This document shows positions 1 to 64,000 of a stretch of 64,000 nucleotides of DNA, piece after piece; position 1 is the stretch's first letter, and each line of letters opens with the position of its first letter. The position numbers were made by a program, and so were the translations under genes. Origin of the DNA: Acidobacteriaceae bacterium (GTDB taxonomy: Bacteria; Acidobacteriota; Terriglobia; Terriglobales; Acidobacteriaceae); assembly GCA_025462885.1 (NCBI GenBank), contig JAOAPN010000014.1:372001-436000 (forward strand). The letters are read 5' to 3'. Under the pieces are notes generated by a model. That model was not told where the DNA came from. It searched no databases and worked only from the letters and a program-made list of their open reading frames with translations.

Positions 1-1
1 G

Positions 2-577
2 ATGGTTCTGTTCATGGGGCGAATCCATTTCAAGAAAGGGCTGGACATTCTTATCGAATCCTGGGCAAAGGTGGCGAAAGATTGGCCTGATGCACATCTG
101 GTGCTGGCTGGACCAGACTTTGAAGATACCAGGGCAGTTATTGAGAAGTTAGTGGAAGATTTTGGTATCGGTTCTCAGGTACTCTTCACGGGAATGTTGC
201 GGAACGAGATAAAGTGGAGCGCACTAGCGCACGCAGAATGCTTCGTGTTGCCCTCCTACTCAGAGGGATTGAGTGTTTCTGTCCTGGAAGCCATGGGGAT
301 GGGGTTACCCGTCATTGTGACGGAGCAGTGCAATCTACCCGAAGTCGGAATACTGGATGCGGGATGGCTAATCAAATCCGAAACCGGTCCTCTTACGTCT
401 TCATTACGGGATCTTCTAAATAATTCACCCGCTCACAATGCCACAGTAGGTGGAAGAGGAAGACGTTTAGTACGGGAGCGCTACAACTGGGAAATTATTA
501 CCGCTCAGATGGTCGAGTTATATCGATGGATTGATAGCGGTTGCCGACCACAGGAATTCGACTTCGTGACGACCTAG
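2..577 (+). CDS. Glycosyltransferase family 4, C-terminal part (5' truncated by window edge)
   Basis: The 191 visible residues are the nucleotide-sugar binding half of a GT-B glycosyltransferase. The segment opens with the VLFMGRIHFKKGLDIL strand-helix typical of the C-terminal Rossmann domain. Around residues 85-115 it carries the EX7E signature (PSYSEGLSVSVLEAMGMGLP). Family members move a sugar from an activated donor onto a growing polysaccharide or lipid-linked acceptor at the cytoplasmic membrane. The N-terminal acceptor domain lies outside the window, so the ATG at position 2 is internal and not the true start. The stop lies 6 nt before the next gene, an acetyltransferase, which suggests one exopolysaccharide operon. 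Sugar specificity cannot be read from the sequence. Confidence 0.9.
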   Translation: MVLFMGRIHFKKGLDILIESWAKVAKDWPDAHLVLAGPDFEDTRAVIEKLVEDFGIGSQVLFTGMLRNEIKWSALAHAECFVLPSYSEGLSVSVLEAMGMGLPVIVTEQCNLPEVGILDAGWLIKSETGPLTSSLRDLLNNSPAHNATVGGRGRRLVRERYNWEIITAQMVELYRWIDSGCRPQEFDFVTT

Positions 578-583
578 GTTTGT

Positions 584-1183
584 ATGGCAAAAATCGATCT
601 TGGCACCTATGACAATGCGTGGTATCACCCAGGGCGATCCGCCATTTGGCGCTCTGCATGGTTTTTCGTTGGGTCGATTTTTATCCGCGCTCAGTGGATG
701 CCTTTATCCTCCGTGCGAGTATTTATCCTTAGAGCGTTTGGGGCGCACATCGGAGAGCGGGTCGTTGTGCGTCCTGGAGCCCATATCAAGTATCCATGGC
801 ATTTGATCGTGGGGAATGATTGCTGGCTGGGCGAGAGAGTCTGGATTGACAACCTTACAACAGTCCGTCTCGGCGACAGCGTATGTCTTTCTCAAGGAGC
901 ATATTTGTGCACGGGAAATCATGACTGGGGCGATAAAGCGTTTGGTCTTATGCTCGCGCCTATCATGCTCAACGATTGTTCGTGGGCCGGCGCGATGTCG
1001 GTTCTGCTACCAGGCACCGTATTAGGAGAAGGTTCGATCGCGGCGGCGGGTAGCGTGATCAGCGGCGTCGTTCCGGATTATGAAATCTATTCCGGCAACC
1101 CAGGTACTTTTGTAAAGAAACGAGTTATCCGCAACGGGGTCGAGGAATGGGTGGGAGTCGGTCCGGTGGGGCAGAAATCATGA
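584..1183 (+). CDS. WcaF-like hexapeptide-repeat acetyltransferase
   Basis: A 199-residue left-handed beta-helix acyltransferase of the WcaF/colanic-acid acetyltransferase type. The N-terminal stretch DNAWYHPGRSAIWRSAWFF and the following hydrophobic helix match that subfamily. From about residue 72 there are hexapeptide repeats (IGERVVVRPGAHI, VGNDCWLGERVWI), then the loop with GNHDW that carries the likely catalytic His. The C-terminus GNPGTFVKKR is typical. It probably acetylates a sugar of the exopolysaccharide repeat unit from acetyl-CoA. It starts 6 nt after the upstream glycosyltransferase stop and overlaps the next gene by 4 nt (ATGA), so translation is probably coupled. The acceptor sugar is unknown. 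Confidence 0.88.
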   Translation: MAKIDLGTYDNAWYHPGRSAIWRSAWFFVGSIFIRAQWMPLSSVRVFILRAFGAHIGERVVVRPGAHIKYPWHLIVGNDCWLGERVWIDNLTTVRLGDSVCLSQGAYLCTGNHDWGDKAFGLMLAPIMLNDCSWAGAMSVLLPGTVLGEGSIAAAGSVISGVVPDYEIYSGNPGTFVKKRVIRNGVEEWVGVGPVGQKS

Positions 1184-2391
1184 GGATACTGCTGCTAAAC
1201 CAGTTTTTTTGGCCCGACTCCTCAGCCACAAGTCAAATGCTGACTGATCTTGCACGTCACCTTGTATCGGAGGGGCATGACGTTGAAGTTATTTGCGCGG
1301 ATGGTAACTATGCAGTTGCCGATGCTGGCCACGGGCCTGCGGCAAAGGTCAATCGCGTGAGAGGAGTGCCATTCGGGCGGGGCAAAATTGGAAGAGTGCT
1401 TTCCTATTTGTCGTTTTATCTTTTGGCGCTGGTTCGTTGCTTCTCGGTGAAGAAGCCGGACCTCGTTGTGACGCTGACGACCCCGCCACTGCTTTCACTT
1501 TTAGGAACGCTGCTGCAATCGATCCGTGGCTCGCGTCATTTCATCTGGGAGATGGATGTTTATCCGAATGTTGCAGTGAGCCTGGAATATTTCAAGGCAA
1601 GCGGTTTAGCGGATCAGATTACAGGCGCACTAGCCGACTTCTCCCGGCGTCGCTCAAACGGAATTATCGCGCTCGGTGAATGTATGAAAGATCTCCTCAT
1701 CACTCGGGGAATTGACGGATCAAAGATCTACGTCGCAGACAACTGGGCAGACGGGAGGGCGATAACGCCTAAAATCCGCACGTTCAATGCCAAAGACTTG
1801 GTTCTCCTTTATTCGGGGAATCTGGGGCTTGCCCATGATCTGGACACCATAACGGGGGCGATCTCAAACCTGCGCGAAGATAAAAGATTCCGATTTGAAT
1901 TTGTCGGTAGTGGAGGGAGACGGAAGGATCTCGAAGCGTTCTGCTCAGTCCAGCGCTTGAACACGGTCTTCCTGCGTTCTTACACACAAAGGTCGAAGCT
2001 GGGAGACAGCCTGGGTGAGGGCGATATTGGTTTGGTTACGCAGATAGATTCCTGCTGCGGTGCAGTTGTTCCAAGCAAGGTTTACGGACTGCTGGCAGCA
2101 GGTCGTCCAGTGCTGTTCATCGGTCCCAAACAAGCTACCCCAGCGCGCATCATCGAGCAGTACGGTTGCGGTTGGCAGGTGGATTGCGGTGACGTTGATG
2201 GTCTCACAAAATTGTTGCTACGGCTTATTGAGAACCGACATGAGATAGAAATCGCGGCCGCACTTGCAAGAGAAACATTGCTTGACAATTATGACCTTCC
2301 GATTGGAGTAGCACGCATTTCCAAGATTCTAGGTGTCTCTCGCGGAAAAGTTCGACCGTCCGCACTTGTGTCGACGACCTACGCACGATAA
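1180..2391 (+). CDS. WcaI-like GT-B glycosyltransferase
   Basis: A 403-residue glycosyltransferase of the WcaI/colanic acid type. MRILLLNQFFWPDSSATSQ is the first strand with the glycine-poor WcaI-type loop. The C-terminal Rossmann half begins near LVLLYSGNLGLAHDLDTI. The segment around PSKVYGLLAAGRPVLFIGP replaces a classical EX7E region, as is usual in this subfamily. I chose the ATG at 1180 over the one at 1147 because the family starts at MRILLLNQ and the ATG overlaps the stop of the acetyltransferase gene (ATGA). It presumably adds one sugar of the exopolysaccharide repeat at the inner face of the membrane. Donor and linkage are not determined. Confidence 0.87.
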   Translation: MRILLLNQFFWPDSSATSQMLTDLARHLVSEGHDVEVICADGNYAVADAGHGPAAKVNRVRGVPFGRGKIGRVLSYLSFYLLALVRCFSVKKPDLVVTLTTPPLLSLLGTLLQSIRGSRHFIWEMDVYPNVAVSLEYFKASGLADQITGALADFSRRRSNGIIALGECMKDLLITRGIDGSKIYVADNWADGRAITPKIRTFNAKDLVLLYSGNLGLAHDLDTITGAISNLREDKRFRFEFVGSGGRRKDLEAFCSVQRLNTVFLRSYTQRSKLGDSLGEGDIGLVTQIDSCCGAVVPSKVYGLLAAGRPVLFIGPKQATPARIIEQYGCGWQVDCGDVDGLTKLLLRLIENRHEIEIAAALARETLLDNYDLPIGVARISKILGVSRGKVRPSALVSTTYAR

Positions 2392-2451
2392 GGGCTCATT
2401 TCATTAGTAGCTACTGGCCAAGTATTTATTTGTCTCCAGGGATAGAGACTT

Positions 2452-3888
2452 ATGTATGCGATTGTAGGTTTAGGCGCCACCGCCTTTATACTCTGCCTGA
2501 TCCTCACCCCGCTGTGCCGCAATATATTTCTGCGGTATAAGATTGTGGATCATCCAGACAGCGACCGGAAGTTGCACCTGAATCCGATCCCTAGAATCGG
2601 CGGAATCCCTATTGTAATTTCGTATGCCGGCGCACTCTGCCTGATGATGTTCTTCGCACCGCAAGGCGCGCAGCTTTATATTCAACACCGAACCCTGTTG
2701 TGGTCCCTCATGCCGGCGACGGCCATTATCTTCCTGACTGGATTGCTGGACGACCTGATTCAGCTAACTCCGGTGCAAAAATTGTGTGGACAACTCTTCG
2801 CGGCTTCCCTGGCTGTCGCGCTAGGAGCCAGAATCACCGCCTTCCATGGGCAGCCCTACTCTTTGTGGGTGTCGATTCCTCTGAGCCTTGTATGGCTGAT
2901 TGCCTGCACTAACGCAGTGAATCTGATCGACGGCCTTGATGGCCTGGCATCAGGGGTGGGAATCTTTGCGACAGTTGCTACGCTGGCTGCTGCTGTATTG
3001 AGTGCCAATCTCGGATTGGCTGCCGCTACGATTCCCCTCGTCGGTTGCCTTCTGGCTTTTCTGTGCTACAATTTTAGCCCTGCTTCGATCTTCCTTGGAG
3101 ATTGCGGAAGTCTCACAATCGGATTCATGCTTGGGTGCTTCGGTCTCATATGGAGCCAGCGAAGCGGAACCTTGTTGGGCATGGCTGGACCTCTCATGGT
3201 GCTTGTCTTGCCATTGGTGGACGTAGGGCTTTCGATTGGCCGGAGATTTCTGCGCGGGGTTCCAATTTTCAAAGGGGATCGTGGACACATCCATCACATG
3301 ATTCTAGCCCGCGGGTTCAAGCCGAGTAGCGTCGCCCTCATCCTATATTCGGTCTGCTTTGTTGCAGCATTCTTTGCCTTGTTACAGAACTACAGTCGAG
3401 AAGAGTTCCGGCCCGCAATTATCGGCGTATTCTGCTCTCTGGTTTGGGTCGGAATCAATTATCTGGGCTACATTGAGTTTGGGGCTTTGCGTAAGACTCT
3501 CTCCAGAAAAGCAGTCCTAAGTGGACTACACGAAGAGATCTATCTCCACGAACTTCGCCGCGCCATTGAGGATGCGACGACGGCCGAATCTTGCTGGGCC
3601 GTCGTCCGGTCGGCATGTAAGGATGTGGGCTTCGCCACCTCGCAGATGTATCTTCTCGGCGCTTTTTTCGAAGCCAATTTCATCTTGAGTTCTGTCCCTC
3701 CATCCTGGAGGATGACTCTGGCTTTGGGAAGGGAAGGGCACCTAATGCTGACGCGCACAGGAGACGAGACGCCGCCGCGGTTGATGATGTCAGCACTAGT
3801 TCTCTTGCAGGAGACAATTAGCGAAAAGGAGCTGGCGCTTACGAGTTCTTCATCCCATGTTACGCAGATGGTCTCCGGGGCGGCCTAA
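2452..3888 (+). CDS. WecA/MraY-family undecaprenyl-phosphate sugar-1-phosphate transferase with C-terminal extension
   Basis: A 478-residue polyprenyl-phosphate N-acetylhexosamine-1-phosphate transferase, the probable initiating enzyme of the polysaccharide made here. About ten transmembrane segments span residues 1-345. Family motifs are present in order: HLNPIPRIGGIPI, the magnesium-binding LLDDLIQLTP near residue 100, NAVNLIDGLDGLASG near 155, FLGDCGSLTIGF near 215 and GDRGHIHHMILARG near 275. Unusually, about 130 further residues follow the last membrane segment (from about SRKAVLSGLHEEIYLHE). They form a soluble alpha/beta region, perhaps GAF-like, not needed in classical WecA (about 370 residues). 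A 60-nt gap separates it from the preceding gene. GlcNAc is the usual substrate but is not proven here. Confidence 0.9.
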   Translation: MYAIVGLGATAFILCLILTPLCRNIFLRYKIVDHPDSDRKLHLNPIPRIGGIPIVISYAGALCLMMFFAPQGAQLYIQHRTLLWSLMPATAIIFLTGLLDDLIQLTPVQKLCGQLFAASLAVALGARITAFHGQPYSLWVSIPLSLVWLIACTNAVNLIDGLDGLASGVGIFATVATLAAAVLSANLGLAAATIPLVGCLLAFLCYNFSPASIFLGDCGSLTIGFMLGCFGLIWSQRSGTLLGMAGPLMVLVLPLVDVGLSIGRRFLRGVPIFKGDRGHIHHMILARGFKPSSVALILYSVCFVAAFFALLQNYSREEFRPAIIGVFCSLVWVGINYLGYIEFGALRKTLSRKAVLSGLHEEIYLHELRRAIEDATTAESCWAVVRSACKDVGFATSQMYLLGAFFEANFILSSVPPSWRMTLALGREGHLMLTRTGDETPPRLMMSALVLLQETISEKELALTSSSSHVTQMVSGAA

Positions 3889-3926
3889 TCAAAGACGAAT
3901 AAGAGCATAGCTCGGAGAGCCAACTC

Positions 3927-4676
3927 CTAGACGACGTCGGCATCGGGCAGGATCAATTGCGAAACGGTTTCGAATGAATATCCTTTGTCCTTGAGCCTTG
4001 GAATTATTTCCCGCAGTGAAGCAAGCATCTCCGAGATATCGGGATTCTGTTGAATGTCGCGCCCATCATGAAGACAAACGATCCCTCCGGGATTGGCCTT
4101 TGTGAGCACAAGCCGCGCGATATCTGGGGCGCTCCACTCCCAATCATGGCCGATAACGGTCCACATGACCCCAATAAGATCTAATCTCTTCTGCGCCGTA
4201 CCTACTCCGAACCAGCGCAGACCATAGGGTGCGCGGAGCAGCGAGGCTTTCACTCCAACTTCGTCAAGAATGATTTGCTGGGCCTGTGCAAATTCAGAGT
4301 AAACAGACTCAACAGAACGAAAATTCATCTTCCATCCCAGCCGCGGACAAAGTCGGGCATGAGAAAAAGTATGATTTCCTATCTCGTGTCCGGCGTCGTT
4401 GATTCGACGAGCAATCTCTGGAAGGCGAAGAACATTGACTCCGCATTGAAAGAAGGTGGCGGAAACATCCTGCAGCGCAAGGTAATCCAAAAGACGCAGG
4501 CTCCCTTCACTCGGGCCGTCATCAAAGGTCAGAGCTATAGATTTTCTGCTTCCGGATCCTCGATGCACAGACCGTCCGAAGATCTGAGACGAAGGATGGG
4601 AGACCCCATATGCAAGGGTGGACGCCCCCCCGACCATCAAAGAAGCACAAGCCATCCATGGGTTGAAGCCAGTCAA
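3927..4676 (-). CDS. NodB-type polysaccharide deacetylase
   Basis: A 249-residue carbohydrate esterase 4 protein. The five NodB motifs can be followed: TFDDGPSEG (motif 1, catalytic base and metal Asp), GNHTFSHARL (motif 2, two metal-binding His), LRAPYGLRW (motif 3), GHDWEW (motif 4) and IVCLHDG (motif 5). A short hydrophobic stretch near the N-terminus may be a membrane anchor or signal. It likely removes N-acetyl groups from the exopolysaccharide or its lipid-linked precursor. It lies on the strand opposite to its neighbours, between the initiating transferase and a glycosyltransferase, and diverges from the latter across an 86-nt gap that must hold both promoters. Confidence 0.9.
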   Translation of the reverse strand: MTGFNPWMACASLMVGGASTLAYGVSHPSSQIFGRSVHRGSGSRKSIALTFDDGPSEGSLRLLDYLALQDVSATFFQCGVNVLRLPEIARRINDAGHEIGNHTFSHARLCPRLGWKMNFRSVESVYSEFAQAQQIILDEVGVKASLLRAPYGLRWFGVGTAQKRLDLIGVMWTVIGHDWEWSAPDIARLVLTKANPGGIVCLHDGRDIQQNPDISEMLASLREIIPRLKDKGYSFETVSQLILPDADVV

Positions 4677-4762
4677 ACCGGTCTCCTGATCAAAGATGCT
4701 AACTGCCAGACTCGAGTTTACTGTACGAGTTGTTGCGGACGGGTGTATCGTTATTGTGAGTT

Positions 4763-5959
4763 ATGGATTTGAGAAGCGATAGATCCTACAGTGACGCTAC
4801 GAAGGTAGAGCCAACTCTATGGCACATCCTAAGCGTGTCGAGTGTGCCGGTCAGAGAATTCGCGATGGCAATGCACCGTGCGGTTCCTACCCTGGCGTGG
4901 ATTCCTCAGATGTCGATGACCGGCTATGCGAGAGATTGGATCCGTACCGAAATCTGTGAGACCAGCGGCCTGCAAGAGTTACATTTCCCGTTGCAGCGAG
5001 GTTATGCCAGGAAGTATGTTGAGCGTTTCGTGCGATCGTCACGACGAATCACAGAACTCCTGACGGCACAAAGCGGCGAGCCAACAACAAGCGCCCTGGT
5101 GTGCACATCGCCTTTTTGGGCGCCGGTCGCGGAGCGTTGGCCCGGGCCAATCGTCTATTATGCGACCGATCTTACCGTGGCCTACGCCAGCCTCAAGGCA
5201 TCGCAAGTTAAGGAACTTGATGCCAGGCTTTGCCGCGTCGCAGATTTGGTGTGCCCAAATTCTCAACGGATTGCACAGTACTTGCAGGCCGAAGCCGGCT
5301 GTAATCCAGAACTCATACGTCTGATTCCAAACGCTACAAGAGCAAGCAATATACGCGCAACATCTCATGGTCCGTTAGATCTCCCGCTGGATGTGGCTGA
5401 GATAAATCGTCCAATTGCGGGCATCATCGGAAATCTAGCAAGCAATATTGACTGGGTACTGCTTCTAGAGGCGATAGATCGAGCACCCTCTTATACCTGG
5501 CTTCTGGTGGGCCCATCCTCCATGCGTGTGGCCGATCCTGAGCAACGCGAAGCCAGGCGGAAAACGTTGCAACATCCCCGGGTAAAAAATATTGGGGTGC
5601 GGCCTTATGAACTACTGCGAGATTATGCAAGGGCATTCGATGTGGCGGTGCTGCCATATCGTCATGTTGAACCGACACTTTCAGGAAGCTCAACTCGTTT
5701 TTACGAGCATCTTGCTGCATGTCGCCCCATGCTGGCTACACGTGGTGTTGATGAGTTGCTTACGAAGGTACCCCTTGTTCGATTATTTGATACTTCCTTT
5801 GAACTGGCAGAGCAGTTACTTGAGTTTTCGATAGAAAAAACCGATCGTTTAGAAGAAATGAGAAGAGTGGCGAGCGTAACTCAGACATGGGAGAACAGAG
5901 CGGATCGGATGATCGATGGTCTGCGTGAGATGCAAGGGAGAAAATCCATTGCATCCTGA
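4763..5959 (+). CDS. GT-B glycosyltransferase (GumK/TuaH-like)
   Basis: A 398-residue glycosyltransferase. The N-terminal half has IVYYATDLTVAYASLKASQ followed by LVCPNSQRIAQYL, the arrangement of TuaH/GumK-like enzymes, in which a D-x-x-A/Y segment precedes the sentence-like CxNS switch. The C-terminal half has IAGIIGNLASNIDW, LLVGPSS and the donor-binding SGSSTRFYEHLAACRPMLAT. No strong ribosome-binding site precedes the ATG at 4763, but there is no better in-frame start. It presumably adds a sugar, possibly glucuronic acid as GumK does, to the repeat unit; that specificity is only suggested by overall resemblance. It is transcribed divergently from the deacetylase. Confidence 0.8.
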   Translation: MDLRSDRSYSDATKVEPTLWHILSVSSVPVREFAMAMHRAVPTLAWIPQMSMTGYARDWIRTEICETSGLQELHFPLQRGYARKYVERFVRSSRRITELLTAQSGEPTTSALVCTSPFWAPVAERWPGPIVYYATDLTVAYASLKASQVKELDARLCRVADLVCPNSQRIAQYLQAEAGCNPELIRLIPNATRASNIRATSHGPLDLPLDVAEINRPIAGIIGNLASNIDWVLLLEAIDRAPSYTWLLVGPSSMRVADPEQREARRKTLQHPRVKNIGVRPYELLRDYARAFDVAVLPYRHVEPTLSGSSTRFYEHLAACRPMLATRGVDELLTKVPLVRLFDTSFELAEQLLEFSIEKTDRLEEMRRVASVTQTWENRADRMIDGLREMQGRKSIAS

Positions 5960-6284
5960 ATGTGACATAGGCCCAAAACAAAGAGCCAGGCTATGGCCGT
6001 TGCAGATTAGCGTCGAGGTTAAGAGCTAGATTTTTTCTATATAAAGTGCAAGCCATTGCATGTGATTATTTGTATCGGGTACTAACCTATTCTTAAAGCA
6101 AAACGCAGTTTTGGCATGCTAATTGCTATTCACCAGTCGTGAATTGACGGGCCCGCGTCGCCGTCTGTACGGGTGTGCAGCGGTTAGCCTTTAATTCGTG
6201 CCAGCAGAGTTATCTCGGCCTCAACTGAACGTTCGTTCACCACCTGCTCCATGGTGGCTCGGGAGATGCGATGGAGGCTACGTT
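5960..6284. other. Intergenic region upstream of the sigma factor
   Basis: This 325-nt AT-rich stretch separates the glycosyltransferase from the ECF sigma factor and carries no plausible gene. It holds a sigma-54-like promoter element (listed separately) about 160 nt before the sigma-factor ATG, and a GGAGG ribosome-binding site at 6273-6277. No hairpin terminator was seen after the glycosyltransferase. Confidence 0.6.
6111..6127 (+). promoter_or_regulatory. Sigma-54-like promoter (-24/-12)
   Basis: The sequence TTGGCATGCTAATTGCT fits the sigma-54 consensus TGGCACG-N4-TTGCW with one mismatch. GG and GC are separated by exactly ten bases, the invariant spacing. It lies in the intergenic region about 160 nt before the ECF sigma factor. 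No enhancer-binding protein gene is in the window. The match is seen in the sequence; its activity is inferred. Confidence 0.5.
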
Positions 6285-6890
6285 ATGATTGCCGCAGAAA
6301 TTCAAAATTGCACAGTGTCCGATGATAGATCATTACTGAACCGAGTTCAGCAAGGCGACGAACAAGCAATGCAATCGCTTCACAAACGCTATTCCAAACT
6401 GGTTTATTCTGTTGCCCTTCGTACATTGCAGGAGCATTCATCAGCGGAGGATATTCATCAAGAGATTTTTTTGCAATTGTGGAGAAGCTCGCCCCGGCCT
6501 ACAGAGCTCAGGGGTAATTTGGGAGGATGGCTTGCTACTATTTCGAGAAATCGGTCGATCGATATGCTCAGAAAGCAGCGGCCGGAGGTGTCCCTGGACA
6601 ATGTTGTAGTCGCCGCCTCTAGAGATTTGTTCTCGGATTGCACAAAAAACCTTATGCTGGAGCGGCTAGCCGATCACATGCGACATCTCTCCGAGAAGGA
6701 ACAGCGCTTATTGGCAATGGCGTATGTGGAAGGTTGTACTCACTCCGAGATATCAATCATGACTGGGATCCCGTTAGGTACGGTGAAGACTGTGATTCGC
6801 GGTGCGTTGAGCGCTTTGAGGCTTTGCACGGGCGGCGGCCAGGCTGGTGCCAGACCTGGAAGATGCGCAAATTTAATTCCATTGTATTAA
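6285..6890 (+). CDS. ECF-type RNA polymerase sigma factor
   Basis: A 201-residue sigma-70 family protein with region 2 (LVYSVALRTLQEHSSAEDIHQ...FLQLWR, then GWLATISRNRSIDMLRK) and region 4 (LSEKEQRLLAMAYVEG...HSEISIMTGIPLGTVKT), the latter a helix-turn-helix for the -35 element. There is no region 1 or 3, as expected for ECF factors. The start at 6285 is preferred over 6198 because GGAGG stands 7 nt before it. The C-terminal tail after the helix-turn-helix (about 25 residues) is poorly conserved in character. No anti-sigma factor gene is adjacent, which is unusual for this class. Its position between polysaccharide genes suggests that it controls them; this is inference from context. Confidence 0.92.
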   Translation: MIAAEIQNCTVSDDRSLLNRVQQGDEQAMQSLHKRYSKLVYSVALRTLQEHSSAEDIHQEIFLQLWRSSPRPTELRGNLGGWLATISRNRSIDMLRKQRPEVSLDNVVVAASRDLFSDCTKNLMLERLADHMRHLSEKEQRLLAMAYVEGCTHSEISIMTGIPLGTVKTVIRGALSALRLCTGGGQAGARPGRCANLIPLY

Positions 6891-7002
6891 TTTTACTAAG
6901 GGAACGAGTAGCGCAACTTTCGCAGATCTCTTCCTCTGAGAATCTATAAAATAGGGGTGTAGGCAGCTCGGCACTATGCTTCTAACTTGAGGAATATAAG
7001 TG

Positions 7003-8595
7003 ATGCAGAGTAGTCCTGCAGATGATCTTCCGGTAGTGGAACTGGAGAATGTTTCGGTCAGCGGAGCGATCCCGTCGCAGGTGAAGAAGGACCTTCTACA
7101 AGGAACGTCCGCTCTCGGGATCGGTGCTGTGGCCGAACGGGCGTGTAGTTTTCTGGCAAATATACTTGCAGCGAGGCTGGGTGGAGCTGCGAATTTTGGT
7201 CTGTATGCCTTATCGATATCGACGGCGAATAACGTAAGCGCATATGCGGCCGGTGGTATTGGATCAACTGCGATCCGCTTTTCAGGTGAGCATCCCTGGG
7301 GCTCTGAGGGATATCCGACTCTGGCAAAAGTTCTTGCTGTCATCTCTCTCTTGTCAGCCACCTTGGCGGCAACAGTGTTATGGTTTGGTGCGTCGCCAGT
7401 ATCAAGGCTATTAGGCAAGGAAAGCTTTACTGGTGTACTGCGGTGGGCAGCATTCTCGGCCGCAGGCATTATTCTTCTCGAATGTTGCCGGGGATTTTTG
7501 GTGGGTCAGCGCCGCATCAAGGCCTTGTTGCTTCTGTCGGGCACTGTGGGCATTGGCTACCTGGCCTTACTCCCCGCGATGTCACGCTATGGTGCCGTAT
7601 CTATGGTGCGCAGTCAAAGTGCGGTCACCATCGGAGCGGTCCTGCTGATCGTCATCTTTTACAAAGCGCTGGGGCTGGGATCCCCAAAGTCGTCGCACGA
7701 CTCCAAGCCAATGGGCCCACTTCTACGAAGAGTCTGGGGCTTCGGTGCCGTGCAGCTTGCAAGCTTGCTGAGCGTAAACGCAGCGGGTTGGTGGTTGACC
7801 ACACTGGTGGCACGCAGCGACACAACCATGGTGCAGATGGGATTCTTTGCAGTAGCGCATCAGTTGCGAAATATGGTGGCGCTCGGACCAAGTCTGTTGA
7901 CCGAGGGAAGTCTGGCGGTGATGGCGACCTCGGATAGCAAACTCAACAAGACGCCCGATAACGTTATGGCCATGTGTGCGTACATCTCCACGTTAGTCTC
8001 GCTGATGATGGCGGGGGTAGGGATGATCCTGGCGCCCTGGGGTCTGACGCACGTGTACGGTCGAAATTATGCAGCCGCTGCAGTCGCAACTGCGTTAGCT
8101 CTGACAACCGCAGTGGTGCATATGGGGAGCGCTCCCATGTCGGCAAGGCTTTCGATCCTTTCCCTCAGGGCCTTTGGAGGCATCAACACGGCATGGGCAA
8201 TTATCGTTGCAACGCTGTCAACGATACTGTTGTTGCACGGTGGAAATGCAGCAAAGGGAGCACTCGTTTACCTCGCTGGCCATCTATTCCTCGCGATACT
8301 GCAGATTCATTCGCTGAATAAAAGCGGTTCGATGCCCAGAGGCTCCATAGTCTCGTTCGTAACCGGCGTAAGCGGCGCACTCATGCTGGCCGGCCTCGCG
8401 TGGATACGGGACGCGCGCGCGGGATGGTCAGGGTTGACTGTATTGTTGATGGTGGTGGTCTTATCCATCGCCGTCGCTATCATGATTGCAATCGGCAAAC
8501 GGCATAACTGGCTCCCAGGCTGGCAGACTCTCCGAACGTTTCTCTTGAGAGGAATAAGTTTCATCCGTCAGCAGCCACCGATCTCTGCAGAATAA
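7003..8595 (+). CDS. Wzx-like polysaccharide flippase (MATE/MVF superfamily)
   Basis: About 530 residues with a cytoplasmic N-terminus of some 35 residues, then about twelve to fourteen hydrophobic helices. The beginning of the membrane domain (LLQGTSALGIGAVAERACSF, then AARLGGAANFGLYALS) has the layout of O-antigen/teichoic-acid flippases: a first helix ending in a Gly-rich turn, then R-x-G-x-x-x-F/Y-G-x-Y-A. Such proteins move undecaprenyl-linked repeat units from the inner to the outer face of the membrane. I chose ATG 7003 over the overlapping GTG at 7000. It is the only transporter seen in the locus; no Wzy polymerase or Wza/Wzc export protein is in the window, so the locus must extend upstream. 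Confidence 0.85.
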   Translation: MQSSPADDLPVVELENVSVSGAIPSQVKKDLLQGTSALGIGAVAERACSFLANILAARLGGAANFGLYALSISTANNVSAYAAGGIGSTAIRFSGEHPWGSEGYPTLAKVLAVISLLSATLAATVLWFGASPVSRLLGKESFTGVLRWAAFSAAGIILLECCRGFLVGQRRIKALLLLSGTVGIGYLALLPAMSRYGAVSMVRSQSAVTIGAVLLIVIFYKALGLGSPKSSHDSKPMGPLLRRVWGFGAVQLASLLSVNAAGWWLTTLVARSDTTMVQMGFFAVAHQLRNMVALGPSLLTEGSLAVMATSDSKLNKTPDNVMAMCAYISTLVSLMMAGVGMILAPWGLTHVYGRNYAAAAVATALALTTAVVHMGSAPMSARLSILSLRAFGGINTAWAIIVATLSTILLLHGGNAAKGALVYLAGHLFLAILQIHSLNKSGSMPRGSIVSFVTGVSGALMLAGLAWIRDARAGWSGLTVLLMVVVLSIAVAIMIAIGKRHNWLPGWQTLRTFLLRGISFIRQQPPISAE

Positions 8596-8646
8596 ATGAC
8601 GCTATAGCGTTGCCCCAGTAATAGCCGTCAAGGGCCGGACCTCCAA

Positions 8647-11103
8647 TCAGTTTGCAACTGTGATCGCTGCTTGATTCGAGAGCAAGGTATTGTTGTTGAT
8701 ATCGTGTGCCCATATCTGCAATAGATGCGTTCCGATAGTAAGCGTCGTAGTGTCGAGCTCGTAGAGAAAAGGGGGAGAGGTTAGACGCCGCGTCCCTATT
8801 TCCAAACCATCGACCATGAGGTACGACCCCGCGGCATCAAGATTTTGTAGGATGGTCACGGCAACAGCTATCAGACCTGACATCGTCTGACCGTTGAGAG
8901 GATAGTTCAATGCAATGGGATAAGAACTTGGGATGGGAAGCGATGGGGTAGTAGGTGGGAATGGAGTCGTTGGGGTAGACGGAGTAGTGTCACCGACCGT
9001 ATTGGATACAGTGACAGCAACGGTAGAAGAGAGAACGGCATTATTCCCTGTATCGTGCGCCCAAAGCTGAAGTGTATGAGAGCCATTCGCGAGCGTCGAC
9101 GTATCCAGAGGATAAATATAGGGAGCGGAGCTTACGCGGCCAGTCCCTATCTGAATTCCATCCACCATCAGGTAAGACCCTGCGGCGTCGAGCGTAGCGT
9201 AAACCTGACCCGTCACCGTGACCTGACCGGCAATCGTCTGACCGTTCATCGGCGCTGATATCACGACCACGCCCGTAGTATTAGGTGGTGACGGCGGGTT
9301 TGGAACAGTGACGATCGGATCCGTCGGTGGAGGCGGAGTGGAGGGTGGTGCCGGATCGGAGGGTGAAGATGTACCGATAGAAATCCCAGCGTCCTGATAA
9401 ATCTGTAGAAGAGTCGGGTTGTTCGCCTGCCAGTAATCAACGTGGCCCATCAAGATATCACCACCGCGAACCGAGGCAGCTAACTTACTTCGCGCAGCCA
9501 TAAGAGTGTCGGGAGCGACGTCATTAATTAGAACGATACTGAAAGCCTTCGAGTAGTAGTTGTAGATAGCGGGATCCGTTCCGAGATCGCCATGGAAGAT
9601 GAATGTACGGAACGGAGCCGTGTATGCGTAATACTTCGGGGTACTCTCTTCAGGCGAGATCAGGGAGTCGGGCAACGCTGCTGCGACCTGCTGAAAGATA
9701 CTTGCGTCAAGAACCGCGCCATTCGATTCAACGGTCGAATCGACATAAAAAAGCGTGCACCCCCATCGATCATGGGCGTATTTCATCTTGCGAATCAGTT
9801 CAGTGGCAACCGCTGCATTCGCAAGATAAACCTGCTGGGCCGATCCATCCGCGTTTAACGCGAAGTGCTGCGGACGAATGCAAACACCGACACGGAAGCC
9901 TGCGTCCCGCATAATCTTGAAGTAAGTATCATCGAGTTTCATTCCGACGTAAGGAGAGGAAGATTCGGTGACTAGACTTTCCATCTCGGGTGCCACTTGG
10001 GCAATCTGATCGGGGGAACAAACGTAACTCGTTGCTTGTGGATACTGCTGTCCCTCCATGTCCCAGGTAATTGCACCTTGCGCGTGCATGCTTTGCAGAT
10101 TAGTGACGTTGGCCAGGGCTTGTTGAATAATTTTAGATTGGAAGGCCGAAAGACCTGCCCGAGTACGGATATCGAAGTCGTTTGCATTGCTGTCGTTGAA
10201 GTAACGCCGCGGATTGTTTGGAAAGCCCCCGGGAAGATTAACGTTGCCAGTGGGCGAACTCGCCAAGTAAACAGTGCCGATCGGGCGTCGATCCGTCCAG
10301 TTGATCTTCGGAGGCCACGTGCTTGCCCAATTACTATAAGCATCGCCGGCGAGATTCGAAGAAGGAGCTCCAGAGGGCGCAAAGCGCAGGGACACGGTGT
10401 AAGTATCGGTTTGTCCCGGCAGAACCGGACGATCGTTGTGGGGCTGAAAGGATGCCATGCCATCCAGCGCGGTCCCGCTGATGATCGGGAAGTACGAGTT
10501 CCTTGAATTGGCTGGTTGAAAGCCGCTATAAAGTGGTTTCGCAGCGTCGCCGAAGACGGCAGCGACTTCGCCTGAACCGAAGTCGGCAAGAGTTACACTC
10601 GGTCCTGTCGTATTGAAGGCAAGCTGTGCGTAGGTTGGATCCGTAAAGCCCAGGGGGAGAGACGGAAAATTCAGAACAAAGGGATAGATGACAGCACCGT
10701 CGAAAATAATCCCGGACGACGGATTGTTGATTGCCGTCACGGTCATGTCTAACGAATCGCCATGCTGAACGAAGTGAACCGCAATAGAGCCCCAGGTGTA
10801 GGAGTAGTTCCAGGTGTTGCTGTTGCCATCCCACGTCCGGCTATTGGCGTTTTCACCCCATCCGTATTGGCCCGAAGTAAGGATGTTTCCGCTTAGATCG
10901 GTTACCTTCATGTGCCAGATGTGAAAGGCGTCCGAAGGATATTGATTCAGGTCTTCGAGGATTACCCCGTTATAAGAAACTTGCTGAATGCCTTTGCCCC
11001 CGTAGATAACCTTGAGGCCGCTTTGAGCGGATAGCTTTGCCTCAAACCCTACCGCAGCAATGCTGGCAACAGCCAAGATCAAGCACAGTATCTTGGCTTT
11101 CAT
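8647..11103 (-). CDS. Large secreted glycoside-hydrolase-like protein with two C-terminal Ig-like repeats
   Basis: An 818-residue exported protein. Residues 1-27 are a Sec signal peptide (KILCLILAVASIAAVGFEAKLSAQ). Residues about 28-250 look like an all-beta domain. Residues about 270-580 resemble a (beta/alpha)8 barrel of the GH31/GH36 type, with strand-end acids in AITWDMEGQQ (346-352), VCIRPQHF (407-414), LFYVDST (451-457) and SPEEST (483-488). A Pro/Thr-rich linker follows, then two related beta-sandwich repeats (about 610-705 and 728-818) sharing LDAAGSYLMVDG and LQ-WAHD. I do not recognise the family. Catalytic residues and substrate are inference. Its place in a polysaccharide locus suggests that it trims or releases the polymer. 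It lies 120 nt downstream of, and on the same strand as, the GT39-like gene. Confidence 0.7.
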   Translation of the reverse strand: MKAKILCLILAVASIAAVGFEAKLSAQSGLKVIYGGKGIQQVSYNGVILEDLNQYPSDAFHIWHMKVTDLSGNILTSGQYGWGENANSRTWDGNSNTWNYSYTWGSIAVHFVQHGDSLDMTVTAINNPSSGIIFDGAVIYPFVLNFPSLPLGFTDPTYAQLAFNTTGPSVTLADFGSGEVAAVFGDAAKPLYSGFQPANSRNSYFPIISGTALDGMASFQPHNDRPVLPGQTDTYTVSLRFAPSGAPSSNLAGDAYSNWASTWPPKINWTDRRPIGTVYLASSPTGNVNLPGGFPNNPRRYFNDSNANDFDIRTRAGLSAFQSKIIQQALANVTNLQSMHAQGAITWDMEGQQYPQATSYVCSPDQIAQVAPEMESLVTESSSPYVGMKLDDTYFKIMRDAGFRVGVCIRPQHFALNADGSAQQVYLANAAVATELIRKMKYAHDRWGCTLFYVDSTVESNGAVLDASIFQQVAAALPDSLISPEESTPKYYAYTAPFRTFIFHGDLGTDPAIYNYYSKAFSIVLINDVAPDTLMAARSKLAASVRGGDILMGHVDYWQANNPTLLQIYQDAGISIGTSSPSDPAPPSTPPPPTDPIVTVPNPPSPPNTTGVVVISAPMNGQTIAGQVTVTGQVYATLDAAGSYLMVDGIQIGTGRVSSAPYIYPLDTSTLANGSHTLQLWAHDTGNNAVLSSTVAVTVSNTVGDTTPSTPTTPFPPTTPSLPIPSSYPIALNYPLNGQTMSGLIAVAVTILQNLDAAGSYLMVDGLEIGTRRLTSPPFLYELDTTTLTIGTHLLQIWAHDINNNTLLSNQAAITVAN

Positions 11104-11223
11104 GGCAAACAGCCTTTCTTTTACCTCATGTCATACCTTTAGAAAGCTTTCCATCAGGGAAATTCGGCGAAGTCGAAAATCGATACTAGTGCGGGATTAT
11201 AGATGAAGGACGCTGGAATGATT

Positions 11224-12798
11224 TCATTCCACAATCCTTAAGTCGAAGATCAAAGTTTGGATTCCATCGTGAGAGTAGAGAGCCAATGGTTTTTCGCAGA
11301 ATTCTGCGCGCATATGAGAGGACTCAGGCCCAGCTTTGGCGGGTTCTACTGCTTGAAAGCAACCACTAAATGGTTCATAAGCTGTCGCGACGTAGTACCT
11401 GACCTTGTAATGAGCAAGGGTTTCTCTGAGAGGTGTCTCGTGTTCGATAAAGCGAAGATACTCGCGATTCATCATTAAGCCTTCTGTTTGCACCACGGGA
11501 TTAGGAATAAGGTAAGCCACGCGACCTGCGCGGTCTCCCATGGCGTAAATTCCGGGATGAGCTAATGCGAATTGCTGGATTTCCACGGATGCTGCATAGA
11601 TATCGGTTTGTTGGCGCGTCCAGCGCATAAAAATCAAGCAGATAGCGACCGAAACCGCTAAGGCAATGGTGGCTGCCTGAGTTTGAAGAATTCGAGCGAA
11701 GGAAGGGTAAAGACAGAAGATAAGAAAGCTGACGCAGAGTGCACTTCGAATCGGGTAATAGTACCAACCCCATAAAGTCCAGTCACTTACGCAGCTAAGA
11801 ATAAAGTAGTAGGTGAAAGGGAAGAGGATAACCGCCGAAAAAATGACCCTTTCCATTGCAACTAGGCTTGTACGCACCAGAGGCACCAGGGAAAGAGCTG
11901 TCAATAAAACAGTGGCAAAGAAACCTGCCAATGGATGAAAGAAGACTCGCCAGGGCTCAATAGACGGTAAATGGGTAGATCGAAGTTCCTTAGCCATTCC
12001 CGACACCGGAAGCCATGTGTGAAATAAAAAATGGTTGAGAAAGAAATAGCCAACGATGGGAAGAAGTCCGCAGAGCAGTCCTAAGAGTAGATCCACGCGG
12101 ACGAGACGCCGAATTGAGGGGGAGAGCATCACCCCGACAACGATCAGGCCGCAGAGGATCAGGGTGTCAATGCGGGAGAGCACCATCGCCGAGAGCAAAA
12201 GACCGAGAGCAAAGGTGTGCGCAGGTCCCTCTTGGAGCCATGTGACTTTCCGCAACAAACAAACCACTCCAAGGGTCAATGGAACAGTCAGTGTTACCTC
12301 CATGCCATAAAAAAAGAGCGTGGTGGAGTATAGCGTCGTCCAGGCGGCAAATGAGAAGACGAGGAGCGGACGTACAGAAGTAGTCGCAAGAATCTTGCGA
12401 GCCAAAACAAATGTGACGCAAGACGCGGCCAGGCCACTGAGGACAATAAAGCCAAATATAAGTTTCGGAGCGTTGGTGACGTAACTCAGCAAAACGAGAA
12501 CCGCAAGCCACAAAGGTTGATAACCATTTGTCTCAGTGATTCCGTTGAAGGTTGAACCGTGACCCTGAGCGATACTCTGAGCGACTTTCAGATAATAGAG
12601 AAAGTCGTCCTGGATAAAGATCATCCAGGATGAGTGAGAGAATAGCGGCCGCGCCATAACGCTCGCAATGCCAACAAAAAAAATAGCCGTAAACCATGCC
12701 ACCAGCCGCTCTTCCCGCTGAAGAGAAACACTGGAAGAGCCGACATCTGCTGTCGAGTATGAATGAGCAACGGACTCAGTCGATGTCAGTGACGTCAC
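11224..12798 (-). CDS. GT39/ArnT-like polytopic glycosyltransferase
   Basis: A 524-residue membrane protein with about eleven hydrophobic helices and a short soluble C-terminus. After the first helix comes IQDDFLYYLKVAQSIAQGHG, then TETNGYQPLWL. The acidic pair in the first periplasmic loop followed by a TNGYxPLW segment is characteristic of GT-C enzymes that use polyprenyl-phosphate sugars (PMT/ArnT-like). It would act at the periplasmic side of the inner membrane. Translation starts at GTG 12798, preceded by AGGGAGG 8 nt upstream. The secreted glycosidase-like gene follows on the same strand. It could glycosylate a lipid or protein; the acceptor is unknown. Confidence 0.78.
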   Translation of the reverse strand: MTSLTSTESVAHSYSTADVGSSSVSLQREERLVAWFTAIFFVGIASVMARPLFSHSSWMIFIQDDFLYYLKVAQSIAQGHGSTFNGITETNGYQPLWLAVLVLLSYVTNAPKLIFGFIVLSGLAASCVTFVLARKILATTSVRPLLVFSFAAWTTLYSTTLFFYGMEVTLTVPLTLGVVCLLRKVTWLQEGPAHTFALGLLLSAMVLSRIDTLILCGLIVVGVMLSPSIRRLVRVDLLLGLLCGLLPIVGYFFLNHFLFHTWLPVSGMAKELRSTHLPSIEPWRVFFHPLAGFFATVLLTALSLVPLVRTSLVAMERVIFSAVILFPFTYYFILSCVSDWTLWGWYYYPIRSALCVSFLIFCLYPSFARILQTQAATIALAVSVAICLIFMRWTRQQTDIYAASVEIQQFALAHPGIYAMGDRAGRVAYLIPNPVVQTEGLMMNREYLRFIEHETPLRETLAHYKVRYYVATAYEPFSGCFQAVEPAKAGPESSHMRAEFCEKPLALYSHDGIQTLIFDLRIVE

Positions 12799-13101
12799 TC
12801 GTAAGCCTCCCTTGTAGTGTTTTGCGGCTTAGGTCAGCCATCTCGCGGAAGGCCCGCTTTCGGTCCACGCTTCCGCTGACATCGCAGTTGATGAAAGCTT
12901 TGTAGTGATGGAGCAAGCCGAGAGGAAAAAATTGGTTGCGGATAGATGACGGATTGGGACGGAATTTGGATGTATGGGTTTGCTGAGATTCACCCTCCAG
13001 GTTCGGGTATATTCGACCAGGCTCTACCCTCGCAGCTTTTTCTGATTCGATTGAAGAAACGGATAAGCCGAAGTGCATGGTCCAATGGAAGAAGGAGTGA
13101 C
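12799..13101. other. Divergent intergenic region
   Basis: These 303 nt lie between the GT39-like gene (minus) and queG (plus). They contain the ribosome-binding sites of both (AGGGAGG facing left, GAAGGAG at 13091-13097 facing right) and presumably both promoters. A 100-codon minus-strand frame here has no start signal or recognisable product. No repeat or strong hairpin was seen. Confidence 0.6.
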
Positions 13102-14298
13102 GTGGAAAAGCAATGGACAGGACAGCTCGAAAGCTGGATTCGCGAGACTGCCATTGAGGCTGCGTTTGATCTTTGTGGAGTCGCGGCCGTCGGCGCCGCC
13201 GCCGAGTCGCTCCAAAGCGAGAGGTTTGAGGATTGGGTGGATTCAGGCCGCGCGGGGGAGATGGAGTATCTAAAGCGGCGCAATGAGGCGGGTGTTCTGC
13301 TGCGCAGCGCCGTGCAGATCGCGATGCCCTGGGCCCGCTCCGTGGTGATCTGCGCCGTGAACTACAACGCCGGCGGCCCTCGTTCGATTGAGCCTGCGGA
13401 CGCAGGAGCTGGCTGGATCGGCCGCTACGCCTGGAGCGGCAAGGCTAAGGTCGATCCGGCGGGCGAGTCGCCGTTAGAAGACCGCCCCTTCAGCGGCGTA
13501 GCAACTGGTCTGGACCCCACGGATTATCACGAAGAACTGCTGCAACGTCTGCGGAAGGTCGAAGCCGCACTCCTTGGGCGGGTGGAGTGCGAAACCAGAT
13601 GTTACGTGGATACGGGACCGCTGGTAGAGCGGTCGGTCGCAGCACGCGCAGGCGTCGGGTGGATCGGCAAGAATACTTGCGTGCTCAATCAGCAGTTAGG
13701 ATCATGGCTGCTGCTGGCTGCGGTTGTAACCTCTCTTCCGGTCGGAGAGGGCGCTGCACTCACGCAAGCGGCAGATCGCTGCGGAAGCTGCACGCGCTGC
13801 ATCGATGCCTGCCCCACGGGAGCTTTAGTGGGCGAGCGAGAGATGGATGCGGCACGCTGTATCGCCTATCTGACCATCGAGAAAAAAGGAGCCATCCCGG
13901 AGGAACTGCGCGAGGGTATGGGGCGTCAGGTCTTCGGCTGCGACATCTGCCAGGACGTCTGTCCCTGGAACGGGAAGGCGAGTGGTCGGTCGCCGGTGGC
14001 CATGCGGCAGGGAAGCATCGCCCGGGCCGAGCTCATCAATCCAGCGCTGGATTGGCTGGCGGAGATGGACGCGGCAGCCTTCAAACAGTGGTTCGCCGGG
14101 TCTCCGCTGGAGAGGACCAAACGCAAAAGACTCCACCGAAACGTCGCGATTGCCATGGGAAACAGCGGGGAAAGGCGCTTTCTGGAGCAGTTGCATGTCT
14201 GGCGGCAAGGAGACGATGCCGTGTTGGCGGAGACGGCGGATTGGGCAGCAAGCCGGATTGAAAGATCACCAGGCGATGAGGCCGGCTCTACCTGCTAG
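13102..14298 (+). CDS. queG: Epoxyqueuosine reductase
   Basis: A 398-residue QueG, the cobalamin and iron-sulfur enzyme that reduces epoxyqueuosine to queuosine in tRNA. The N-terminal cobalamin-binding domain shows FDLCGVAAVG, later RAGVGWIGKNTC. The ferredoxin-like part has two 4Fe-4S motifs: CGSCTRCIDACPTGAL (about residue 232) and GCDICQDVCPWN (about 280). The C-terminal RTKRKRLHRNVAIAMGN is the HEAT-like PBS tail of the family. I chose GTG 13102, since GAAGGAG stands 4 nt before it and the upstream extension does not resemble QueG. It is the first gene of a likely plus-strand unit with the YihY and SpoIIE-type genes. Confidence 0.93.
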   Translation: MEKQWTGQLESWIRETAIEAAFDLCGVAAVGAAAESLQSERFEDWVDSGRAGEMEYLKRRNEAGVLLRSAVQIAMPWARSVVICAVNYNAGGPRSIEPADAGAGWIGRYAWSGKAKVDPAGESPLEDRPFSGVATGLDPTDYHEELLQRLRKVEAALLGRVECETRCYVDTGPLVERSVAARAGVGWIGKNTCVLNQQLGSWLLLAAVVTSLPVGEGAALTQAADRCGSCTRCIDACPTGALVGEREMDAARCIAYLTIEKKGAIPEELREGMGRQVFGCDICQDVCPWNGKASGRSPVAMRQGSIARAELINPALDWLAEMDAAAFKQWFAGSPLERTKRKRLHRNVAIAMGNSGERRFLEQLHVWRQGDDAVLAETADWAASRIERSPGDEAGSTC

Positions 14299-14382
14299 CA
14301 TCGGGAGACGGTGCGTAGGCTCCGTCCAGTGATAAGCGTCTATGTTTTCAGTCGCGCCCAGCCTTAAATAGTGCTTAAGAAT

Positions 14383-15369
14383 ATGGCGAAGATTCCCAAC
14401 GACGAAGCGCAGGAAGTCCGGCAGACGGCTACGATCCCTACCGCCGTCGAGACGACCGCGTCCGAAGTGGTTAAGCCGATCGAAGACCTCAAGCCTGTTG
14501 TGCGCCGCGACGGACTCGGCGCGCAGATTGTAGCGCTGGTAAAGTACATGGCGCGGTCGGAGGTCCATACCTACGCCTTCAGTGTCGCGGCGAACGCGAT
14601 CCTCTCCCTGTTTCCATTTATCGTTCTGCTGCTGACAATCTGCCGCAGGGTGCTCCATTCGCACGCGATGGAGGGCATCGTAGCCGACATGATGCGCAGC
14701 TTCCTGCCCACCGGACAGGACTTCGTCATCCGAAATATGCAGATTCTCGCGCATCCTCAAAAAGGGACGCAGATATTTTCCGTTGTCATGCTGCTGATCT
14801 CGTCGACGGGGGTATTTTTGCCCTTGGAGGTTGCCCTCAACGATGTGTGGGGCGTAAAGAAAAACCGCTCTTACCTCCACAACCAGGCAGTCTCGTTGGG
14901 ATTGGCGTTCGCCGTGGGCGTGTTGGCGATGATCTCAGTAGCGTCGACCGCCGGCCAGACGACAATCCTTGGATGGGTCTTCTTCGGCCATATCCAGAAC
15001 GCCGCATATCTGTATGCTTCCCATGACGCGATGAGGATATTCTCAGTGCTGGCGTCCATTCTGCTGTTCTTCCTCATCTATTGGGTACTGCCGTTTCGTA
15101 AGGTGCCGGCCCGCGCAGTGCTCCCGACGGCGATCGTGATCGGGCTACTATGGGAGGTCGCAAAGAACCTGTATGTGATGGCGCTGCCGTGGTTAGACTT
15201 TCAGGCCGTGTATGGGCCGTTCTATATCTCCGTCGGCTTGATGATGTGGGCCTTTCTCTCCGGGCTATTGCTTCTGGCGGGAGCCCACTTCTCCGCGACA
15301 CGCTACACGTTGCGGCTGGCGCGCGAGGCGGAACGGGAGAAAACGAGTCGGAGTAACGCAAGTCAATGA
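14383..15369 (+). CDS. YihY/virulence factor BrkB family membrane protein
   Basis: About 328 residues with six hydrophobic helices, in the family once called ribonuclease BN. Typical family features are HTYAFSVAANAILSLFPFIV in the first membrane region, the SSTGVFLPLEVALNDVWGV segment and the C-terminal PFYISVGLMMWAFLSGLLLLAGAHFSA helix pair. The function of the family is unsettled; the RNase annotation belongs to a different protein. A cytoplasmic N-terminus of about 55 residues precedes the first helix. ATG 14383 is preferred to GTG 14371. The stop overlaps the start of the following phosphatase gene by 4 nt (ATGA), so the two are probably translated together. Confidence 0.88.
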   Translation: MAKIPNDEAQEVRQTATIPTAVETTASEVVKPIEDLKPVVRRDGLGAQIVALVKYMARSEVHTYAFSVAANAILSLFPFIVLLLTICRRVLHSHAMEGIVADMMRSFLPTGQDFVIRNMQILAHPQKGTQIFSVVMLLISSTGVFLPLEVALNDVWGVKKNRSYLHNQAVSLGLAFAVGVLAMISVASTAGQTTILGWVFFGHIQNAAYLYASHDAMRIFSVLASILLFFLIYWVLPFRKVPARAVLPTAIVIGLLWEVAKNLYVMALPWLDFQAVYGPFYISVGLMMWAFLSGLLLLAGAHFSATRYTLRLAREAEREKTSRSNASQ

Positions 15370-17630
15370 CGACGCGGATTGGATTGCAAAATAGAAGCTT
15401 AGGCGACCGGTGGTGGTGGCTCCCGAATCGCATCGAGGGCGCAGCATTATGGTTGGCCGTATTTTTTTGCCTCTTATATTTGCTCAGCGTGGTCTTTGGT
15501 GCGCTGGGAACCTTCCTGTCGGTCTGCGAGATCGTAATCGGGCTCGCTCTGCTGGTGGTATCCGGAGCAGTCGTATTTCGGTTGGTGCGGCGGCACATGC
15601 TGTGGAGCCTGCGGAATAAGCTCGTCCTGACCTATCTGCTGATCGGGCTGGCACCTGTTGTTCTCTTCGTGACCCTGGTAGGGATCTCGGCTTATATTGC
15701 CGCCGGCCAGTTTGCCATCCATCTAGCGGATACACGTCTGCAATCGGAGCTCGAGCAGATGTCGAGCGAGAACGCGGGGCGCACACGGGGAATCGCGCGT
15801 TATATGGAAAGTCACGACTATGCGGTGCCCCCTCCAAATGGGTTCGGTGCACAACCGGCGGGGCGCGTCGAAATCGACGACACGCCACGGACCAGGTTGC
15901 ACCGCGAGACGACCGCTTATCTCAACGACGTTGCCGTGTCGCTGGACGGATCCCCGGTAAAGTCGAATGGAACGGAAGGCAAGACGCCATTCGGATTGCC
16001 GCCGTGGGCCGGAGAGCTGCCCGGAGCGGAGTTCCATGGACTGGTGCTGGACGGCGATTATCTTTATCTGGTCGCGGCTCATCAGCACCGTCTCGGGAAC
16101 GGCAAGATGTTCAGTATCGTCAGCAGTCTCCCTGTGGATGCCGTGGTCATGGATCTGATCGCCGATGGGCTTGGACGAGCTGGACTCTTGCCGGTGAGGA
16201 CCGGAACCACTGCGGGAACAGCGCAGAGTCTCGCGAACGAAGCGAATGCGAATGGCAGTGCTGAGAAGACCAGGGAGCGATCTCCAGTTGCAATCAGCCG
16301 TTCGCAGGTGCGGAGAGCCAAAAGACGCAGCGGGGCGACCTGGATCTCAGGCGGAAGCACGCCGTACGGGCTCAACCTCGCCGACGTCCGGGTAAGCTTT
16401 CCTTCCACCGTGCCGGTCACCGACTGGGATACAGGCGACCAGGACAACATTCCGATCCAGGTGACCTCGCGACCGTCGTTGCTCTATCGGCAGTTGTTTG
16501 GCAGTTCGCTGGGCGGAATCGTCAGCAGTGTGATCCGGCTGAGTCTGATCGCGCTCTGCGTGATGTTCTTCCTGATATGGCTGCTGGCGCTGGTGCTGGC
16601 GATTCGGCTCAGCCGGACGATTACAGCTTCGGTCCACGATCTGTACGAGGCCACTTTGAAGATTGACCGTGGAGAGTTTGCCCATCGCATCGGCGTCGAA
16701 CGGGACGATCAACTGGCCGAGCTGAGCCGCTCATTCAACCGCATGACCGGCTCGTTGCAGCGACTCCTGGTGGAGCAGCAGGAGAAGGAGCGCCTCCAGA
16801 ACGAGCTCTCCATCGCACAGGAGGTCCAGGCGAATCTCTTCCCCCGTCAGGATTGCGATCTTCCCAGCCTGCAGTTGCATGGAGTCTGCCGCCCAGCGCG
16901 TTCGGTAAGCGGCGATTACTACGACTTCCTGGTCTTCCATGAAGAAGCCCATGACGGGCAAGCCGTTGGCCGGGAGACCGGCGTGGGCATTGCGTTAGGC
17001 GATATCAGCGGGAAGGGAATCTCGGCCGCATTGCTGATGGCGACGCTGCACTCCGCGGTTCGAGCGTACCGGTTTGCCAGCGAAGAACTGGTCTACACCG
17101 AATCGCACCTTGCCGGACTCACTGCGAGCAAGAACGTAACGGTTGGGGACTGCGATGAGCTGTTCCAATCGCCCGGACGCATCCTGTCGCTGCTCAACCG
17201 GCATCTCTACCGCAGCACCCAGCCGGAGAAGTATGCGACCTTGTTCCTGGCCCACTACGATGCGCCATCGGCTCTCCTCACCTACTCGAACGCGGGCCAA
17301 CTCCCTCCGCTGGTACTGAGCAAGGATGGCAGCGTGCGGCGGCTGGACAAGGGCGGCACAGTCGTTGGCCTGATGGACGGGATGAGCTACGAGGAGGACC
17401 GGTTCACCATGCAGTCCGGGGACATCCTGGTGGCCTACTCCGACGGTGTGACGGAGCCGGAGAACGACTTCGGCGAGTTTGGCGAAGAGCGGCTGATGGA
17501 GGTGGTGGAGCGATACAAGGACCAGCCGCTGCACGTGATTTCCTCACAGGTCATGCAGGCGCTGGATGCGTGGATCGGTGCCGACGAGCAGCCGGACGAC
17601 ATCACGCTAGTCCTGGCGCGGCAGCTCTAA
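15366..17630 (+). CDS. Membrane sensor SpoIIE/RsbU-type serine phosphatase (HAMP + PP2C)
   Basis: A 754-residue signalling protein. Two to three membrane helices lie in residues 20-125. A large extracytoplasmic sensor region runs to about residue 375. A further helix (about 380-415) leads to a HAMP domain (RLSRTITASVHDLYEATL...GEFAHRI...DQLAELSRSFNRM). A coiled linker with LSIAQEVQANLFPRQ precedes the PP2C-like SpoIIE domain, in which VSGDYYDF, LGDISGKGISAALLMA, YSNAGQLPPLVL and YSDGVTEPEN carry the metal-binding Asp residues. Such enzymes dephosphorylate anti-anti-sigma (STAS) proteins in partner-switching circuits. No partner is in the window. The gene overlaps the YihY gene by 4 nt. Confidence 0.92.
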   Translation: MTTRIGLQNRSLGDRWWWLPNRIEGAALWLAVFFCLLYLLSVVFGALGTFLSVCEIVIGLALLVVSGAVVFRLVRRHMLWSLRNKLVLTYLLIGLAPVVLFVTLVGISAYIAAGQFAIHLADTRLQSELEQMSSENAGRTRGIARYMESHDYAVPPPNGFGAQPAGRVEIDDTPRTRLHRETTAYLNDVAVSLDGSPVKSNGTEGKTPFGLPPWAGELPGAEFHGLVLDGDYLYLVAAHQHRLGNGKMFSIVSSLPVDAVVMDLIADGLGRAGLLPVRTGTTAGTAQSLANEANANGSAEKTRERSPVAISRSQVRRAKRRSGATWISGGSTPYGLNLADVRVSFPSTVPVTDWDTGDQDNIPIQVTSRPSLLYRQLFGSSLGGIVSSVIRLSLIALCVMFFLIWLLALVLAIRLSRTITASVHDLYEATLKIDRGEFAHRIGVERDDQLAELSRSFNRMTGSLQRLLVEQQEKERLQNELSIAQEVQANLFPRQDCDLPSLQLHGVCRPARSVSGDYYDFLVFHEEAHDGQAVGRETGVGIALGDISGKGISAALLMATLHSAVRAYRFASEELVYTESHLAGLTASKNVTVGDCDELFQSPGRILSLLNRHLYRSTQPEKYATLFLAHYDAPSALLTYSNAGQLPPLVLSKDGSVRRLDKGGTVVGLMDGMSYEEDRFTMQSGDILVAYSDGVTEPENDFGEFGEERLMEVVERYKDQPLHVISSQVMQALDAWIGADEQPDDITLVLARQL

Positions 17631-17648
17631 AGCCTGTCCCCAATCAAT

Positions 17649-17723
17649 GAAAAGTCGTTGCCTTTACGCGAAGCGTCCAAGACCCCACGAAGTGGCGCCA
17701 GCCCGGCGTCAGGGCGCATTTGC
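17649..17723 (-). repeat. R2 palindromic intergenic repeat, copy A
   Basis: A minus-orientation copy of the R2 element (see copy C at 45161). Read on the minus strand it contains ATGCGCCCTGACGCCGGGC, then CCACTTCGTGG and GGACGCTTCGCGT, two small hairpins with TTC loops, and ends in CAACGACTTTT. It lies between convergent genes, 18 nt after the phosphatase stop and 5 nt from the stop of the YncE-like gene. Confidence 0.8.
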
Positions 17724-17728
17724 ACCAG

Positions 17729-18970
17729 CTATTTCTTCGCCGAAGAAGCCTTAACCACAATCGCATTGGGAGAAGGCCCAGCCGGAAGAGTCGTGAAGAG
17801 CGTGGCACTCAGCGCTCCAAGTTTCCCCTGCGTGCGAATCACCGCCACGTCTCCCGAGTGAGCATCGGCGGCGAGCAGAAGGTGCTCATCGGCGGAGAAG
17901 GCCAGTGCGTCTGGAGCGGAGCCGGTCCGGACGCTGGAGATCAGGCGGCCGTCGTCAATGCTGTAGATCCCGATCGCATCCGCCCCGAAGTTGGAGACCC
18001 ACAGCGAGCTATTATCGCCGCTGACGATGGCGTGGACCGGCTTGTCGCCGATCGGATAGGTGCCCCCCACCTGGTTGTTCCAGGTGTCGATCTCGGAGAT
18101 CGAGTTGGAGGCGAAGTTGGAGCTGAAAATCTCTCCGCCGTCCGGCTTCATGGCCAGATGAACCGGGTTCGTCCCGACATCCAGAAGGGTAAGCAGATGG
18201 TCGTTGAGCGCGGCAGCATCCTGCCGCGCAGGCCAGGATCCCGGCTCTGCGGCAAGCGCGATCGCCATCACCTGGTGGCCCGACGAGCAGGCGATAAACG
18301 CCTTCGACGAATCGGGAAGAATCACGGCGTCCGTGGCGCCCGGGCAGCCCGGATAAGCGGAACGAAGGGCTAATATCTTTCCGCCGGAAGCCTTGGCATC
18401 GTAGGCCGCAATGTTATAGATAGAGACGCTGTTGCTCCCGCGGTTCGTCACGACCAGCGAGCGCCCGTCGGGCGAGATCCGGGCCAGACCCGGCTGCTCC
18501 CCTGTTCCCGCCACGGCTATCTCGCGCCGGCGATCCAGGTCGAGCACCGAAACCGAGTTGGAGCCCGAGTTCGCCACGAAAGCGCGATGGCCGGAAGGCT
18601 CGACCGCGATGAAGTAGGGAAGCTTATGGACAGGAATCGTAGCGACCACACGGTTCGCCGCAGAGTCGATAACCGAAACCGAGCCGGATTGTGTAGCCGA
18701 CCCCGAATTGACCACGTAAACCTCGTTGAGAACAGGGTTTACGGCGAGCCCAGTCGGGTTCAGCCCTACCTGGAGGGTACGATCCGGACGCAGATAAACA
18801 AGGTCCAGCACCGAAACAGTATTCGCCGCCCCGTTCGAGACATAGGCGAACTCCCGGTACCCGTCCGGGACATCGGGAAAGGCGTTGCGGCGGCAACCTG
18901 TTGCCAGGAAGAGAAGCGAGGAAAGAGCGAGAGCGCTCCGACGAGCGGCGCAAGAGCGGAATACGAACAT
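17729..18970 (-). CDS. YncE-like beta-propeller lipoprotein
   Basis: About 413 residues. The start at 18970 gives an N-terminal Arg-containing signal (MFVFRSCAARRSALALSSLL) ending in the lipobox LATGC, so the mature protein is probably a lipid-anchored periplasmic or outer-membrane protein. The rest consists of about seven repeats of the type FVANSGSNSVSVLDL / YVVNSGS...SVSVIDSA, the blade pattern of the YncE/cytochrome-cd1-like seven-bladed propeller. Family members are widespread in acidobacteria with no established activity; binding of a partner or cofactor is plausible. The upstream ATG at 19045 would put a poor extension before the signal peptide and was not used. Confidence 0.85.
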   Translation of the reverse strand: MFVFRSCAARRSALALSSLLFLATGCRRNAFPDVPDGYREFAYVSNGAANTVSVLDLVYLRPDRTLQVGLNPTGLAVNPVLNEVYVVNSGSATQSGSVSVIDSAANRVVATIPVHKLPYFIAVEPSGHRAFVANSGSNSVSVLDLDRRREIAVAGTGEQPGLARISPDGRSLVVTNRGSNSVSIYNIAAYDAKASGGKILALRSAYPGCPGATDAVILPDSSKAFIACSSGHQVMAIALAAEPGSWPARQDAAALNDHLLTLLDVGTNPVHLAMKPDGGEIFSSNFASNSISEIDTWNNQVGGTYPIGDKPVHAIVSGDNSSLWVSNFGADAIGIYSIDDGRLISSVRTGSAPDALAFSADEHLLLAADAHSGDVAVIRTQGKLGALSATLFTTLPAGPSPNAIVVKASSAKK

Positions 18971-19079
18971 GGGGCTGGACACTATTGCGAGTCTATCGGG
19001 GTGGGTCGCCGCCCTGCAAGCCGGAATGAAGAACCCTACGCCCATCTCTATCTATAGAACGATTTTAGATAGAGATGAG

Positions 19080-19268
19080 CGGCAAGGGGTAGAGATACAT
19101 ATACCGTAAGGGCACGGGCATTACATCTCGGGGTGTGGTCGTCACGACGGATACCGGAAGGGCGGGGGCTAACATCATCGCTGCGCGATTGCATCTCGTC
19201 GGATACAGTAAGGGCGCGCGCGTAACATCGTCGCTATACGGTTGAATTCCGTCGGATATCGGAAGGGC
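19080..19268. repeat. Degenerate 50-53 bp tandem repeat array
   Basis: Four imperfect units follow each other, each ending in a GATAC-type stretch and AAGGGC. The AAGGGC boxes are at 19108, 19158, 19210 and 19263, giving periods of 50, 52 and 53 bp. Units two to four also share ACATC near the start and a central TTGAATTCCGTCGGATAT-like segment. The last unit runs directly into the left end of R1 copy a, whose sequence it shares. The array lies upstream of the YncE-like gene. Confidence 0.65.
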
Positions 19269-19419
19269 ATACCTTCAGGTATGCCGCAAAAGCATCCCTC
19301 TCTACTTTTTGTTTCTTGTGTCGATTTGCCATAGGCAAACCGACACAAGAAACAAATCAAAATACGAAGCATCTGGCCCACCTGAAGGTTGGCCCTTCCA
19401 AAAGCTACATCTGCCTAAG
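19222..19419 (+). repeat. R1 nested-palindrome intergenic element, copy a
   Basis: Three nested parts are visible. A left terminal hairpin GGCATACC-TTCA-GGTATGCC lies at 19266-19285. A central stem of 23 bp with one mismatch (19308-19330 with 19334-19356) closes a 3-nt loop and contains CTTGTGTCG/CGACACAAG. A right terminal hairpin GGCCCACC-TGAA-GGTTGGCC lies near 19375-19394. The right edge CTGCCTAAG overlaps the TAG stop of the ccmD candidate. Other copies are at 29764 and 47437. No transposase gene is present, so it resembles a MITE or REP-type element. Confidence 0.85.
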
Positions 19420-19558
19420 CCTGCGGCAACTTTGGATGGCTCCAGAGATAAATGATTCGCGCGAAATATGCGGCCTGAACGGCCAGCACCGCGACGTATG
19501 TAAAAAAAATGTGCTGATGCTGCATGGTGTGGAGGTCGAAGATGGATTTCCAAGTCAT
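19415..19558 (-). CDS. ccmD: CcmD-like small membrane protein (heme exporter subunit)
   Basis: A 47-codon frame, below usual length cut-offs, 34 nt downstream of ccmC. The predicted protein has a short polar, His-bearing N-terminus (HTMQHQHIFFTYVAVLAV), one hydrophobic helix (about residues 17-38) and a short basic tail (SHPKLPQA). This is the size, topology and gene position of CcmD, the small subunit that keeps the CcmABC complex productive by releasing holo-CcmE. GAGG lies 9 nt before the ATG at 19558; the inner ATG (MQHQH) is an alternative start. The TAG stop falls inside the edge of an R1 repeat. CcmD proteins diverge strongly, so the assignment rests on topology and synteny more than on residues. 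Confidence 0.72.
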   Translation of the reverse strand: MTWKSIFDLHTMQHQHIFFTYVAVLAVQAAYFARIIYLWSHPKLPQA

Positions 19559-19592
19559 TGGTTTTGGCCTCGTTTTCTACTAGTCGTGGGAT

Positions 19593-20369
19593 TTAGCCCT
19601 GATGGTCGTGAAGAGAGGCTTCGATGGCTTGCAAGGCGTGCTCCTGATCGGCGATCTGGTTACGACGTTCGACAGCGAAGCGGAAGCAGAGGATGAAGAT
19701 GCCCCACATGAGCCACCCGGCTACGTTCCAGAGGGTAGGAGGCCAGATGCTTGGGGCTAGACCGGAGCCTTCGGCCCCTCCGAAAATGGGGGCGGGATGC
19801 TGGGTGCGCCACCAGCGGATGGACATGTAAACGATGGGGATATCTACGGCCGCGAAGACAGCGAGAACAGCGGATAGTGGGGCTATCTGATCAGGCGCGG
19901 CTAATTTACGAGTGAGCAGATAGCTTACATAGAGAAGCCAAAGAATGAAGGCGGTGGTAAGGCGCGCGTCCCATGTCCACCAGATACCCCACACAGGACG
20001 AGCGTAGAGCATTCCGGTGAGAAGCATGAGAGTGACATAGAGCACACTTACCTGAGCGGAGGCTAGCGCTAGGGCGTCTGCGGTAAGGGCCTTGAGCGGA
20101 TTGCGGTTACGAAGGTAAAGAAAAGCCAACGAGGCTACGAGGTTGACGTAGGGGAAGACCATGCCGAGAACTGCGAAGGGCAAATGGTAATAAAAGATGC
20201 GCTGTACGTCCCCGAGTTCGCCATCAGGCGGGGCGGTGAATAATGCCTGTCGGAAGCCGATAAGCAGTACAATCACGGTCGCTATGAACCACAGGATGGC
20301 GGTGGCGCGGAGCCAAGCAGGGGCCGCAATGGTGGCGGTGCGCTGAGAAGTAAGGGTGCCCTGATCCAT
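19593..20369 (-). CDS. ccmC: Heme exporter protein CcmC
   Basis: A 258-residue six-helix membrane protein of the CcmC/CcsA family. The tryptophan-rich heme-handling motif WGIWWTWDARLT is near residue 130. External histidines are in the FYYHLPFAVLG loop (about 62) and in RTQHPAPIFGG (about 190), the positions that ligate heme before its transfer to CcmE. The start at 20369 follows ACGGAG by 7 nt; an in-frame ATG 24 nt upstream is less likely. CcmC works with CcmAB, CcmD and CcmE in System I cytochrome c maturation, and the operon order supports this. A 134-nt gap separates it from ccmB. Confidence 0.94.
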   Translation of the reverse strand: MDQGTLTSQRTATIAAPAWLRATAILWFIATVIVLLIGFRQALFTAPPDGELGDVQRIFYYHLPFAVLGMVFPYVNLVASLAFLYLRNRNPLKALTADALALASAQVSVLYVTLMLLTGMLYARPVWGIWWTWDARLTTAFILWLLYVSYLLTRKLAAPDQIAPLSAVLAVFAAVDIPIVYMSIRWWRTQHPAPIFGGAEGSGLAPSIWPPTLWNVAGWLMWGIFILCFRFAVERRNQIADQEHALQAIEASLHDHQG

Positions 20370-20503
20370 TTTTAAGCTCCGTAGCTGCTTCACTCAATAT
20401 TTTATCGCCTTCTGAGCTGTGTTGCGCTACGAGGCAGGCTGTGGGGCTGGATAATTTCTGTGGCGTCGATGCGACATCCCCGGAACCAGTCCCCGAATCG
20501 GCC

Positions 20504-21193
20504 TTACTCGGCGTGGAGAATCGTCTCGAAGAGCAGGATACAGAGGGTGGTAAAGATAATGTCGTAGGCGGCGAGCTGCTTGATCCAAAGATTGATCTGG
20601 ATGGCGTCGATGTCGTTGGTAAGAATGCCGCTAGCGGCCTGCACCATCGCCAGGATCGCCGGGAGCGAGACAGGGAAGAGCAGCAGCGGAAGCAGTAGTT
20701 CACGATTCCGCGCACGTAGTCCGAGCGCCGCGAAGAAGGTTCCGTTGACCACCAGCGCCCAGGTCCCAAGCGGCATCACCAGCAGGAACAGCCATGCATT
20801 CCCGAGCGGGTGAAGGTTATAGAAGATGATGAAGATCGGTGCCAGGATCGCTTCGACGCACAGCACGAAGATCAGGTTCGCAAGCGCTTTGCCGAGGAAC
20901 AGCGAGGACGCCGGGGACGGAGCCATCCGCTGCGCGTCGAGCACCTGGTTGCGGATCTCCCGCGTCCAGGCCTGATTCAGAGCAGTCACTGAAGAGAAAA
21001 GAATCGCGACCCAAAGGACTCCCCCAGAGATCTGCCGCGTCGTAGTCGGGTAGCCCGTTGGGTCGAAGGCCAGCGAGAAGATAGCGACGACCAGCAGGGC
21101 AAAGAACAGCATGCCGTTGATAGCATCGCGACCGCGCCATTCCAGCCGAAGATCTTTACGGAGATGGTCTAGGACGAACCGGAGATACTTCAT
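20504..21193 (-). CDS. ccmB: Heme exporter protein CcmB (ABC permease)
   Basis: A 229-residue protein with six hydrophobic helices. The N-terminal amphipathic part HLRKDLRLEWRGRDAINGM, followed by a helix ending AFDP and later NQAWTREIRNQVLDAQRMAPSP, matches CcmB closely. It forms the membrane part of the CcmAB ATPase that drives release of heme-loaded CcmE. Its ATG overlaps the stop of the YbaK-type gene by 4 nt, so this permease is translationally coupled to a gene that is not a known heme exporter component. Confidence 0.94.
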   Translation of the reverse strand: MKYLRFVLDHLRKDLRLEWRGRDAINGMLFFALLVVAIFSLAFDPTGYPTTTRQISGGVLWVAILFSSVTALNQAWTREIRNQVLDAQRMAPSPASSLFLGKALANLIFVLCVEAILAPIFIIFYNLHPLGNAWLFLLVMPLGTWALVVNGTFFAALGLRARNRELLLPLLLFPVSLPAILAMVQAASGILTNDIDAIQINLWIKQLAAYDIIFTTLCILLFETILHAE

Positions 21194-21696
21194 CGGGCGG
21201 CCTCAAAGGTGCCGGGTGCCTTCGTCAGGTCGGCAAGCGTCGATTGGGAGGCACGCAGATAATCGGCAGGAGAGAGCAGCAATTGAAGCCCTCGCAGTCC
21301 GGCCGAGACGGTGATGCGGTCGAACAACTCGATGGTCTCGTCCGCGAAGGCAGGGAACGGCTTTTTAGCCGCCATCACAGTGACACCGCCCCGAATGTAT
21401 CCGGTGAGCGGTTCGACTTCTTTGAGGGAGGCAAGTTCAGCCTTTTTCGCTCCCGCCGCATGGGCCAATTTCTTCAGGTCCAACTCAGAGTCGCCAGGAA
21501 TAACAGCGAAAACATACTGACCGCTATTGGTGTGGGCCAGCAATGTCTTAAAGACCTGCTCGGGCGGAAGGCTAATCTTACGCGCCACGGAGATCGCAGT
21601 CAGGTCCTCGGGGTCGACCTCGTAGCTGAGAAGTTCGTACGGGATGGCGAGCGAGTCGAGTAGCCGGGCGGCATTGGTTTTAGCAACTGACTTCAC
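21190..21696 (-). CDS. ybaK: YbaK-type aminoacyl-tRNA deacylase (Cys-tRNA(Pro))
   Basis: A 168-residue YbaK/EbsC-family protein. Features of the fold are TNAARLLDSLAIPYELLSYEVDP at the N-terminus, PPEQVFKTLL (the conserved K-T/L element), VFAVIPGDSELDLKKLA, and the GYIRGGVTVMAAKKPFP loop that lines the active site. YbaK enzymes hydrolyse Cys-tRNA(Pro), a proline-tRNA synthetase error. The gene is wedged between ccmA and ccmB with a 4-nt ATGA overlap on each side, so all three are very likely one translational unit. A link between Cys editing and heme attachment to CxxCH cysteines is only a suggestion; random operon insertion is the simpler view. Confidence 0.9.
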   Translation of the reverse strand: MKSVAKTNAARLLDSLAIPYELLSYEVDPEDLTAISVARKISLPPEQVFKTLLAHTNSGQYVFAVIPGDSELDLKKLAHAAGAKKAELASLKEVEPLTGYIRGGVTVMAAKKPFPAFADETIELFDRITVSAGLRGLQLLLSPADYLRASQSTLADLTKAPGTFEAAR

Positions 21697-22415
21697 GCGG
21701 CAGGCTCGGAGGTGCGGTGTTTGGTATTGGCGATCTGACCGTTGAGCATGGTGAGGGTGGTCTCGGCCAACGGTTCGGCGAGGTGCGCCTGGTGGGTCGT
21801 GAGCAGGATGGTGCGCGCATGGCCCGAATGATGCGGCCAGGTGCGGAAATCGGCCAGCAGTTCGACCATCTGGTGTGCGGAGGCGACGTCGAGGTTAGAG
21901 AACGGCTCATCCAGCAGTAGCACCTCGGGATCGGTCTGCAGCACGCGCGCAAGAGAAGCCCGCTGGCGCATCCCCTGCGAATACTGGGATACGGTTCGGG
22001 TCAGGGCCGGGTCGAGTCCGACCGCCCGCAGAGCCATCTCGGGTGATCCAACACAGGCGCACTGATCGTCCCTGTGCAGCGAGGCAAAGTAAGTTAGATT
22101 CTCAAGCGCCGTAAGCTCTTCATACAACATGGGAGCGTGACTCATATACGCGATACGCCCCCGATTTTTCTGCGGACTGTCGCCGAAGATCGAGACAGAG
22201 CCACGCGTAGGCGAAATTAGACCCGCCAACACCCGCAGCAGCGTCGATTTTCCTGCGCCATTCTCACCCAAAATCACCGTGCAGGACCCAGCGCTGAAGC
22301 TTGCAGAGACGTTCCGCAGCGCAGCAAATGTGCCGTAGACACGCGAAACAGACGTCAACTCTGCGGCGGCGACAGGAAGGGCAGCGGAGCCGGAAGGGGA
22401 CGCTTTCGTCTGCAT
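21693..22415 (-). CDS. ccmA: Heme exporter ATP-binding protein CcmA
   Basis: A 240-residue ABC ATPase. Walker A is GENGAGKSTLL. The signature is QYSQGMRQRASLARVL; CcmA proteins also have S-x-GxxQR here. Walker B is EVLLLDEPFSNLD, with the switch His in ILLTTHQAHL. The start at 22415 lies 8 nt after the ccmE stop; the longer frame to 22520 would run into ccmE. It powers CcmB-dependent release of holo-CcmE. The stop overlaps the start of the YbaK gene. Confidence 0.94.
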   Translation of the reverse strand: MQTKASPSGSAALPVAAAELTSVSRVYGTFAALRNVSASFSAGSCTVILGENGAGKSTLLRVLAGLISPTRGSVSIFGDSPQKNRGRIAYMSHAPMLYEELTALENLTYFASLHRDDQCACVGSPEMALRAVGLDPALTRTVSQYSQGMRQRASLARVLQTDPEVLLLDEPFSNLDVASAHQMVELLADFRTWPHHSGHARTILLTTHQAHLAEPLAETTLTMLNGQIANTKHRTSEPAA

Positions 22416-22423
22416 AGCTGGGA

Positions 22424-22894
22424 TTAGCGCGTCGAAGGCAGAGCAGTTGCGGTGGTAGTCGGCTTCGCACTCATCCCAGGCGTCGCGCCGGGCGCAGCAG
22501 GAGCGTACTTCGAAGCGCACTTGGCCTGGAGTTGCGTGGCGTGAAAGACGCCGTCTTTGCCGTAGGTTCCGACAGCAAGCGCCTGGGCGTCGTCCTTGAA
22601 GGTATCGGGCGGCGGTTCCGTGCCCTGATAGCTGACCTGCAACTTCTTGCCTTGCTCCAGCAGCTCGAAGGTAGCGGTCGTGCCGGAACGCTTGATGCTT
22701 CCCGGAGCCACGTTACCAGCGACGCGCAGGTGGCGCACGTACGCCTTGTTGCCCATCGCGTTCAGCTCGGAGATCGTGACGTAGTAGCTCTTGTTGTCGC
22801 GGACGCCGGTGAAGGTAAGCCAGCCAATGGTGGCGAGAATGATGACGGCTGCGACGACGATCTTCAGAGAACTCTTCGATGTTTGCTGCGGCAT
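22424..22894 (-). CDS. ccmE: Heme chaperone CcmE, Cys-type (CxxxY)
   Basis: A 156-residue periplasmic heme chaperone with an N-terminal anchor (LKIVVAAVIILATIGWLTF). An OB-fold follows: the YVRHLRVAGNVAPGSI strand, VSYQGTEPPPDTF, and the GKDGVFHATQLQAKCASKY segment. In the classical protein the last segment reads LAKH-D-E-N-Y, with heme bound covalently to the His. Here the position carries Cys with Tyr four residues on (C-A-S-K-Y), the CxxxY variant described in archaea and some deltaproteobacteria. A disordered Ala/Pro/Thr tail ends the protein. It is the first gene of the ccm operon. Confidence 0.93.
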   Translation of the reverse strand: MPQQTSKSSLKIVVAAVIILATIGWLTFTGVRDNKSYYVTISELNAMGNKAYVRHLRVAGNVAPGSIKRSGTTATFELLEQGKKLQVSYQGTEPPPDTFKDDAQALAVGTYGKDGVFHATQLQAKCASKYAPAAPGATPGMSAKPTTTATALPSTR

Positions 22895-23243
22895 AGGTTT
22901 GTAGGTTGCTACCCGTTTAGTTTACGCCGACAGGAGCCTTCTGTGTGCGCCGCAGTGCTCACGAAAGCGGGAACTCCGCCTTCGGAGTTCCCGTTTTGAT
23001 GATCGGACACAAGGTCAGCGTCAGGCTAAACGGCATTAGGAGACACGTCCGCAATCTCGGCCGTGGGTTCAACGTGTCGGTGCCGGGTTGTGCTCTTTGT
23101 AAGGAGATTCACAGAGTCGTCGACTGCATCTCCTAAGCATGGACTATGAGGCCCGTTTTGTGACGGAACGAAGTCTCATGGTCAGAAACCAAGGCTCTTT
23201 AGCGCCATGTCTTTTAGAATGGCGATATTGAGGTTGCAAACAG
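22895..23243. other. Divergent intergenic region ccmE / amidase
   Basis: These 349 nt have no convincing gene. They should hold the ccm operon promoter (leftward) and the amidase promoter (rightward). The only strong structure is the hairpin listed at 22968. A 63-codon plus-strand frame (22945-23136) spans that hairpin and has no ribosome-binding site, so I do not call it. Confidence 0.55.
22968..22997 (+). terminator. Perfect hairpin with T4 tail, orphan position
   Basis: CGGGAACTCCG (22968-22978), loop CCTT, CGGAGTTCCCG (22983-22993), then TTTT. This is an 11-bp perfect stem with terminator form on the plus strand. No plus-strand gene precedes it, because ccmE points the other way. It could end a small RNA or be an element of the ccm leader. 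Confidence 0.55.
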
Positions 23244-25070
23244 ATGAGTGGATCACGCAGAGATTTCTTAGCTACGACGGCGTTGGGTGTTCTCGGGGCA
23301 GCGGTGGGTTGTAAGAAGGGTGGGGAATCGCAGAGTTCAGTTGGTGCGCCCGCTGGAGAACTGCCGCCAGGCGCACCCTCGGCCTTTGCCACCTCGCAGG
23401 CTGTCGGGCCGGACGTTTCGGCCGGTACCTTCGCTGAGGCTGAGAAGCTGATGCGGATCGATATGGGCGCCAAGGAGTTGCAGGAGGCGGCCTCAAGCTG
23501 GCGGGTAGCGATGGCTCCCCTTTATGAGCGGCGCATGGGGCCGAAGAAGGTCGAGATCGAGGACAATGTGGCACCTGCCTCCGTCTGGGTACCGTTGTTG
23601 CTGGAGAACGGCAGCGGGCCGACGAAAGACAAGTTCGTCCGCAGCGGGAACGATGCCGGAAAGCTTCCCACAGGCGAAACAGCCGAGCGGGAGATAGCCT
23701 TCGCGCCCGTGACGAAGCTCTCACGCTGGATCGAGACGAAGCAGATCACCTCCGAGCGCCTCACGAACATCTACCTGGGCCGATTGGAGAAGTTCAACAA
23801 GACCCTCCGCTGCGCGATCACCATCACGAAGGATCTGGCGCTCGACCAGGCCCGCACGGCGGACCGGGAGATTGCGGCAGGGCACTATCGCGGACCGCTG
23901 CACGGAATTCCATGGGGCGCAAAAGATCTACTGGACACGGCCGGGATCAAGACGACCTATGGCGCAGAGCCGTTTCAGGACCGTGTCCCCGGGCACGATG
24001 CGACCGTGGTACAGCGTTTGCATGAGGCCGGAGCAGTGCTGGTCGCGAAGCTCAGCATGGGCGCACTGGCGCTGAACGATATCTGGTTCGGCGGACAGAC
24101 GATGAACCCGTGGTTGCTGGAGGAGGGGGCGTCGGGATCCAGCGCGGGTCCGGGCTCGGCGACGGCCGCGGGGCTGGTCGGATTCTCCATCGGAAGTGAG
24201 ACCGGCGGCAGTATCGTCAGCCCCAGCATGCGATGCGGCGTGACGGGGCTGCGTCCAACCTACGGACGGGTGCCAAGAACCGGGGCAATGACGCTCTGCT
24301 GGTCGCTCGACAAACTGGGCCCGATGACTCGCGGTGTGGAGGATTCGCTGTTGGTGCTCAAAGCGATCACCGGGCCGGACAACTTCGACGTCGCCAGCGT
24401 GGCGTGCAAGCTGGACTTCGACACAGCCGCTGGCGTGCAGGGCCTGCGGGTCGGATACATTCCCGCCTGGCTGAAGGGCAATGGAGCCACCGACGTCGAC
24501 CGGAGTGCCCTGGAGACAGCGCGCAAGCTCGGCATGCGGCCGGTAGAAATCTCAATCCCCGACTGGCCCTACGACTCGCTCAACCTGATCCTCTTTGCGG
24601 AGGCAGCAGCAGCGTTCGAGGAACTCACTTCAAGCGGAAAAGTCGACCAGTTGAAGATGCAGGTCGCCGATGCGTGGCCGAATATCTTCCGGCAGGCACG
24701 CTTTCTCTCCGCAGTGGACCACGTTCAAGCCGACCGGCTGCGGAGGAAGGTCGCGCTCGAGATGTCGCGCGTGATGGAAGAAGTCGATGTCCTGATGGTG
24801 CCGTCCCTGCGTGACGAGATGTTGGTGATTTCGAACAACACCGGGCACCCTTCGTTGACGTTACGGGCCGGCTTCATCGAGGTCTCGGAAGCCCGCAGCG
24901 ACTGGGCTCCCAACCCGAACTATCCGTTGCCAAAGTTTTCGCCGCCGCGCAAGGTTCCACACGGAATCACCCTCATCGGACGCATGTATGACGAGGGCAC
25001 CCTTGGCCGCGTCGGAATGGCACTGGAGCGAAGTTTTGGCGTGGCGGCAGCCACTCCGACGGGCTTCTAA
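23244..25070 (+). CDS. Exported amidase-signature hydrolase (Tat lipoprotein-like)
   Basis: A 608-residue amidase. The N-terminus SGSRRDFLATTALGVLGAAVGC joins a Tat twin-arginine motif to a lipobox-like Cys, so it is probably exported folded and lipid-anchored. After about 150 residues of leader domain comes the amidase signature domain: the catalytic Lys in GIPWGAKDLLDTAG, the Ser-cis-Ser pair region GASGSSAGPGSATAAGL, and GSETGGSIVSPS with the nucleophile Ser. GLRPTYGRV follows. The GatA-like core hydrolyses amide bonds, but an exported protein cannot be the tRNA amidotransferase subunit. The substrate may be a peptide or an aryl amide. ATG 23244 has a weak ribosome-binding site (TTGAGG). 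Confidence 0.88.
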   Translation: MSGSRRDFLATTALGVLGAAVGCKKGGESQSSVGAPAGELPPGAPSAFATSQAVGPDVSAGTFAEAEKLMRIDMGAKELQEAASSWRVAMAPLYERRMGPKKVEIEDNVAPASVWVPLLLENGSGPTKDKFVRSGNDAGKLPTGETAEREIAFAPVTKLSRWIETKQITSERLTNIYLGRLEKFNKTLRCAITITKDLALDQARTADREIAAGHYRGPLHGIPWGAKDLLDTAGIKTTYGAEPFQDRVPGHDATVVQRLHEAGAVLVAKLSMGALALNDIWFGGQTMNPWLLEEGASGSSAGPGSATAAGLVGFSIGSETGGSIVSPSMRCGVTGLRPTYGRVPRTGAMTLCWSLDKLGPMTRGVEDSLLVLKAITGPDNFDVASVACKLDFDTAAGVQGLRVGYIPAWLKGNGATDVDRSALETARKLGMRPVEISIPDWPYDSLNLILFAEAAAAFEELTSSGKVDQLKMQVADAWPNIFRQARFLSAVDHVQADRLRRKVALEMSRVMEEVDVLMVPSLRDEMLVISNNTGHPSLTLRAGFIEVSEARSDWAPNPNYPLPKFSPPRKVPHGITLIGRMYDEGTLGRVGMALERSFGVAAATPTGF

Positions 25071-25091
25071 ACGTGCGGAAATCGCACTGCG

Positions 25092-25116
25092 CGCTCCCGT
25101 TCTGGCAGGGGGAGCG
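25092..25116 (+). terminator. Hairpin after the amidase gene
   Basis: CGCTCCC and GGGAGCG pair across an 11-nt loop, 22 nt after the stop. There is no T run, so termination efficiency is uncertain. The hairpin occupies part of the thiC leader, where a TPP riboswitch might have been expected. Confidence 0.35.
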
Positions 25117-25159
25117 TCGGATCGCCCGGAGCGTCAGGCGGCGTATACTCATTCGATAA

Positions 25160-26710
<1,551 letters not shown>

Positions 26711-26735
26711 CTCGTTCTCAGTTCAGTGCAAAGAG

Positions 26736-26766
26736 AAAGGCCGCTTCCAGTTTGGGGGCGGCCTTT
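26736..26766 (+). terminator. thiC terminator
   Basis: AAAGGCCGC (26736-26744) pairs perfectly with GCGGCCTTT (26758-26766) across a 13-nt loop, 25 nt after the thiC stop. The descending arm ends in TTT. This is a plausible intrinsic terminator. Confidence 0.65.
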
Positions 26767-26996
26767 GTCAGCGATATTTGAACTGGTGCGGTTGACTCGC
26801 GGTGGTTGCAGCGAGTCGGGCTCTGCGGGAGCGGACAGGACTCCGATGTGCATCGGGAGGGACGTCCGGAGTAACTGCTGCGGGAGTTCGATCCATTTCA
26901 ATTGCGCTGAAATTAAAAGCCATTCCGGCGACCCGAACTAGGTAGTGTCGCGGCGTTGGCAGGCTGCAAGTATCCCGAAACAGGGCCCCAGGGAAG

Positions 26997-27098
26997 TTAG
27001 AGAGAATCTTTCTCCTCCTTGCCGGAACGCATGGCGAGAAGAGCTGGTGCAATAATCATACCGAGAAAGACCAAGGCTAGAACGAGATCGTGGACCAT
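26997..27098 (-). CDS. 33-residue single-helix membrane protein
   Basis: A short frame with an excellent ribosome-binding site: AAAGGAG stands 6 nt before the ATG at 27098. The product is a hydrophobic helix (VHDLVLALVFLGMIIAPALL) followed by a charged tail (RSGKEEKDS). The layout, one N-out helix plus a positive then acidic cytoplasmic tail, is that of regulatory mini-membrane proteins such as KdpF. There is no sequence ground for naming a partner. It stands alone on the minus strand, 244 nt from the M28 peptidase gene and on the opposite strand to thiC. I do not recognise the family. Confidence 0.6.
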   Translation of the reverse strand: MVHDLVLALVFLGMIIAPALLAMRSGKEEKDSL

Positions 27099-27237
27099 GG
27101 GATGCTCCTTTGGGCGGCTTTACACCGTCTACTGGAGTCATCATCGGACGATTGGCTACTCGGGAAAATAGCACGAGGGATTTGCATCATCCCCCAAAAG
27201 TTGTAGTGCAAATTCGCGGTTTGGCGCCAGGCGTACC

Positions 27238-27303
27238 CGCACGCGAAGCGTCCAATAACCCCACGAAGGCCCCGTGGTGCCTGCCCGGCGTCAGGGCACC
27301 TTG
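27238..27303 (-). repeat. R2 palindromic intergenic repeat, copy B
   Basis: A minus-orientation R2 copy. Read on the minus strand it has GTGCCCTGACGCCGGGC, a CCACGGGGCCTTCGTGG hairpin (about six nt longer than in the other copies) and TTGGACGCTTCGCGTGCGGG. It begins 39 nt beyond the stop of the M28 peptidase gene. Unlike the other copies, it is not between convergent genes. Confidence 0.7.
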
Positions 27304-27342
27304 CTCTGGATGAAGCTTTAAGACCAGTACTTCGCGGGTAGC

Positions 27343-29574
27343 TTACTTGCTTGCACCCTCAAGGATCGCAGCGGATCGGTTGAGCGCGCCGGCAAGGATG
27401 GCGAGCTGGCTCTGTGCGCGGGCAGCGTCTGGGGCGTCGATCCCTTCATTCACTCCGGGAATGACGACGGCAGCATAGCCCGTGAACTCTCCCGGAGCAT
27501 AGATCAGGTGCTTGTACCAGGCACGCTTGGGGAGACCGTCGGGATTCAGCAGCGCCGTCTCGGCGTCGCGCAACGCTTTGTTCAAAGCGGTAGCCTCCGC
27601 CGCCGGGGTCGATTGAAGCAGCCGGATCGCGGTACCGGCAGCAGCGAACCGGTGAGCGGCCGCCAGCGTCGCACTGAAATCGAGATTCAGGTGCGCCGAA
27701 GGATTCGTTATGCTTTTGGACTCAGGAAGGCTTGATCGTTTCCGGGCATCTTCCAGGTAGCTCACGATCTCTTTGCCGTAGAGATCGTAGTCGTACGGCA
27801 GCACGTCGGCGTCCGCCATATGGATCAGTTCGAGTCCGAAGACGCGTGCCTGTTGCTGCACGTAGACAAAAGTGGGATCGGCAAATTTGATGAACCAGTT
27901 GTAGTTGTCGAAGACGGAGTGATAGACCCCGTAAGGGCCGTCCGATCCGATGTCGGTCGAGGGAACTCCGAGGTGCTGGATGAAGGGGGTGTAGTCGGAG
28001 CCGGAGCCCAGATCGCCCACGCGAACATCAGTCTCGATATGGAGCCCTTTCTCTCCCTTGCCTCGATGTTCGCGGGTCTCGGTCTGAGACTTCTTCCATT
28101 CGGCAAACCACTGGTCGTAGACGGTTCCGCCTGCGGGGCTGGGGACCTGGCGCGCAACCTCGCGCACGAACTGCTTGAGTGACGGTACCGCCGAAGCATT
28201 GAAGGTTGGACCGGAGACAGCGACGTCCGTGTTGAAGTACGCGACCGCATGGGAGAGAGTTTTAGCATTATCCTCAGCCCACTCCGTAGATCCGATCAGC
28301 CCCTCCTCTTCCGCGTCCCAGGAGGCGACGACGATGCGGCGCTTCGGCTTCCAGCCCTGCTTCAGAAGCTCGCCCAGACCGTGAACACTCTCCAGCATGG
28401 CAGCGGTGCCGGAGTTGGGATCTACCGCTCCATAGACCCAGGCGTCACGATGATTGCCGGCCACGACCCAGTTGTCCTTCTGGGTCGGATCGGTCCCCTC
28501 GATCGTGCCGATGACATCCCAGATGGTGCGAAGGGCAATGTCCTGCTGCAGATTCATATGGACCGTCACGCGATTGGCAGGGTCGCTGGAGCCAAGATGA
28601 TAGGCAAACGGCAGAGCCCCCTGCCAGTCGCGCGGAGAGTTGGGCCCGGCAAGTGCATGCAGAATGGGGCTGGCATCCTTGTAGGAGAGCGGATTCGCCG
28701 GAATCGACGACTGATTGTTCTGGAGCTTGTCAGCCGGAATGCGCTTGGAGTTGGCAAGCTCCGGCGTAGAGGCGATGCCGGGCGTCCCAGGGTCTCCCGG
28801 GTAGATCGGCAGAAATTGGATGGAGCCGCGCTGAACAGCGGACTCGGGGCGATAGGGGCCTTTAGGGTACACGTCACCGCGGAAGTAGCCGTCGTCGGCA
28901 GGGTCGGAGTAGATCAGAACACCTTTGGCTCCGTACTGCTGCGCGATATAGGCTTTCACACCGCGGAAGTTGCCACCGTACCGGACCAGAACGATTTTAT
29001 CTTTGACGGAAACACCAAGTTCAGTCAGTTTTTTGAAGTCGGCGAGCGTGCCGTAGTTCGCATAGACGACATCGCCGGTCACATCGCCCGATGGTGAAGA
29101 GCCGTTGAAGGCGGGCAGGATGCGGGGATCGTCCTGGAAAGGGTCGCCGCCATCGAGCCTGGGATCGACATGCTCCGGAGTCGGGCCGGACATGAGCGTG
29201 CGACCCTTCGAGTCGAACGCTTCAATGGAGATCTTGACTGGCTTATTGAGCAGAACCTTGTACGGAACGATTTTGGTATTCAAGCCGGCGGCTTTGAACT
29301 TGTCCGCAACATAAACGGCGGTCTTGTAATCCTCCGGTGAGCTGGCCCAGTGAGGCTCGGCGGTAAGAATTTTCAGATGCTGGCCAGCGAGAGCGGCGTC
29401 GGGGACCGCGAGGAAGGCGGCATCCCATTTCGCCTGCTGCGAAAAATCGCGATAACCAAACACAGTCGTCGGAGCGGCAGGCGCCGGAGACTGTGCCGGG
29501 GCAGGTGGGATCAGGGTAGCGAGAGCGACGAGAGCGGACAGCTTGCGTAGAGCCAGAGTGCGGACAGGGGTCAA
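27343..29574 (-). CDS. Secreted M28B metallopeptidase (glutamate carboxypeptidase II-like)
   Basis: About 743 residues from TTG 29574, which is preceded by TGAGG and gives a clean signal peptide (RTLALRKLSALVALATLIPP). The longer frame to 29700 adds about 42 residues that do not look like a signal. After the signal come a protease-associated domain (GDVVYANYGT...VKDKIVLVRYGGNFRG), the M28 zinc peptidase domain (GNHRDAWVYGAVDPNSGTA, SWDAEEEGLIGSTEW, GSDYTPFIQHLG, YHSVFDNYNWF) and the transferrin-receptor-like dimerisation domain (RAWYKHLIYAPGEFTGY). Zinc ligands His, Asp, Glu and His can be placed in these motifs. It removes C-terminal residues such as glutamate from peptides outside the cytoplasm. 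An R2 repeat follows the stop. Confidence 0.92.
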   Translation of the reverse strand: MTPVRTLALRKLSALVALATLIPPAPAQSPAPAAPTTVFGYRDFSQQAKWDAAFLAVPDAALAGQHLKILTAEPHWASSPEDYKTAVYVADKFKAAGLNTKIVPYKVLLNKPVKISIEAFDSKGRTLMSGPTPEHVDPRLDGGDPFQDDPRILPAFNGSSPSGDVTGDVVYANYGTLADFKKLTELGVSVKDKIVLVRYGGNFRGVKAYIAQQYGAKGVLIYSDPADDGYFRGDVYPKGPYRPESAVQRGSIQFLPIYPGDPGTPGIASTPELANSKRIPADKLQNNQSSIPANPLSYKDASPILHALAGPNSPRDWQGALPFAYHLGSSDPANRVTVHMNLQQDIALRTIWDVIGTIEGTDPTQKDNWVVAGNHRDAWVYGAVDPNSGTAAMLESVHGLGELLKQGWKPKRRIVVASWDAEEEGLIGSTEWAEDNAKTLSHAVAYFNTDVAVSGPTFNASAVPSLKQFVREVARQVPSPAGGTVYDQWFAEWKKSQTETREHRGKGEKGLHIETDVRVGDLGSGSDYTPFIQHLGVPSTDIGSDGPYGVYHSVFDNYNWFIKFADPTFVYVQQQARVFGLELIHMADADVLPYDYDLYGKEIVSYLEDARKRSSLPESKSITNPSAHLNLDFSATLAAAHRFAAAGTAIRLLQSTPAAEATALNKALRDAETALLNPDGLPKRAWYKHLIYAPGEFTGYAAVVIPGVNEGIDAPDAARAQSQLAILAGALNRSAAILEGASK

Positions 29575-29763
29575 CTGGGGCCTCAGAAAAAAAGTAGGGT
29601 CCTGAATCAGAGTCGCTGATTTCGGTCTTGTGTAACCGTAGGGTAACTCAAACTTGTACAGCCGGGCGAAGAAGGAACTCCGGCCCATGACAGAAAGCAA
29701 AGTGCCCTGCCTCGGAAGATCGCAGGCAGGGCATGGGAATACGGCGGGGCTTAAGCGGTCTGG

Positions 29764-30002
29764 CTAGGCAGTATCGACCTATACAGTGGTTACATCTTCG
29801 CCGGCGTGGTTGAATTCGGAAAAATATGAAGGATATTTGGAAGGGCATGGCTTCAGCCATGCCGAAAGCAGCATGCTCCTCTATCCTTTGTTTTTTTTCG
29901 GTTTGCCATCGGCAAACCGACAAAAAAAACAAATCAAAATATGTAGTGTTTGGCACACCTGAAGGTGTGCCCTTCCAAGAACTATAGGTCGATACTGCCT
30001 AG
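29764..30002 (+). repeat. R1 nested-palindrome intergenic element, copy b
   Basis: The most complete R1 copy. The ends are a perfect 20-bp inverted repeat, CTAGGCAGTATCGACCTATA at 29764-29783 and its complement at 29983-30002. Inside are hairpin GGCATGGC-TTCA-GCCATGCC (29844-29863), a central stem with CGGTTTGCC/GGCAAACCG (29887-29907 with 29911-29933), and hairpin GGCACACC-TGAA-GGTGTGCC (about 29952-29971). The TAG stop of mscL is the first codon-sized piece of its right end. The 189 nt between the M28 start and this element show nothing else. Confidence 0.9.
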
Positions 30003-30391
30003 ACGGCCTGGGTGCAGAACTTGCAACGGGTCGCCGCCAATGGCACATCGCTCAGGCATTGCGGGCAAGCCTTCGTCGTAACTGCTTCAGGTCCTTTCAG
30101 GCGTGCGATAAGGGCGTTCGAGGGAACGACGATAAAGAAATAGACGACTCCAGCCATCAGGACGAAGGAGATTACGGCATTCAGGAAGACGCCATACGTA
30201 AAGATACCGCCATGAAAGGTAAAGATCAGAGCGGAGAAGTCGGGTTTGCCTACGATTGCAGCGAGCAGTGGAGTAATGATGTCCTTGACGAGCGAGTTGA
30301 CGATCGCCGTGAAGGCGGCACCGATGATAACGGCGACGGCGAGATCAAGAACGTTGCCGCGCAGGATGAAGTCACGAAAGCCTTTGAGCAT
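29999..30391 (-). CDS. mscL: Large-conductance mechanosensitive channel with C-terminal zinc ribbon
   Basis: About 130 residues. [35 protein letters not shown] is the amphipathic N-terminus and the first, pore-lining helix of MscL; the second helix is [19 protein letters not shown]. MscL opens under membrane tension to release solutes in hypo-osmotic shock. In place of the usual short cytoplasmic helix the protein ends in [18 protein letters not shown], a CxxC...CxxC zinc ribbon. The start at 30391 has GGAG 9 nt upstream; the longer frame to 30646 is not supported. The TAG stop lies in the terminal repeat of R1 copy b. Confidence 0.92.
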
Positions 30392-30558
30392 GTTTTCATT
30401 CTCCGAAATTGGGTATAGATAACGCGTGAAGTTTACCATTACGACGCAGTTGCGGGATGACAAGCTGCTTCGGAACAGTGACTTACTGGAAATGGATGCA
30501 GTCACGGGGCCCGTAAACCTTGGATGCCAGGAACGCGGCATCGACGAAGGTCTTTTGC

Positions 30559-30924
30559 TTACTTCGTAAGGCTCAGCCAATCCAGATAAGGGTACAAGAG
30601 AAAGAAGAAAATCATGCCGACGACCATGATGTCCATGTAGATGCAAAGAATGACACCAGCGTGGTAAAAGCTCCAGCGCCGTTGCATACAGCGAATGGTG
30701 TCCGCGGTGCCGATACTGCTGAAGAGGGCGGGTATCACAAGGTAGGGATTCGCACGATTATTCGGGAAGCCCGACATAACCAGTGCGGCGGCAAACGACA
30801 GAACCACCAGTCCGCTGGCCCGGACGAGAGAGTGGCGGCGAAGGTTGAACAGATCCCTTCGAATCGTGGCGAGATACCTTGCGGTGATCGGAGAACTCGG
30901 CTCGAAGTTGGGGGGATACGCCAC
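30559..30924 (-). CDS. Hypothetical three-helix membrane protein
   Basis: A 121-residue protein that I do not recognise. The N-terminal 30 residues are polar and basic ([17 protein letters not shown]). Three hydrophobic segments follow: [37 protein letters not shown] and the long [20 protein letters not shown]. It starts 33 nt after the VWFA-protein stop on the same strand, so it may share its transcript. mscL follows after 167 nt. It has codon use like its neighbours, which supports a real gene. Confidence 0.65.
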
Positions 30925-30957
30925 TTACTCAGGATAGGCGCGTGAGTGGACCCGGGT

Positions 30958-32838
30958 CTACTTCGGGACTTCGGCGGCAGCAGCTTTCGGAGGAGCGGCT
31001 GCGTCGGGCACAGCAAGCGGCGGCAGATTTTTGACGGTGGCAATCGGAACTTCCACTGCGCCCAGACGGTCCGAGTTCAGATCGTGGATCCCGATACGAA
31101 GGAAGTAGGTGCCCTTTTCCGGCACGCTGATCTGCTGGTGCATCTGGATTCCCGTGGCAAGCATGCGCTGCATGGCTGGAGCGTCAATCGTTGCGTGAGC
31201 TGTGTTGAAGCAGTCGATGATGAGAGCGCCGTCCTGGTTATAAACGTAGGCGCGGACTTGAATATCGCCGTGGTAAAGGGCGTCGGACGTATGGGTGAAG
31301 AGGATCGCGCGCGGATCGGCAGCCATCTCGAGGACGTAGCGGCGGTAGGGGCCGTGGGAGAGCTTGAGATCGGGATTGGCCTCGTTCCCGGAGACCAGGG
31401 TCGCCTCGGGTGTGGTGGCCGCAGGAAGGATGCGGACCTTGAAGAGGATGCCTGAGGGATTGGGTGCGCCGCGGGTCATCGCAGCGCGCATGATGTCGGT
31501 AGGCGGCGGCTTGACCGGAGTTCCTTTCACATTGCCCTGCGTCTCGGCCTTGGCTCGGGCGAGCTTCGTCGGCGCATCGGGATCGACGGCATAGTACCCA
31601 CGGCGGTAGGAGAGGTTCTGCCCCTGCTGCAGGTGGACTCGTATCTTGCGATATCTGCCGTCATAGTGGGGATCGGTCGGCGTGTAGGCGAGGGTGTAGT
31701 AGTTCGAGCCGCTAGTGATCGCAGTTGCAATGGCCTGGGTGAGGCCGTTGGTATTGATGAAGGCGTGGCCACCGGTCTGCTCCGCCATCTGCAGCATGGT
31801 GCTGTGCTCCGCCGATGTCTGCTGAAAGAATTTAGTTTCGTCGGACCCAAAAGCCCTGGGGTTGCGGACATACTTGGACCCCGAGTTCGAGGCACTGAAG
31901 TTGGGGGAGACCATCAAGCCGCGCGCATCGACAGGATAGACGGCGACCTGGGAGGTCGTGAAGAGGTTGGTGGTCTCGAGGAATTCGTCTTCGTAGGATG
32001 CAACCGTGGCGAAGGGATTCTGGAGGTCTCCGTCGGGAAGGACGCTGATGGGAAACGATCCGGAGAACCAGATCAGGTTTTTGCGGCCCGGCAGACCGGA
32101 CAGATAGCGGGCCAGGAGGTTCATCGCGTCAAGCGTATATTTAGCGCGAAGTTGGAGTTGGAACGACTGCTCCTGAGCCTCGAACTGCTGAAGATTTGCA
32201 AGGATCTGGGCGGAGTTCGGGTCGTTTCCGGCCACGTCCCCGAACTGGTCCGAGAGGCTTTGCTGGCCGTCGGTGCCGGCTGCATCGTTGAGCAGCGGCG
32301 AAGCCCCGGGAACCTTCTTTTCAACGAGCGCTTTGAGCAGGTCGGGGTTGGAGGTAAATCCCTGCAGCATGATGAGACGGGACGTTAAGCCAAAGATGGC
32401 GGTTGGAATACCCGGCTGGGCCTTCTTCAGATAATTCTTGAGCTGGTCCCGGACGAAGGCCTGGTCTGTCATCGGGGTGTTCAGAGTATCCAGCAGAAGG
32501 ATGTTGAGCGAGCTGGAAGGCGGTACTGCCGTGAAGTTCGTGAACATGCCGGGCGGCATGGGCGGCAGAGACTCTACGGGTTGCGCATTCAGAGCCGGGT
32601 AGCGGTGCTCTTCAAAGTGCGTGATGGATTGGGGTGCGTTCCCTTCAAGCAGGCTGAAGTCCGACTGCTTCAGGTCGTGTACGGGATTCTGATTCTTGTC
32701 GGTCACGACAACGTCGACGACGACCAGGCGGGCGTTGGCCTTCAGCGTAGTCACCGCGGTCTGCGCTGCGTTTCCCTGGCAGGTGGCTGGCAGGCACGAC
32801 CAAACGAGAAGAAGTAGAAAGAGCACGAAACGCAGCAT
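30958..32838 (-). CDS. Secreted VWFA-related protein (TIGR03436 type)
   Basis: A 626-residue exported protein. Signal peptide residues 1-22 (FVLFLLLLVWSCLPATCQG) are followed by the acidobacterial pattern RLVVVDVVVTDKNQNPVHDL and LKQSDFSLLEGNAPQSITHFEEH, which opens the family. LNILLLDTLNTPMTDQAFVRDQL begins the von Willebrand A-like fold, with KNLIWFSGSFPISVLP and VAVYPVDARGLMV further along. A C-terminal region of about 200 residues (from TDIMRAAMTRG) has beta character. Such proteins are numerous in acidobacteria and their roles are unknown; VWA domains usually bind proteins, often through metal. It leads a possible two-gene unit with the small membrane protein. Confidence 0.88.
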   Translation of the reverse strand: MLRFVLFLLLLVWSCLPATCQGNAAQTAVTTLKANARLVVVDVVVTDKNQNPVHDLKQSDFSLLEGNAPQSITHFEEHRYPALNAQPVESLPPMPPGMFTNFTAVPPSSSLNILLLDTLNTPMTDQAFVRDQLKNYLKKAQPGIPTAIFGLTSRLIMLQGFTSNPDLLKALVEKKVPGASPLLNDAAGTDGQQSLSDQFGDVAGNDPNSAQILANLQQFEAQEQSFQLQLRAKYTLDAMNLLARYLSGLPGRKNLIWFSGSFPISVLPDGDLQNPFATVASYEDEFLETTNLFTTSQVAVYPVDARGLMVSPNFSASNSGSKYVRNPRAFGSDETKFFQQTSAEHSTMLQMAEQTGGHAFINTNGLTQAIATAITSGSNYYTLAYTPTDPHYDGRYRKIRVHLQQGQNLSYRRGYYAVDPDAPTKLARAKAETQGNVKGTPVKPPPTDIMRAAMTRGAPNPSGILFKVRILPAATTPEATLVSGNEANPDLKLSHGPYRRYVLEMAADPRAILFTHTSDALYHGDIQVRAYVYNQDGALIIDCFNTAHATIDAPAMQRMLATGIQMHQQISVPEKGTYFLRIGIHDLNSDRLGAVEVPIATVKNLPPLAVPDAAAPPKAAAAEVPK

Positions 32839-32940
32839 GGAAGCCCTCGATGTCTATAAGAACTACCAGAACATGAGAAGGACGTCTTGCAGGATTTTTC
32901 CGGAGAGGAGTTCAGATATCGGGGGCGATTGTGGCCTCCC

Positions 32941-32968
32941 CCGGCTCCGCGGGAATGCGTGGAGCCGG
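32941..32968 (-). terminator. Hairpin downstream of mtnA
   Basis: CCGGCTCC and GGAGCCGG pair across 12 nt, just beyond the mtnA stop on the minus strand. There is no T run, so it may be a processing or stability element and not a true intrinsic terminator. Confidence 0.35.
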
Positions 32969-32978
32969 AGAAGGCGGT

Positions 32979-34046
32979 TTAAGCCGAGATGAGTTCAGGA
33001 GCGGCTTGTGCGTCCATCTGGAGGATCGATTCAGTCGAGGGAGCCTTCAACACACCGCGCTCGGTAATGATGGCGGTAATGTAGCGGGCCGGGGTCACGT
33101 CGAACGCAGGATTCTCGATGGCGACGCCGTGGGGCGTCATCTGCTTGCCATTCGAGTGAGTCACCTCAGTTGCCGCGCGCTGTTCGATCGGGATAAGATC
33201 GCCGGTCGCAGTCGCGACGTCGATGGTCGACCACGGAGCCGCCACGTAGAAAGGAATCCCGAACTCCTTGGCGAGGATTGCCACGCCGTACGTGCCAATC
33301 TTGTTGGCGGTGTCGCCATTGGCGGCGATGCGGTCCGCCCCGACGATGACAGCCTGGATGCGGCCCTTGGACATAAGGTGAGCGGCCATATTGTCGCACA
33401 GGACGGTCGTGGGTATGTTGTCCTTCATCAGCTCCCACGCGGTCAGGCGTGCACCCTGGAGGAAGGGACGCGTCTCGTCGGCGAAGACGTCGATCTTGTG
33501 GCCGCGCTCGATGGCTGCGCGGATCACTCCGAGGGCGGATCCATAGCCGCAGGTCGCAAGAGCGCCGGCGTTGCAGTGCGTCAGGACGGTGCCTTCCATG
33601 GGAAGTAATGCCGCGCCGTTGGCACCCATCAGCTTGCAGGCGGCAATATCCTCGTCGTACATCTGGCGCGCCTTGGCAACGACGGCGGCCTTGATCTCCG
33701 GGATTGGCGTACCCTTGGCGGCGAGCTCGTTGTAGAGGTTGCGAACCTCGTCGATGCCCCAGAAGAGGTTGACGGCGGTGGGACGAGTCTCGGCCAGCGT
33801 CTTCGCAATAACGGCAACTTCAGCGGTTAGAGCAGGCAGCGTGGTCGCGGTGCTGCGGTCGATGCCAATGGCCATGCCCATGGCAGCAGAGACGCCGATG
33901 GCGGGAGCGCCACGGACGATCATGTCGCGGATAACAGTAGCAACCTGCTGATAATCGGTAGCGAGAACGTACGTTTCTTCGAGAGGAAGCTTGGTTTGAT
34001 CGAGAAAGTTAACGCCGGTGGGGAGCCATTCGAGAGTCGGAATCAT
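32979..34046 (-). CDS. mtnA: S-methyl-5-thioribose-1-phosphate isomerase
   Basis: A 355-residue MtnA, which converts methylthioribose-1-phosphate to methylthioribulose-1-phosphate in methionine salvage. Family signatures in order are [55 protein letters not shown] (catalytic Cys), [20 protein letters not shown] (with the Asp nearby), CDNMAAHLM and [19 protein letters not shown]. The start overlaps the end of the upstream zinc-ribbon gene by 38 nt. No other methionine-salvage gene is adjacent. Confidence 0.95.
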
Positions 34047-34254
34047 GTACGTCTAGTTTAGACGAAATGACGGCGGCCGGAATCGATTTCACGCCGTTCC
34101 GATGGGACTCCGAACGCTTCGGCAGGGTGTAAAATCTTCTTCCACATTCATAACAGGAAAAGGGCCGAAGGCCGGTAAGAGAGAGAATTTGATCGAACGA
34201 AGTTCGATGCACACGCTGAACATGTACGGAATTGCACCCAGGGCAGTTTTTCAT
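34009..34254 (-). CDS. Small zinc-ribbon protein
   Basis: An 81-residue protein with CPGC near the start (residues 4-7) and CYEC in the middle (about 34-37), separated by [18 protein letters not shown]. The C-x2-C...C-x2-C layout with RTSxDxILxLxGLRPFxCxxCxxRF is a pattern I associate with short acidobacterial proteins of unknown role; zinc binding is inferred from the four Cys. ATG 34254 is used; TTG 34263 is closer to the GGAG. The 3' end overlaps mtnA by 38 nt, so either translation is coupled or the last residues are dispensable. Confidence 0.6.
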
Positions 34255-34427
34255 ATAAGTCAAAGCTCCGCAGTTGTGACTACAACTTCAAACTTCAACT
34301 CTATGCGTAGCAATCGATGAAAGCGAGCTAATTTTCTACAATCTTCGGGTACGTTGCACGAATAAAGGGATCAGCCAGTTGACTTTTTGCATCATTTTTA
34401 TGGACATATGCCAGAACTTCACCTCTG

Positions 34428-35087
34428 TCAGCGTTTCAGGGCGATATGTGCCTTGCGTACGTCGTTCGCGGTAAAGGCCGCGAGGAAGGGAATACCCTTA
34501 TCAAGCGCGGCTTCGATGCGAGCTCGTCCTCCCTGCTCGCGGTCAACCAGGCAAAGTACCGCCGCGACCTCCATGCCCGCTTCGCGAGCCGCTTCGATGG
34601 CCGTAATGGTCGAGCCACCGGTGGTGCAGACGTCGTCGACGATCACGACGCGAGCGCCTGGGCGCAGAAAGCCTTCGACGCGGCGTCCAGTCCCGTGGGT
34701 CTTCTCAGCCTTACGGACAAGAAAGCCGTGGATCAGGGTGGGGGCAGGCTCATCGTCCGGATCGAGTTCAAGGTCAGCGGCCAGAGTCCGGATCTCCGCG
34801 TACTCGGCAGCCGCCCACGCGCTCGCGGACGCAGTATTGGAGACCAGCGGGTCGGCGCCCATGGTCAGTCCGCCCACCGCTTCGATGGTCTCGGGGCTGT
34901 CGACATGATCCCGGATGAGGTCGTAGAACGCTAGACCGGAGAGACGTCCACCCTCGGCGTGCAGCGTGGTAATGCGGCAGTCGATGTAGTAGTCCGATTT
35001 CTGGCCGCTGGCGAGGGTGAAATGGCCGAGCTTGAACGAGAGGGTAGCGATAAGGTCGAGGAGGGCGGTGCGGTTGTCGGTCGGCAT
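34428..35087 (-). CDS. pyrE: Orotate phosphoribosyltransferase
   Basis: A 219-residue PyrE that joins orotate and PRPP to give OMP in pyrimidine synthesis. KLGHFTLASGQKSDYYIDCR is the N-terminal orotate-binding hood, GGLTMGADPLVS the flexible-loop side, and VVIVDDVCTTGGSTITAIE the PRPP-binding motif, followed by LCLVDREQGG. The insert EIRTLAADLELDPDDEP between them is longer than in E. coli. It stands alone; the 173 nt to the zinc-ribbon gene show no gene or clear terminator. Confidence 0.94.
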   Translation of the reverse strand: MPTDNRTALLDLIATLSFKLGHFTLASGQKSDYYIDCRITTLHAEGGRLSGLAFYDLIRDHVDSPETIEAVGGLTMGADPLVSNTASASAWAAAEYAEIRTLAADLELDPDDEPAPTLIHGFLVRKAEKTHGTGRRVEGFLRPGARVVIVDDVCTTGGSTITAIEAAREAGMEVAAVLCLVDREQGGRARIEAALDKGIPFLAAFTANDVRKAHIALKR

Positions 35088-35140
35088 GGTCTCTTCGATT
35101 CTATTGCAGTGCCGCCAAGACCAGCGCGGCCGAGGTCAGT

Positions 35141-36478
35141 CTAGTGCAGCCCCAGGTGGGCCTGCATCCCTTCCAGCGTCTGCCCCTTGGTCTCAGGGTA
35201 GAGAAAGAGGACGGTGAAGAACTGCACCGCCATCATGAGGGCGAAGAAGGCAAACGGCAGCGCCCGCGAGTGCACGGCGATGTAAGGAAAGGCATTCGCA
35301 ATGATCCCGTTGGCGATCCAGTGGGTCGAGGAGCCGAGGCTTTGCCCCTTCGAACGAACGTTGGTCGGGAAGACCTCGCTGAGATACACCCAGATCACCG
35401 ATCCCTGCGAAATCGCGAAGAAGACGATGAAGCCCACCAGCAGTGGCAGCAGAAGCGTCAGATGCTGATTGACGTGGAACACCCACGCCACCCCGCTCAG
35501 ACAAAGCCCGCACCCCACAGCTCCGAAGAGCAGAAGCTTCTTGCGACCCACTTTGTCGATGATGGAGATGCCCAGCAGTGTTGCAACAAGATTCGCCAGC
35601 CCGATGACGACCGCCTGCACGTTGCTCGAAACTGAACTGAAGCCGGCGCTGGCAAAGATATCGTTCAGGTAATAAAGAATCGCGTTGATGCCCGAGAGTT
35701 GATTGAAAAGCCCAATCGAGATGGCAAGGAAGATCAGAAACGAATAACGCCTTTGAAAGAGACCATGCTGCGCGCCGCCGCCTTCGGCCTTCAGCGATTC
35801 CGTGATGGCGTCGACCTCGGCGCGGGAGTCCGGGGACCCGAAATTTGCCAGCGTGAGGACCGCTTCGTCGATACGGTTCTGGCTCACCAGCCAGCGGGAG
35901 CTTTGCGGAGCGGTGAGCAGCATGATCAGGAAGAATGCTGCAGGAAGGATCCCGACACCAAGCTGAACGCGCCACTCGATGGCCCCCAGGGCGAAGTGGG
36001 CGACGATTGCATTCGAAAGATAGGCCAGCAGAATTCCAATGACAATGTTGATCTGGAACAGTCCCACCATGCGTCCACGCCACTTCGCAGGCGACAGCTC
36101 AGCAATATAGACCGGACCCAGGACCGACGAGCCGCCGATGCCGAGGCCTCCAAGGAAGCGAAACACCAGGAACATCTCCCAGTTCGCGGCGAAGGCACAG
36201 CCGATCGCGGAGACGACATACAGAACCCCCATGATGCGGAGCGCTCCGCGGCTGCCGAGCTTCTGTCCCAGAAGTCCGCTGAAGATCGCGCCGATCACCG
36301 TGCCGTAAAGCGCGATGGCGACCGTGAATCCTTTTTGCCCTTCGGTCAAGGCGTACTGGACCTGCAGCGAGTGGGTGACACCCGCAATTACCGCAGTATC
36401 GAACCCGAACAGAAGTCCTCCGAGCGCGCCGGTGATGGCGCTCTTGAGGAGCAGAACTTTGGCCTGGTGCGTGAGCAT
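35141..36478 (-). CDS. MFS sugar porter
   Basis: About 445 residues with twelve helices. The sugar-porter signatures are present: GALGGLLFGFDTAVIAGVT in helix 1, then GSRGALRIMGVLY, RFLGGLGIGGSSVLGPVYIAELSPAKWRGR after helix 4 (the R-x-G-R-R region), QQ-like FNQLSGINAILYYLNDIF in helix 7, and the PETKG motif (YPETKGQTLE) after helix 12. It is likely a proton-coupled monosaccharide importer; the specific sugar is not evident. The ATG at 36478 is taken over 36502 because the family starts shortly before helix 1. No sugar-metabolism gene adjoins it. Confidence 0.9.
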   Translation of the reverse strand: MLTHQAKVLLLKSAITGALGGLLFGFDTAVIAGVTHSLQVQYALTEGQKGFTVAIALYGTVIGAIFSGLLGQKLGSRGALRIMGVLYVVSAIGCAFAANWEMFLVFRFLGGLGIGGSSVLGPVYIAELSPAKWRGRMVGLFQINIVIGILLAYLSNAIVAHFALGAIEWRVQLGVGILPAAFFLIMLLTAPQSSRWLVSQNRIDEAVLTLANFGSPDSRAEVDAITESLKAEGGGAQHGLFQRRYSFLIFLAISIGLFNQLSGINAILYYLNDIFASAGFSSVSSNVQAVVIGLANLVATLLGISIIDKVGRKKLLLFGAVGCGLCLSGVAWVFHVNQHLTLLLPLLVGFIVFFAISQGSVIWVYLSEVFPTNVRSKGQSLGSSTHWIANGIIANAFPYIAVHSRALPFAFFALMMAVQFFTVLFLYPETKGQTLEGMQAHLGLH

Positions 36479-36567
36479 CGTCGATTCCCATCCTGCGAAC
36501 ATGAAGATAAAGAGCTGGTGATGAACCTACTAGAGGCGTTACTCTTTGGCTAGTTCGCTGGTTGGCC

Positions 36568-37538
36568 TTACCGGGTGAGTTTGTCGAGGTGACGGTATCC
36601 ACCGGTTGCCAGAAAGGCTGTGAGGAAGACCGCAAAGTTATAGCTCGCATGCACCAGGGTCGAGGCCAGGACCGACCGCAGCCGTATCCTCACCGCGGTG
36701 AGAACCAGCGAGACGCAGAACAGCAAAAGCAGCACCGGCCAGGTGAAGGCAGTCTGCTGTCCATGCAGTAGCGCGAAGAGGATGCTGGTCAGGACCGCCG
36801 AGAAGATCAGCGCAGGAAGCGTCAGGTGATTCGACGCGTTCCACTGCTCGCGGGCAGCGGGGATGCGAGGCAGCGAGAGCCAGTCATAGGCGATCGCAAA
36901 GCCCGGCAGCAGGAAACCGCGGAACAGCACTTCTTCGAACAGCGGAGCGAGCAGCGTCCCAAAGGCGGTAACCAGCCACACATCCGAAGGAGTCCGGAAG
37001 AAGTCGTCCATAGGGATCGACTTGGGCATCGTGATCAGGGACGAGACGGCCTGCACGACAAAGGAGAGCGTGATGCCGATCGGAATCAGCCGCAGAGCGT
37101 TGCGCCACGCTGCAGACGCATTGGTCTGCAGCCCGGTCGAAAATGGCTTATGCCACAACAGCGGGAAGAGAAACCACGAGATCACCAGTGTCGCTAGATA
37201 AGTAAAGGCTTCAGACGCCAGCAGCAGTTTCGGCGGTGTCGGAGGAAGAGTCTTACTCGCTACGTGGAGACCGAGAAACGGCAGTTGCGACAGCAGAAGC
37301 AGCGCCCCGGTCAGCCCAAGAAAGAGAGCGGCGTGGCCGAGATGCGGGATCCGGGCAGGGGCTTCGTTGTCCGGCGCGTCGTTGGGGGTGTTGTCCATCG
37401 GCGGCTGCAGGATCGCCTCACCGTCGAGAAGAATCGGCACAATCGGCCGGGGAGCGACGAGGTTGCCGGGTTGATCCTCGGCACGCGTATCGTGGGAGGC
37501 GTCAAGCGGTCGTAGATCCGCGCTGTCATGACCGAGCG

Positions 37539-37542
<4 letters not shown>
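36568..37542 (-). CDS. CPBP-family intramembrane metalloprotease (CAAX protease-like)
   Basis: A 324-residue membrane protein of the Abi/CPBP family. The paired glutamates [13 protein letters not shown] (motif 1, about residue 214), [11 protein letters not shown] (motif 2, His near 265) and [15 protein letters not shown] (motif 3, His/Asn near 305) are the expected metal-binding set. An N-terminal cytoplasmic segment of about 75 residues, rich in Pro, Asp and Asn, precedes about eight helices. The ATG overlaps the uvrA stop by 4 nt (ATGA), so it is coupled to a DNA-repair gene. Substrate and role are unknown; an inner ATG (MDNTPND) could shorten the N-terminus. Confidence 0.85.
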
Positions 37543-40652
<3,110 letters not shown>

Positions 40653-40658
40653 AGATGG

Positions 40659-40709
40659 TTTTGACTGCCGCTTTTGACTGCTTCGAACACTGTTTTCAAC
40701 CGCTGTTTT
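40659..40709 (-). promoter_or_regulatory. Paired 13-bp-spaced direct repeats upstream of uvrA
   Basis: Directly before the uvrA start, TTTTGACTGC occurs twice (40659 and 40672), then CTGTTTT twice (40690 and 40703), both pairs with a 13-bp period. The layout suggests operator half-sites for a regulator, perhaps of the DNA-damage response. No standard LexA palindrome was identified. Confidence 0.35.
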
Positions 40710-40863
40710 AGACCGTCAGACGGCCAAGTTAACAGAATACGGCATGGGAAGCCCCGACGGAGGGTGGCGGCGGTATCCGAACAGACAATATGTTTCCAGA
40801 AGAGGGAGTGGTAGTCTTCGGCTGGGCCGTAGGAATGCAATACGGCGTTAATCTATGTGAGAG

Positions 40864-41103
40864 ATGATTCAGACTGCAGTTCGGCGTGAAAGTCCGGGCA
40901 GGCGGAATGAAGTGGGGTTGGAGATGTTTTTGACGTCGTCGATTGTATTGGTAGCAGCGGTTTTGGCATCCCTGGCAGCCGGAGTTCTGATGGCCTACGG
41001 AGTCTGTATTGCGATGTTCCGGCTCTTCCGGATGCATGCGACGCAGGTCGCTGCGGGTTCGGCACGGCGAGTAGGGACGCGGACCCAGGTCGCACGCGGC
41101 TAA
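40864..41103 (+). CDS. Small membrane protein, hypothetical
   Basis: Up to 79 residues with one clear membrane helix (SSIVLVAAVLASLAAGVLMA) ending in a Tyr-Gly-Val-Cys stretch and a basic tail (MFRLFRMHA, later SARRVGTRTQVARG). The start is uncertain: ATG 40864, GTG 40912 or ATG 40924 (MFLTSS) are all possible. The last gives the more likely protein of 59 residues because the helix then follows directly. I do not recognise the family. It diverges from uvrA across a 211-nt gap. Confidence 0.55.
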   Translation: MIQTAVRRESPGRRNEVGLEMFLTSSIVLVAAVLASLAAGVLMAYGVCIAMFRLFRMHATQVAAGSARRVGTRTQVARG

Positions 41104-41238
41104 CCAGGAAGTACTACGCCGGTTGGAACAGGCGCGCGAATTCCATCCTGATTTATTTCAAAACAATTTATTTGATAGAGCGAAAGTACGCCTGCGCCTT
41201 ACGTGCCGCTGGAGTTGTCGCGTCTGGACTGGCAACGC

Positions 41239-41991
41239 CTACTGATTTGGAGTGGGCGGGGTTTGGTTGCGGAGCCGCATCAGTTGCTCGTAGATCTGCT
41301 GCGGCGTCTTCACCCCATTGGGCGATTGATCCTGCGTCGTCGCAGGGCTGTCGGGTGACGCCGAAGGTGGCGGCCCCGGGTTCGTCGGGACGCTCTGATC
41401 CGGCTGAGGGGCACTACGTGAACCACTTGGCGCGCGGTATGGGCTAATGTCGGTTTGCGCGTCCGGCGTGTCGCTGAATCCGGGGGCGTTGGGGTTGGGT
41501 GGCGTGGGTCCACCGTGGCGCGGGGTAAGAACCAGCTCGACCGGCGCTGCGGCGCGCTGGTCCCCGGAACTCTGCACCAGCAGCATGTTGCTTCCGGTGC
41601 CTTCTAAAAGCGTAGGCAGAATCTTCGAAGGAGAGGCCGGGCCGTACGTTCCGAAGACGCGATCATCAGCCACGCCGCCGGTGATCTTCATGCCGGTCTG
41701 GCGCGAGATCTCCCGCAGAATCTGGTTCAGGCTGGAGTTGTTGGCCACGACCGTCAAAATTCCAGCGGCGTAGGTGATCTGGGCGCGCTGCGCTGCTGCG
41801 GGAGTTGCCGGCGTGTATTGGGGCGGCGGAGCGGGTGCGTACTGCGGAGGCTGCGTCGGCGGCTGGCTGACCGGCAGACTCGATGGAGGCTGCGGTCTGA
41901 GGTTCCCCTGGGCGTCTGCAAAGTTTGAAACACAAAGGGTCAGCAGACCAGCCGTAGCGGCGAAAGCGCGGATTGGAACGAATCGCGGCAT
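41239..41991 (-). CDS. Secreted protein with STN/secretin-short-like domain
   Basis: A 250-residue exported protein. Signal peptide residues 1-27 (FAATAGLLTLCVSNFADAQ) lead to a Pro/Gln-rich spacer. Residues about 70-140 (ITYAAGILTVVANNSSLNQILREISRQTGMKI...FGTYG) have the beta-alpha-beta pattern of the STN domain, the short N-terminal domain of secretins and TonB receptors, with L-x2-IL-x2-ISxQTG as the hallmark. The last 90 residues are a disordered Pro/Ser region with a short helix (TPQQIYEQLMRLRNQ). There is no secretin barrel and no TonB barrel. It could be a pilot or accessory protein; this is speculative. Confidence 0.7.
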   Translation of the reverse strand: MPRFVPIRAFAATAGLLTLCVSNFADAQGNLRPQPPSSLPVSQPPTQPPQYAPAPPPQYTPATPAAAQRAQITYAAGILTVVANNSSLNQILREISRQTGMKITGGVADDRVFGTYGPASPSKILPTLLEGTGSNMLLVQSSGDQRAAAPVELVLTPRHGGPTPPNPNAPGFSDTPDAQTDISPYRAPSGSRSAPQPDQSVPTNPGPPPSASPDSPATTQDQSPNGVKTPQQIYEQLMRLRNQTPPTPNQ

Positions 41992-42165
41992 GGGTTTAAG
42001 GTAGGACGTCTCGCGGCGCTGTAGGTTACCCTTCGCTGCTGGTTGGAGTTTATCTGAATTGGCGAAGATCGGGCAGCGGCCCCGGTTGTACTAGACTGAC
42101 AATGATTGAACGGGCCATTGTGGGCCGGACGGAACAGGCTTGAGAGCTGGGTGAGTGTGCAGACG

Positions 42166-43173
42166 ATGAGTCGATTGAAGGTGATGGTGCTGGCGGTGGG
42201 AGTGCTGACAGGTGCGGCGGGAGCAGAGGTTTGCACCACGCAGTCGCAGATGAAGCCGGCCGACCGGGATGGCCTTGCCGCCGCTGCCGCTGCGATGGCA
42301 GCGAAGGTGCAGGCAGGCGATGGCGCGGGGTTACGCGCTATGACGGTGCCGGAACTGGGCAAGGACTTCAGCGGCGTGCAAAACGTGGTCGCAAGTACCG
42401 CTCCCAAACTAAAGGACGCAGCGCTCACCGTGGAGCAGGTCTATCTGCTCGATGGGTCTGAGTTGAAGCGTGCGGCGGATGGAAGCGCGCCGGACGCGCA
42501 GTTCTTTTGCTCGTTGAATAAGTCCATGGCGGAGGTCGATTTTCTGATTCCGCAGCTTCCCCCGGGACGCTACGGGTTTGCCATGGTGGACAGCAAGAGC
42601 GCGTCTCCGTGGCGGCTCTCCTTTCTGCTGCGGCAGGAGGCAGGCCAGTGGGCGCTGGCTGGGTTTTATCCTCGCGCAACTCTGGCTGCTGGACACGATG
42701 GGCTCTGGTATTGGACCGAAGCGCGGCAGATGGTGAAGCGGAAGGAGCAGTGGAGCGCGTGGCTCTACTACCAGCAGGCCGAGGCGTTGCTGCGTCCCGC
42801 GAACTTTGTGCAGAGTACACATCTCGAAAAGCTGCAGACCGAACGCACCGCCTCTGCTCCGCCTGCCTTGTCGGAAGGCGTCAGTGCGGAGGCTCCTCTG
42901 GTTGTGAAAGGGGCGGACGGCGTGGAGTACCGGTTCACCGGGCTGTCTGTGGACGACTCGCTCGCAAAAGAGAAGATCGATGTAGTGGCTCACCTGAAGG
43001 TGGACGCACTCGGTGACGCTGCGACCGCGAAGAAGCGTAACTCTGACGCGATGGCTGCATTGGTGGGAGCCTATCCGGAGCTGCGCAAAGCGTTCCATGG
43101 TGTGTGGATTTTCAGCGATGCCGCCGGGCAGAATCCGTTCGTGACGGAGTCTGCGATGAGCGAGATTCGATGA
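42166..43173 (+). CDS. Secreted hypothetical protein
   Basis: About 335 residues from ATG 42166. Signal peptide LKVMVLAVGVLTGAAGAEVC is followed by a helical segment (DRDGLAAAAAAMAAKVQAGD) and a mixed alpha/beta domain. Aromatic-rich GLWYWTEARQMVKRKEQWSAW and WLYYQQAEALL, in the middle, look like a TPR-like helical hairpin. The C-terminal third (VEYRFTGLSVDDSLAKEKIDV) is beta-rich. I recognise no known family or catalytic motif. It diverges from the STN-like gene across 174 nt and is followed by a 327-nt gene-free stretch. Confidence 0.7.
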   Translation: MSRLKVMVLAVGVLTGAAGAEVCTTQSQMKPADRDGLAAAAAAMAAKVQAGDGAGLRAMTVPELGKDFSGVQNVVASTAPKLKDAALTVEQVYLLDGSELKRAADGSAPDAQFFCSLNKSMAEVDFLIPQLPPGRYGFAMVDSKSASPWRLSFLLRQEAGQWALAGFYPRATLAAGHDGLWYWTEARQMVKRKEQWSAWLYYQQAEALLRPANFVQSTHLEKLQTERTASAPPALSEGVSAEAPLVVKGADGVEYRFTGLSVDDSLAKEKIDVVAHLKVDALGDAATAKKRNSDAMAALVGAYPELRKAFHGVWIFSDAAGQNPFVTESAMSEIR

Positions 43174-43500
43174 GCTGGAGCAAACTGCCTGTGGGTGTAA
43201 AGGGAGGCTTCGAGCTTATGGCTGTTTTTCCTCAAGAAAAACGGCACTGCTCAAGAAGTTCCGCTGCCCAGCAACAGGTAATTTGCTCTAAGTGCTTTAT
43301 TTGAAGCGATATTGATGGCGTCATGGTAAGGTAGGCTTCGTTTCCATACGGTTGTTTAGAATGACGGCTCGTCGGCGTGCCGATTCGGGAAGGGCTCCTT
43401 TTAGGGTGTCCGACCGCATCTCATGGTTAAAGATGGAAACGCCGAGCATTGAGAAGAACGTTTTGAATCAACGAGATCCTTCTAAAGGACGAGATGAGGC
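43174..43500. other. Gene-free stretch before the nitroreductase gene
   Basis: These 327 nt contain a 10-bp hairpin, GCTGTTTTTC (43221-43230) with GAAAAACGGC (43236-43245), 47 nt after the preceding stop. It has one G-T pair, a 5-nt loop and no T run, so it may be a weak terminator. The second half carries several short palindromes but no reading frame with a start signal. The nitroreductase promoter must lie here. Confidence 0.5.
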
Positions 43501-44151
43501 ATGATGCAAAAGATTGAAAAAAGCCTTACCCAGGCGATTGCGGACCGGCGGGCGACGCCGAGTTTTGATGGAGCACCGATTCCAGCCGAAGATCTGCGGC
43601 GGATTCTTGACGCCGGGCTGCACGCTCCGAGCGGATACAACATACAGCCGTGGCGTTTCATCGTGGTGCAGTCGCCAGAACAGAGGCGCAAGCTGCGCGC
43701 GGCCGGATATAACCAGGGCAAGATCGAAGAGGCTTCCGCGGTGATCGTGGCCTGTGGCGACGCCGATGGCTGGCGGAAGGACCTGGATCTGATGTTGCAG
43801 AGCGGACGTGAGGGCGGAATGCCCGAAAGCTACGCCGACCAGGCGAGGAGCAGCGTACCAAACTTCCTCTCCAGCTTCAACGTCGACCAGATGAAGGGTT
43901 GGTTGAACAAGCAGGTGATGCTGGCGTTCACCCATATGCTCCTGATGGCAGAGACCATGGGCTATGACACCGCCCCGATGGAAGGCTTCGAGCAGGATAA
44001 GGTGCACGAAGTATTGCGGCTTCCGCTGAGCTATTGGGTGGTGGCGTTTCTGGCCATCGGGCACCTGAAGGGGACAGACAAGTTCGACGGTGGGCGTTTC
44101 GACATGGGACACACAGTATTTGGCGAGGAATTTGGTAAGCCCTTGAAGTAA
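43501..44151 (+). CDS. Nitroreductase-family FMN flavoprotein
   Basis: A 216-residue nitroreductase-like protein. RRATPSFDGAPIPAEDLRRIL and the FMN-binding HAPSGYNIQPWRFIVV at residues 38-55 are the family hallmarks; LLMAETMGYDTAPMEGF and LSYWVVAFLAIGH form the C-terminal FMN site and dimer swap. Members reduce nitro groups, quinones or flavin-linked substrates with NAD(P)H. The natural substrate is unknown. Two ATG codons in tandem (43501, 43504) follow GATGAGG; the second has better spacing. The alpha/beta hydrolase gene follows after 34 nt on the same strand. Confidence 0.88.
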   Translation: MMQKIEKSLTQAIADRRATPSFDGAPIPAEDLRRILDAGLHAPSGYNIQPWRFIVVQSPEQRRKLRAAGYNQGKIEEASAVIVACGDADGWRKDLDLMLQSGREGGMPESYADQARSSVPNFLSSFNVDQMKGWLNKQVMLAFTHMLLMAETMGYDTAPMEGFEQDKVHEVLRLPLSYWVVAFLAIGHLKGTDKFDGGRFDMGHTVFGEEFGKPLK

Positions 44152-44185
44152 GACTCGCGCGACGGCTGCTAGGGAGAGTAGATCG

Positions 44186-45136
44186 ATGAAGCTTTTCTGG
44201 CGTTCGCTTGCAGCGGTGGTCTTATTGTTGATCGTGGCTGGACTTGGTTTCTATCGCTTCCCGCTCTGGGCGAACGACCAGGTGCTGCGCTTCGGACTCT
44301 GGCGGCAGGGCGTTCGGAGTGACTATGTGACGGTCGGGGGCGAGCGGTTGCACTACTTTGAGGCCGGTCCAGCGAGCGGAACGCCACTCCTTCTGGTGCA
44401 TGGGCTGGGTGCGCGGGGCGAGGACTGGGGAAGGCTGCTGCCCGGTCTGGCGGCGCGCGGATTTCATGTGTATGCGCCGGATCTGCTGGGATATGGTCGC
44501 TCGGCTGCTCCTGATGTGAGCTATTCCATCTCGCTGGAGGAGCAGGTGATCGTCGGCTTCATGTATGCGATGCATCTGACGCGTCCCGATGTCGGGGGCT
44601 GGTCGATGGGCGGCTGGATCGCCATGAAGCTGGCGCTGGATCATCCGGAGATGGTGGATCGGCTGGTGGTGTACGACAGCGCCGGCGTCTACTTTGAAGC
44701 GGCGAGCGCGAGTGAGGTCTTTACCCCCATTGACGTTGCCGGAGTTCGAAAGCTTGTGGGGGTATTGTCTCCGAGGCCCATGAATCTCCCGGACTTCGTG
44801 GCGCGGGATGTGGTGCGGCGCAACGGTGCGATCGCGTGGGTGATCCATCGGAGCGTTGCAGCGATGATGGGCGGACGCGATCTGATGGACTTCAGGCTGC
44901 AGGGAATCACACGACCGACGCTGGTGATGTGGGGTTCGCGCGACGATCTGATTCCACTGGCTACGGGGGAAACGATTCATCAACGGATCGCCGGATCTTC
45001 CATGGCAGTCGTGGAAGGGTGTGGCCATCTCGCTCCGTCGGAGTGCTGGCAGCCGGTGCTGGAGGGGACGGTCGATTTTCTTCGGGCCGAGCCGGCTCCG
45101 CGCGGTGCTCGGCGGGTGTTTCCGGCTCAGCCTTAG
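44186..45136 (+). CDS. Membrane-anchored alpha/beta hydrolase
   Basis: A 316-residue alpha/beta hydrolase with an N-terminal hydrophobic helix (LAAVVLLLIVAGLGFYRFPL) that serves as anchor or uncleaved signal. LLLVHGLGARGEDW is the oxyanion loop, GGWSMGGWIA carries the nucleophile Ser (near residue 145), WGSRDDLIP the acid, and EGCGHLAPSE the catalytic His. A cap domain lies between. The fold covers esterases, lipases, dehalogenases and C-C hydrolases, so no reaction is assigned. GGGAGAG precedes the ATG by 8 nt. An R2 repeat follows the stop. Confidence 0.88.
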   Translation: MKLFWRSLAAVVLLLIVAGLGFYRFPLWANDQVLRFGLWRQGVRSDYVTVGGERLHYFEAGPASGTPLLLVHGLGARGEDWGRLLPGLAARGFHVYAPDLLGYGRSAAPDVSYSISLEEQVIVGFMYAMHLTRPDVGGWSMGGWIAMKLALDHPEMVDRLVVYDSAGVYFEAASASEVFTPIDVAGVRKLVGVLSPRPMNLPDFVARDVVRRNGAIAWVIHRSVAAMMGGRDLMDFRLQGITRPTLVMWGSRDDLIPLATGETIHQRIAGSSMAVVEGCGHLAPSECWQPVLEGTVDFLRAEPAPRGARRVFPAQP

Positions 45137-45160
45137 AGGTGGATCTCTTTGTTTAACGGC

Positions 45161-45243
45161 ACAAGTGCCAAGTGCGCCCTGACGCCGGGCGGGCGCCACT
45201 TCGTGGTGTGTTGGACGCTTCGCGTGAAGGGCAACGACTTTGC
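45161..45243 (+). repeat. R2 palindromic intergenic repeat, copy C
   Basis: The reference R2 copy on the plus strand. It has AAGTGCCAAGTGCGCCCTGA, then CGCCGGGCGGGCGC, hairpin CCAC-TTC-GTGG (45196-45206), hairpin ACGC-TTC-GCGT (about 45215-45225) and the tail GGGCAACGACTTT. It fills the gap between the convergent hydrolase and papain-like genes, 24 nt from one stop and touching the other. Other copies are at 17649, 27238 and 54316. Confidence 0.85.
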
Positions 45244-45244
45244 T

Positions 45245-46243
45245 TTATGGATGCGTGGGTGGGGTGACTTCGCCGGGGAGGGCGATGGGAATCTTCGGTC
45301 CGCCGGTCATTTCGGCGTCGTCGATCTCGAACATCATCGCGTTCTTCGGGAGTCGCATACGACCCTCGACAAGGTAGGCCGCGACGATACCGCCGGCGAA
45401 CTCGGGGCTCAGAACGGCCAGCGGGAGAAGGTACTTCTTGCTCCGCGTGAGCGACTCGGTGACGCCGTCGACGCGATGGCTGCGGCCTATGCTTCCTGGA
45501 ACCTGGGGGATGATGAAAGCATTCATCTCCAGTTCTGGATGCTTCTTGCCGTACTTTACGAGCGACTTTGCCGCCTGTTTCGGCGTCATCAGGCCGAGGT
45601 CGGCGACAAAGTTGCGATGGATCGCGTGGGGCATGTAGGTGTCGAGCACCACGCGGGAGAAGTCGGCACAGTTATGGAAGAGCAGGTTGAAGTGGCCGAT
45701 GTTTTTCCGGTCGTTGAAGAGGGCGATGAAGCGCTCGTCCTGTTGCGGGGTACTGATGACCTGGAAGCCATGAATGGTGCGGTCGTACGAGGAGCCGACG
45801 AGCTGCGTCCACTCTCCCTTGGGCGCTTTGCCGTTCTGGTCGGGAGCGAGGGGTTCGAGGTGCTGGAGGCGATAGGCTTCGCGCAGGGCTGCGACCTGGG
45901 CCTTGTCCACTGTCTTAGGGACGTTGTTTACATCCGAGACGGCGTAAAGGTAGGGGATGAGCGGGATCGCGATCCAGTCGAGGTGATCGATCTTGTGATA
46001 ACGACTGATGACGACACCGAACTCGCCGCTGCGGCAGGGGCGGAGTTGCGTGGGCGATTCAGCGCAGATGTGGTTCAGGTAGACGGCCGCGTGGCCGGTA
46101 GGATTGGCTCCGCCGAACCCTCCGTAGGGCTCTTCCATAAGAAGGGCGACGGACGCGCTGGCTGGTACAGCCTGGAAGGCCAGTGGAAGTGCGAGGAAGG
46201 CGGCGAGCGCTATCCGAAACTTGGATCGAAACGACTCGGTCAC
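45245..46243 (-). CDS. Secreted papain-like-fold protein, paralog A (GHAAVYL...NCADF)
   Basis: About 332 residues from GTG 46243 (GGAG 10 nt upstream); a longer ATG start at 46297 is possible. A signal peptide (FRIALAAFLALPLAFQAVPA) precedes VALLMEEPYGGFGG and NPTGHAAVYLNHICAE. Later comes FHNCADFSRVVLDTYMPHAI. An early His in GHAAVYL and a later Cys in NCADF fit circularly permuted NlpC/P60-like folds (LRAT, YiiX, DUF4105), in which they form the catalytic pair. That is inference; the family itself I do not recognise. A close paralog lies 1.4 kb away at 47686 on the other strand, with ubiX between. Confidence 0.75.
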   Translation of the reverse strand: MTESFRSKFRIALAAFLALPLAFQAVPASASVALLMEEPYGGFGGANPTGHAAVYLNHICAESPTQLRPCRSGEFGVVISRYHKIDHLDWIAIPLIPYLYAVSDVNNVPKTVDKAQVAALREAYRLQHLEPLAPDQNGKAPKGEWTQLVGSSYDRTIHGFQVISTPQQDERFIALFNDRKNIGHFNLLFHNCADFSRVVLDTYMPHAIHRNFVADLGLMTPKQAAKSLVKYGKKHPELEMNAFIIPQVPGSIGRSHRVDGVTESLTRSKKYLLPLAVLSPEFAGGIVAAYLVEGRMRLPKNAMMFEIDDAEMTGGPKIPIALPGEVTPPTHP

Positions 46244-46312
46244 TTTAGGTTCTCTCCGGGCGAAAGGTTGAACGCTGGATGGTTTCGTGCGGCCCATAAA
46301 TCTGCTTTGAAT

Positions 46313-47005
46313 ATGAGTCCTACGATTAAAACAAGTCCGGCCGGAAAAGTCGCGCGTATTCGCGTGGCGGGCATCGGCGATAATCGGGATGTGACTGAGA
46401 GAGCAACACCTGCCGGGCTCAACCTTACGCTTGCCGTGACCGGCGCGAGCGGTTCGATCTATGCGGCGGAGATGCTGCGGGCGCTGGTGGCGGATGCGCG
46501 GGTGGCGCGGATCCACTTTGTGGTGTCGGACAGCGCGCTGCGGGTGTTTGCCGAGGAGTTGCAGTTGAGCGGCCGGAACGGGCTGGCGGAGAAGCTGGTG
46601 GGTGCCGTCTCCGAGAAGATTCGGCAGCATCCGGAGATCGATATCGGGGCTGGAATCGCGAGCGGAAGCTATCCGAGCGATGGCATGGTGATTCTGCCTT
46701 GCTCGATGGGGACGCTGGCCGGGGTCGCGAACGGCCTTGCTTCAAATCTGATCCAGCGGGCGGCGGACGTTTGCCTGAAGGAGCGGCGACCCTTGCTGCT
46801 GTGCGTGCGCGAGACGCCTTTGAACCGGATCCATCTGCGGAACATGACGCTGGCGGCTGAGGCTGGGGCGACGATCTTTCCGGTGATTCCTACGCTTTAT
46901 AACCTTCCGCAGAGTACGACCGAGATGGCCCGACAGTATGTGAATCGGGTGCTGGCTCACCTTGGTCTCGCCCAGCCCGGCGCTTACCAGTGGCAGGCTG
47001 ACTAG
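46313..47005 (+). CDS. ubiX: Flavin prenyltransferase UbiX
   Basis: A 230-residue protein that makes prenyl-FMN for UbiD-type decarboxylases. LTLAVTGASGSIYAAEMLRAL is the flavin-binding strand-loop, then VVSDSALRVF, ASGSYPSDGMVILPCSMGTLAGVANGLASNLI (FMN and prenyl site) and RRPLLLCVRETPLNRIHLRNM, the conserved Arg region. YNLPQSTTEMARQYVNRVLAHLG closes the fold. The first 35 residues precede the domain and are probably flexible; the ATG at 46313 is the likeliest start. It lies between two papain-like paralogs, diverging from the first across 69 nt. No ubiD is in the window. Confidence 0.94.
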   Translation: MSPTIKTSPAGKVARIRVAGIGDNRDVTERATPAGLNLTLAVTGASGSIYAAEMLRALVADARVARIHFVVSDSALRVFAEELQLSGRNGLAEKLVGAVSEKIRQHPEIDIGAGIASGSYPSDGMVILPCSMGTLAGVANGLASNLIQRAADVCLKERRPLLLCVRETPLNRIHLRNMTLAAEAGATIFPVIPTLYNLPQSTTEMARQYVNRVLAHLGLAQPGAYQWQAD

Positions 47006-47436
47006 CCGCATCCCCCCTGGGGGGCATGCGGGGCGTAAGTCGTTTATTCTTATTAGTTTAGCGTAGGGAGGTCTCCGCAAAATAGTCTAAACAAAAGACT
47101 TATGGCCAAATTCGTGCAACATCTCGGCTTACGGGTCGTTGTCCTTTGTTTTCGAGGTTTCTGGTCCTGCAAACGGAAACAGGTCCGGCTATTAGCCGGA
47201 CCTGTTTCCGTCTGATCTTCTGTTTCTATTTTAGCGAATGGCATAAAACTAAAATGCCACTTTTTTGGATTTATTTTTGTTTCGGTAAGCGATTTATTTT
47301 GTTTTAGTTACATGTTTTTATTGCCGGCAAAACGCTGGCCGGGGTCTTGACAGCTTTTTCCACCTCGTCGTGGCACTCGCGAATCTTTGCTCATGACTCT
47401 TGCTTCCAAAGCATGGCTCTGGAGCATCTATCTTTC
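47006..47436. other. Gene-free AT-rich stretch downstream of ubiX
   Basis: About 430 nt without a plausible gene. It begins with several GC-rich bases after the ubiX stop and contains the 18-bp perfect hairpin listed separately. It then becomes very AT-rich (about 47225-47330) before the R1 element. It could hold the promoter of the downstream papain-like gene, but the R1 copy lies in between. Confidence 0.5.
47173..47211. terminator. 18-bp perfect hairpin downstream of ubiX
   Basis: ACGGAAACAGGTCCGGCT (47173-47190) pairs perfectly with 47194-47211 across the 3-nt loop ATT. The following bases (CTGATCTTCTGTTTC) are only mildly T-rich. Likely a transcription stop or mRNA 3'-end stabiliser, readable on both strands. 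Confidence 0.55.
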
Positions 47437-47664
47437 CAGGCAGTACGACATATAGCCCTTGGAAGGTCACACCTTCAGGCGTGTCAAATGCTACGTATTT
47501 TGATTTGTTTCTTGTGTCGGTTTGCCTAATGGCAAACCGACACAAGAAATAAGAGAGAGGAGAATGCTTCTTTCGGCACACCTGAAGGTGTGCCCTTCCA
47601 AATATCCGCCAAATTCAACCATGCCGGCGAAGATGTAACGCCGGTATATGTCGATATTTTCTAG
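47437..47664 (-). repeat. R1 nested-palindrome intergenic element, copy c
   Basis: R1 in inverted orientation relative to copies a and b. On the plus strand the left edge is CCAGGCAGTACGACATATAG and the right edge TATATGTCGATATTTTCTAG. The central stem is at 47504-47526 with 47531 onward (CTTGTGTCGG/CCGACACAAG). The terminal hairpin GGCACACC-TGAA-GGTGTGCC is at 47575-47594. It ends 21 nt before the start of the papain-like paralog B, so it forms that gene's leader. Confidence 0.88.
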
Positions 47665-47685
47665 AGGATGAAGGTGAGAGGTTTT

Positions 47686-48696
47686 ATGAACTGGCAGCGG
47701 ATGGGCCTTGGCTTTTGTCTGGCGCCGGGTCGTCTGGCGATGGGGCGGTGGGTGGGCCTGGTTGCGCTTTGCGTGGGAATGCTTGTGGGGCGGGCCTATG
47801 GATCGGCGGCGCTGCTGCTGGAGGAGCCGTACGGGCGGTTTGGGGGGATGAATCCTACCGGACACGCGGCGGTGTATCTCAACCATGTCTGTGCGGAGAC
47901 TCCAACGCAGCTTCGGGCTTGCCGGGCCGGGGAATATGGTGTGGTGATCAGCCGCTATCACAGGGTTGGAGGGCACGACTGGCTGGCGGTTCCGCTGATC
48001 CCATACCTGTATGGCGTGGAGGACGTCGACGCGATTCCGACTGCCGTGGATGCGGTGCGAGTTGCGAAGCTGCGGGATGGATACCGGAGGGCGCATCTGC
48101 TGGCCGTGGCTCCGAATGCCGCGGAAGCAGGAATGCCGAAGGGGGAGTGGACGCAGTTGGTGGGCTCGTCCTATGACCGGACGATTTACGGGTTCGAAGT
48201 GGAGACGACGCGGGAGCAGGATGAGCGCCTGATCGCGATCTTGAACGACCGGCGCAATGTGAGTCACTTCAACCTGTTTTTCCGGAACTGCGCGGACTTC
48301 TCGAAGATGGTGCTGAATCTTTACTATCCGCATTCGATCCATCGAAGTTTTATTGCGGACCTGGGGCTGACGACGCCGAAGCAGTTGGCGCGCTCCATGG
48401 TGAAGTACGGCAAACGGCATCCTGAGGTGGAGATGCATGCGTTTGTGATTCCGCAGATGGCTGGGAGTGTGGCGCGGAGCCACAAGGTGCATGGGGTGAC
48501 GGAGTCGCTGGTGAAGAGCAAGAAGTATCTGCTGCCGCTGGTGGTGCTGAGTCCGCAGATTACGGGTGGGGCCCTGGTGGCGTATCTGGCAGGTGGAAGG
48601 TTGGAGTTGCCGAAGGATGCGCAGGTTTTTGAGTTGCGCGAGGTGTCTCCAGAAGGAGTAGCGGATCTGAATCTAACGCCGACTGGTAGTAATTAG
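47686..48696 (+). CDS. Secreted papain-like-fold protein, paralog B (GHAAVYL...NCADF)
   Basis: 336 residues from ATG 47686 (GAGAGG 4 nt upstream); the ATG at 47668 is a weaker alternative. A signal peptide ends near GRAYGSAALLLEEPYGRFGG. The core NPTGHAAVYLNHVCAETPTQ, PKGEWTQLVGSSYDRTI, FRNCADFSKMVLNLYYPHSI and VTESLVKSKKYLLPLVVLSP is shared almost residue for residue with paralog A at 45245, roughly two-thirds identical by eye. The His/Cys pair suggests a permuted papain-like hydrolase or acyltransferase. It is preceded by an R1 element and convergent with the CLC gene. Same doubts as for paralog A. Confidence 0.75.
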   Translation: MNWQRMGLGFCLAPGRLAMGRWVGLVALCVGMLVGRAYGSAALLLEEPYGRFGGMNPTGHAAVYLNHVCAETPTQLRACRAGEYGVVISRYHRVGGHDWLAVPLIPYLYGVEDVDAIPTAVDAVRVAKLRDGYRRAHLLAVAPNAAEAGMPKGEWTQLVGSSYDRTIYGFEVETTREQDERLIAILNDRRNVSHFNLFFRNCADFSKMVLNLYYPHSIHRSFIADLGLTTPKQLARSMVKYGKRHPEVEMHAFVIPQMAGSVARSHKVHGVTESLVKSKKYLLPLVVLSPQITGGALVAYLAGGRLELPKDAQVFELREVSPEGVADLNLTPTGSN

Positions 48697-48726
48697 AGCA
48701 GTTAGTGTGGTGGAGTTCTATGGGTT

Positions 48727-48832
48727 GGGCTTTCAGCCCTCTGACCTCAAGCAATCTCGGAACCTAGGCCTTCGGCCTAGGCTGGTATGCGACGGGCCGT
48801 TGGCCCTCAGAGACGAGCGACTTTATACCAGC
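48727..48832. repeat. Cluster of palindromes between convergent genes
   Basis: Three hairpins in a row: GGGCT-TTC-AGCCC (48727-48739), CCTAGGCC-TTC-GGCCTAGG (48763-48781) and GGGCC-GTT-GGCCC (48794-48806). The last is enclosed by GCTGGTAT (48781-48788) and ATACCAGC (48825-48832). It separates the stops of papain-like paralog B and the CLC gene and could act as a bidirectional terminator. The TTC loops recall R2. Confidence 0.65.
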
Positions 48833-48844
48833 AGGCAATTTACT

Positions 48845-50653
48845 CTAGTGCTGCTGGTATCGCTTCAGGACGCTTTCGAGGGTGATGATGCCTTCGAGGG
48901 AACCGCGTTTCGAGCGGTTGGTGATGGGGAGAAGCGGCCAGCGGGAGAGGGGCTGCAGCGCGGTGTCGAGGGGTTGATCGGGGAAGAGGGATGGGGTGCG
49001 CTCTTTGCCGAGGAGAGACTCGATGGATGGGGGCGTTTCGGAATCAGCGGGGGCGGCGGCGAGGGTCTGAATCTCTTCGAGGCGGGCGGCGTACCAGCGG
49101 AGGTCGGCGCACTGAATGAGGGCTACGGAGGCGACTGTCTCCTGCATCATCTTCAGGATAGCGATGGGGGTCTGGACTCCGAGGAAGGTGGGCTTGTTGT
49201 AGGGTTCGAGGGCGTCTTCGAGGTGGAGGTGAAGTTCGCTCTCTTCGCGGCGCTCTTCCATGGAGGGGAGGTCGAGGCCGTCCTGGTGGGTGAAGATCTC
49301 GAAGATGGGGATGGGTTGGAGGCTGCGCGAGAGCAGGTAGGCGATGGTGTTGGCCAGGATCACCGGCATGATGATGGAGTAGTTTCCGCTGACCTCGAGC
49401 ACCATGAAGACGGAGGTGAGGGGGGCGCGGAGGAAGGCGGCGAAGAGGACTCCCATGCCGACCAGGGCGTAGGAGCCGATGGAGCCGGTGAGGTGGGGGA
49501 GGAAGACTTTTTCGAGCGAGCCGACGGCTGCGCCGAGCATGGCTCCGACGAAGAGGGTGGGGGCGAACATGCCGCCGGGGGTGCCGCTGGAGAAGGAGAG
49601 GGTGGTGGCGACGATCTTGAGGACGGCTAGGGCCAGCAGCAACTTCCACGCGAACTGGCCGTGCATGGCCTGATCGATGGCGGAGTAGCCGGGACCCATG
49701 ACCTGGGCGAAGCCGAAGTATCCAATGCCTCCGACGAGCAGGCCGGCGATGGCGGGCTGGAACATCTGCGCGTTGGGGCTGAGGCGCCTGAGGCAGGGGC
49801 GGAGGTAGCCAAGGGCCTTGGCGAAGATGAGTGAGGCGAGGCCGCCGACGAGGCCGAGGAAGGCGTAGGCGAGGAGTTCGCGGGGGTCGCGGAGGGAGAT
49901 GGCGGGGATGCGGAACATCGGCTCCGCACCCCAGAACCAGCGGGCGATGACGACGCTGGAGATGGCGGAGAGGACGATGGAGCCGAGGACCGCGGAGCTC
50001 CAGGTGCCGATGACCTCTTCGATGACGAAGAGGATGGCGGAGATGGGGGCGTTGAAGGCTGCGGCGAGGCCGGCGGCGGCTCCGACGGGAGCGAAGATGC
50101 GGAGGCGCTCGCGGGAGAGGCCGATGCGCCGGCTGATGACGGAGGCTACGCCGGCTCCGATCTGGAGGGATGGATCTTCGGGGCCGAGGGAGTGGCCGCT
50201 GCCGATGGCGAGGGCGGAGAGGAAGAACTTGCCGACGACGGTGCGGAAGGAGATGTACCCGTTGTGGATATACATCGCGGCCTTGGTCTGGTTGACTCCG
50301 CTGCCGCGAACGTTGGGGAAGACCCAGCGGGACAGGATGGCGATGACGATTCCTGCAGCGGCGGGGGCGATGACCAGGCGGAGCTGGCCGCCGTGCGGGG
50401 CCGAGCCGAGGAGCAGGACGTTGAGCCACTCGATGGCCATGCGGAAGGAGACGACCAGCAGGCCGGAGATAAGGCCGATGAAGATAGAGAGCAGGAGGAA
50501 GAGACGCTCTTCGCGGTCGGGTGCGATCCGGCTAACGTCGGCGGAAGAGGGCAGCGCAAAAGCGCGTCTCCAACGGGAGGCGATGACCTTTGGCGTGGGC
50601 TGAGATTCAAGCTCCGGTATGGATTGCGAGTTGTCTTCGAGGCTTGGAGGCAT
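48845..50653 (-). CDS. CLC-family chloride channel/transporter with degenerate C-terminal CBS region
   Basis: A 602-residue CLC protein with about sixteen to eighteen membrane helices (residues 50-440) and a soluble C-terminus of about 150 residues in the place of a CBS pair (ending GSLEGIITLESVLKRYQQH). Ion-pathway motifs are altered. The Ser-loop reads RGSGVNQTKAA instead of GSGxPQ. The gating-glutamate loop reads SGHSLGPEDPSLQIG instead of GREGP, keeping the Glu. The third motif GTPGGMFAPTLF is normal. It may carry chloride or another anion, as channel or proton antiporter. It follows the TPR gene on the same strand after 37 nt, so the two probably form an operon. Confidence 0.9.
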   Translation of the reverse strand: MPPSLEDNSQSIPELESQPTPKVIASRWRRAFALPSSADVSRIAPDREERLFLLLSIFIGLISGLLVVSFRMAIEWLNVLLLGSAPHGGQLRLVIAPAAAGIVIAILSRWVFPNVRGSGVNQTKAAMYIHNGYISFRTVVGKFFLSALAIGSGHSLGPEDPSLQIGAGVASVISRRIGLSRERLRIFAPVGAAAGLAAAFNAPISAILFVIEEVIGTWSSAVLGSIVLSAISSVVIARWFWGAEPMFRIPAISLRDPRELLAYAFLGLVGGLASLIFAKALGYLRPCLRRLSPNAQMFQPAIAGLLVGGIGYFGFAQVMGPGYSAIDQAMHGQFAWKLLLALAVLKIVATTLSFSSGTPGGMFAPTLFVGAMLGAAVGSLEKVFLPHLTGSIGSYALVGMGVLFAAFLRAPLTSVFMVLEVSGNYSIIMPVILANTIAYLLSRSLQPIPIFEIFTHQDGLDLPSMEERREESELHLHLEDALEPYNKPTFLGVQTPIAILKMMQETVASVALIQCADLRWYAARLEEIQTLAAAPADSETPPSIESLLGKERTPSLFPDQPLDTALQPLSRWPLLPITNRSKRGSLEGIITLESVLKRYQQH

Positions 50654-50690
50654 TGTTTCCGTTTACGTTGCGATGCGGCTTAATCGATGG

Positions 50691-51857
50691 CTATTGGAGT
50701 ACCTTGTCGCGTGCGATTGAGATTTTTTGCAGGAGCAGATCATCGCCCGAGGTTGCGGGGCAGAATATGCGGGTCTGATCGAGGGTGTTGTAGGCGAGGG
50801 GCAGTTCCGATGTTTGAAGCTCGAGGTCGTTGCGGAGGCGGGTGAGGGAGAACTTACGAACGTTGGCCTTCCACTGGTCATCGAGCTGCGTGAGGGTGTC
50901 GGCCCCATTTTTTCCGGCGGTCTGGAGGCGGCAGTCGACGAGCTGGGTGCGGACGAGGGACAGGAATTGCTGGTTGCGCCTGGAGTGTTCGGCGCGCGGA
51001 AGGTCGGGGGAGGGGTAGAGCTCGAGAATACGAGTGGCCTGGTTGAGGCGCTGTGTGGCGGCGATGGGCAGGCCGACCGGACGGGCGTGGTCTTCGGCGG
51101 ACCGGAGATAGCGCTGCGCTGTGGTGTAACGGCCAAGATTGAATGCTGCTGCGCCTGCACCTTCGAGGGCTGATTCATTTTTCGGAACGTGGGTCAGGGT
51201 CTTCTGGAAGAGGGAGAGGGCCGAGACGTTATCGCCGGCTTCGCTCATCAGGGATGCGATTTCGAGTTCGGAGGGGGTGTCGTTGTTCGCGTCTTCGGAG
51301 GCGATGAGGAGTTCGGTGCGGGCTGTTTCGGTGTTGCTGGATGCGAGCAGGTTACGAATCAGCTCCAGGCGGACGGCGCGGCGGTTGCGGACGAGGTTGT
51401 TGTCCCATGTGCCGTAGATGGCCGCCCGGTAGTAGTGGAGGGTGTCGGAGGCGTTGTTCCTTTGCGTGGAGAGGCGAGCGAGTTGCAGATTGAGGGGGCC
51501 GCTGCCCGGATCGGCTTCGCGCAGCTCGGAGAAGTAGTTGTAGGCCTCGTCGGTCTTGCCGGCGTTCTTCAGGGCTTCGGCGAGGAGAAACTGGTAGTCG
51601 GTATCGGCGGGAGCGTAGCCGAGGGCGGTGCGGAGGTCGAAGATGGCATCGTCAGCGTGGGAGCTGGCGAGGTCGCGCTGACCACGGGAGTACCAGCGGT
51701 GGCCCAGTTCTTCGCGATGAGATGAGAAGGAGCGGAAGAGCAGGAGGGTGGTCAGGAAGAGGAAGATGGTGATGAGGATGAGGGTGAAGAAGACGAGCGA
51801 GTCACGCAGAATGAGTTGACGCTGGAGCGCGCGATTTTGGGAAGGTTCGTTATTCAT
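50691..51857 (-). CDS. Membrane-anchored TPR protein
   Basis: A 388-residue protein. One transmembrane helix near the N-terminus (SLVFFTLILITIFLFLTTLL) anchors a long soluble part. TPR-like helix pairs run from about residue 55 to 275 (WYSRGQRDLASSHADDAIFDL, LAEALKNAGKTDEAYNYFSEL, ALEGAGAAAFNLGRYTTAQRY), a protein-interaction scaffold. The C-terminal 110 residues are helical without clear repeats. No enzyme motif is seen. It precedes the CLC gene by 37 nt; a role in assembly or regulation of that protein is only suggested by position. Confidence 0.8.
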   Translation of the reverse strand: MNNEPSQNRALQRQLILRDSLVFFTLILITIFLFLTTLLLFRSFSSHREELGHRWYSRGQRDLASSHADDAIFDLRTALGYAPADTDYQFLLAEALKNAGKTDEAYNYFSELREADPGSGPLNLQLARLSTQRNNASDTLHYYRAAIYGTWDNNLVRNRRAVRLELIRNLLASSNTETARTELLIASEDANNDTPSELEIASLMSEAGDNVSALSLFQKTLTHVPKNESALEGAGAAAFNLGRYTTAQRYLRSAEDHARPVGLPIAATQRLNQATRILELYPSPDLPRAEHSRRNQQFLSLVRTQLVDCRLQTAGKNGADTLTQLDDQWKANVRKFSLTRLRNDLELQTSELPLAYNTLDQTRIFCPATSGDDLLLQKISIARDKVLQ

Positions 51858-51997
51858 TCGGCAGGGGAGGTATGCCTGGTCGCCCGGGAGCGTGTTGATG
51901 TCTCTTCAGTTTAGACGGTGCGCGGGGCTGGAACGATGGCTGAGGCGCAATTGAAGCTCGACTTGCGTTATTTCGGTGGCTCAGGGAGATTGGAAGC

Positions 51998-54256
51998 ATG
52001 CGAAATCTGTTGCGCGGTACGTTATTGGCGGGAGTTGTGAGTGGGATGTGGTTCAGCGGGCAGCTTTGCGTGGCTCAGGCAGCGGGAGGGGCTGCCATGC
52101 AGCCAGTGGATGTGGTGAATCCGCTGATCGGCACGGGGGGCGAGGGGCAGACGTTTCCGGCGGCGGGTGTGCCGTTTGGAATGACGCAGTGGACTCCGCA
52201 GACGCGGAGTACGGAGGCGAAGTGCATTGCGCCGTATTATGTGGCGGATACGAAGATCCAGGGATTTAGGGGCAGCCACTTTCTGAGCGGATCGTGCACG
52301 CAGGACTACGGCAGCGTGACGCTGATGCCTTTGAGTGGAGAGCTCAAGGTTGGGGGTGCGGAACGGGCTTCGAGCTTCGATCGTTCGAGCGAGGTGCTGC
52401 ATCCTTACCTTGATTCCGTGGAGTTGAAGGACTATGGAATCCATGCGGAGATTACGGGGACAAGTCGCAGTGGGTTGATGCGATTCCGATTCAGTCGCGC
52501 TGGAAAGGCCTGGATGCTGGTGCAGAACAATGCGCGCAAGGGCGATGGCCAGATCAATGTGGACGTGGTGCATCAGGAGGTGACGGGACGGAATGCGGTG
52601 CGTCGTCTCTATGCCGGGGCGGGAAAGCTGGCGGGATTCAGCGGATATTTTGTGGTGCAGTTCGACCGGCCGTTTGTGGCAGGCGGGACATGGTCGGGGG
52701 AGGCAAAGAGTGAGGGGAATCTGCACCAGGAGTCTTCTGCGGGGGAGCCGGGGGCGTATCTTTCTTTTGCGCTGAAGCCGGGCGAGGTGCTGCAGGCGCG
52801 GGTGGGGACTTCGTTTACCTCGATCGATGAGGCACGGAAGAACTTGAAGGCGGAGATTCCGCAGTGGAACTTCGACGGCGTGAAGGAGCAGGCGCGGAAG
52901 GAGTGGGTGGAGGCGCTGGGACGGATCGAGATTCCGAAGGACGCTCCGGACCGGCGAATCTTTTATACGGCGCTCTATCACGCGCTGCAGTTGCCCCGAA
53001 CCTTCAGCGATGTGAGTGGGACGTATCCGCGCTTTGCTGGCTCCGGACAGATCGAGCAGGCTAAGGGTTTTGTGTATTATGACGATTTTTCTGCGTGGGA
53101 TACGTTTCGTTCGCTGCATCCGCTGTTGACGATTCTTGATCCGGCGCGGGAGAAGGATATGGTGCAGTCGTTCGTGGTGAAGGGACAGCAGGGTGGATTT
53201 CTGCCGATCTTTCCGGCGTGGAACAGCTATACGTCGGAGATGGTGGGCGACCACGGTGACTCGATTATTGCGGATGCGTACTTCAAGGGGATTCGAGGCT
53301 TCGATGTGGCGGAGGCGTACCGGTTGATGCGGAAGAATGCGCTGGAGTCGCCAGCCACGGTGGAGGAGTATCACGATGGGCGCGGGCGGCGGGGGCTGAT
53401 CTCGTATATGAAGTACGGCTATATTCCGCTAGAGGACACGGTGCCGGATGCCTTCCACCATGACGAGCAGGTGTCGCGCACGTTGGAGTATGCGTATGAC
53501 GATGCGGTGTTGGGCGATATGGCGGCGGCGCTGGGGAAGACCGAGGATGCGGCGCTGTTTCACAAGCGGGGGCAGAACTACCGCAATGTGATCGATCCGG
53601 CGACTGGCTTTGCGCGGGGTCGGCATGCGGATGGAAGCTGGGACAGCCCGTTCGATCCGGTCGGGACGTACAAGTACATCACCGAGGGACTGCCGTATCA
53701 GTACACCTTCTTTGTCCCGCAGGATGTTCCGGGGCTGATCGATGTGCTGCATGGGCGCGAGGCGTTTGCGAAGAAGCTGGATGGGCTGTTCGATGGCAAG
53801 TACTACAACCATGGGAATGAGCCGAGCCACCACATCGCGTATCTCTACGACTATGCCGGGCAGGCTTACAAGACGCAGGCGCGGGTCCACGAGATTATGG
53901 GACGCGAGTATCACGATCTTCCGGATGGGCTGGCGGGGAACGATGATGCGGGCCAGATTTCGGCGTGGTATGTCTTCAGTGCGCTGGGGTTCTACCCGGT
54001 ATCGCCTGGGACGCCGAAGTATCAGATCGGGACTCCGCGCTTTGATGATGCGAGCATTGTGCTGCCCAGCGGGAAGAGGTTCCGGGTGCGTGCGGTGGGC
54101 GCTGGAAAGGGATTGTTTTATATCCAGAGCGTGACTCTGAATGGGAAGCCGCTGGAGCGTCCCTGGATCAGCCATGCTGAGGTTGTTGCGGGTGGGGAGT
54201 TGGTGTTCAAGATGGCGGCTCAGCCGAATCCGGCTTGGCCTAAGGGGATGGAGTAG
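51998..54256 (+). CDS. GH92 alpha-mannosidase (secreted)
   Basis: A 752-residue glycoside hydrolase family 92 enzyme, a calcium-dependent exo-alpha-mannosidase. The signal peptide is residues 1-28 (LLAGVVSGMWFSGQLCVAQA). N-terminal domain: DVVNPLIGTGGEGQTFPAAG, VPFGMTQWTP and FRGSHFLSGSCTQDYG. The catalytic (alpha/alpha)6 domain includes ALYHALQLPRTFSD, DDFSAWDTFRSLHPLLT, GNEPSHHIAYLYDYAG and GNDDAGQISAWYVFSALGFYP, the last with the paired acids that activate water. It has diverged from the more usual GFSHTHLSGTGCGD loop, which may alter linkage choice. A strong terminator follows. It faces a second GH92 gene. Confidence 0.93.
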   Translation: MRNLLRGTLLAGVVSGMWFSGQLCVAQAAGGAAMQPVDVVNPLIGTGGEGQTFPAAGVPFGMTQWTPQTRSTEAKCIAPYYVADTKIQGFRGSHFLSGSCTQDYGSVTLMPLSGELKVGGAERASSFDRSSEVLHPYLDSVELKDYGIHAEITGTSRSGLMRFRFSRAGKAWMLVQNNARKGDGQINVDVVHQEVTGRNAVRRLYAGAGKLAGFSGYFVVQFDRPFVAGGTWSGEAKSEGNLHQESSAGEPGAYLSFALKPGEVLQARVGTSFTSIDEARKNLKAEIPQWNFDGVKEQARKEWVEALGRIEIPKDAPDRRIFYTALYHALQLPRTFSDVSGTYPRFAGSGQIEQAKGFVYYDDFSAWDTFRSLHPLLTILDPAREKDMVQSFVVKGQQGGFLPIFPAWNSYTSEMVGDHGDSIIADAYFKGIRGFDVAEAYRLMRKNALESPATVEEYHDGRGRRGLISYMKYGYIPLEDTVPDAFHHDEQVSRTLEYAYDDAVLGDMAAALGKTEDAALFHKRGQNYRNVIDPATGFARGRHADGSWDSPFDPVGTYKYITEGLPYQYTFFVPQDVPGLIDVLHGREAFAKKLDGLFDGKYYNHGNEPSHHIAYLYDYAGQAYKTQARVHEIMGREYHDLPDGLAGNDDAGQISAWYVFSALGFYPVSPGTPKYQIGTPRFDDASIVLPSGKRFRVRAVGAGKGLFYIQSVTLNGKPLERPWISHAEVVAGGELVFKMAAQPNPAWPKGME

Positions 54257-54266
54257 TCGATGTAGT

Positions 54267-54302
54267 AAGGGGTGCTAGGCTGTGGCCTTGCACCCCTTTT
54301 TT
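54267..54302 (+). terminator. Intrinsic terminator after the first GH92 gene
   Basis: AAGGGGTGC (54267-54275) pairs perfectly with GCACCCCTT (54290-54298), followed by TTTT and more T. It begins 10 nt after the stop. This is the clearest intrinsic terminator in the window. Confidence 0.85.
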
Positions 54303-54315
54303 AAATGATGAAAGA

Positions 54316-54391
54316 CAGTGCCAAGTGCGCCCTAACGCCGGGCGGGCGCTACTTCGTAGGGTATTGGACGCTTCGCGTTAGGGAATCGACT
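54316..54391 (+). repeat. R2 palindromic intergenic repeat, copy D
   Basis: R2 on the plus strand: AGTGCCAAGTGCGCCCTAAC, hairpin CTAC-TTC-GTAG (compensating change against CCAC/GTGG of copy C), then GGACGCTTCGCGTTAGGG. CCCTAACGC and GCGTTAGGG make a 9-bp perfect outer stem. It lies between the convergent GH92 genes, right after the terminator. Confidence 0.85.
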
Positions 54392-56707
54392 CTAGAGGGT
54401 CATGGAGGGTGGGATTGTGTTTGGGGCGGAGCCGAAGCTTAGGTTTGGCTCCGGCCCCATGTTCAGGACCAGCTTGCCTCCGCGTGCGATATCGCTGTGG
54501 TGGAACCAGGCGCGCTGCTGGGGCTTTCCGTTGAGGGTGAAGGACTGGATGTACTGGTGGGCAGGGTCCTTGCGGAGCACCTCGATCTCCAGTTGCCGAC
54601 CACTGCCGAGAGAGACGCTGGCTCGCTCGAAGAGAGGTGAGCCGAGGATGTAGTTGCCGCTCACCGCATCGACGGGATAGAAGCCGAGGGCGCTGAGGAG
54701 ATACCAGGCGGACATCTGGCCGACGTCTTCATTGCCCTGCATGCCGTTGGGGTTGGGGGAGTACATGGTTTCGAGCAGACTGCGGACGCGGGCCTGGGTC
54801 TTGTGAGGCTGGCCCGCGTAGACGTAGAGGTAAGCGATGTGGTGCGAGGGTTCGTTACCGTGAGCATACTGTCCGACAAGGCCGGCGATGTCGGGTGGCG
54901 CGTCCTCGGGCAGGGTGGAGGCGGTGGTGAAGAGCTCGTCGAGTTTGGCGACGAAGGGCTGGGTTCCACCAAAGAGATTGATGAGACCGGCGGCGTCGTG
55001 CTGCACGCCGAAGGTAGTCTGCCAGGCGTTGGACTCGGTGTAGTCGCGCCACTTCTTGCTGTGGCCCAGGTCGATGGGATTGAAGGGCGTGGTGAAGGAG
55101 CCGTCTTCGAGTTTGGGGCGCATGAAGCCGATGGATTTATCAAAGTAGTTCCGATAGTTGGTCGAGCGCTTCAGTAGCATGGCAGCGTCGTCCGTTTTGC
55201 CGAGCTTCTTGGCGACGTGAGCGATGGCCCAGTCGTTGTAGCAGTACTCAAAGGTCTTGGAGACGGACTCTTCTTCGCGGTCTGCGGGGATGTAGTGGAT
55301 CTTGCGGTAGTAGCCGAGGCCGCGGTAGTCGTCGACCATGGCGCGCTTCATCATGAGCTCGTAGGCGCGTTCGGTGTCGATGCCGGTGAAGCCCTTATTG
55401 ATCGCCTCGGCGATGACGGAGGCGGAGTGGTAGCCGGTCATGGTGCCGGTCTCAGTGCCCTGGAGCGGCCAGACGGGCATGCCGGCGGGGCTCTCCGACG
55501 CCATGCGGATGAGGGTATTCATGAACTGCGGGACGCGTTCGGGTTCGAGGAGCGTGTAGGCGGGATGGGCGGCGCGGTAGGTATCCCAGAGAGAGAAGGC
55601 GGTGTAGTTCTGCTGCCCGGAGGGAAGGGTGTGGACCTGGTTATCCATGCCGCGGTACTTGCCGTCGACATCGTCGAAGCGGGTCGGCCCGAGCGACATA
55701 TGGTAGAGGGCGGTGTAGAAGACGCGCTTGTGATCTTCATTGGCGGACTCGACCTTGATCTTGCCGATCTGTTTGCGCCAGCGCTCCTTGGCCTGTTTGC
55801 GGACCTGGTCGAACTCCCATGCGGGGATCTCGGCCTTGAGGTTGGCGGCTGCTCCTTCGGCGCTTACGCCGGAGATTCCGGTCTTGACGAAGATGACTTC
55901 ATTTGCGGTGGTCTTGAAGTGGAGGACGGCTTTGAGGTTGGTGCCGGTAAATTTGGTGGCTGGAGCGACCTCAACGTCATCCTGGTAGAAGACGATCTTG
56001 GTGGGTTGCTTGGAGACCTGCAGGGTGAAGTAGGAGTGGCGTCCGTTGCCCCAGGCGCGGGTTTGACGTCCCCCGGCGAGAGTGCCCGGGGTCGGGTTGG
56101 TGAGTTCGGCGGCGAGGACATTGGGCTTTGGGCCGCCGTCGTAGCCGTGCTGGAGATCGAGGACAAGGTAGGCTTGGTCGCTCTGGGGGAAGGTGTAGCG
56201 GTGGAGCCCGGCGCGGTCGGTGGCGGTGAGTTCGGCGCGGACGTTGTAGTCCTTGAGCAGGACGGAGTAGTAGCCGGGCTCGGTCTGCTCGTCCTTGTGG
56301 TCGAAGCGGGAGCGGTAGCCGCCGTCGGGATTGTCGCGGGTGCCGGGGACGAGCTTTGCGGGACCGGTGCCGGGCATGACGAGGAAGTCGAGGAGATCGC
56401 CGCATCCTGTTCCGCTGAGGTGGGTGTGGCTGAAGCCCATGATGGAGGTGTCGGAGACGTGGTAGCCGGCACACCAATCCCAGCCCTCGTTGTAGGTGTC
56501 GGGGCTGAGCTGGACGGCTCCGAAGGGGACGCTGGCGCCGGGATAGCAGTGACCGTGGCCGCCGGTCCCGATGCGCGGATCGACCCAGTGGAGGGGATCT
56601 TCTTCGAGGCCGGGTTTGGCAGCGGCTGCCAGGGCGGAGGTTTCCAGCGTGGCGGCGGCGCAGACTGCGGCGGCACCGTTCATAAACGTTCTGCGAGAGA
56701 TCGGCAT
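54392..56707 (-). CDS. GH92 alpha-mannosidase (Tat-exported)
   Basis: A 771-residue GH92 enzyme. MPISRRTFMNGAAAVCAAA is a Tat signal. The N-terminal beta domain shows LHWVDPRIGTGGHGHCYPGA, VPFGAVQLSPDT and GFSHTHLSGTGCGDLLDF, the classical family loop. The catalytic domain has ALYHMSLGPTRFDDVDGKYRG, SLWDTYRAAHPAYTLL, HGNEPSHHIAYLYVYAG and GNEDVGQMSAWYLLSALGFYP. It should remove terminal alpha-linked mannose. It is convergent with the other GH92 gene and, across 289 nt without any gene, diverges from the GH125 gene. With both it forms an alpha-mannoside degradation set. Confidence 0.94.
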   Translation of the reverse strand: MPISRRTFMNGAAAVCAAATLETSALAAAAKPGLEEDPLHWVDPRIGTGGHGHCYPGASVPFGAVQLSPDTYNEGWDWCAGYHVSDTSIMGFSHTHLSGTGCGDLLDFLVMPGTGPAKLVPGTRDNPDGGYRSRFDHKDEQTEPGYYSVLLKDYNVRAELTATDRAGLHRYTFPQSDQAYLVLDLQHGYDGGPKPNVLAAELTNPTPGTLAGGRQTRAWGNGRHSYFTLQVSKQPTKIVFYQDDVEVAPATKFTGTNLKAVLHFKTTANEVIFVKTGISGVSAEGAAANLKAEIPAWEFDQVRKQAKERWRKQIGKIKVESANEDHKRVFYTALYHMSLGPTRFDDVDGKYRGMDNQVHTLPSGQQNYTAFSLWDTYRAAHPAYTLLEPERVPQFMNTLIRMASESPAGMPVWPLQGTETGTMTGYHSASVIAEAINKGFTGIDTERAYELMMKRAMVDDYRGLGYYRKIHYIPADREEESVSKTFEYCYNDWAIAHVAKKLGKTDDAAMLLKRSTNYRNYFDKSIGFMRPKLEDGSFTTPFNPIDLGHSKKWRDYTESNAWQTTFGVQHDAAGLINLFGGTQPFVAKLDELFTTASTLPEDAPPDIAGLVGQYAHGNEPSHHIAYLYVYAGQPHKTQARVRSLLETMYSPNPNGMQGNEDVGQMSAWYLLSALGFYPVDAVSGNYILGSPLFERASVSLGSGRQLEIEVLRKDPAHQYIQSFTLNGKPQQRAWFHHSDIARGGKLVLNMGPEPNLSFGSAPNTIPPSMTL

Positions 56708-56996
56708 TGAGTGACTCCGGACGACAGTAAAAGTGGTTTCGTTCGACCACTGGAAGTTTAGACCGAGATGAGCGTGACTGGCTGGGGCATTTGTTGTGGA
56801 GGAATGAGCTGCGGGGATTTGATAATGGTGGCTATCCTGCTCTCCGATTGGGGTTTAGGGTTCGGTGTGCAGCGGACATGGGAGCGGGTGTGCTGCTTTC
56901 TCGATGCGATCGTCCGAAGCGCGTGGATTGTTCGATCCGATATGCTTCTCTGGCGTCCGATTCTGCTCTCGATCGTTCGCATGGAGACGATGATTG

Positions 56997-58457
56997 ATGC
57001 TTGAGCCCTCGGGATTGAATGTTTTTACGCGCCGCGCGGCGATGAAGTTGTCTGCACAGGCGGCTGCGGGCGTGGCTGCTGTTTCGTTTGGAGGGCGGGT
57101 GCTCTCCGCCCAGGTGACGGACCCTACGCGGACGGGTCAGCGGCCTGCCAGAGGGGATCGCAAGTTCAGCAGCACTGCGGTTGAGGCTTATATTGCGGAG
57201 ACGGTGCCGCGGATTGCGGATCCGGAGTTGTCGCGGCTGTTTGCCAATTGCTATCCGAATACGCTCGATACGACGGTGGAGTTTGGGACGTACGAGGGCA
57301 AGCCGGACACGGCGGTGCTGACGGGCGATATTGCTGCGATGTGGCTGCGGGATTCTTCCGCGCAGGTGTGGCCTTACCTGCCGCTGGCTGCGAAGGATGC
57401 GCAGTTACGTGCGCTGCTGGAGGGAGTGATTCGCAGGCAGGCGCGATGCATCCAGATCGATCCGTACGCGAATGCGTTTATGGCGGACCTGAACGCGCCT
57501 GCATTGGAGTGGAGCCGGCAGGACAAGACGGATATGAAGCAGGGAGTCGGGGAACGCAAGTGGGAGATCGATTCGCTGTGCTATCCCATACGGCTTGCAC
57601 ATGGCTACTGGAAGAGCACGGGGGATACACGGCCTTTCGATGCGAGCTGGCAGAAGGCGATGACCCTGGTGATGCAGACTTTTCGCGTGCAGCAACGCAA
57701 ACAGGGGGACGGGCCGTACCACTTCCAACGGAGTTCGACGGTCTCGACGGAGATGCTGCCTGCGTCTGGGTTTGGGAATCCGGTGAAGCCGGTGGGACTG
57801 ATTGCTTCGGGATTCAGGCCGTCCGATGATGCTTGTATCTTTCCATTTCTGGTCCCTTCGAATCTCTTTGCGGTGACGTCGCTGCGGCAGTTGGCGGAGA
57901 TGGTTCACGCGGTTCTGCATGATGAGGCTCTGGCGAACGAGGCGACCGCGCTCGCCGGTGAGGTGGAGCGGGCTCTGCGGCAGTATGCGATCGCTCCGAC
58001 GACGAAAGGGACGATCTGGGCGTATGAGGTGGATGGCTTTGGGAGCCAGTTGCTGATGGACGATGCGAATGTGCCGAGTCTGCTGGGGCTGCCGTACCTG
58101 GCGAGTTCGCCCGATGCGGCGCTCTATGCGAGGACGCGCAGTTTTGTGTGGAGTGAGCGCAATCCGTGGTTCTTCAAGGGTACGGCGGGGGAGGGAGTGG
58201 GCGGGCCGCATATTGGTAAGGACATGATCTGGCCGATGGCGCAGATGGTGTATGCGATGACCAGCACGTCCGACGAAGAGATTCGCCGGGTGGTGGGGTG
58301 GCTGAAGGACTCCTCTGCGGGGACTGGCTTCATGCACGAGAGCTACTTCAAGGACGATCCGAAGCGCTTTACGCGGAGCTGGTTTGCGTGGGCGAATACG
58401 CTTTTTGGAGAGTTGATCGGGACGCTTGCGGTACGGAAGCCGGGGCTGCTGCGTTAA
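56997..58457 (+). CDS. GH125 exo-alpha-1,6-mannosidase (metal-independent)
   Basis: A 486-residue glycoside hydrolase family 125 enzyme. A Tat-like signal occupies the N-terminus (FTRRAAMKLSAQAAAGVAAV). The (alpha/alpha)6 barrel shows ETVPRIADPELSRLFANCYPNTLDTTVEF, TGDIAAMWLRDSSAQVWPYL, DPYANAFMADL, RKWEIDSLCYPIRLAHGYWK, FRPSDDACIFPFLVPSN and YEVDGFGSQLLMDDANVPSL, all family hallmarks. GH125 enzymes cleave alpha-1,6-mannose linkages, the backbone of yeast mannan, complementing the alpha-1,2/1,3 activity of GH92. ATG 56997 is used. It is followed by a 190-nt gap and the TIGR03435 gene on the same strand. Confidence 0.93.
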   Translation: MLEPSGLNVFTRRAAMKLSAQAAAGVAAVSFGGRVLSAQVTDPTRTGQRPARGDRKFSSTAVEAYIAETVPRIADPELSRLFANCYPNTLDTTVEFGTYEGKPDTAVLTGDIAAMWLRDSSAQVWPYLPLAAKDAQLRALLEGVIRRQARCIQIDPYANAFMADLNAPALEWSRQDKTDMKQGVGERKWEIDSLCYPIRLAHGYWKSTGDTRPFDASWQKAMTLVMQTFRVQQRKQGDGPYHFQRSSTVSTEMLPASGFGNPVKPVGLIASGFRPSDDACIFPFLVPSNLFAVTSLRQLAEMVHAVLHDEALANEATALAGEVERALRQYAIAPTTKGTIWAYEVDGFGSQLLMDDANVPSLLGLPYLASSPDAALYARTRSFVWSERNPWFFKGTAGEGVGGPHIGKDMIWPMAQMVYAMTSTSDEEIRRVVGWLKDSSAGTGFMHESYFKDDPKRFTRSWFAWANTLFGELIGTLAVRKPGLLR

Positions 58458-58647
58458 AGGTGGCGCAAAGGTAGAGCGGGCCTGAAGAAATAATGACGAA
58501 AATAGCTGAATTTATTTGTTATCGCTGTACTCTTTTTTTAGTTTGAACCGTCTATCTTCCATCCTCGTACTACTATGCAAGCTAAAATTTATCTGATTCA
58601 GTGAGACCTCGGGCCCAGGGAATCGAATGTTTTCCAGGAGATTGTCT

Positions 58648-59784
58648 ATGAAGAAGCTGCTGCTGAGTTTGATCGCAGTCTTTACGCTTTCCGGCGGCTT
58701 CCTGCGCGCACAGGATCTAACCGGCAATTGGCAAGGGACGCTGGAAGCGGAAAAGGTGCTCCGGATTATCCTGAGCATCGCGAAAGACGATAAGGGTTAT
58801 AGCGCGAAGATGTATAGCATCGACCAGGGCGCGCGGCCTATCAGCGCGACTTCTGTCACGTTGACTGGCACGGCTTTCAAGTACGCGGTTGACATGATCG
58901 GTGGGAATTACCAGGGAACCCTGAGCGCGGACGGAAACTCTATCGTGGGGACGTGGAGCCAGGGGCCAAAGCCTTTACCGTTGACTTTAGTGCGGGCGAC
59001 GAAGGAGACGGCGTGGGAGATTCCGGCACCTCCGCCTCCGCCGAAGCTGATGGCCGCCGATTCGAACCCGTCGTTTGAGGTAGCGACTATCAAGCCGAAC
59101 ACATCCGGCGCACACCAGATGCAGCAACTCACTGTGAATGGGCGCAACTTCCGGACGCGCAATTCGTCTCTGGGCGACTTGATTACGTTCGCGTACCAGA
59201 TTCAGATCAAGCAGATCGTCGGGGCTCCTGAGTGGTTGGATACTGACCGCTACGATATTGAAGCGACCCAGGATACAGAGGGTGCTCCGAATCCGCAGCA
59301 GGTTCGCACGATGATTCAGAAGCTGCTGACTGAACGCTTCAAACTGAAGTTCCATCACGACAAGCGGGATTTGGCTGCATATATCCTGAGCGTCGGAAAA
59401 GGTGGAGCGAAGCTGAAGCCGACCGAGATGGCAGGACCGCTGCCAGGAATTGGTTTTCGGCCGAGTGCTGAAGGGGTCAGTCTTGGAGTGAGGAACGGGG
59501 CCATTGGAGATTTTACGGGCTTCCTGCAGACGCTCATTCTCGATCGGCCTGTAGTGGACCAGACTGGCTTGAAGGAGCGATTCGATTTCACGGTGAAGTT
59601 CATGCCGGATGACTCGCAGTTCAGTGGGCATCCGCCTACGCTGCCGGCTTCGACGGAGGCGACCAACGCCTTCCCGAACCTCTTTACTGCGTTGCAGGAT
59701 CAGCTTGGATTGAAGTTGGAGTCTGCGAAGACGCCGGTGGAGGTCGTCGCCATCGATCATGTAGAGAAGCCCTCCGAAAACTAA
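58648..59784 (+). CDS. TIGR03435-family secreted protein
   Basis: 378 residues from ATG 58648 (CAGGAG 7 nt upstream). Signal peptide KKLLLSLIAVFTLSGGFLRAQ. Residues about 22-115 form a small beta domain (DLTGNWQGTLEAEKVLRIILS...IVGTWSQGPKPLPLTLVRA). From about 135 comes the acidobacterial TIGR03435 region: PSFEVATIKPNTSGA, LTVNGRNFRTRNSSLGDLITFAYQIQIKQIVGAPEWLDTDRYDIEA in part, MIQKLLTERFKLKFHHDKRD and LDRPVVDQTGLKERFDFTV. The family is found almost only in Acidobacteria and relatives and has no known function; it often lies near peptidases or receptors. Here it sits before a TonB-dependent receptor with a 5-nt gap. Confidence 0.9.
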   Translation: MKKLLLSLIAVFTLSGGFLRAQDLTGNWQGTLEAEKVLRIILSIAKDDKGYSAKMYSIDQGARPISATSVTLTGTAFKYAVDMIGGNYQGTLSADGNSIVGTWSQGPKPLPLTLVRATKETAWEIPAPPPPPKLMAADSNPSFEVATIKPNTSGAHQMQQLTVNGRNFRTRNSSLGDLITFAYQIQIKQIVGAPEWLDTDRYDIEATQDTEGAPNPQQVRTMIQKLLTERFKLKFHHDKRDLAAYILSVGKGGAKLKPTEMAGPLPGIGFRPSAEGVSLGVRNGAIGDFTGFLQTLILDRPVVDQTGLKERFDFTVKFMPDDSQFSGHPPTLPASTEATNAFPNLFTALQDQLGLKLESAKTPVEVVAIDHVEKPSEN

Positions 59785-59789
59785 CCGGG

Positions 59790-62700
59790 ATGGTAATTTC
59801 GATGTTCTTGCAGCGCCTGTCGAATTGGATCCGTCTCTGTGTCGTGCTTGGGTGGTTGGCCGCGGCAACTTTGGTCGCGGCTGCCGCGGAGCATCACGGC
59901 CAGGTGACGTTTGGGGGGCTTCCGGTTCCGGGTGCGACGGTGACGGTTACGCAGGGAAGTAAGAAGTTCGTCACGGTGACGGACCTTCAGGGGATCTATT
60001 TTTTCCCGGAGCTTGCGGATGGGGCAGGGACGATCCAGGTGGAGATGCTGTGCTTTGCGACAGTCAAGGAGGCGATTACGGTCGGGGCAGGTGTTCCCGC
60101 TTCGACGTGGCCGATGACGCTGCTTCCGCTGGATCAGATGCGAGCGGTGGTGAAGCTTGTTCCTAACACAGGGACTGTTGCGGCAACGATCAAGAACGAG
60201 TCGGTCAAAGCCGCCAATGCGAAGCCCACTGAGGCGGGGCCGACCGCGGAGGAGCTCGCCCAGCGTGCGGCGGATGGCCTGCTTGTCAACGGCAGTGTGA
60301 ACAATGCAGCGACCTCTCAGTACACGCTTGCACAGGCGTTCGGGAATAATCGCGCGGGTGGGAAGAGTCTGTATAACGGCGGGATCGGGATGATCTTCGA
60401 TAACTCCTCGCTGGATGCACGGCCCTATTCGCTGAGTGGGCAGGATACGCCGAAGGCTTCCTACAATCGCTTCACGGGGATCGCTACGTTCGGCGGACCG
60501 ATTCGTATTCCGCATGTGCTTCCGCGTGGGCCGAACTTCATTGTTGCGTATCAATGGACGCGAAACCGGGACGCTACGATCCTGTCTGCGCTGGTGCCCG
60601 ACCTGGCGAAGCGGCGTGGGGATTTTTCGCAGCAGATGGATGCGTTCGGCAAACCGCTGCAGATCTTCAATCCGGCTACGGGGCAGCCGTACTCCGGAGG
60701 GATCGTCCCCATCAACGCGCAGGCGCAAGCGTTGCTGAATCTTTATCCGTTGCCGAATCTGCCGGGGAACACGCGGTATAACTATCAGATCGCGGTGTTG
60801 AACAACACACATCAGGACGCTTTGCAGTCTCGCTTGAATAAGACGATCAACGCGAAGAACCAGGTCTTTGGAGACTTCGGATTGGTGAGCTCCCGCTCGG
60901 ATGCGCTGAATCTCTTCCGTTTTCTGGATAAGACCAAGGTCCTGGGCTTCAATAGCGGCGTTACCTGGTCGCATCGTTTCAATCAACGTATCTCGGCGAA
61001 TCTTGGCTATCGCTTCAGCAGGCTCTCCACGCGGGTTACGCCGTATTGGCAGGATCGGCGGAACGTCTCCGGCGAGGCGGGGATTGGCGGCAACAATCAG
61101 GACCCGACGAACTGGGGTCCACCGAGTCTGAATTTTTCGGGTGGTGTCGCTGCGTTGTCGGATGCGCAGAGCTCTTTTACAAGGAATCGTACGGATGCGT
61201 TTTCGTTTTCGGTGCTGCGGAATCGCGGACGACATAATGTGACCGTGGGTGGCGATTTTCGCTGGCAGCAGTTTAATTATTTGTCGCAGCAGGATCCTCG
61301 GGGGACTTTTGCTTTTACTGGAGTTGCGACACAGGGGAGCGTGAATGGTATTGCGACGGGTGGCTCGGATTTTGCGGACTTCTTGGTGGGCGTTCCGGAC
61401 AGCAGCTCGATCGCTACGGGCAATGCGGATAAGTATCTTCGTCAGCCGGTGTATGACGCATATATCGCCGATGACTGGCGCGTTACTCCACAGTTCACCT
61501 TGAACGTCGGAGGGCGATGGGAGTACGGTGCGCCGATTACGGAGTTGAAAGGGCGGCTGGTGAATCTGGATGTGGCCTCTGGCTTTTCTGCCGTTGCTCC
61601 GGTGCTGGCAAATGATCCTGTGGGTCGCTTGACGGGTCAGCATTATCCGGGCTCGCTGCTGCGTCCGGACCGGAGCAAGTTTCAGCCCCGGGTGGGTCTG
61701 TCATGGCGGCCAATCCCGAACTCGTCGATGGTGGTACGGGCGGGCTACGGGATCTACGCGGACACCTCGGTGTACCAGGCCACGGCGTTGCAGATGGCGC
61801 AGCAGGCTCCGCTTTCAAAGAGTCTCAGCGTGCAGAACAGCCCTTTATGTCCGCTTTCGCTGGCGAATGCGTTCCAGGCGTGTTCGACGACAACGGCGAA
61901 CACCTTCGCGGCGGATCCGAACTTCCGCACTGGGTATGCGCAGACCTGGCAGGTATCGGTGCAGCGTGATCTGCCCGCGTCGCTGCAACTGACGGCGACG
62001 TATCTCGGGATCAAGGGTACGCGCGGGGTGCAGGAGTTTCTGCCGAACTCGTATCCGATCGGGAGGGCGAATCCTTGCCCATTGTGCCCGTCCGGGTTTG
62101 CGTATCTCACCTCGAATGGAAACTCGACGCGCGAGGCGGGAGATATATTGCTTCGACGCCGGTTACATAATGGACTTACAGCTTCGCTTCGTTATACGTA
62201 TTCGAAGTCGATCGACAACGATGCTGCGCTGGGAGGGCAGGGCCCGGTGGCGGCGACGAGCAGCACGAGCCAGGGAACTGGCGGACAGATATCTACGCAG
62301 AGTCCAAGCCAGCCTGCACTGGTACAGGCCCAGAACTGGCGGGATTTGAAGGCAGAGCGTGGGCTCTCGACGTTCGATCAGCGTCATCTGGTCGGCGTTG
62401 TGGTGCAGTACACGACGGGCATGGGCATGGGAGGCAATACGCTGCTGGGAGGATGGAGAGGCACGGCGCTGAAGGAGTGGGCGGTGCAGACGCAGATCAA
62501 TGCGGGGACGGGACTTCCGCAGACGCCGGGCTATCTTGCGGTCGTCCCTGGAACGGGTTTCACTTGCTGCATTCGTCCAAACCGAACGGGGGCCGATGTC
62601 TATGCGGCTCCTGCGGGCTACTTCCTAAATCCTGCAGCGTATACGGCCCCGCTCGCTGGACAATGGGGCAATGCAGGGCGCGGCTCGATCACAGGGCCGG

Positions 62701-62906
62701 GGGTGTTTACCTGGAATGCTTCGTTGGCCCGGACCTTCCGGTTGAAGGATGGATTCAACCTGGATGCACGGGTGGACTCGACGAACATCTTCAATCATGT
62801 GAACTTTACGCGTTGGAATACGACGACGAACAACACGCAGTTCGGACTGCCTATCGCCCCGAATCCGATGCGCAGCTTGCAGACCACGATACGGTTGAGG
62901 TTCTGA
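59790..62906 (+). CDS. Oar-like TonB-dependent outer-membrane receptor
   Basis: A 1038-residue protein with a signal peptide (LCVVLGWLAAATLVAAAA). A carboxypeptidase-like regulatory domain follows (HGQVTFGGLPVPGATVTVTQ...VTVTDLQGIYFFPEL, residues 35-110). A plug-like region (LVNGSVNNAATSQYTLAQAF) and a large beta-barrel come next, with FNLDARVDSTNIFNHVNFTRW and the aromatic C-terminus SLQTTIRLRF. In acidobacteria such receptors import or bind large ligands, probably glycans or peptides. No SusD-like partner is present. Its position after mannosidase genes suggests mannoside uptake; this is inference. A VWFA gene starts 1 nt after the stop. Confidence 0.88.
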   Translation: MVISMFLQRLSNWIRLCVVLGWLAAATLVAAAAEHHGQVTFGGLPVPGATVTVTQGSKKFVTVTDLQGIYFFPELADGAGTIQVEMLCFATVKEAITVGAGVPASTWPMTLLPLDQMRAVVKLVPNTGTVAATIKNESVKAANAKPTEAGPTAEELAQRAADGLLVNGSVNNAATSQYTLAQAFGNNRAGGKSLYNGGIGMIFDNSSLDARPYSLSGQDTPKASYNRFTGIATFGGPIRIPHVLPRGPNFIVAYQWTRNRDATILSALVPDLAKRRGDFSQQMDAFGKPLQIFNPATGQPYSGGIVPINAQAQALLNLYPLPNLPGNTRYNYQIAVLNNTHQDALQSRLNKTINAKNQVFGDFGLVSSRSDALNLFRFLDKTKVLGFNSGVTWSHRFNQRISANLGYRFSRLSTRVTPYWQDRRNVSGEAGIGGNNQDPTNWGPPSLNFSGGVAALSDAQSSFTRNRTDAFSFSVLRNRGRHNVTVGGDFRWQQFNYLSQQDPRGTFAFTGVATQGSVNGIATGGSDFADFLVGVPDSSSIATGNADKYLRQPVYDAYIADDWRVTPQFTLNVGGRWEYGAPITELKGRLVNLDVASGFSAVAPVLANDPVGRLTGQHYPGSLLRPDRSKFQPRVGLSWRPIPNSSMVVRAGYGIYADTSVYQATALQMAQQAPLSKSLSVQNSPLCPLSLANAFQACSTTTANTFAADPNFRTGYAQTWQVSVQRDLPASLQLTATYLGIKGTRGVQEFLPNSYPIGRANPCPLCPSGFAYLTSNGNSTREAGDILLRRRLHNGLTASLRYTYSKSIDNDAALGGQGPVAATSSTSQGTGGQISTQSPSQPALVQAQNWRDLKAERGLSTFDQRHLVGVVVQYTTGMGMGGNTLLGGWRGTALKEWAVQTQINAGTGLPQTPGYLAVVPGTGFTCCIRPNRTGADVYAAPAGYFLNPAAYTAPLAGQWGNAGRGSITGPGVFTWNASLARTFRLKDGFNLDARVDSTNIFNHVNFTRWNTTTNNTQFGLPIAPNPMRSLQTTIRLRF

Positions 62907-62907
62907 G

Positions 62908-64000
62908 ATGCGACTGCTGAGACTCATACCTTATATCGGAGCGCTGCTGGGCGTCGGGATTCTCGGGATAGCGCATCCGCAGGCGTACGCGCAGCAGACG
63001 GGGCAGAATGTTCCGCCGGGTTCGAACGGGACTTTTACGCTCTCCGTGCGGACGCAGTTGGTGGTGGAACCGGTTGTCGTCAAGGATAAGAAGGGAAATC
63101 CGATCACCGGGCTTACGGCGAAGGACTTCACCATCACCGAGAATGGCATCGCCCAGACGATTCGCTTCTGCGAGTACCAGCAGTTGCCTACGGCCTCCGA
63201 AGCGGTGCCGGCGACTCCATCCGAGCGGGAGGACATCAAGATATACAGGCAGCTAAGCCACACCCAGATCTCGCCGGAAGCGAATGGCACTGTCAAATAC
63301 AAGGACCGCCGCCTGCTTGCGCTGTACTTCGATATGACGGCCATGCCGCAGCCGGATCAGATGCGTGCTTTGGCGGCTGCGGAGAAGTTTATCCGCACCC
63401 AGATGACCTCCGCGGATCGGGTTGCGATCTTCCGCTATGCGGGCGGATCGGTCGAGGTATTGCAGGACTTCAGCGACGATCGCAACCATCTCCTGAGTGT
63501 TCTGGAGACGCTTGTCGTTGGGGAGGGGCAAGGGCAGGACGAAGCTGCGGCGGATGCGAGCACCGCCGATACCGGTGCGGCGTTCGGCCAGGACAGCAGC
63601 GAGTTCAATATCTTCAACACGGACCGCCAACTCTCCGCGCTGCAGACTGCGGCTAAGATGCTGGGAAATCTTAATGAAAAGAAGTCGCTGATCTACTTCG
63701 CCAGCGGATTGAAGCTGAATGGGATGAACAACCAGGCGCAGCTTCACGCTACGGTCGATGCAGCGATTCGTGCAGGGGTTTCGTTCTGGCCGATCGATGC
63801 GCGTGGCCTGGTCGCGGGCGCGCCGCTGGGGGATGCCACCCAGGGCTCGCCCGGCAATGCCGGGATGTACTCCGGCGCGGCTGCGCAGGCGGTGAGCTCG
63901 AACTTTCAGCAGTCGCAGGACACGCTGTATGCGCTCGCAGGAGACACCGGTGGGAAGGCTTTGTTCGACTATAACGATCTGAGCCGCGGCATCGTTCAGG
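62908..64000 (+). CDS. Secreted VWFA-related protein (TIGR03436 type), 3' end outside window
   Basis: A frame from ATG 62908 runs open to the window end (about 364 codons) and therefore lacks a stop. The signal peptide is LIPYIGALLGVGILGIAHPQAYA. It is followed by LVVEPVVVKDKKGNPITGL, TAKDFTITENGIAQTIRFCEY and LLALYFDMTAMPQPDQMRAL, which begins the von Willebrand A-like fold. IYFASGLKLNGMNN and WPIDARGLVAGAPLGD match the second half. This is the same family as the protein at 30958. It begins 1 nt after the receptor stop and is surely cotranscribed with it. Confidence 0.88.
   Translation, partial: MRLLRLIPYIGALLGVGILGIAHPQAYAQQTGQNVPPGSNGTFTLSVRTQLVVEPVVVKDKKGNPITGLTAKDFTITENGIAQTIRFCEYQQLPTASEAVPATPSEREDIKIYRQLSHTQISPEANGTVKYKDRRLLALYFDMTAMPQPDQMRALAAAEKFIRTQMTSADRVAIFRYAGGSVEVLQDFSDDRNHLLSVLETLVVGEGQGQDEAAADASTADTGAAFGQDSSEFNIFNTDRQLSALQTAAKMLGNLNEKKSLIYFASGLKLNGMNNQAQLHATVDAAIRAGVSFWPIDARGLVAGAPLGDATQGSPGNAGMYSGAAAQAVSSNFQQSQDTLYALAGDTGGKALFDYNDLSRGIVQ

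Follow-up and report, generated by a model that had tools for sequence, protein, structure and literature searches.

A palindromic repeat (R1) in an Acidobacteriaceae genome, represented three times in the 64,000-nucleotide stretch analysed here (the window), is best explained as a two-layer non-autonomous mobile element, with an IS5-family MITE outside, a REPIN inside and silent insertion at stop codons. We assign this reading a probability of roughly 0.8. By its outer terminal repeats the unit would be a MITE that an IS5-family insertion sequence moved into YTAR/CTAG sites, with TA on either side. The inner REPIN, an inverted REP pair around a palindromic spacer, is of the type served by a resident RAYT, presumably through recognition of its hairpins. 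Because insertion into a TAR stop is silent, such insertions would be kept preferentially, often between convergent genes, and the palindromes probably stay paired through recognition or copying as DNA hairpins. The initial annotation had left the choice between a MITE, a REP-type element and a structured RNA. The first two both find support, since MITE-like ends shared with IS5 elements enclose a REP doublet like that at the RAYT gene, whereas the RNA gained no support of its own. For the origin of such palindromic repeats this suggests that a DDE-type MITE and a RAYT-type REPIN were united in a single element.

Size and anatomy of the repeat family

The window covers positions 372001-436000 of contig C10 in the host genome (G000), which comprises 5.26 Mb in 16 contigs and belongs to the Edaphobacter/Granulicella group; the nearest named relatives of its lpdA are records from Granulicella, Edaphobacter and other Acidobacteriaceae. 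Searching this genome with copy b as DNA query yielded 96 first-look candidates, of which 40 were scored. A covariance model matched 75 distinct places at E<=0.01, including the 40 copies on which it had been trained, and 51 of the 75 reached at least 100 bits. Alignment A2 comprises 40 of the 75 places, and alignment A1 28 of 31 sequences (L021, L024 and L025 were left out). The three copies described at the outset as sharing one plan are all present in the window (Table 1), and the initial doubt that only these three might exist, without covariation, is removed by the genome-wide count. At E<=1e-6 the model found matches in 15 of 62 genomes of the genus, the host counted in, with a top score of 89.4 bits outside the host versus 175.5 bits within it.

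The best-preserved units measure about 225 bp and consist of a terminal inverted repeat, a left segment with a small hairpin, a REP (GGAAGGGCANNNCTTCAGNNNTGCC), a central palindrome, an inverted REP and a second terminal inverted repeat. Among the fetched loci 32 copies of 97-289 bp have both ends, 31 of them with called genes on both sides. The element thus has the features of a MITE: a length below 300 bp, terminal inverted repeats and no transposase. In five shortened forms (97-114 bp) both ends are retained together with a single REP that is fused or reduced. The 289-bp copy (L057, C5:108713-109001) carries a second insert in a REP loop, bounded by inverted repeats like CAGGTTGCGGAAAAAGTC.

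The stem variants reported at first (GGCATACC, GGCATGGC and GGCACACC, with the loop TTCA) and those of the central stem were found again in the window copies, the left stem of copy c reading as quoted only on the minus strand. Just upstream of copy c lies another inverted repeat (47170-47214) with 22-nt arms of 95% complementarity and a 1-nt loop. Another repeat (GTGCCAAGTGCGCCCTGACGCCGGGCGGGC...GGACGCTTCGCGT), about 67-70 bp long, forms a second family with copies in both orientations at 17653-17722, 45164-45230, 54317-54383 and partly at 27236-27302; its longer copies are 86-92% alike, and part of its motif adjoins the element copy L056.

Table 1. Features of the three element copies in the window
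Feature	Position in window	Strand	Remark
Copy a, best bounds	about 19203-19412	+	REPIN core intact (core 19261-19399), terminal repeats decayed; R1 match 146.3 bits
Copy a, left REP GGAAGGGCATACCTTCAGGTATGCC	19261..19285	+	0 mismatches to REP pattern
Copy a, central palindrome	19308..19356	.	23-nt arms, 96% complementary
Copy a, right REP (inverted)	19375..19399	-	sequence, inverted-repeat listing
Copy b, whole unit	29767-29999		bounded by terminal inverted repeats
Copy b, left-border TA (target dinucleotide)	29765..29766	.	border inspection
Copy b, left terminal inverted repeat GGCAGTATCGACCTATA	29767..29783	+	0 mismatches in 15-bp pattern
Copy b, left REP	29839..29863	+	0 mismatches to REP pattern
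Copy b, central palindrome, T-run and A-run arms	29887..29933	.	sequence and folding
Copy b, right REP (inverted)	29952..29976	-	0 mismatches to REP pattern
Copy b, right terminal inverted repeat	29983..29999	-	0 mismatches in 15-bp pattern
mscL stop codon TAG	29999..30001	-	G is element base 29999; TA is border 30000-30001
Host gene mscL, ending in copy b	29999..30646	-	MscL, PF01741, 115 bits
Copy c, whole unit, inverted orientation	about 47439-47662	-	genome match C10:419439-419664; 151.2 bits
Copy c, biological right REP	47461..47485	+	sequence, inverted-repeat listing
Copy c, central palindrome	47504..47552	.	inverted-repeat listing
Copy c, biological left REP	47575..47599	-	0 mismatches to REP pattern

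Conservation of base pairing

Folded as DNA, copy b reached -62.2 kcal/mol compared to -26.6 +/- 3.3 for 200 shuffles (z -10.8); folding as RNA gave a z of -10.4. Such values lie far outside what chance would produce. Over 40 aligned copies and 37 pairs, standard pairs occupied 97.0% of the cells. Changes on both sides affected 15 of the 37 pairs versus 5.8 +/- 1.4 in shuffles, with 69 double-change cells versus 18.6 +/- 3.3. Sliding the partners by 1-3 columns lowered pairing to 31-43%, a contrast that is partly built in because the structure was itself derived as the consensus from this alignment; stronger evidence for pairing comes from the double changes. The original statement that paired change implies a folded form on which selection or copying acts holds.

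The variable triplet of the left REP stem falls into five perfectly paired types in 36 of the 40 copies (CGG/CCG 17, CAC/GTG 8, TAC/GTA 7, TGG/CCA 2, GGG/CCC 2), the others being two wobble and two mismatch cases. Such variation as whole blocks would agree with pairing kept by template switching that repairs imperfect palindromes, rather than by selection. However, the few stem types recur across loci, as expected of copied subfamilies, and we consider template switching rather unlikely.

A further question is whether the constraint acts on RNA. Selection on RNA of one fixed strand is expected to favor G-T pairs. The cells over all pairs comprised 1405 Watson-Crick, 23 G-T, 30 A-C and 14 other combinations. 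Hence there is no excess of wobble pairs, and the constraint looks like one on DNA hairpins rather than on one-strand RNA, although this comparison is a weak test if copies are read from both strands. Strong covariation as well as the location of copies at gene ends, often between convergent genes, would also fit a structured RNA selected at the RNA level, either a regulatory or processed transcript or an mRNA 3'-end stabiliser or terminator. Besides the half-changes, several findings argue against it. No Rfam family reached its gathering score within the window, and a scan of copy b, the only copy scanned, found neither promoter-like nor terminator-like sites, so that copy b was rejected as a terminator. 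Furthermore, the 5' arm of the palindrome carries T and its 3' arm A, which is the opposite of a terminator, and the dispersion of the copies is explained by mobility. A structured RNA therefore appears improbable, but the elements may have a secondary effect on mRNA ends.

Outer and inner layer

The terminal inverted repeats form a 17-20 bp pair, GGCAGTATCGACMTATA following the border TA, that the element shares with an 831-bp IS5-family insertion sequence in the sister genome G047. The suspicion that the copies might be fragments of an IS end is therefore correct for these terminal 17-20 bp only and not for the rest of the element. The end pattern GGCAGTATCGACMTA gave 103 matches in the host with at most 2 mismatches, versus 17 for a reversed control pattern. 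With at most one mismatch it was found in 37 of 62 genomes of the genus, and high counts were restricted to a few (56 in the host, 60 in G033, 25 in G065, 16 in G017). Many of the 16 matches in G017 are located at extreme contig ends (L276-L278, L289), which suggests a high-copy longer element that broke the assembly there.

G047 has two such pairs of ends, each spaced 831 bp and bordered by CTAG on either side; one copy matches the 15-bp pattern exactly at both ends, the other deviates at one end by a single mismatch. The fully read copy encodes a two-frame transposase with DUF4096 and DDE_Tnp_1 halves, scoring 138.7 and 166.2 bits against an IS5-family NCBIfam cut-off of 110, and the second copy has the same DDE half. 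The element thus shares its ends with a putative autonomous IS5-family element, as an IS5-family MITE does. The DDE half matched in 19 of the 62 genomes at E<=1e-5. Ten loci with relatives of the IS5-type transposase were inspected: four have proper facing ends (two in G047, one each in G043 and G039, the latter two also with CTAG at both ends), one has a single end, one has two wrongly oriented ends, and four have none.

In the host itself the DDE half, the second half and the one covered by the search, had no match. Since it is the catalytic half, the outer layer is probably immobile in the host today, and the IS5 link rests on the 17-20 bp terminal repeat. A facing pair of ends whose long spacing would suit an autonomous copy in the host (C6:272700/274303) was chosen as a candidate, but proved to belong to two separate remnants of the element with an ordinary gene between them. 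An IS630/Tc1-type origin, suggested by the TA borders, was likewise discarded, as the host has no DDE_3 and the source found elsewhere is of IS5 type.

The inner layer consists of two inverted REPs and a spacer folding as a single hairpin, which is the plan of a REPIN. Two IS200-like genes are present in the host genome. RAYTs are single-strand, HUH-type transposases. The gene at C2:217458 was identified as a REP-associated tyrosine transposase (RAYT) by NCBIfam NF047646 (111.9 bits versus a cut-off of 80). Its upstream flank carries GGAAGGGCATGCCTTCAGGCATGCC, matching the REP pattern of the element, and its downstream flank an inverted REP that follows the same plan but differs in its stem. 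Hence the element shares its REP type with a RAYT of the same genome that is itself flanked by inverted REPs. For the second Y1_Tnp gene (L051) no NCBIfam match was obtained, and its inspected flanks contained no REP of the element type. The GT(A/G)G head, which adjoins the REP palindrome in classical RAYT-REPs according to the available part of PMC2817692, is absent here: the palindrome is preceded by GGAAG, and the REPs at the RAYT read CCACGGAAGG.

The two layers are not always found together. Among the 100 listed of 126 REP matches, 38 had no listed end (at most 2 mismatches) within 260 bp, and among the 100 listed of 103 end matches, 47 had no listed REP. These unaccompanied REPs and ends include decayed copies or chance matches as well as REPs of the RAYT kind that stand alone. 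Of eight inspected loci with related REP doublets in sister genomes, seven showed nothing resembling an end up to 700 bp from the middle, and one showed a weak end-like sequence. These REPs without ends, together with the resemblance of the element REPs to those at the RAYT gene, would be accounted for by a REPIN or BIME only, in which mobilisation of the entire unit is due to the RAYT alone and the outer repeats serve as no more than conserved flanks. Yet the outer repeats match IS5-family ends and also frame other palindromic interiors (L058 and L070 in the host; also in G018, G049, G065 and G066), and some of the REP matches without listed ends, e.g. L112, L113 and L130, keep remnants of ends. 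A mobilisation by the RAYT alone is thus very improbable, and the combination of an IS5-type outer with a RAYT-type inner layer is preferred. The short elements L282, L283 and L286-L288 of sister genomes as well as L070 carry a different hairpin cargo (GTCATCCTGAGCGGAGCC...TCGAAGGACC) inside the same ends; thus, several MITE families share this end.

Insertion at stop codons and relation to known systems

In 29 of the 105 terminal repeats considered, the flanking TA and the first base of the element together are exactly the stop codon of an open frame of at least 120 codons (length measured from the preceding stop), while any other offset between -90 and +30 occurred at most 4 times; these ends derive from fetched loci with flanks of 450 nt or more and include some chance matches with 3 mismatches. 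TA occupied positions -2/-1 at 68 of the 105 borders (37 had no TA), and position -3 was C or T at 88, in a sample that is non-random because the loci were fetched for their matches. Since the TA stays and the element supplies the G, insertion into any TAR stop leaves the protein unchanged. This would give a reason for the presence of repeats at gene ends and is a rule that can be tested in other genomes.

The border bases also bear on the target duplication. Under duplication of a 4-bp YTAR, the C:T ratio at -3 and the G:A ratio at +1 would mirror each other. The ratios differ (53:35 versus 87:13, p 4e-5, 105 borders), so that duplication of TA alone is favoured over that of 4-bp YTAR, as far as base frequencies indicate.

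Called genes gave a similar picture. A called stop was located 0-2 bases from the border in 19 of the 31 two-ended elements with genes on both sides (in one at both sides), compared to 18 stop codons among the 110 non-interior YTAR sites of the window (binomial p 2e-8); the remaining 12 elements touch no called stop. Convergent gene pairs flank 18 of the 31, versus 8 of the window's 42 gene pairs (Fisher p 0.001), and 13 are not located between convergent genes. As the genes were called by a home-made codon-usage caller and the null takes no account of promoters, the sharp stop offset is trusted above these p-values.

Orthologues without the element support silent insertion. For lpdA, which lies beside one element, 21 of 80 fetched loci were examined; all 21 are without the element and have the same terminal residues, and 20 have a TA-containing stop. 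For mscL, the neighbor of copy b, 57 other genomes had a match, and in all 29 orthologues examined the exact element-end string was absent next to the stop. Of these proteins 28 end within one residue of the host protein and one is 4 residues longer. The closest orthologue (G007) has the same GCCGTCTAG ending as the host and shares its terminal GTCTAG. Because orthologues without the element end alike, the insertion left the MscL protein unchanged. At the convergent pair of L003 the stretches fetched for 29 orthologues yielded no right-hand gene, and no empty pair can be presented for this locus.

Taken further, the data would permit a composite parasite with two transposition systems, a tentative and rather doubtful extension. 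Here, the IS5-type DDE layer would dock the unit silently on stops, often between convergent genes, and the inner RAYT layer could still remodel it. The 97-114 bp derivatives would then be RAYT excision products, and the family would persist after loss of the DDE transposase as 3'-end structures tolerated by the host.

Several components of this element have precedents. REPINs are described in the accessible part of Bertels and Rainey 2011 (PMC3116915) as paired inverted REPs with a hairpin-folding spacer, common compensatory changes and a link to RAYTs. The inner layer agrees with this in its inverted REPs around a folding spacer, its compensatory changes and its RAYT association; unlike those REPINs, it is enclosed by IS5-like terminal repeats, and its REPs are without the GT(A/G)G head. 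MITEPsy1/ISPsy2 resembles the outer layer as a short MITE with terminal repeats and CTAG-type targets. It is a 100-nt MITE with 18-nt terminal repeats and CTAG or YTAA targets, and its ends differ from those found here; the part of that paper available to us (PMC3189936) reports a 4-nt duplication and describes no REPIN cargo, whereas TA is favoured here. The 831-bp element of G047 has the same terminal repeats and CTAG at both borders, but it encodes a two-frame transposase, and no REPs were seen in its sequence.

The closest precedent for the element is PMC3733652. It describes REP dimers inside long palindromes in Anabaena variabilis, as well as GTAG REPs that provide TAG stops; the repeats prefer convergent and co-directional gaps, and acidobacterial RAYTs are named. 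Common to these systems and ours are a REP dimer framed by a longer palindrome and repeats that supply the stops of flanking ORFs. The sequences are different, and there the stop base comes from the REP terminus, here from an IS-type end; no IS source is given in the sections at hand.

Hence REPINs, IS5-type MITEs at CTAG/YTAA, TAG-supplying REPs and REP dimers in longer palindromes are already in print singly (PMC3116915, PMC3189936, PMC3733652, as represented by their available parts). Our literature searches turned up no account of a REPIN enclosed by an IS5 MITE, nor of elements of this kind in the genus. What is new here is not an RNA but the union of these features in one family, together with an IS5-family source found elsewhere without a match in the host and a simple rule of silent insertion.
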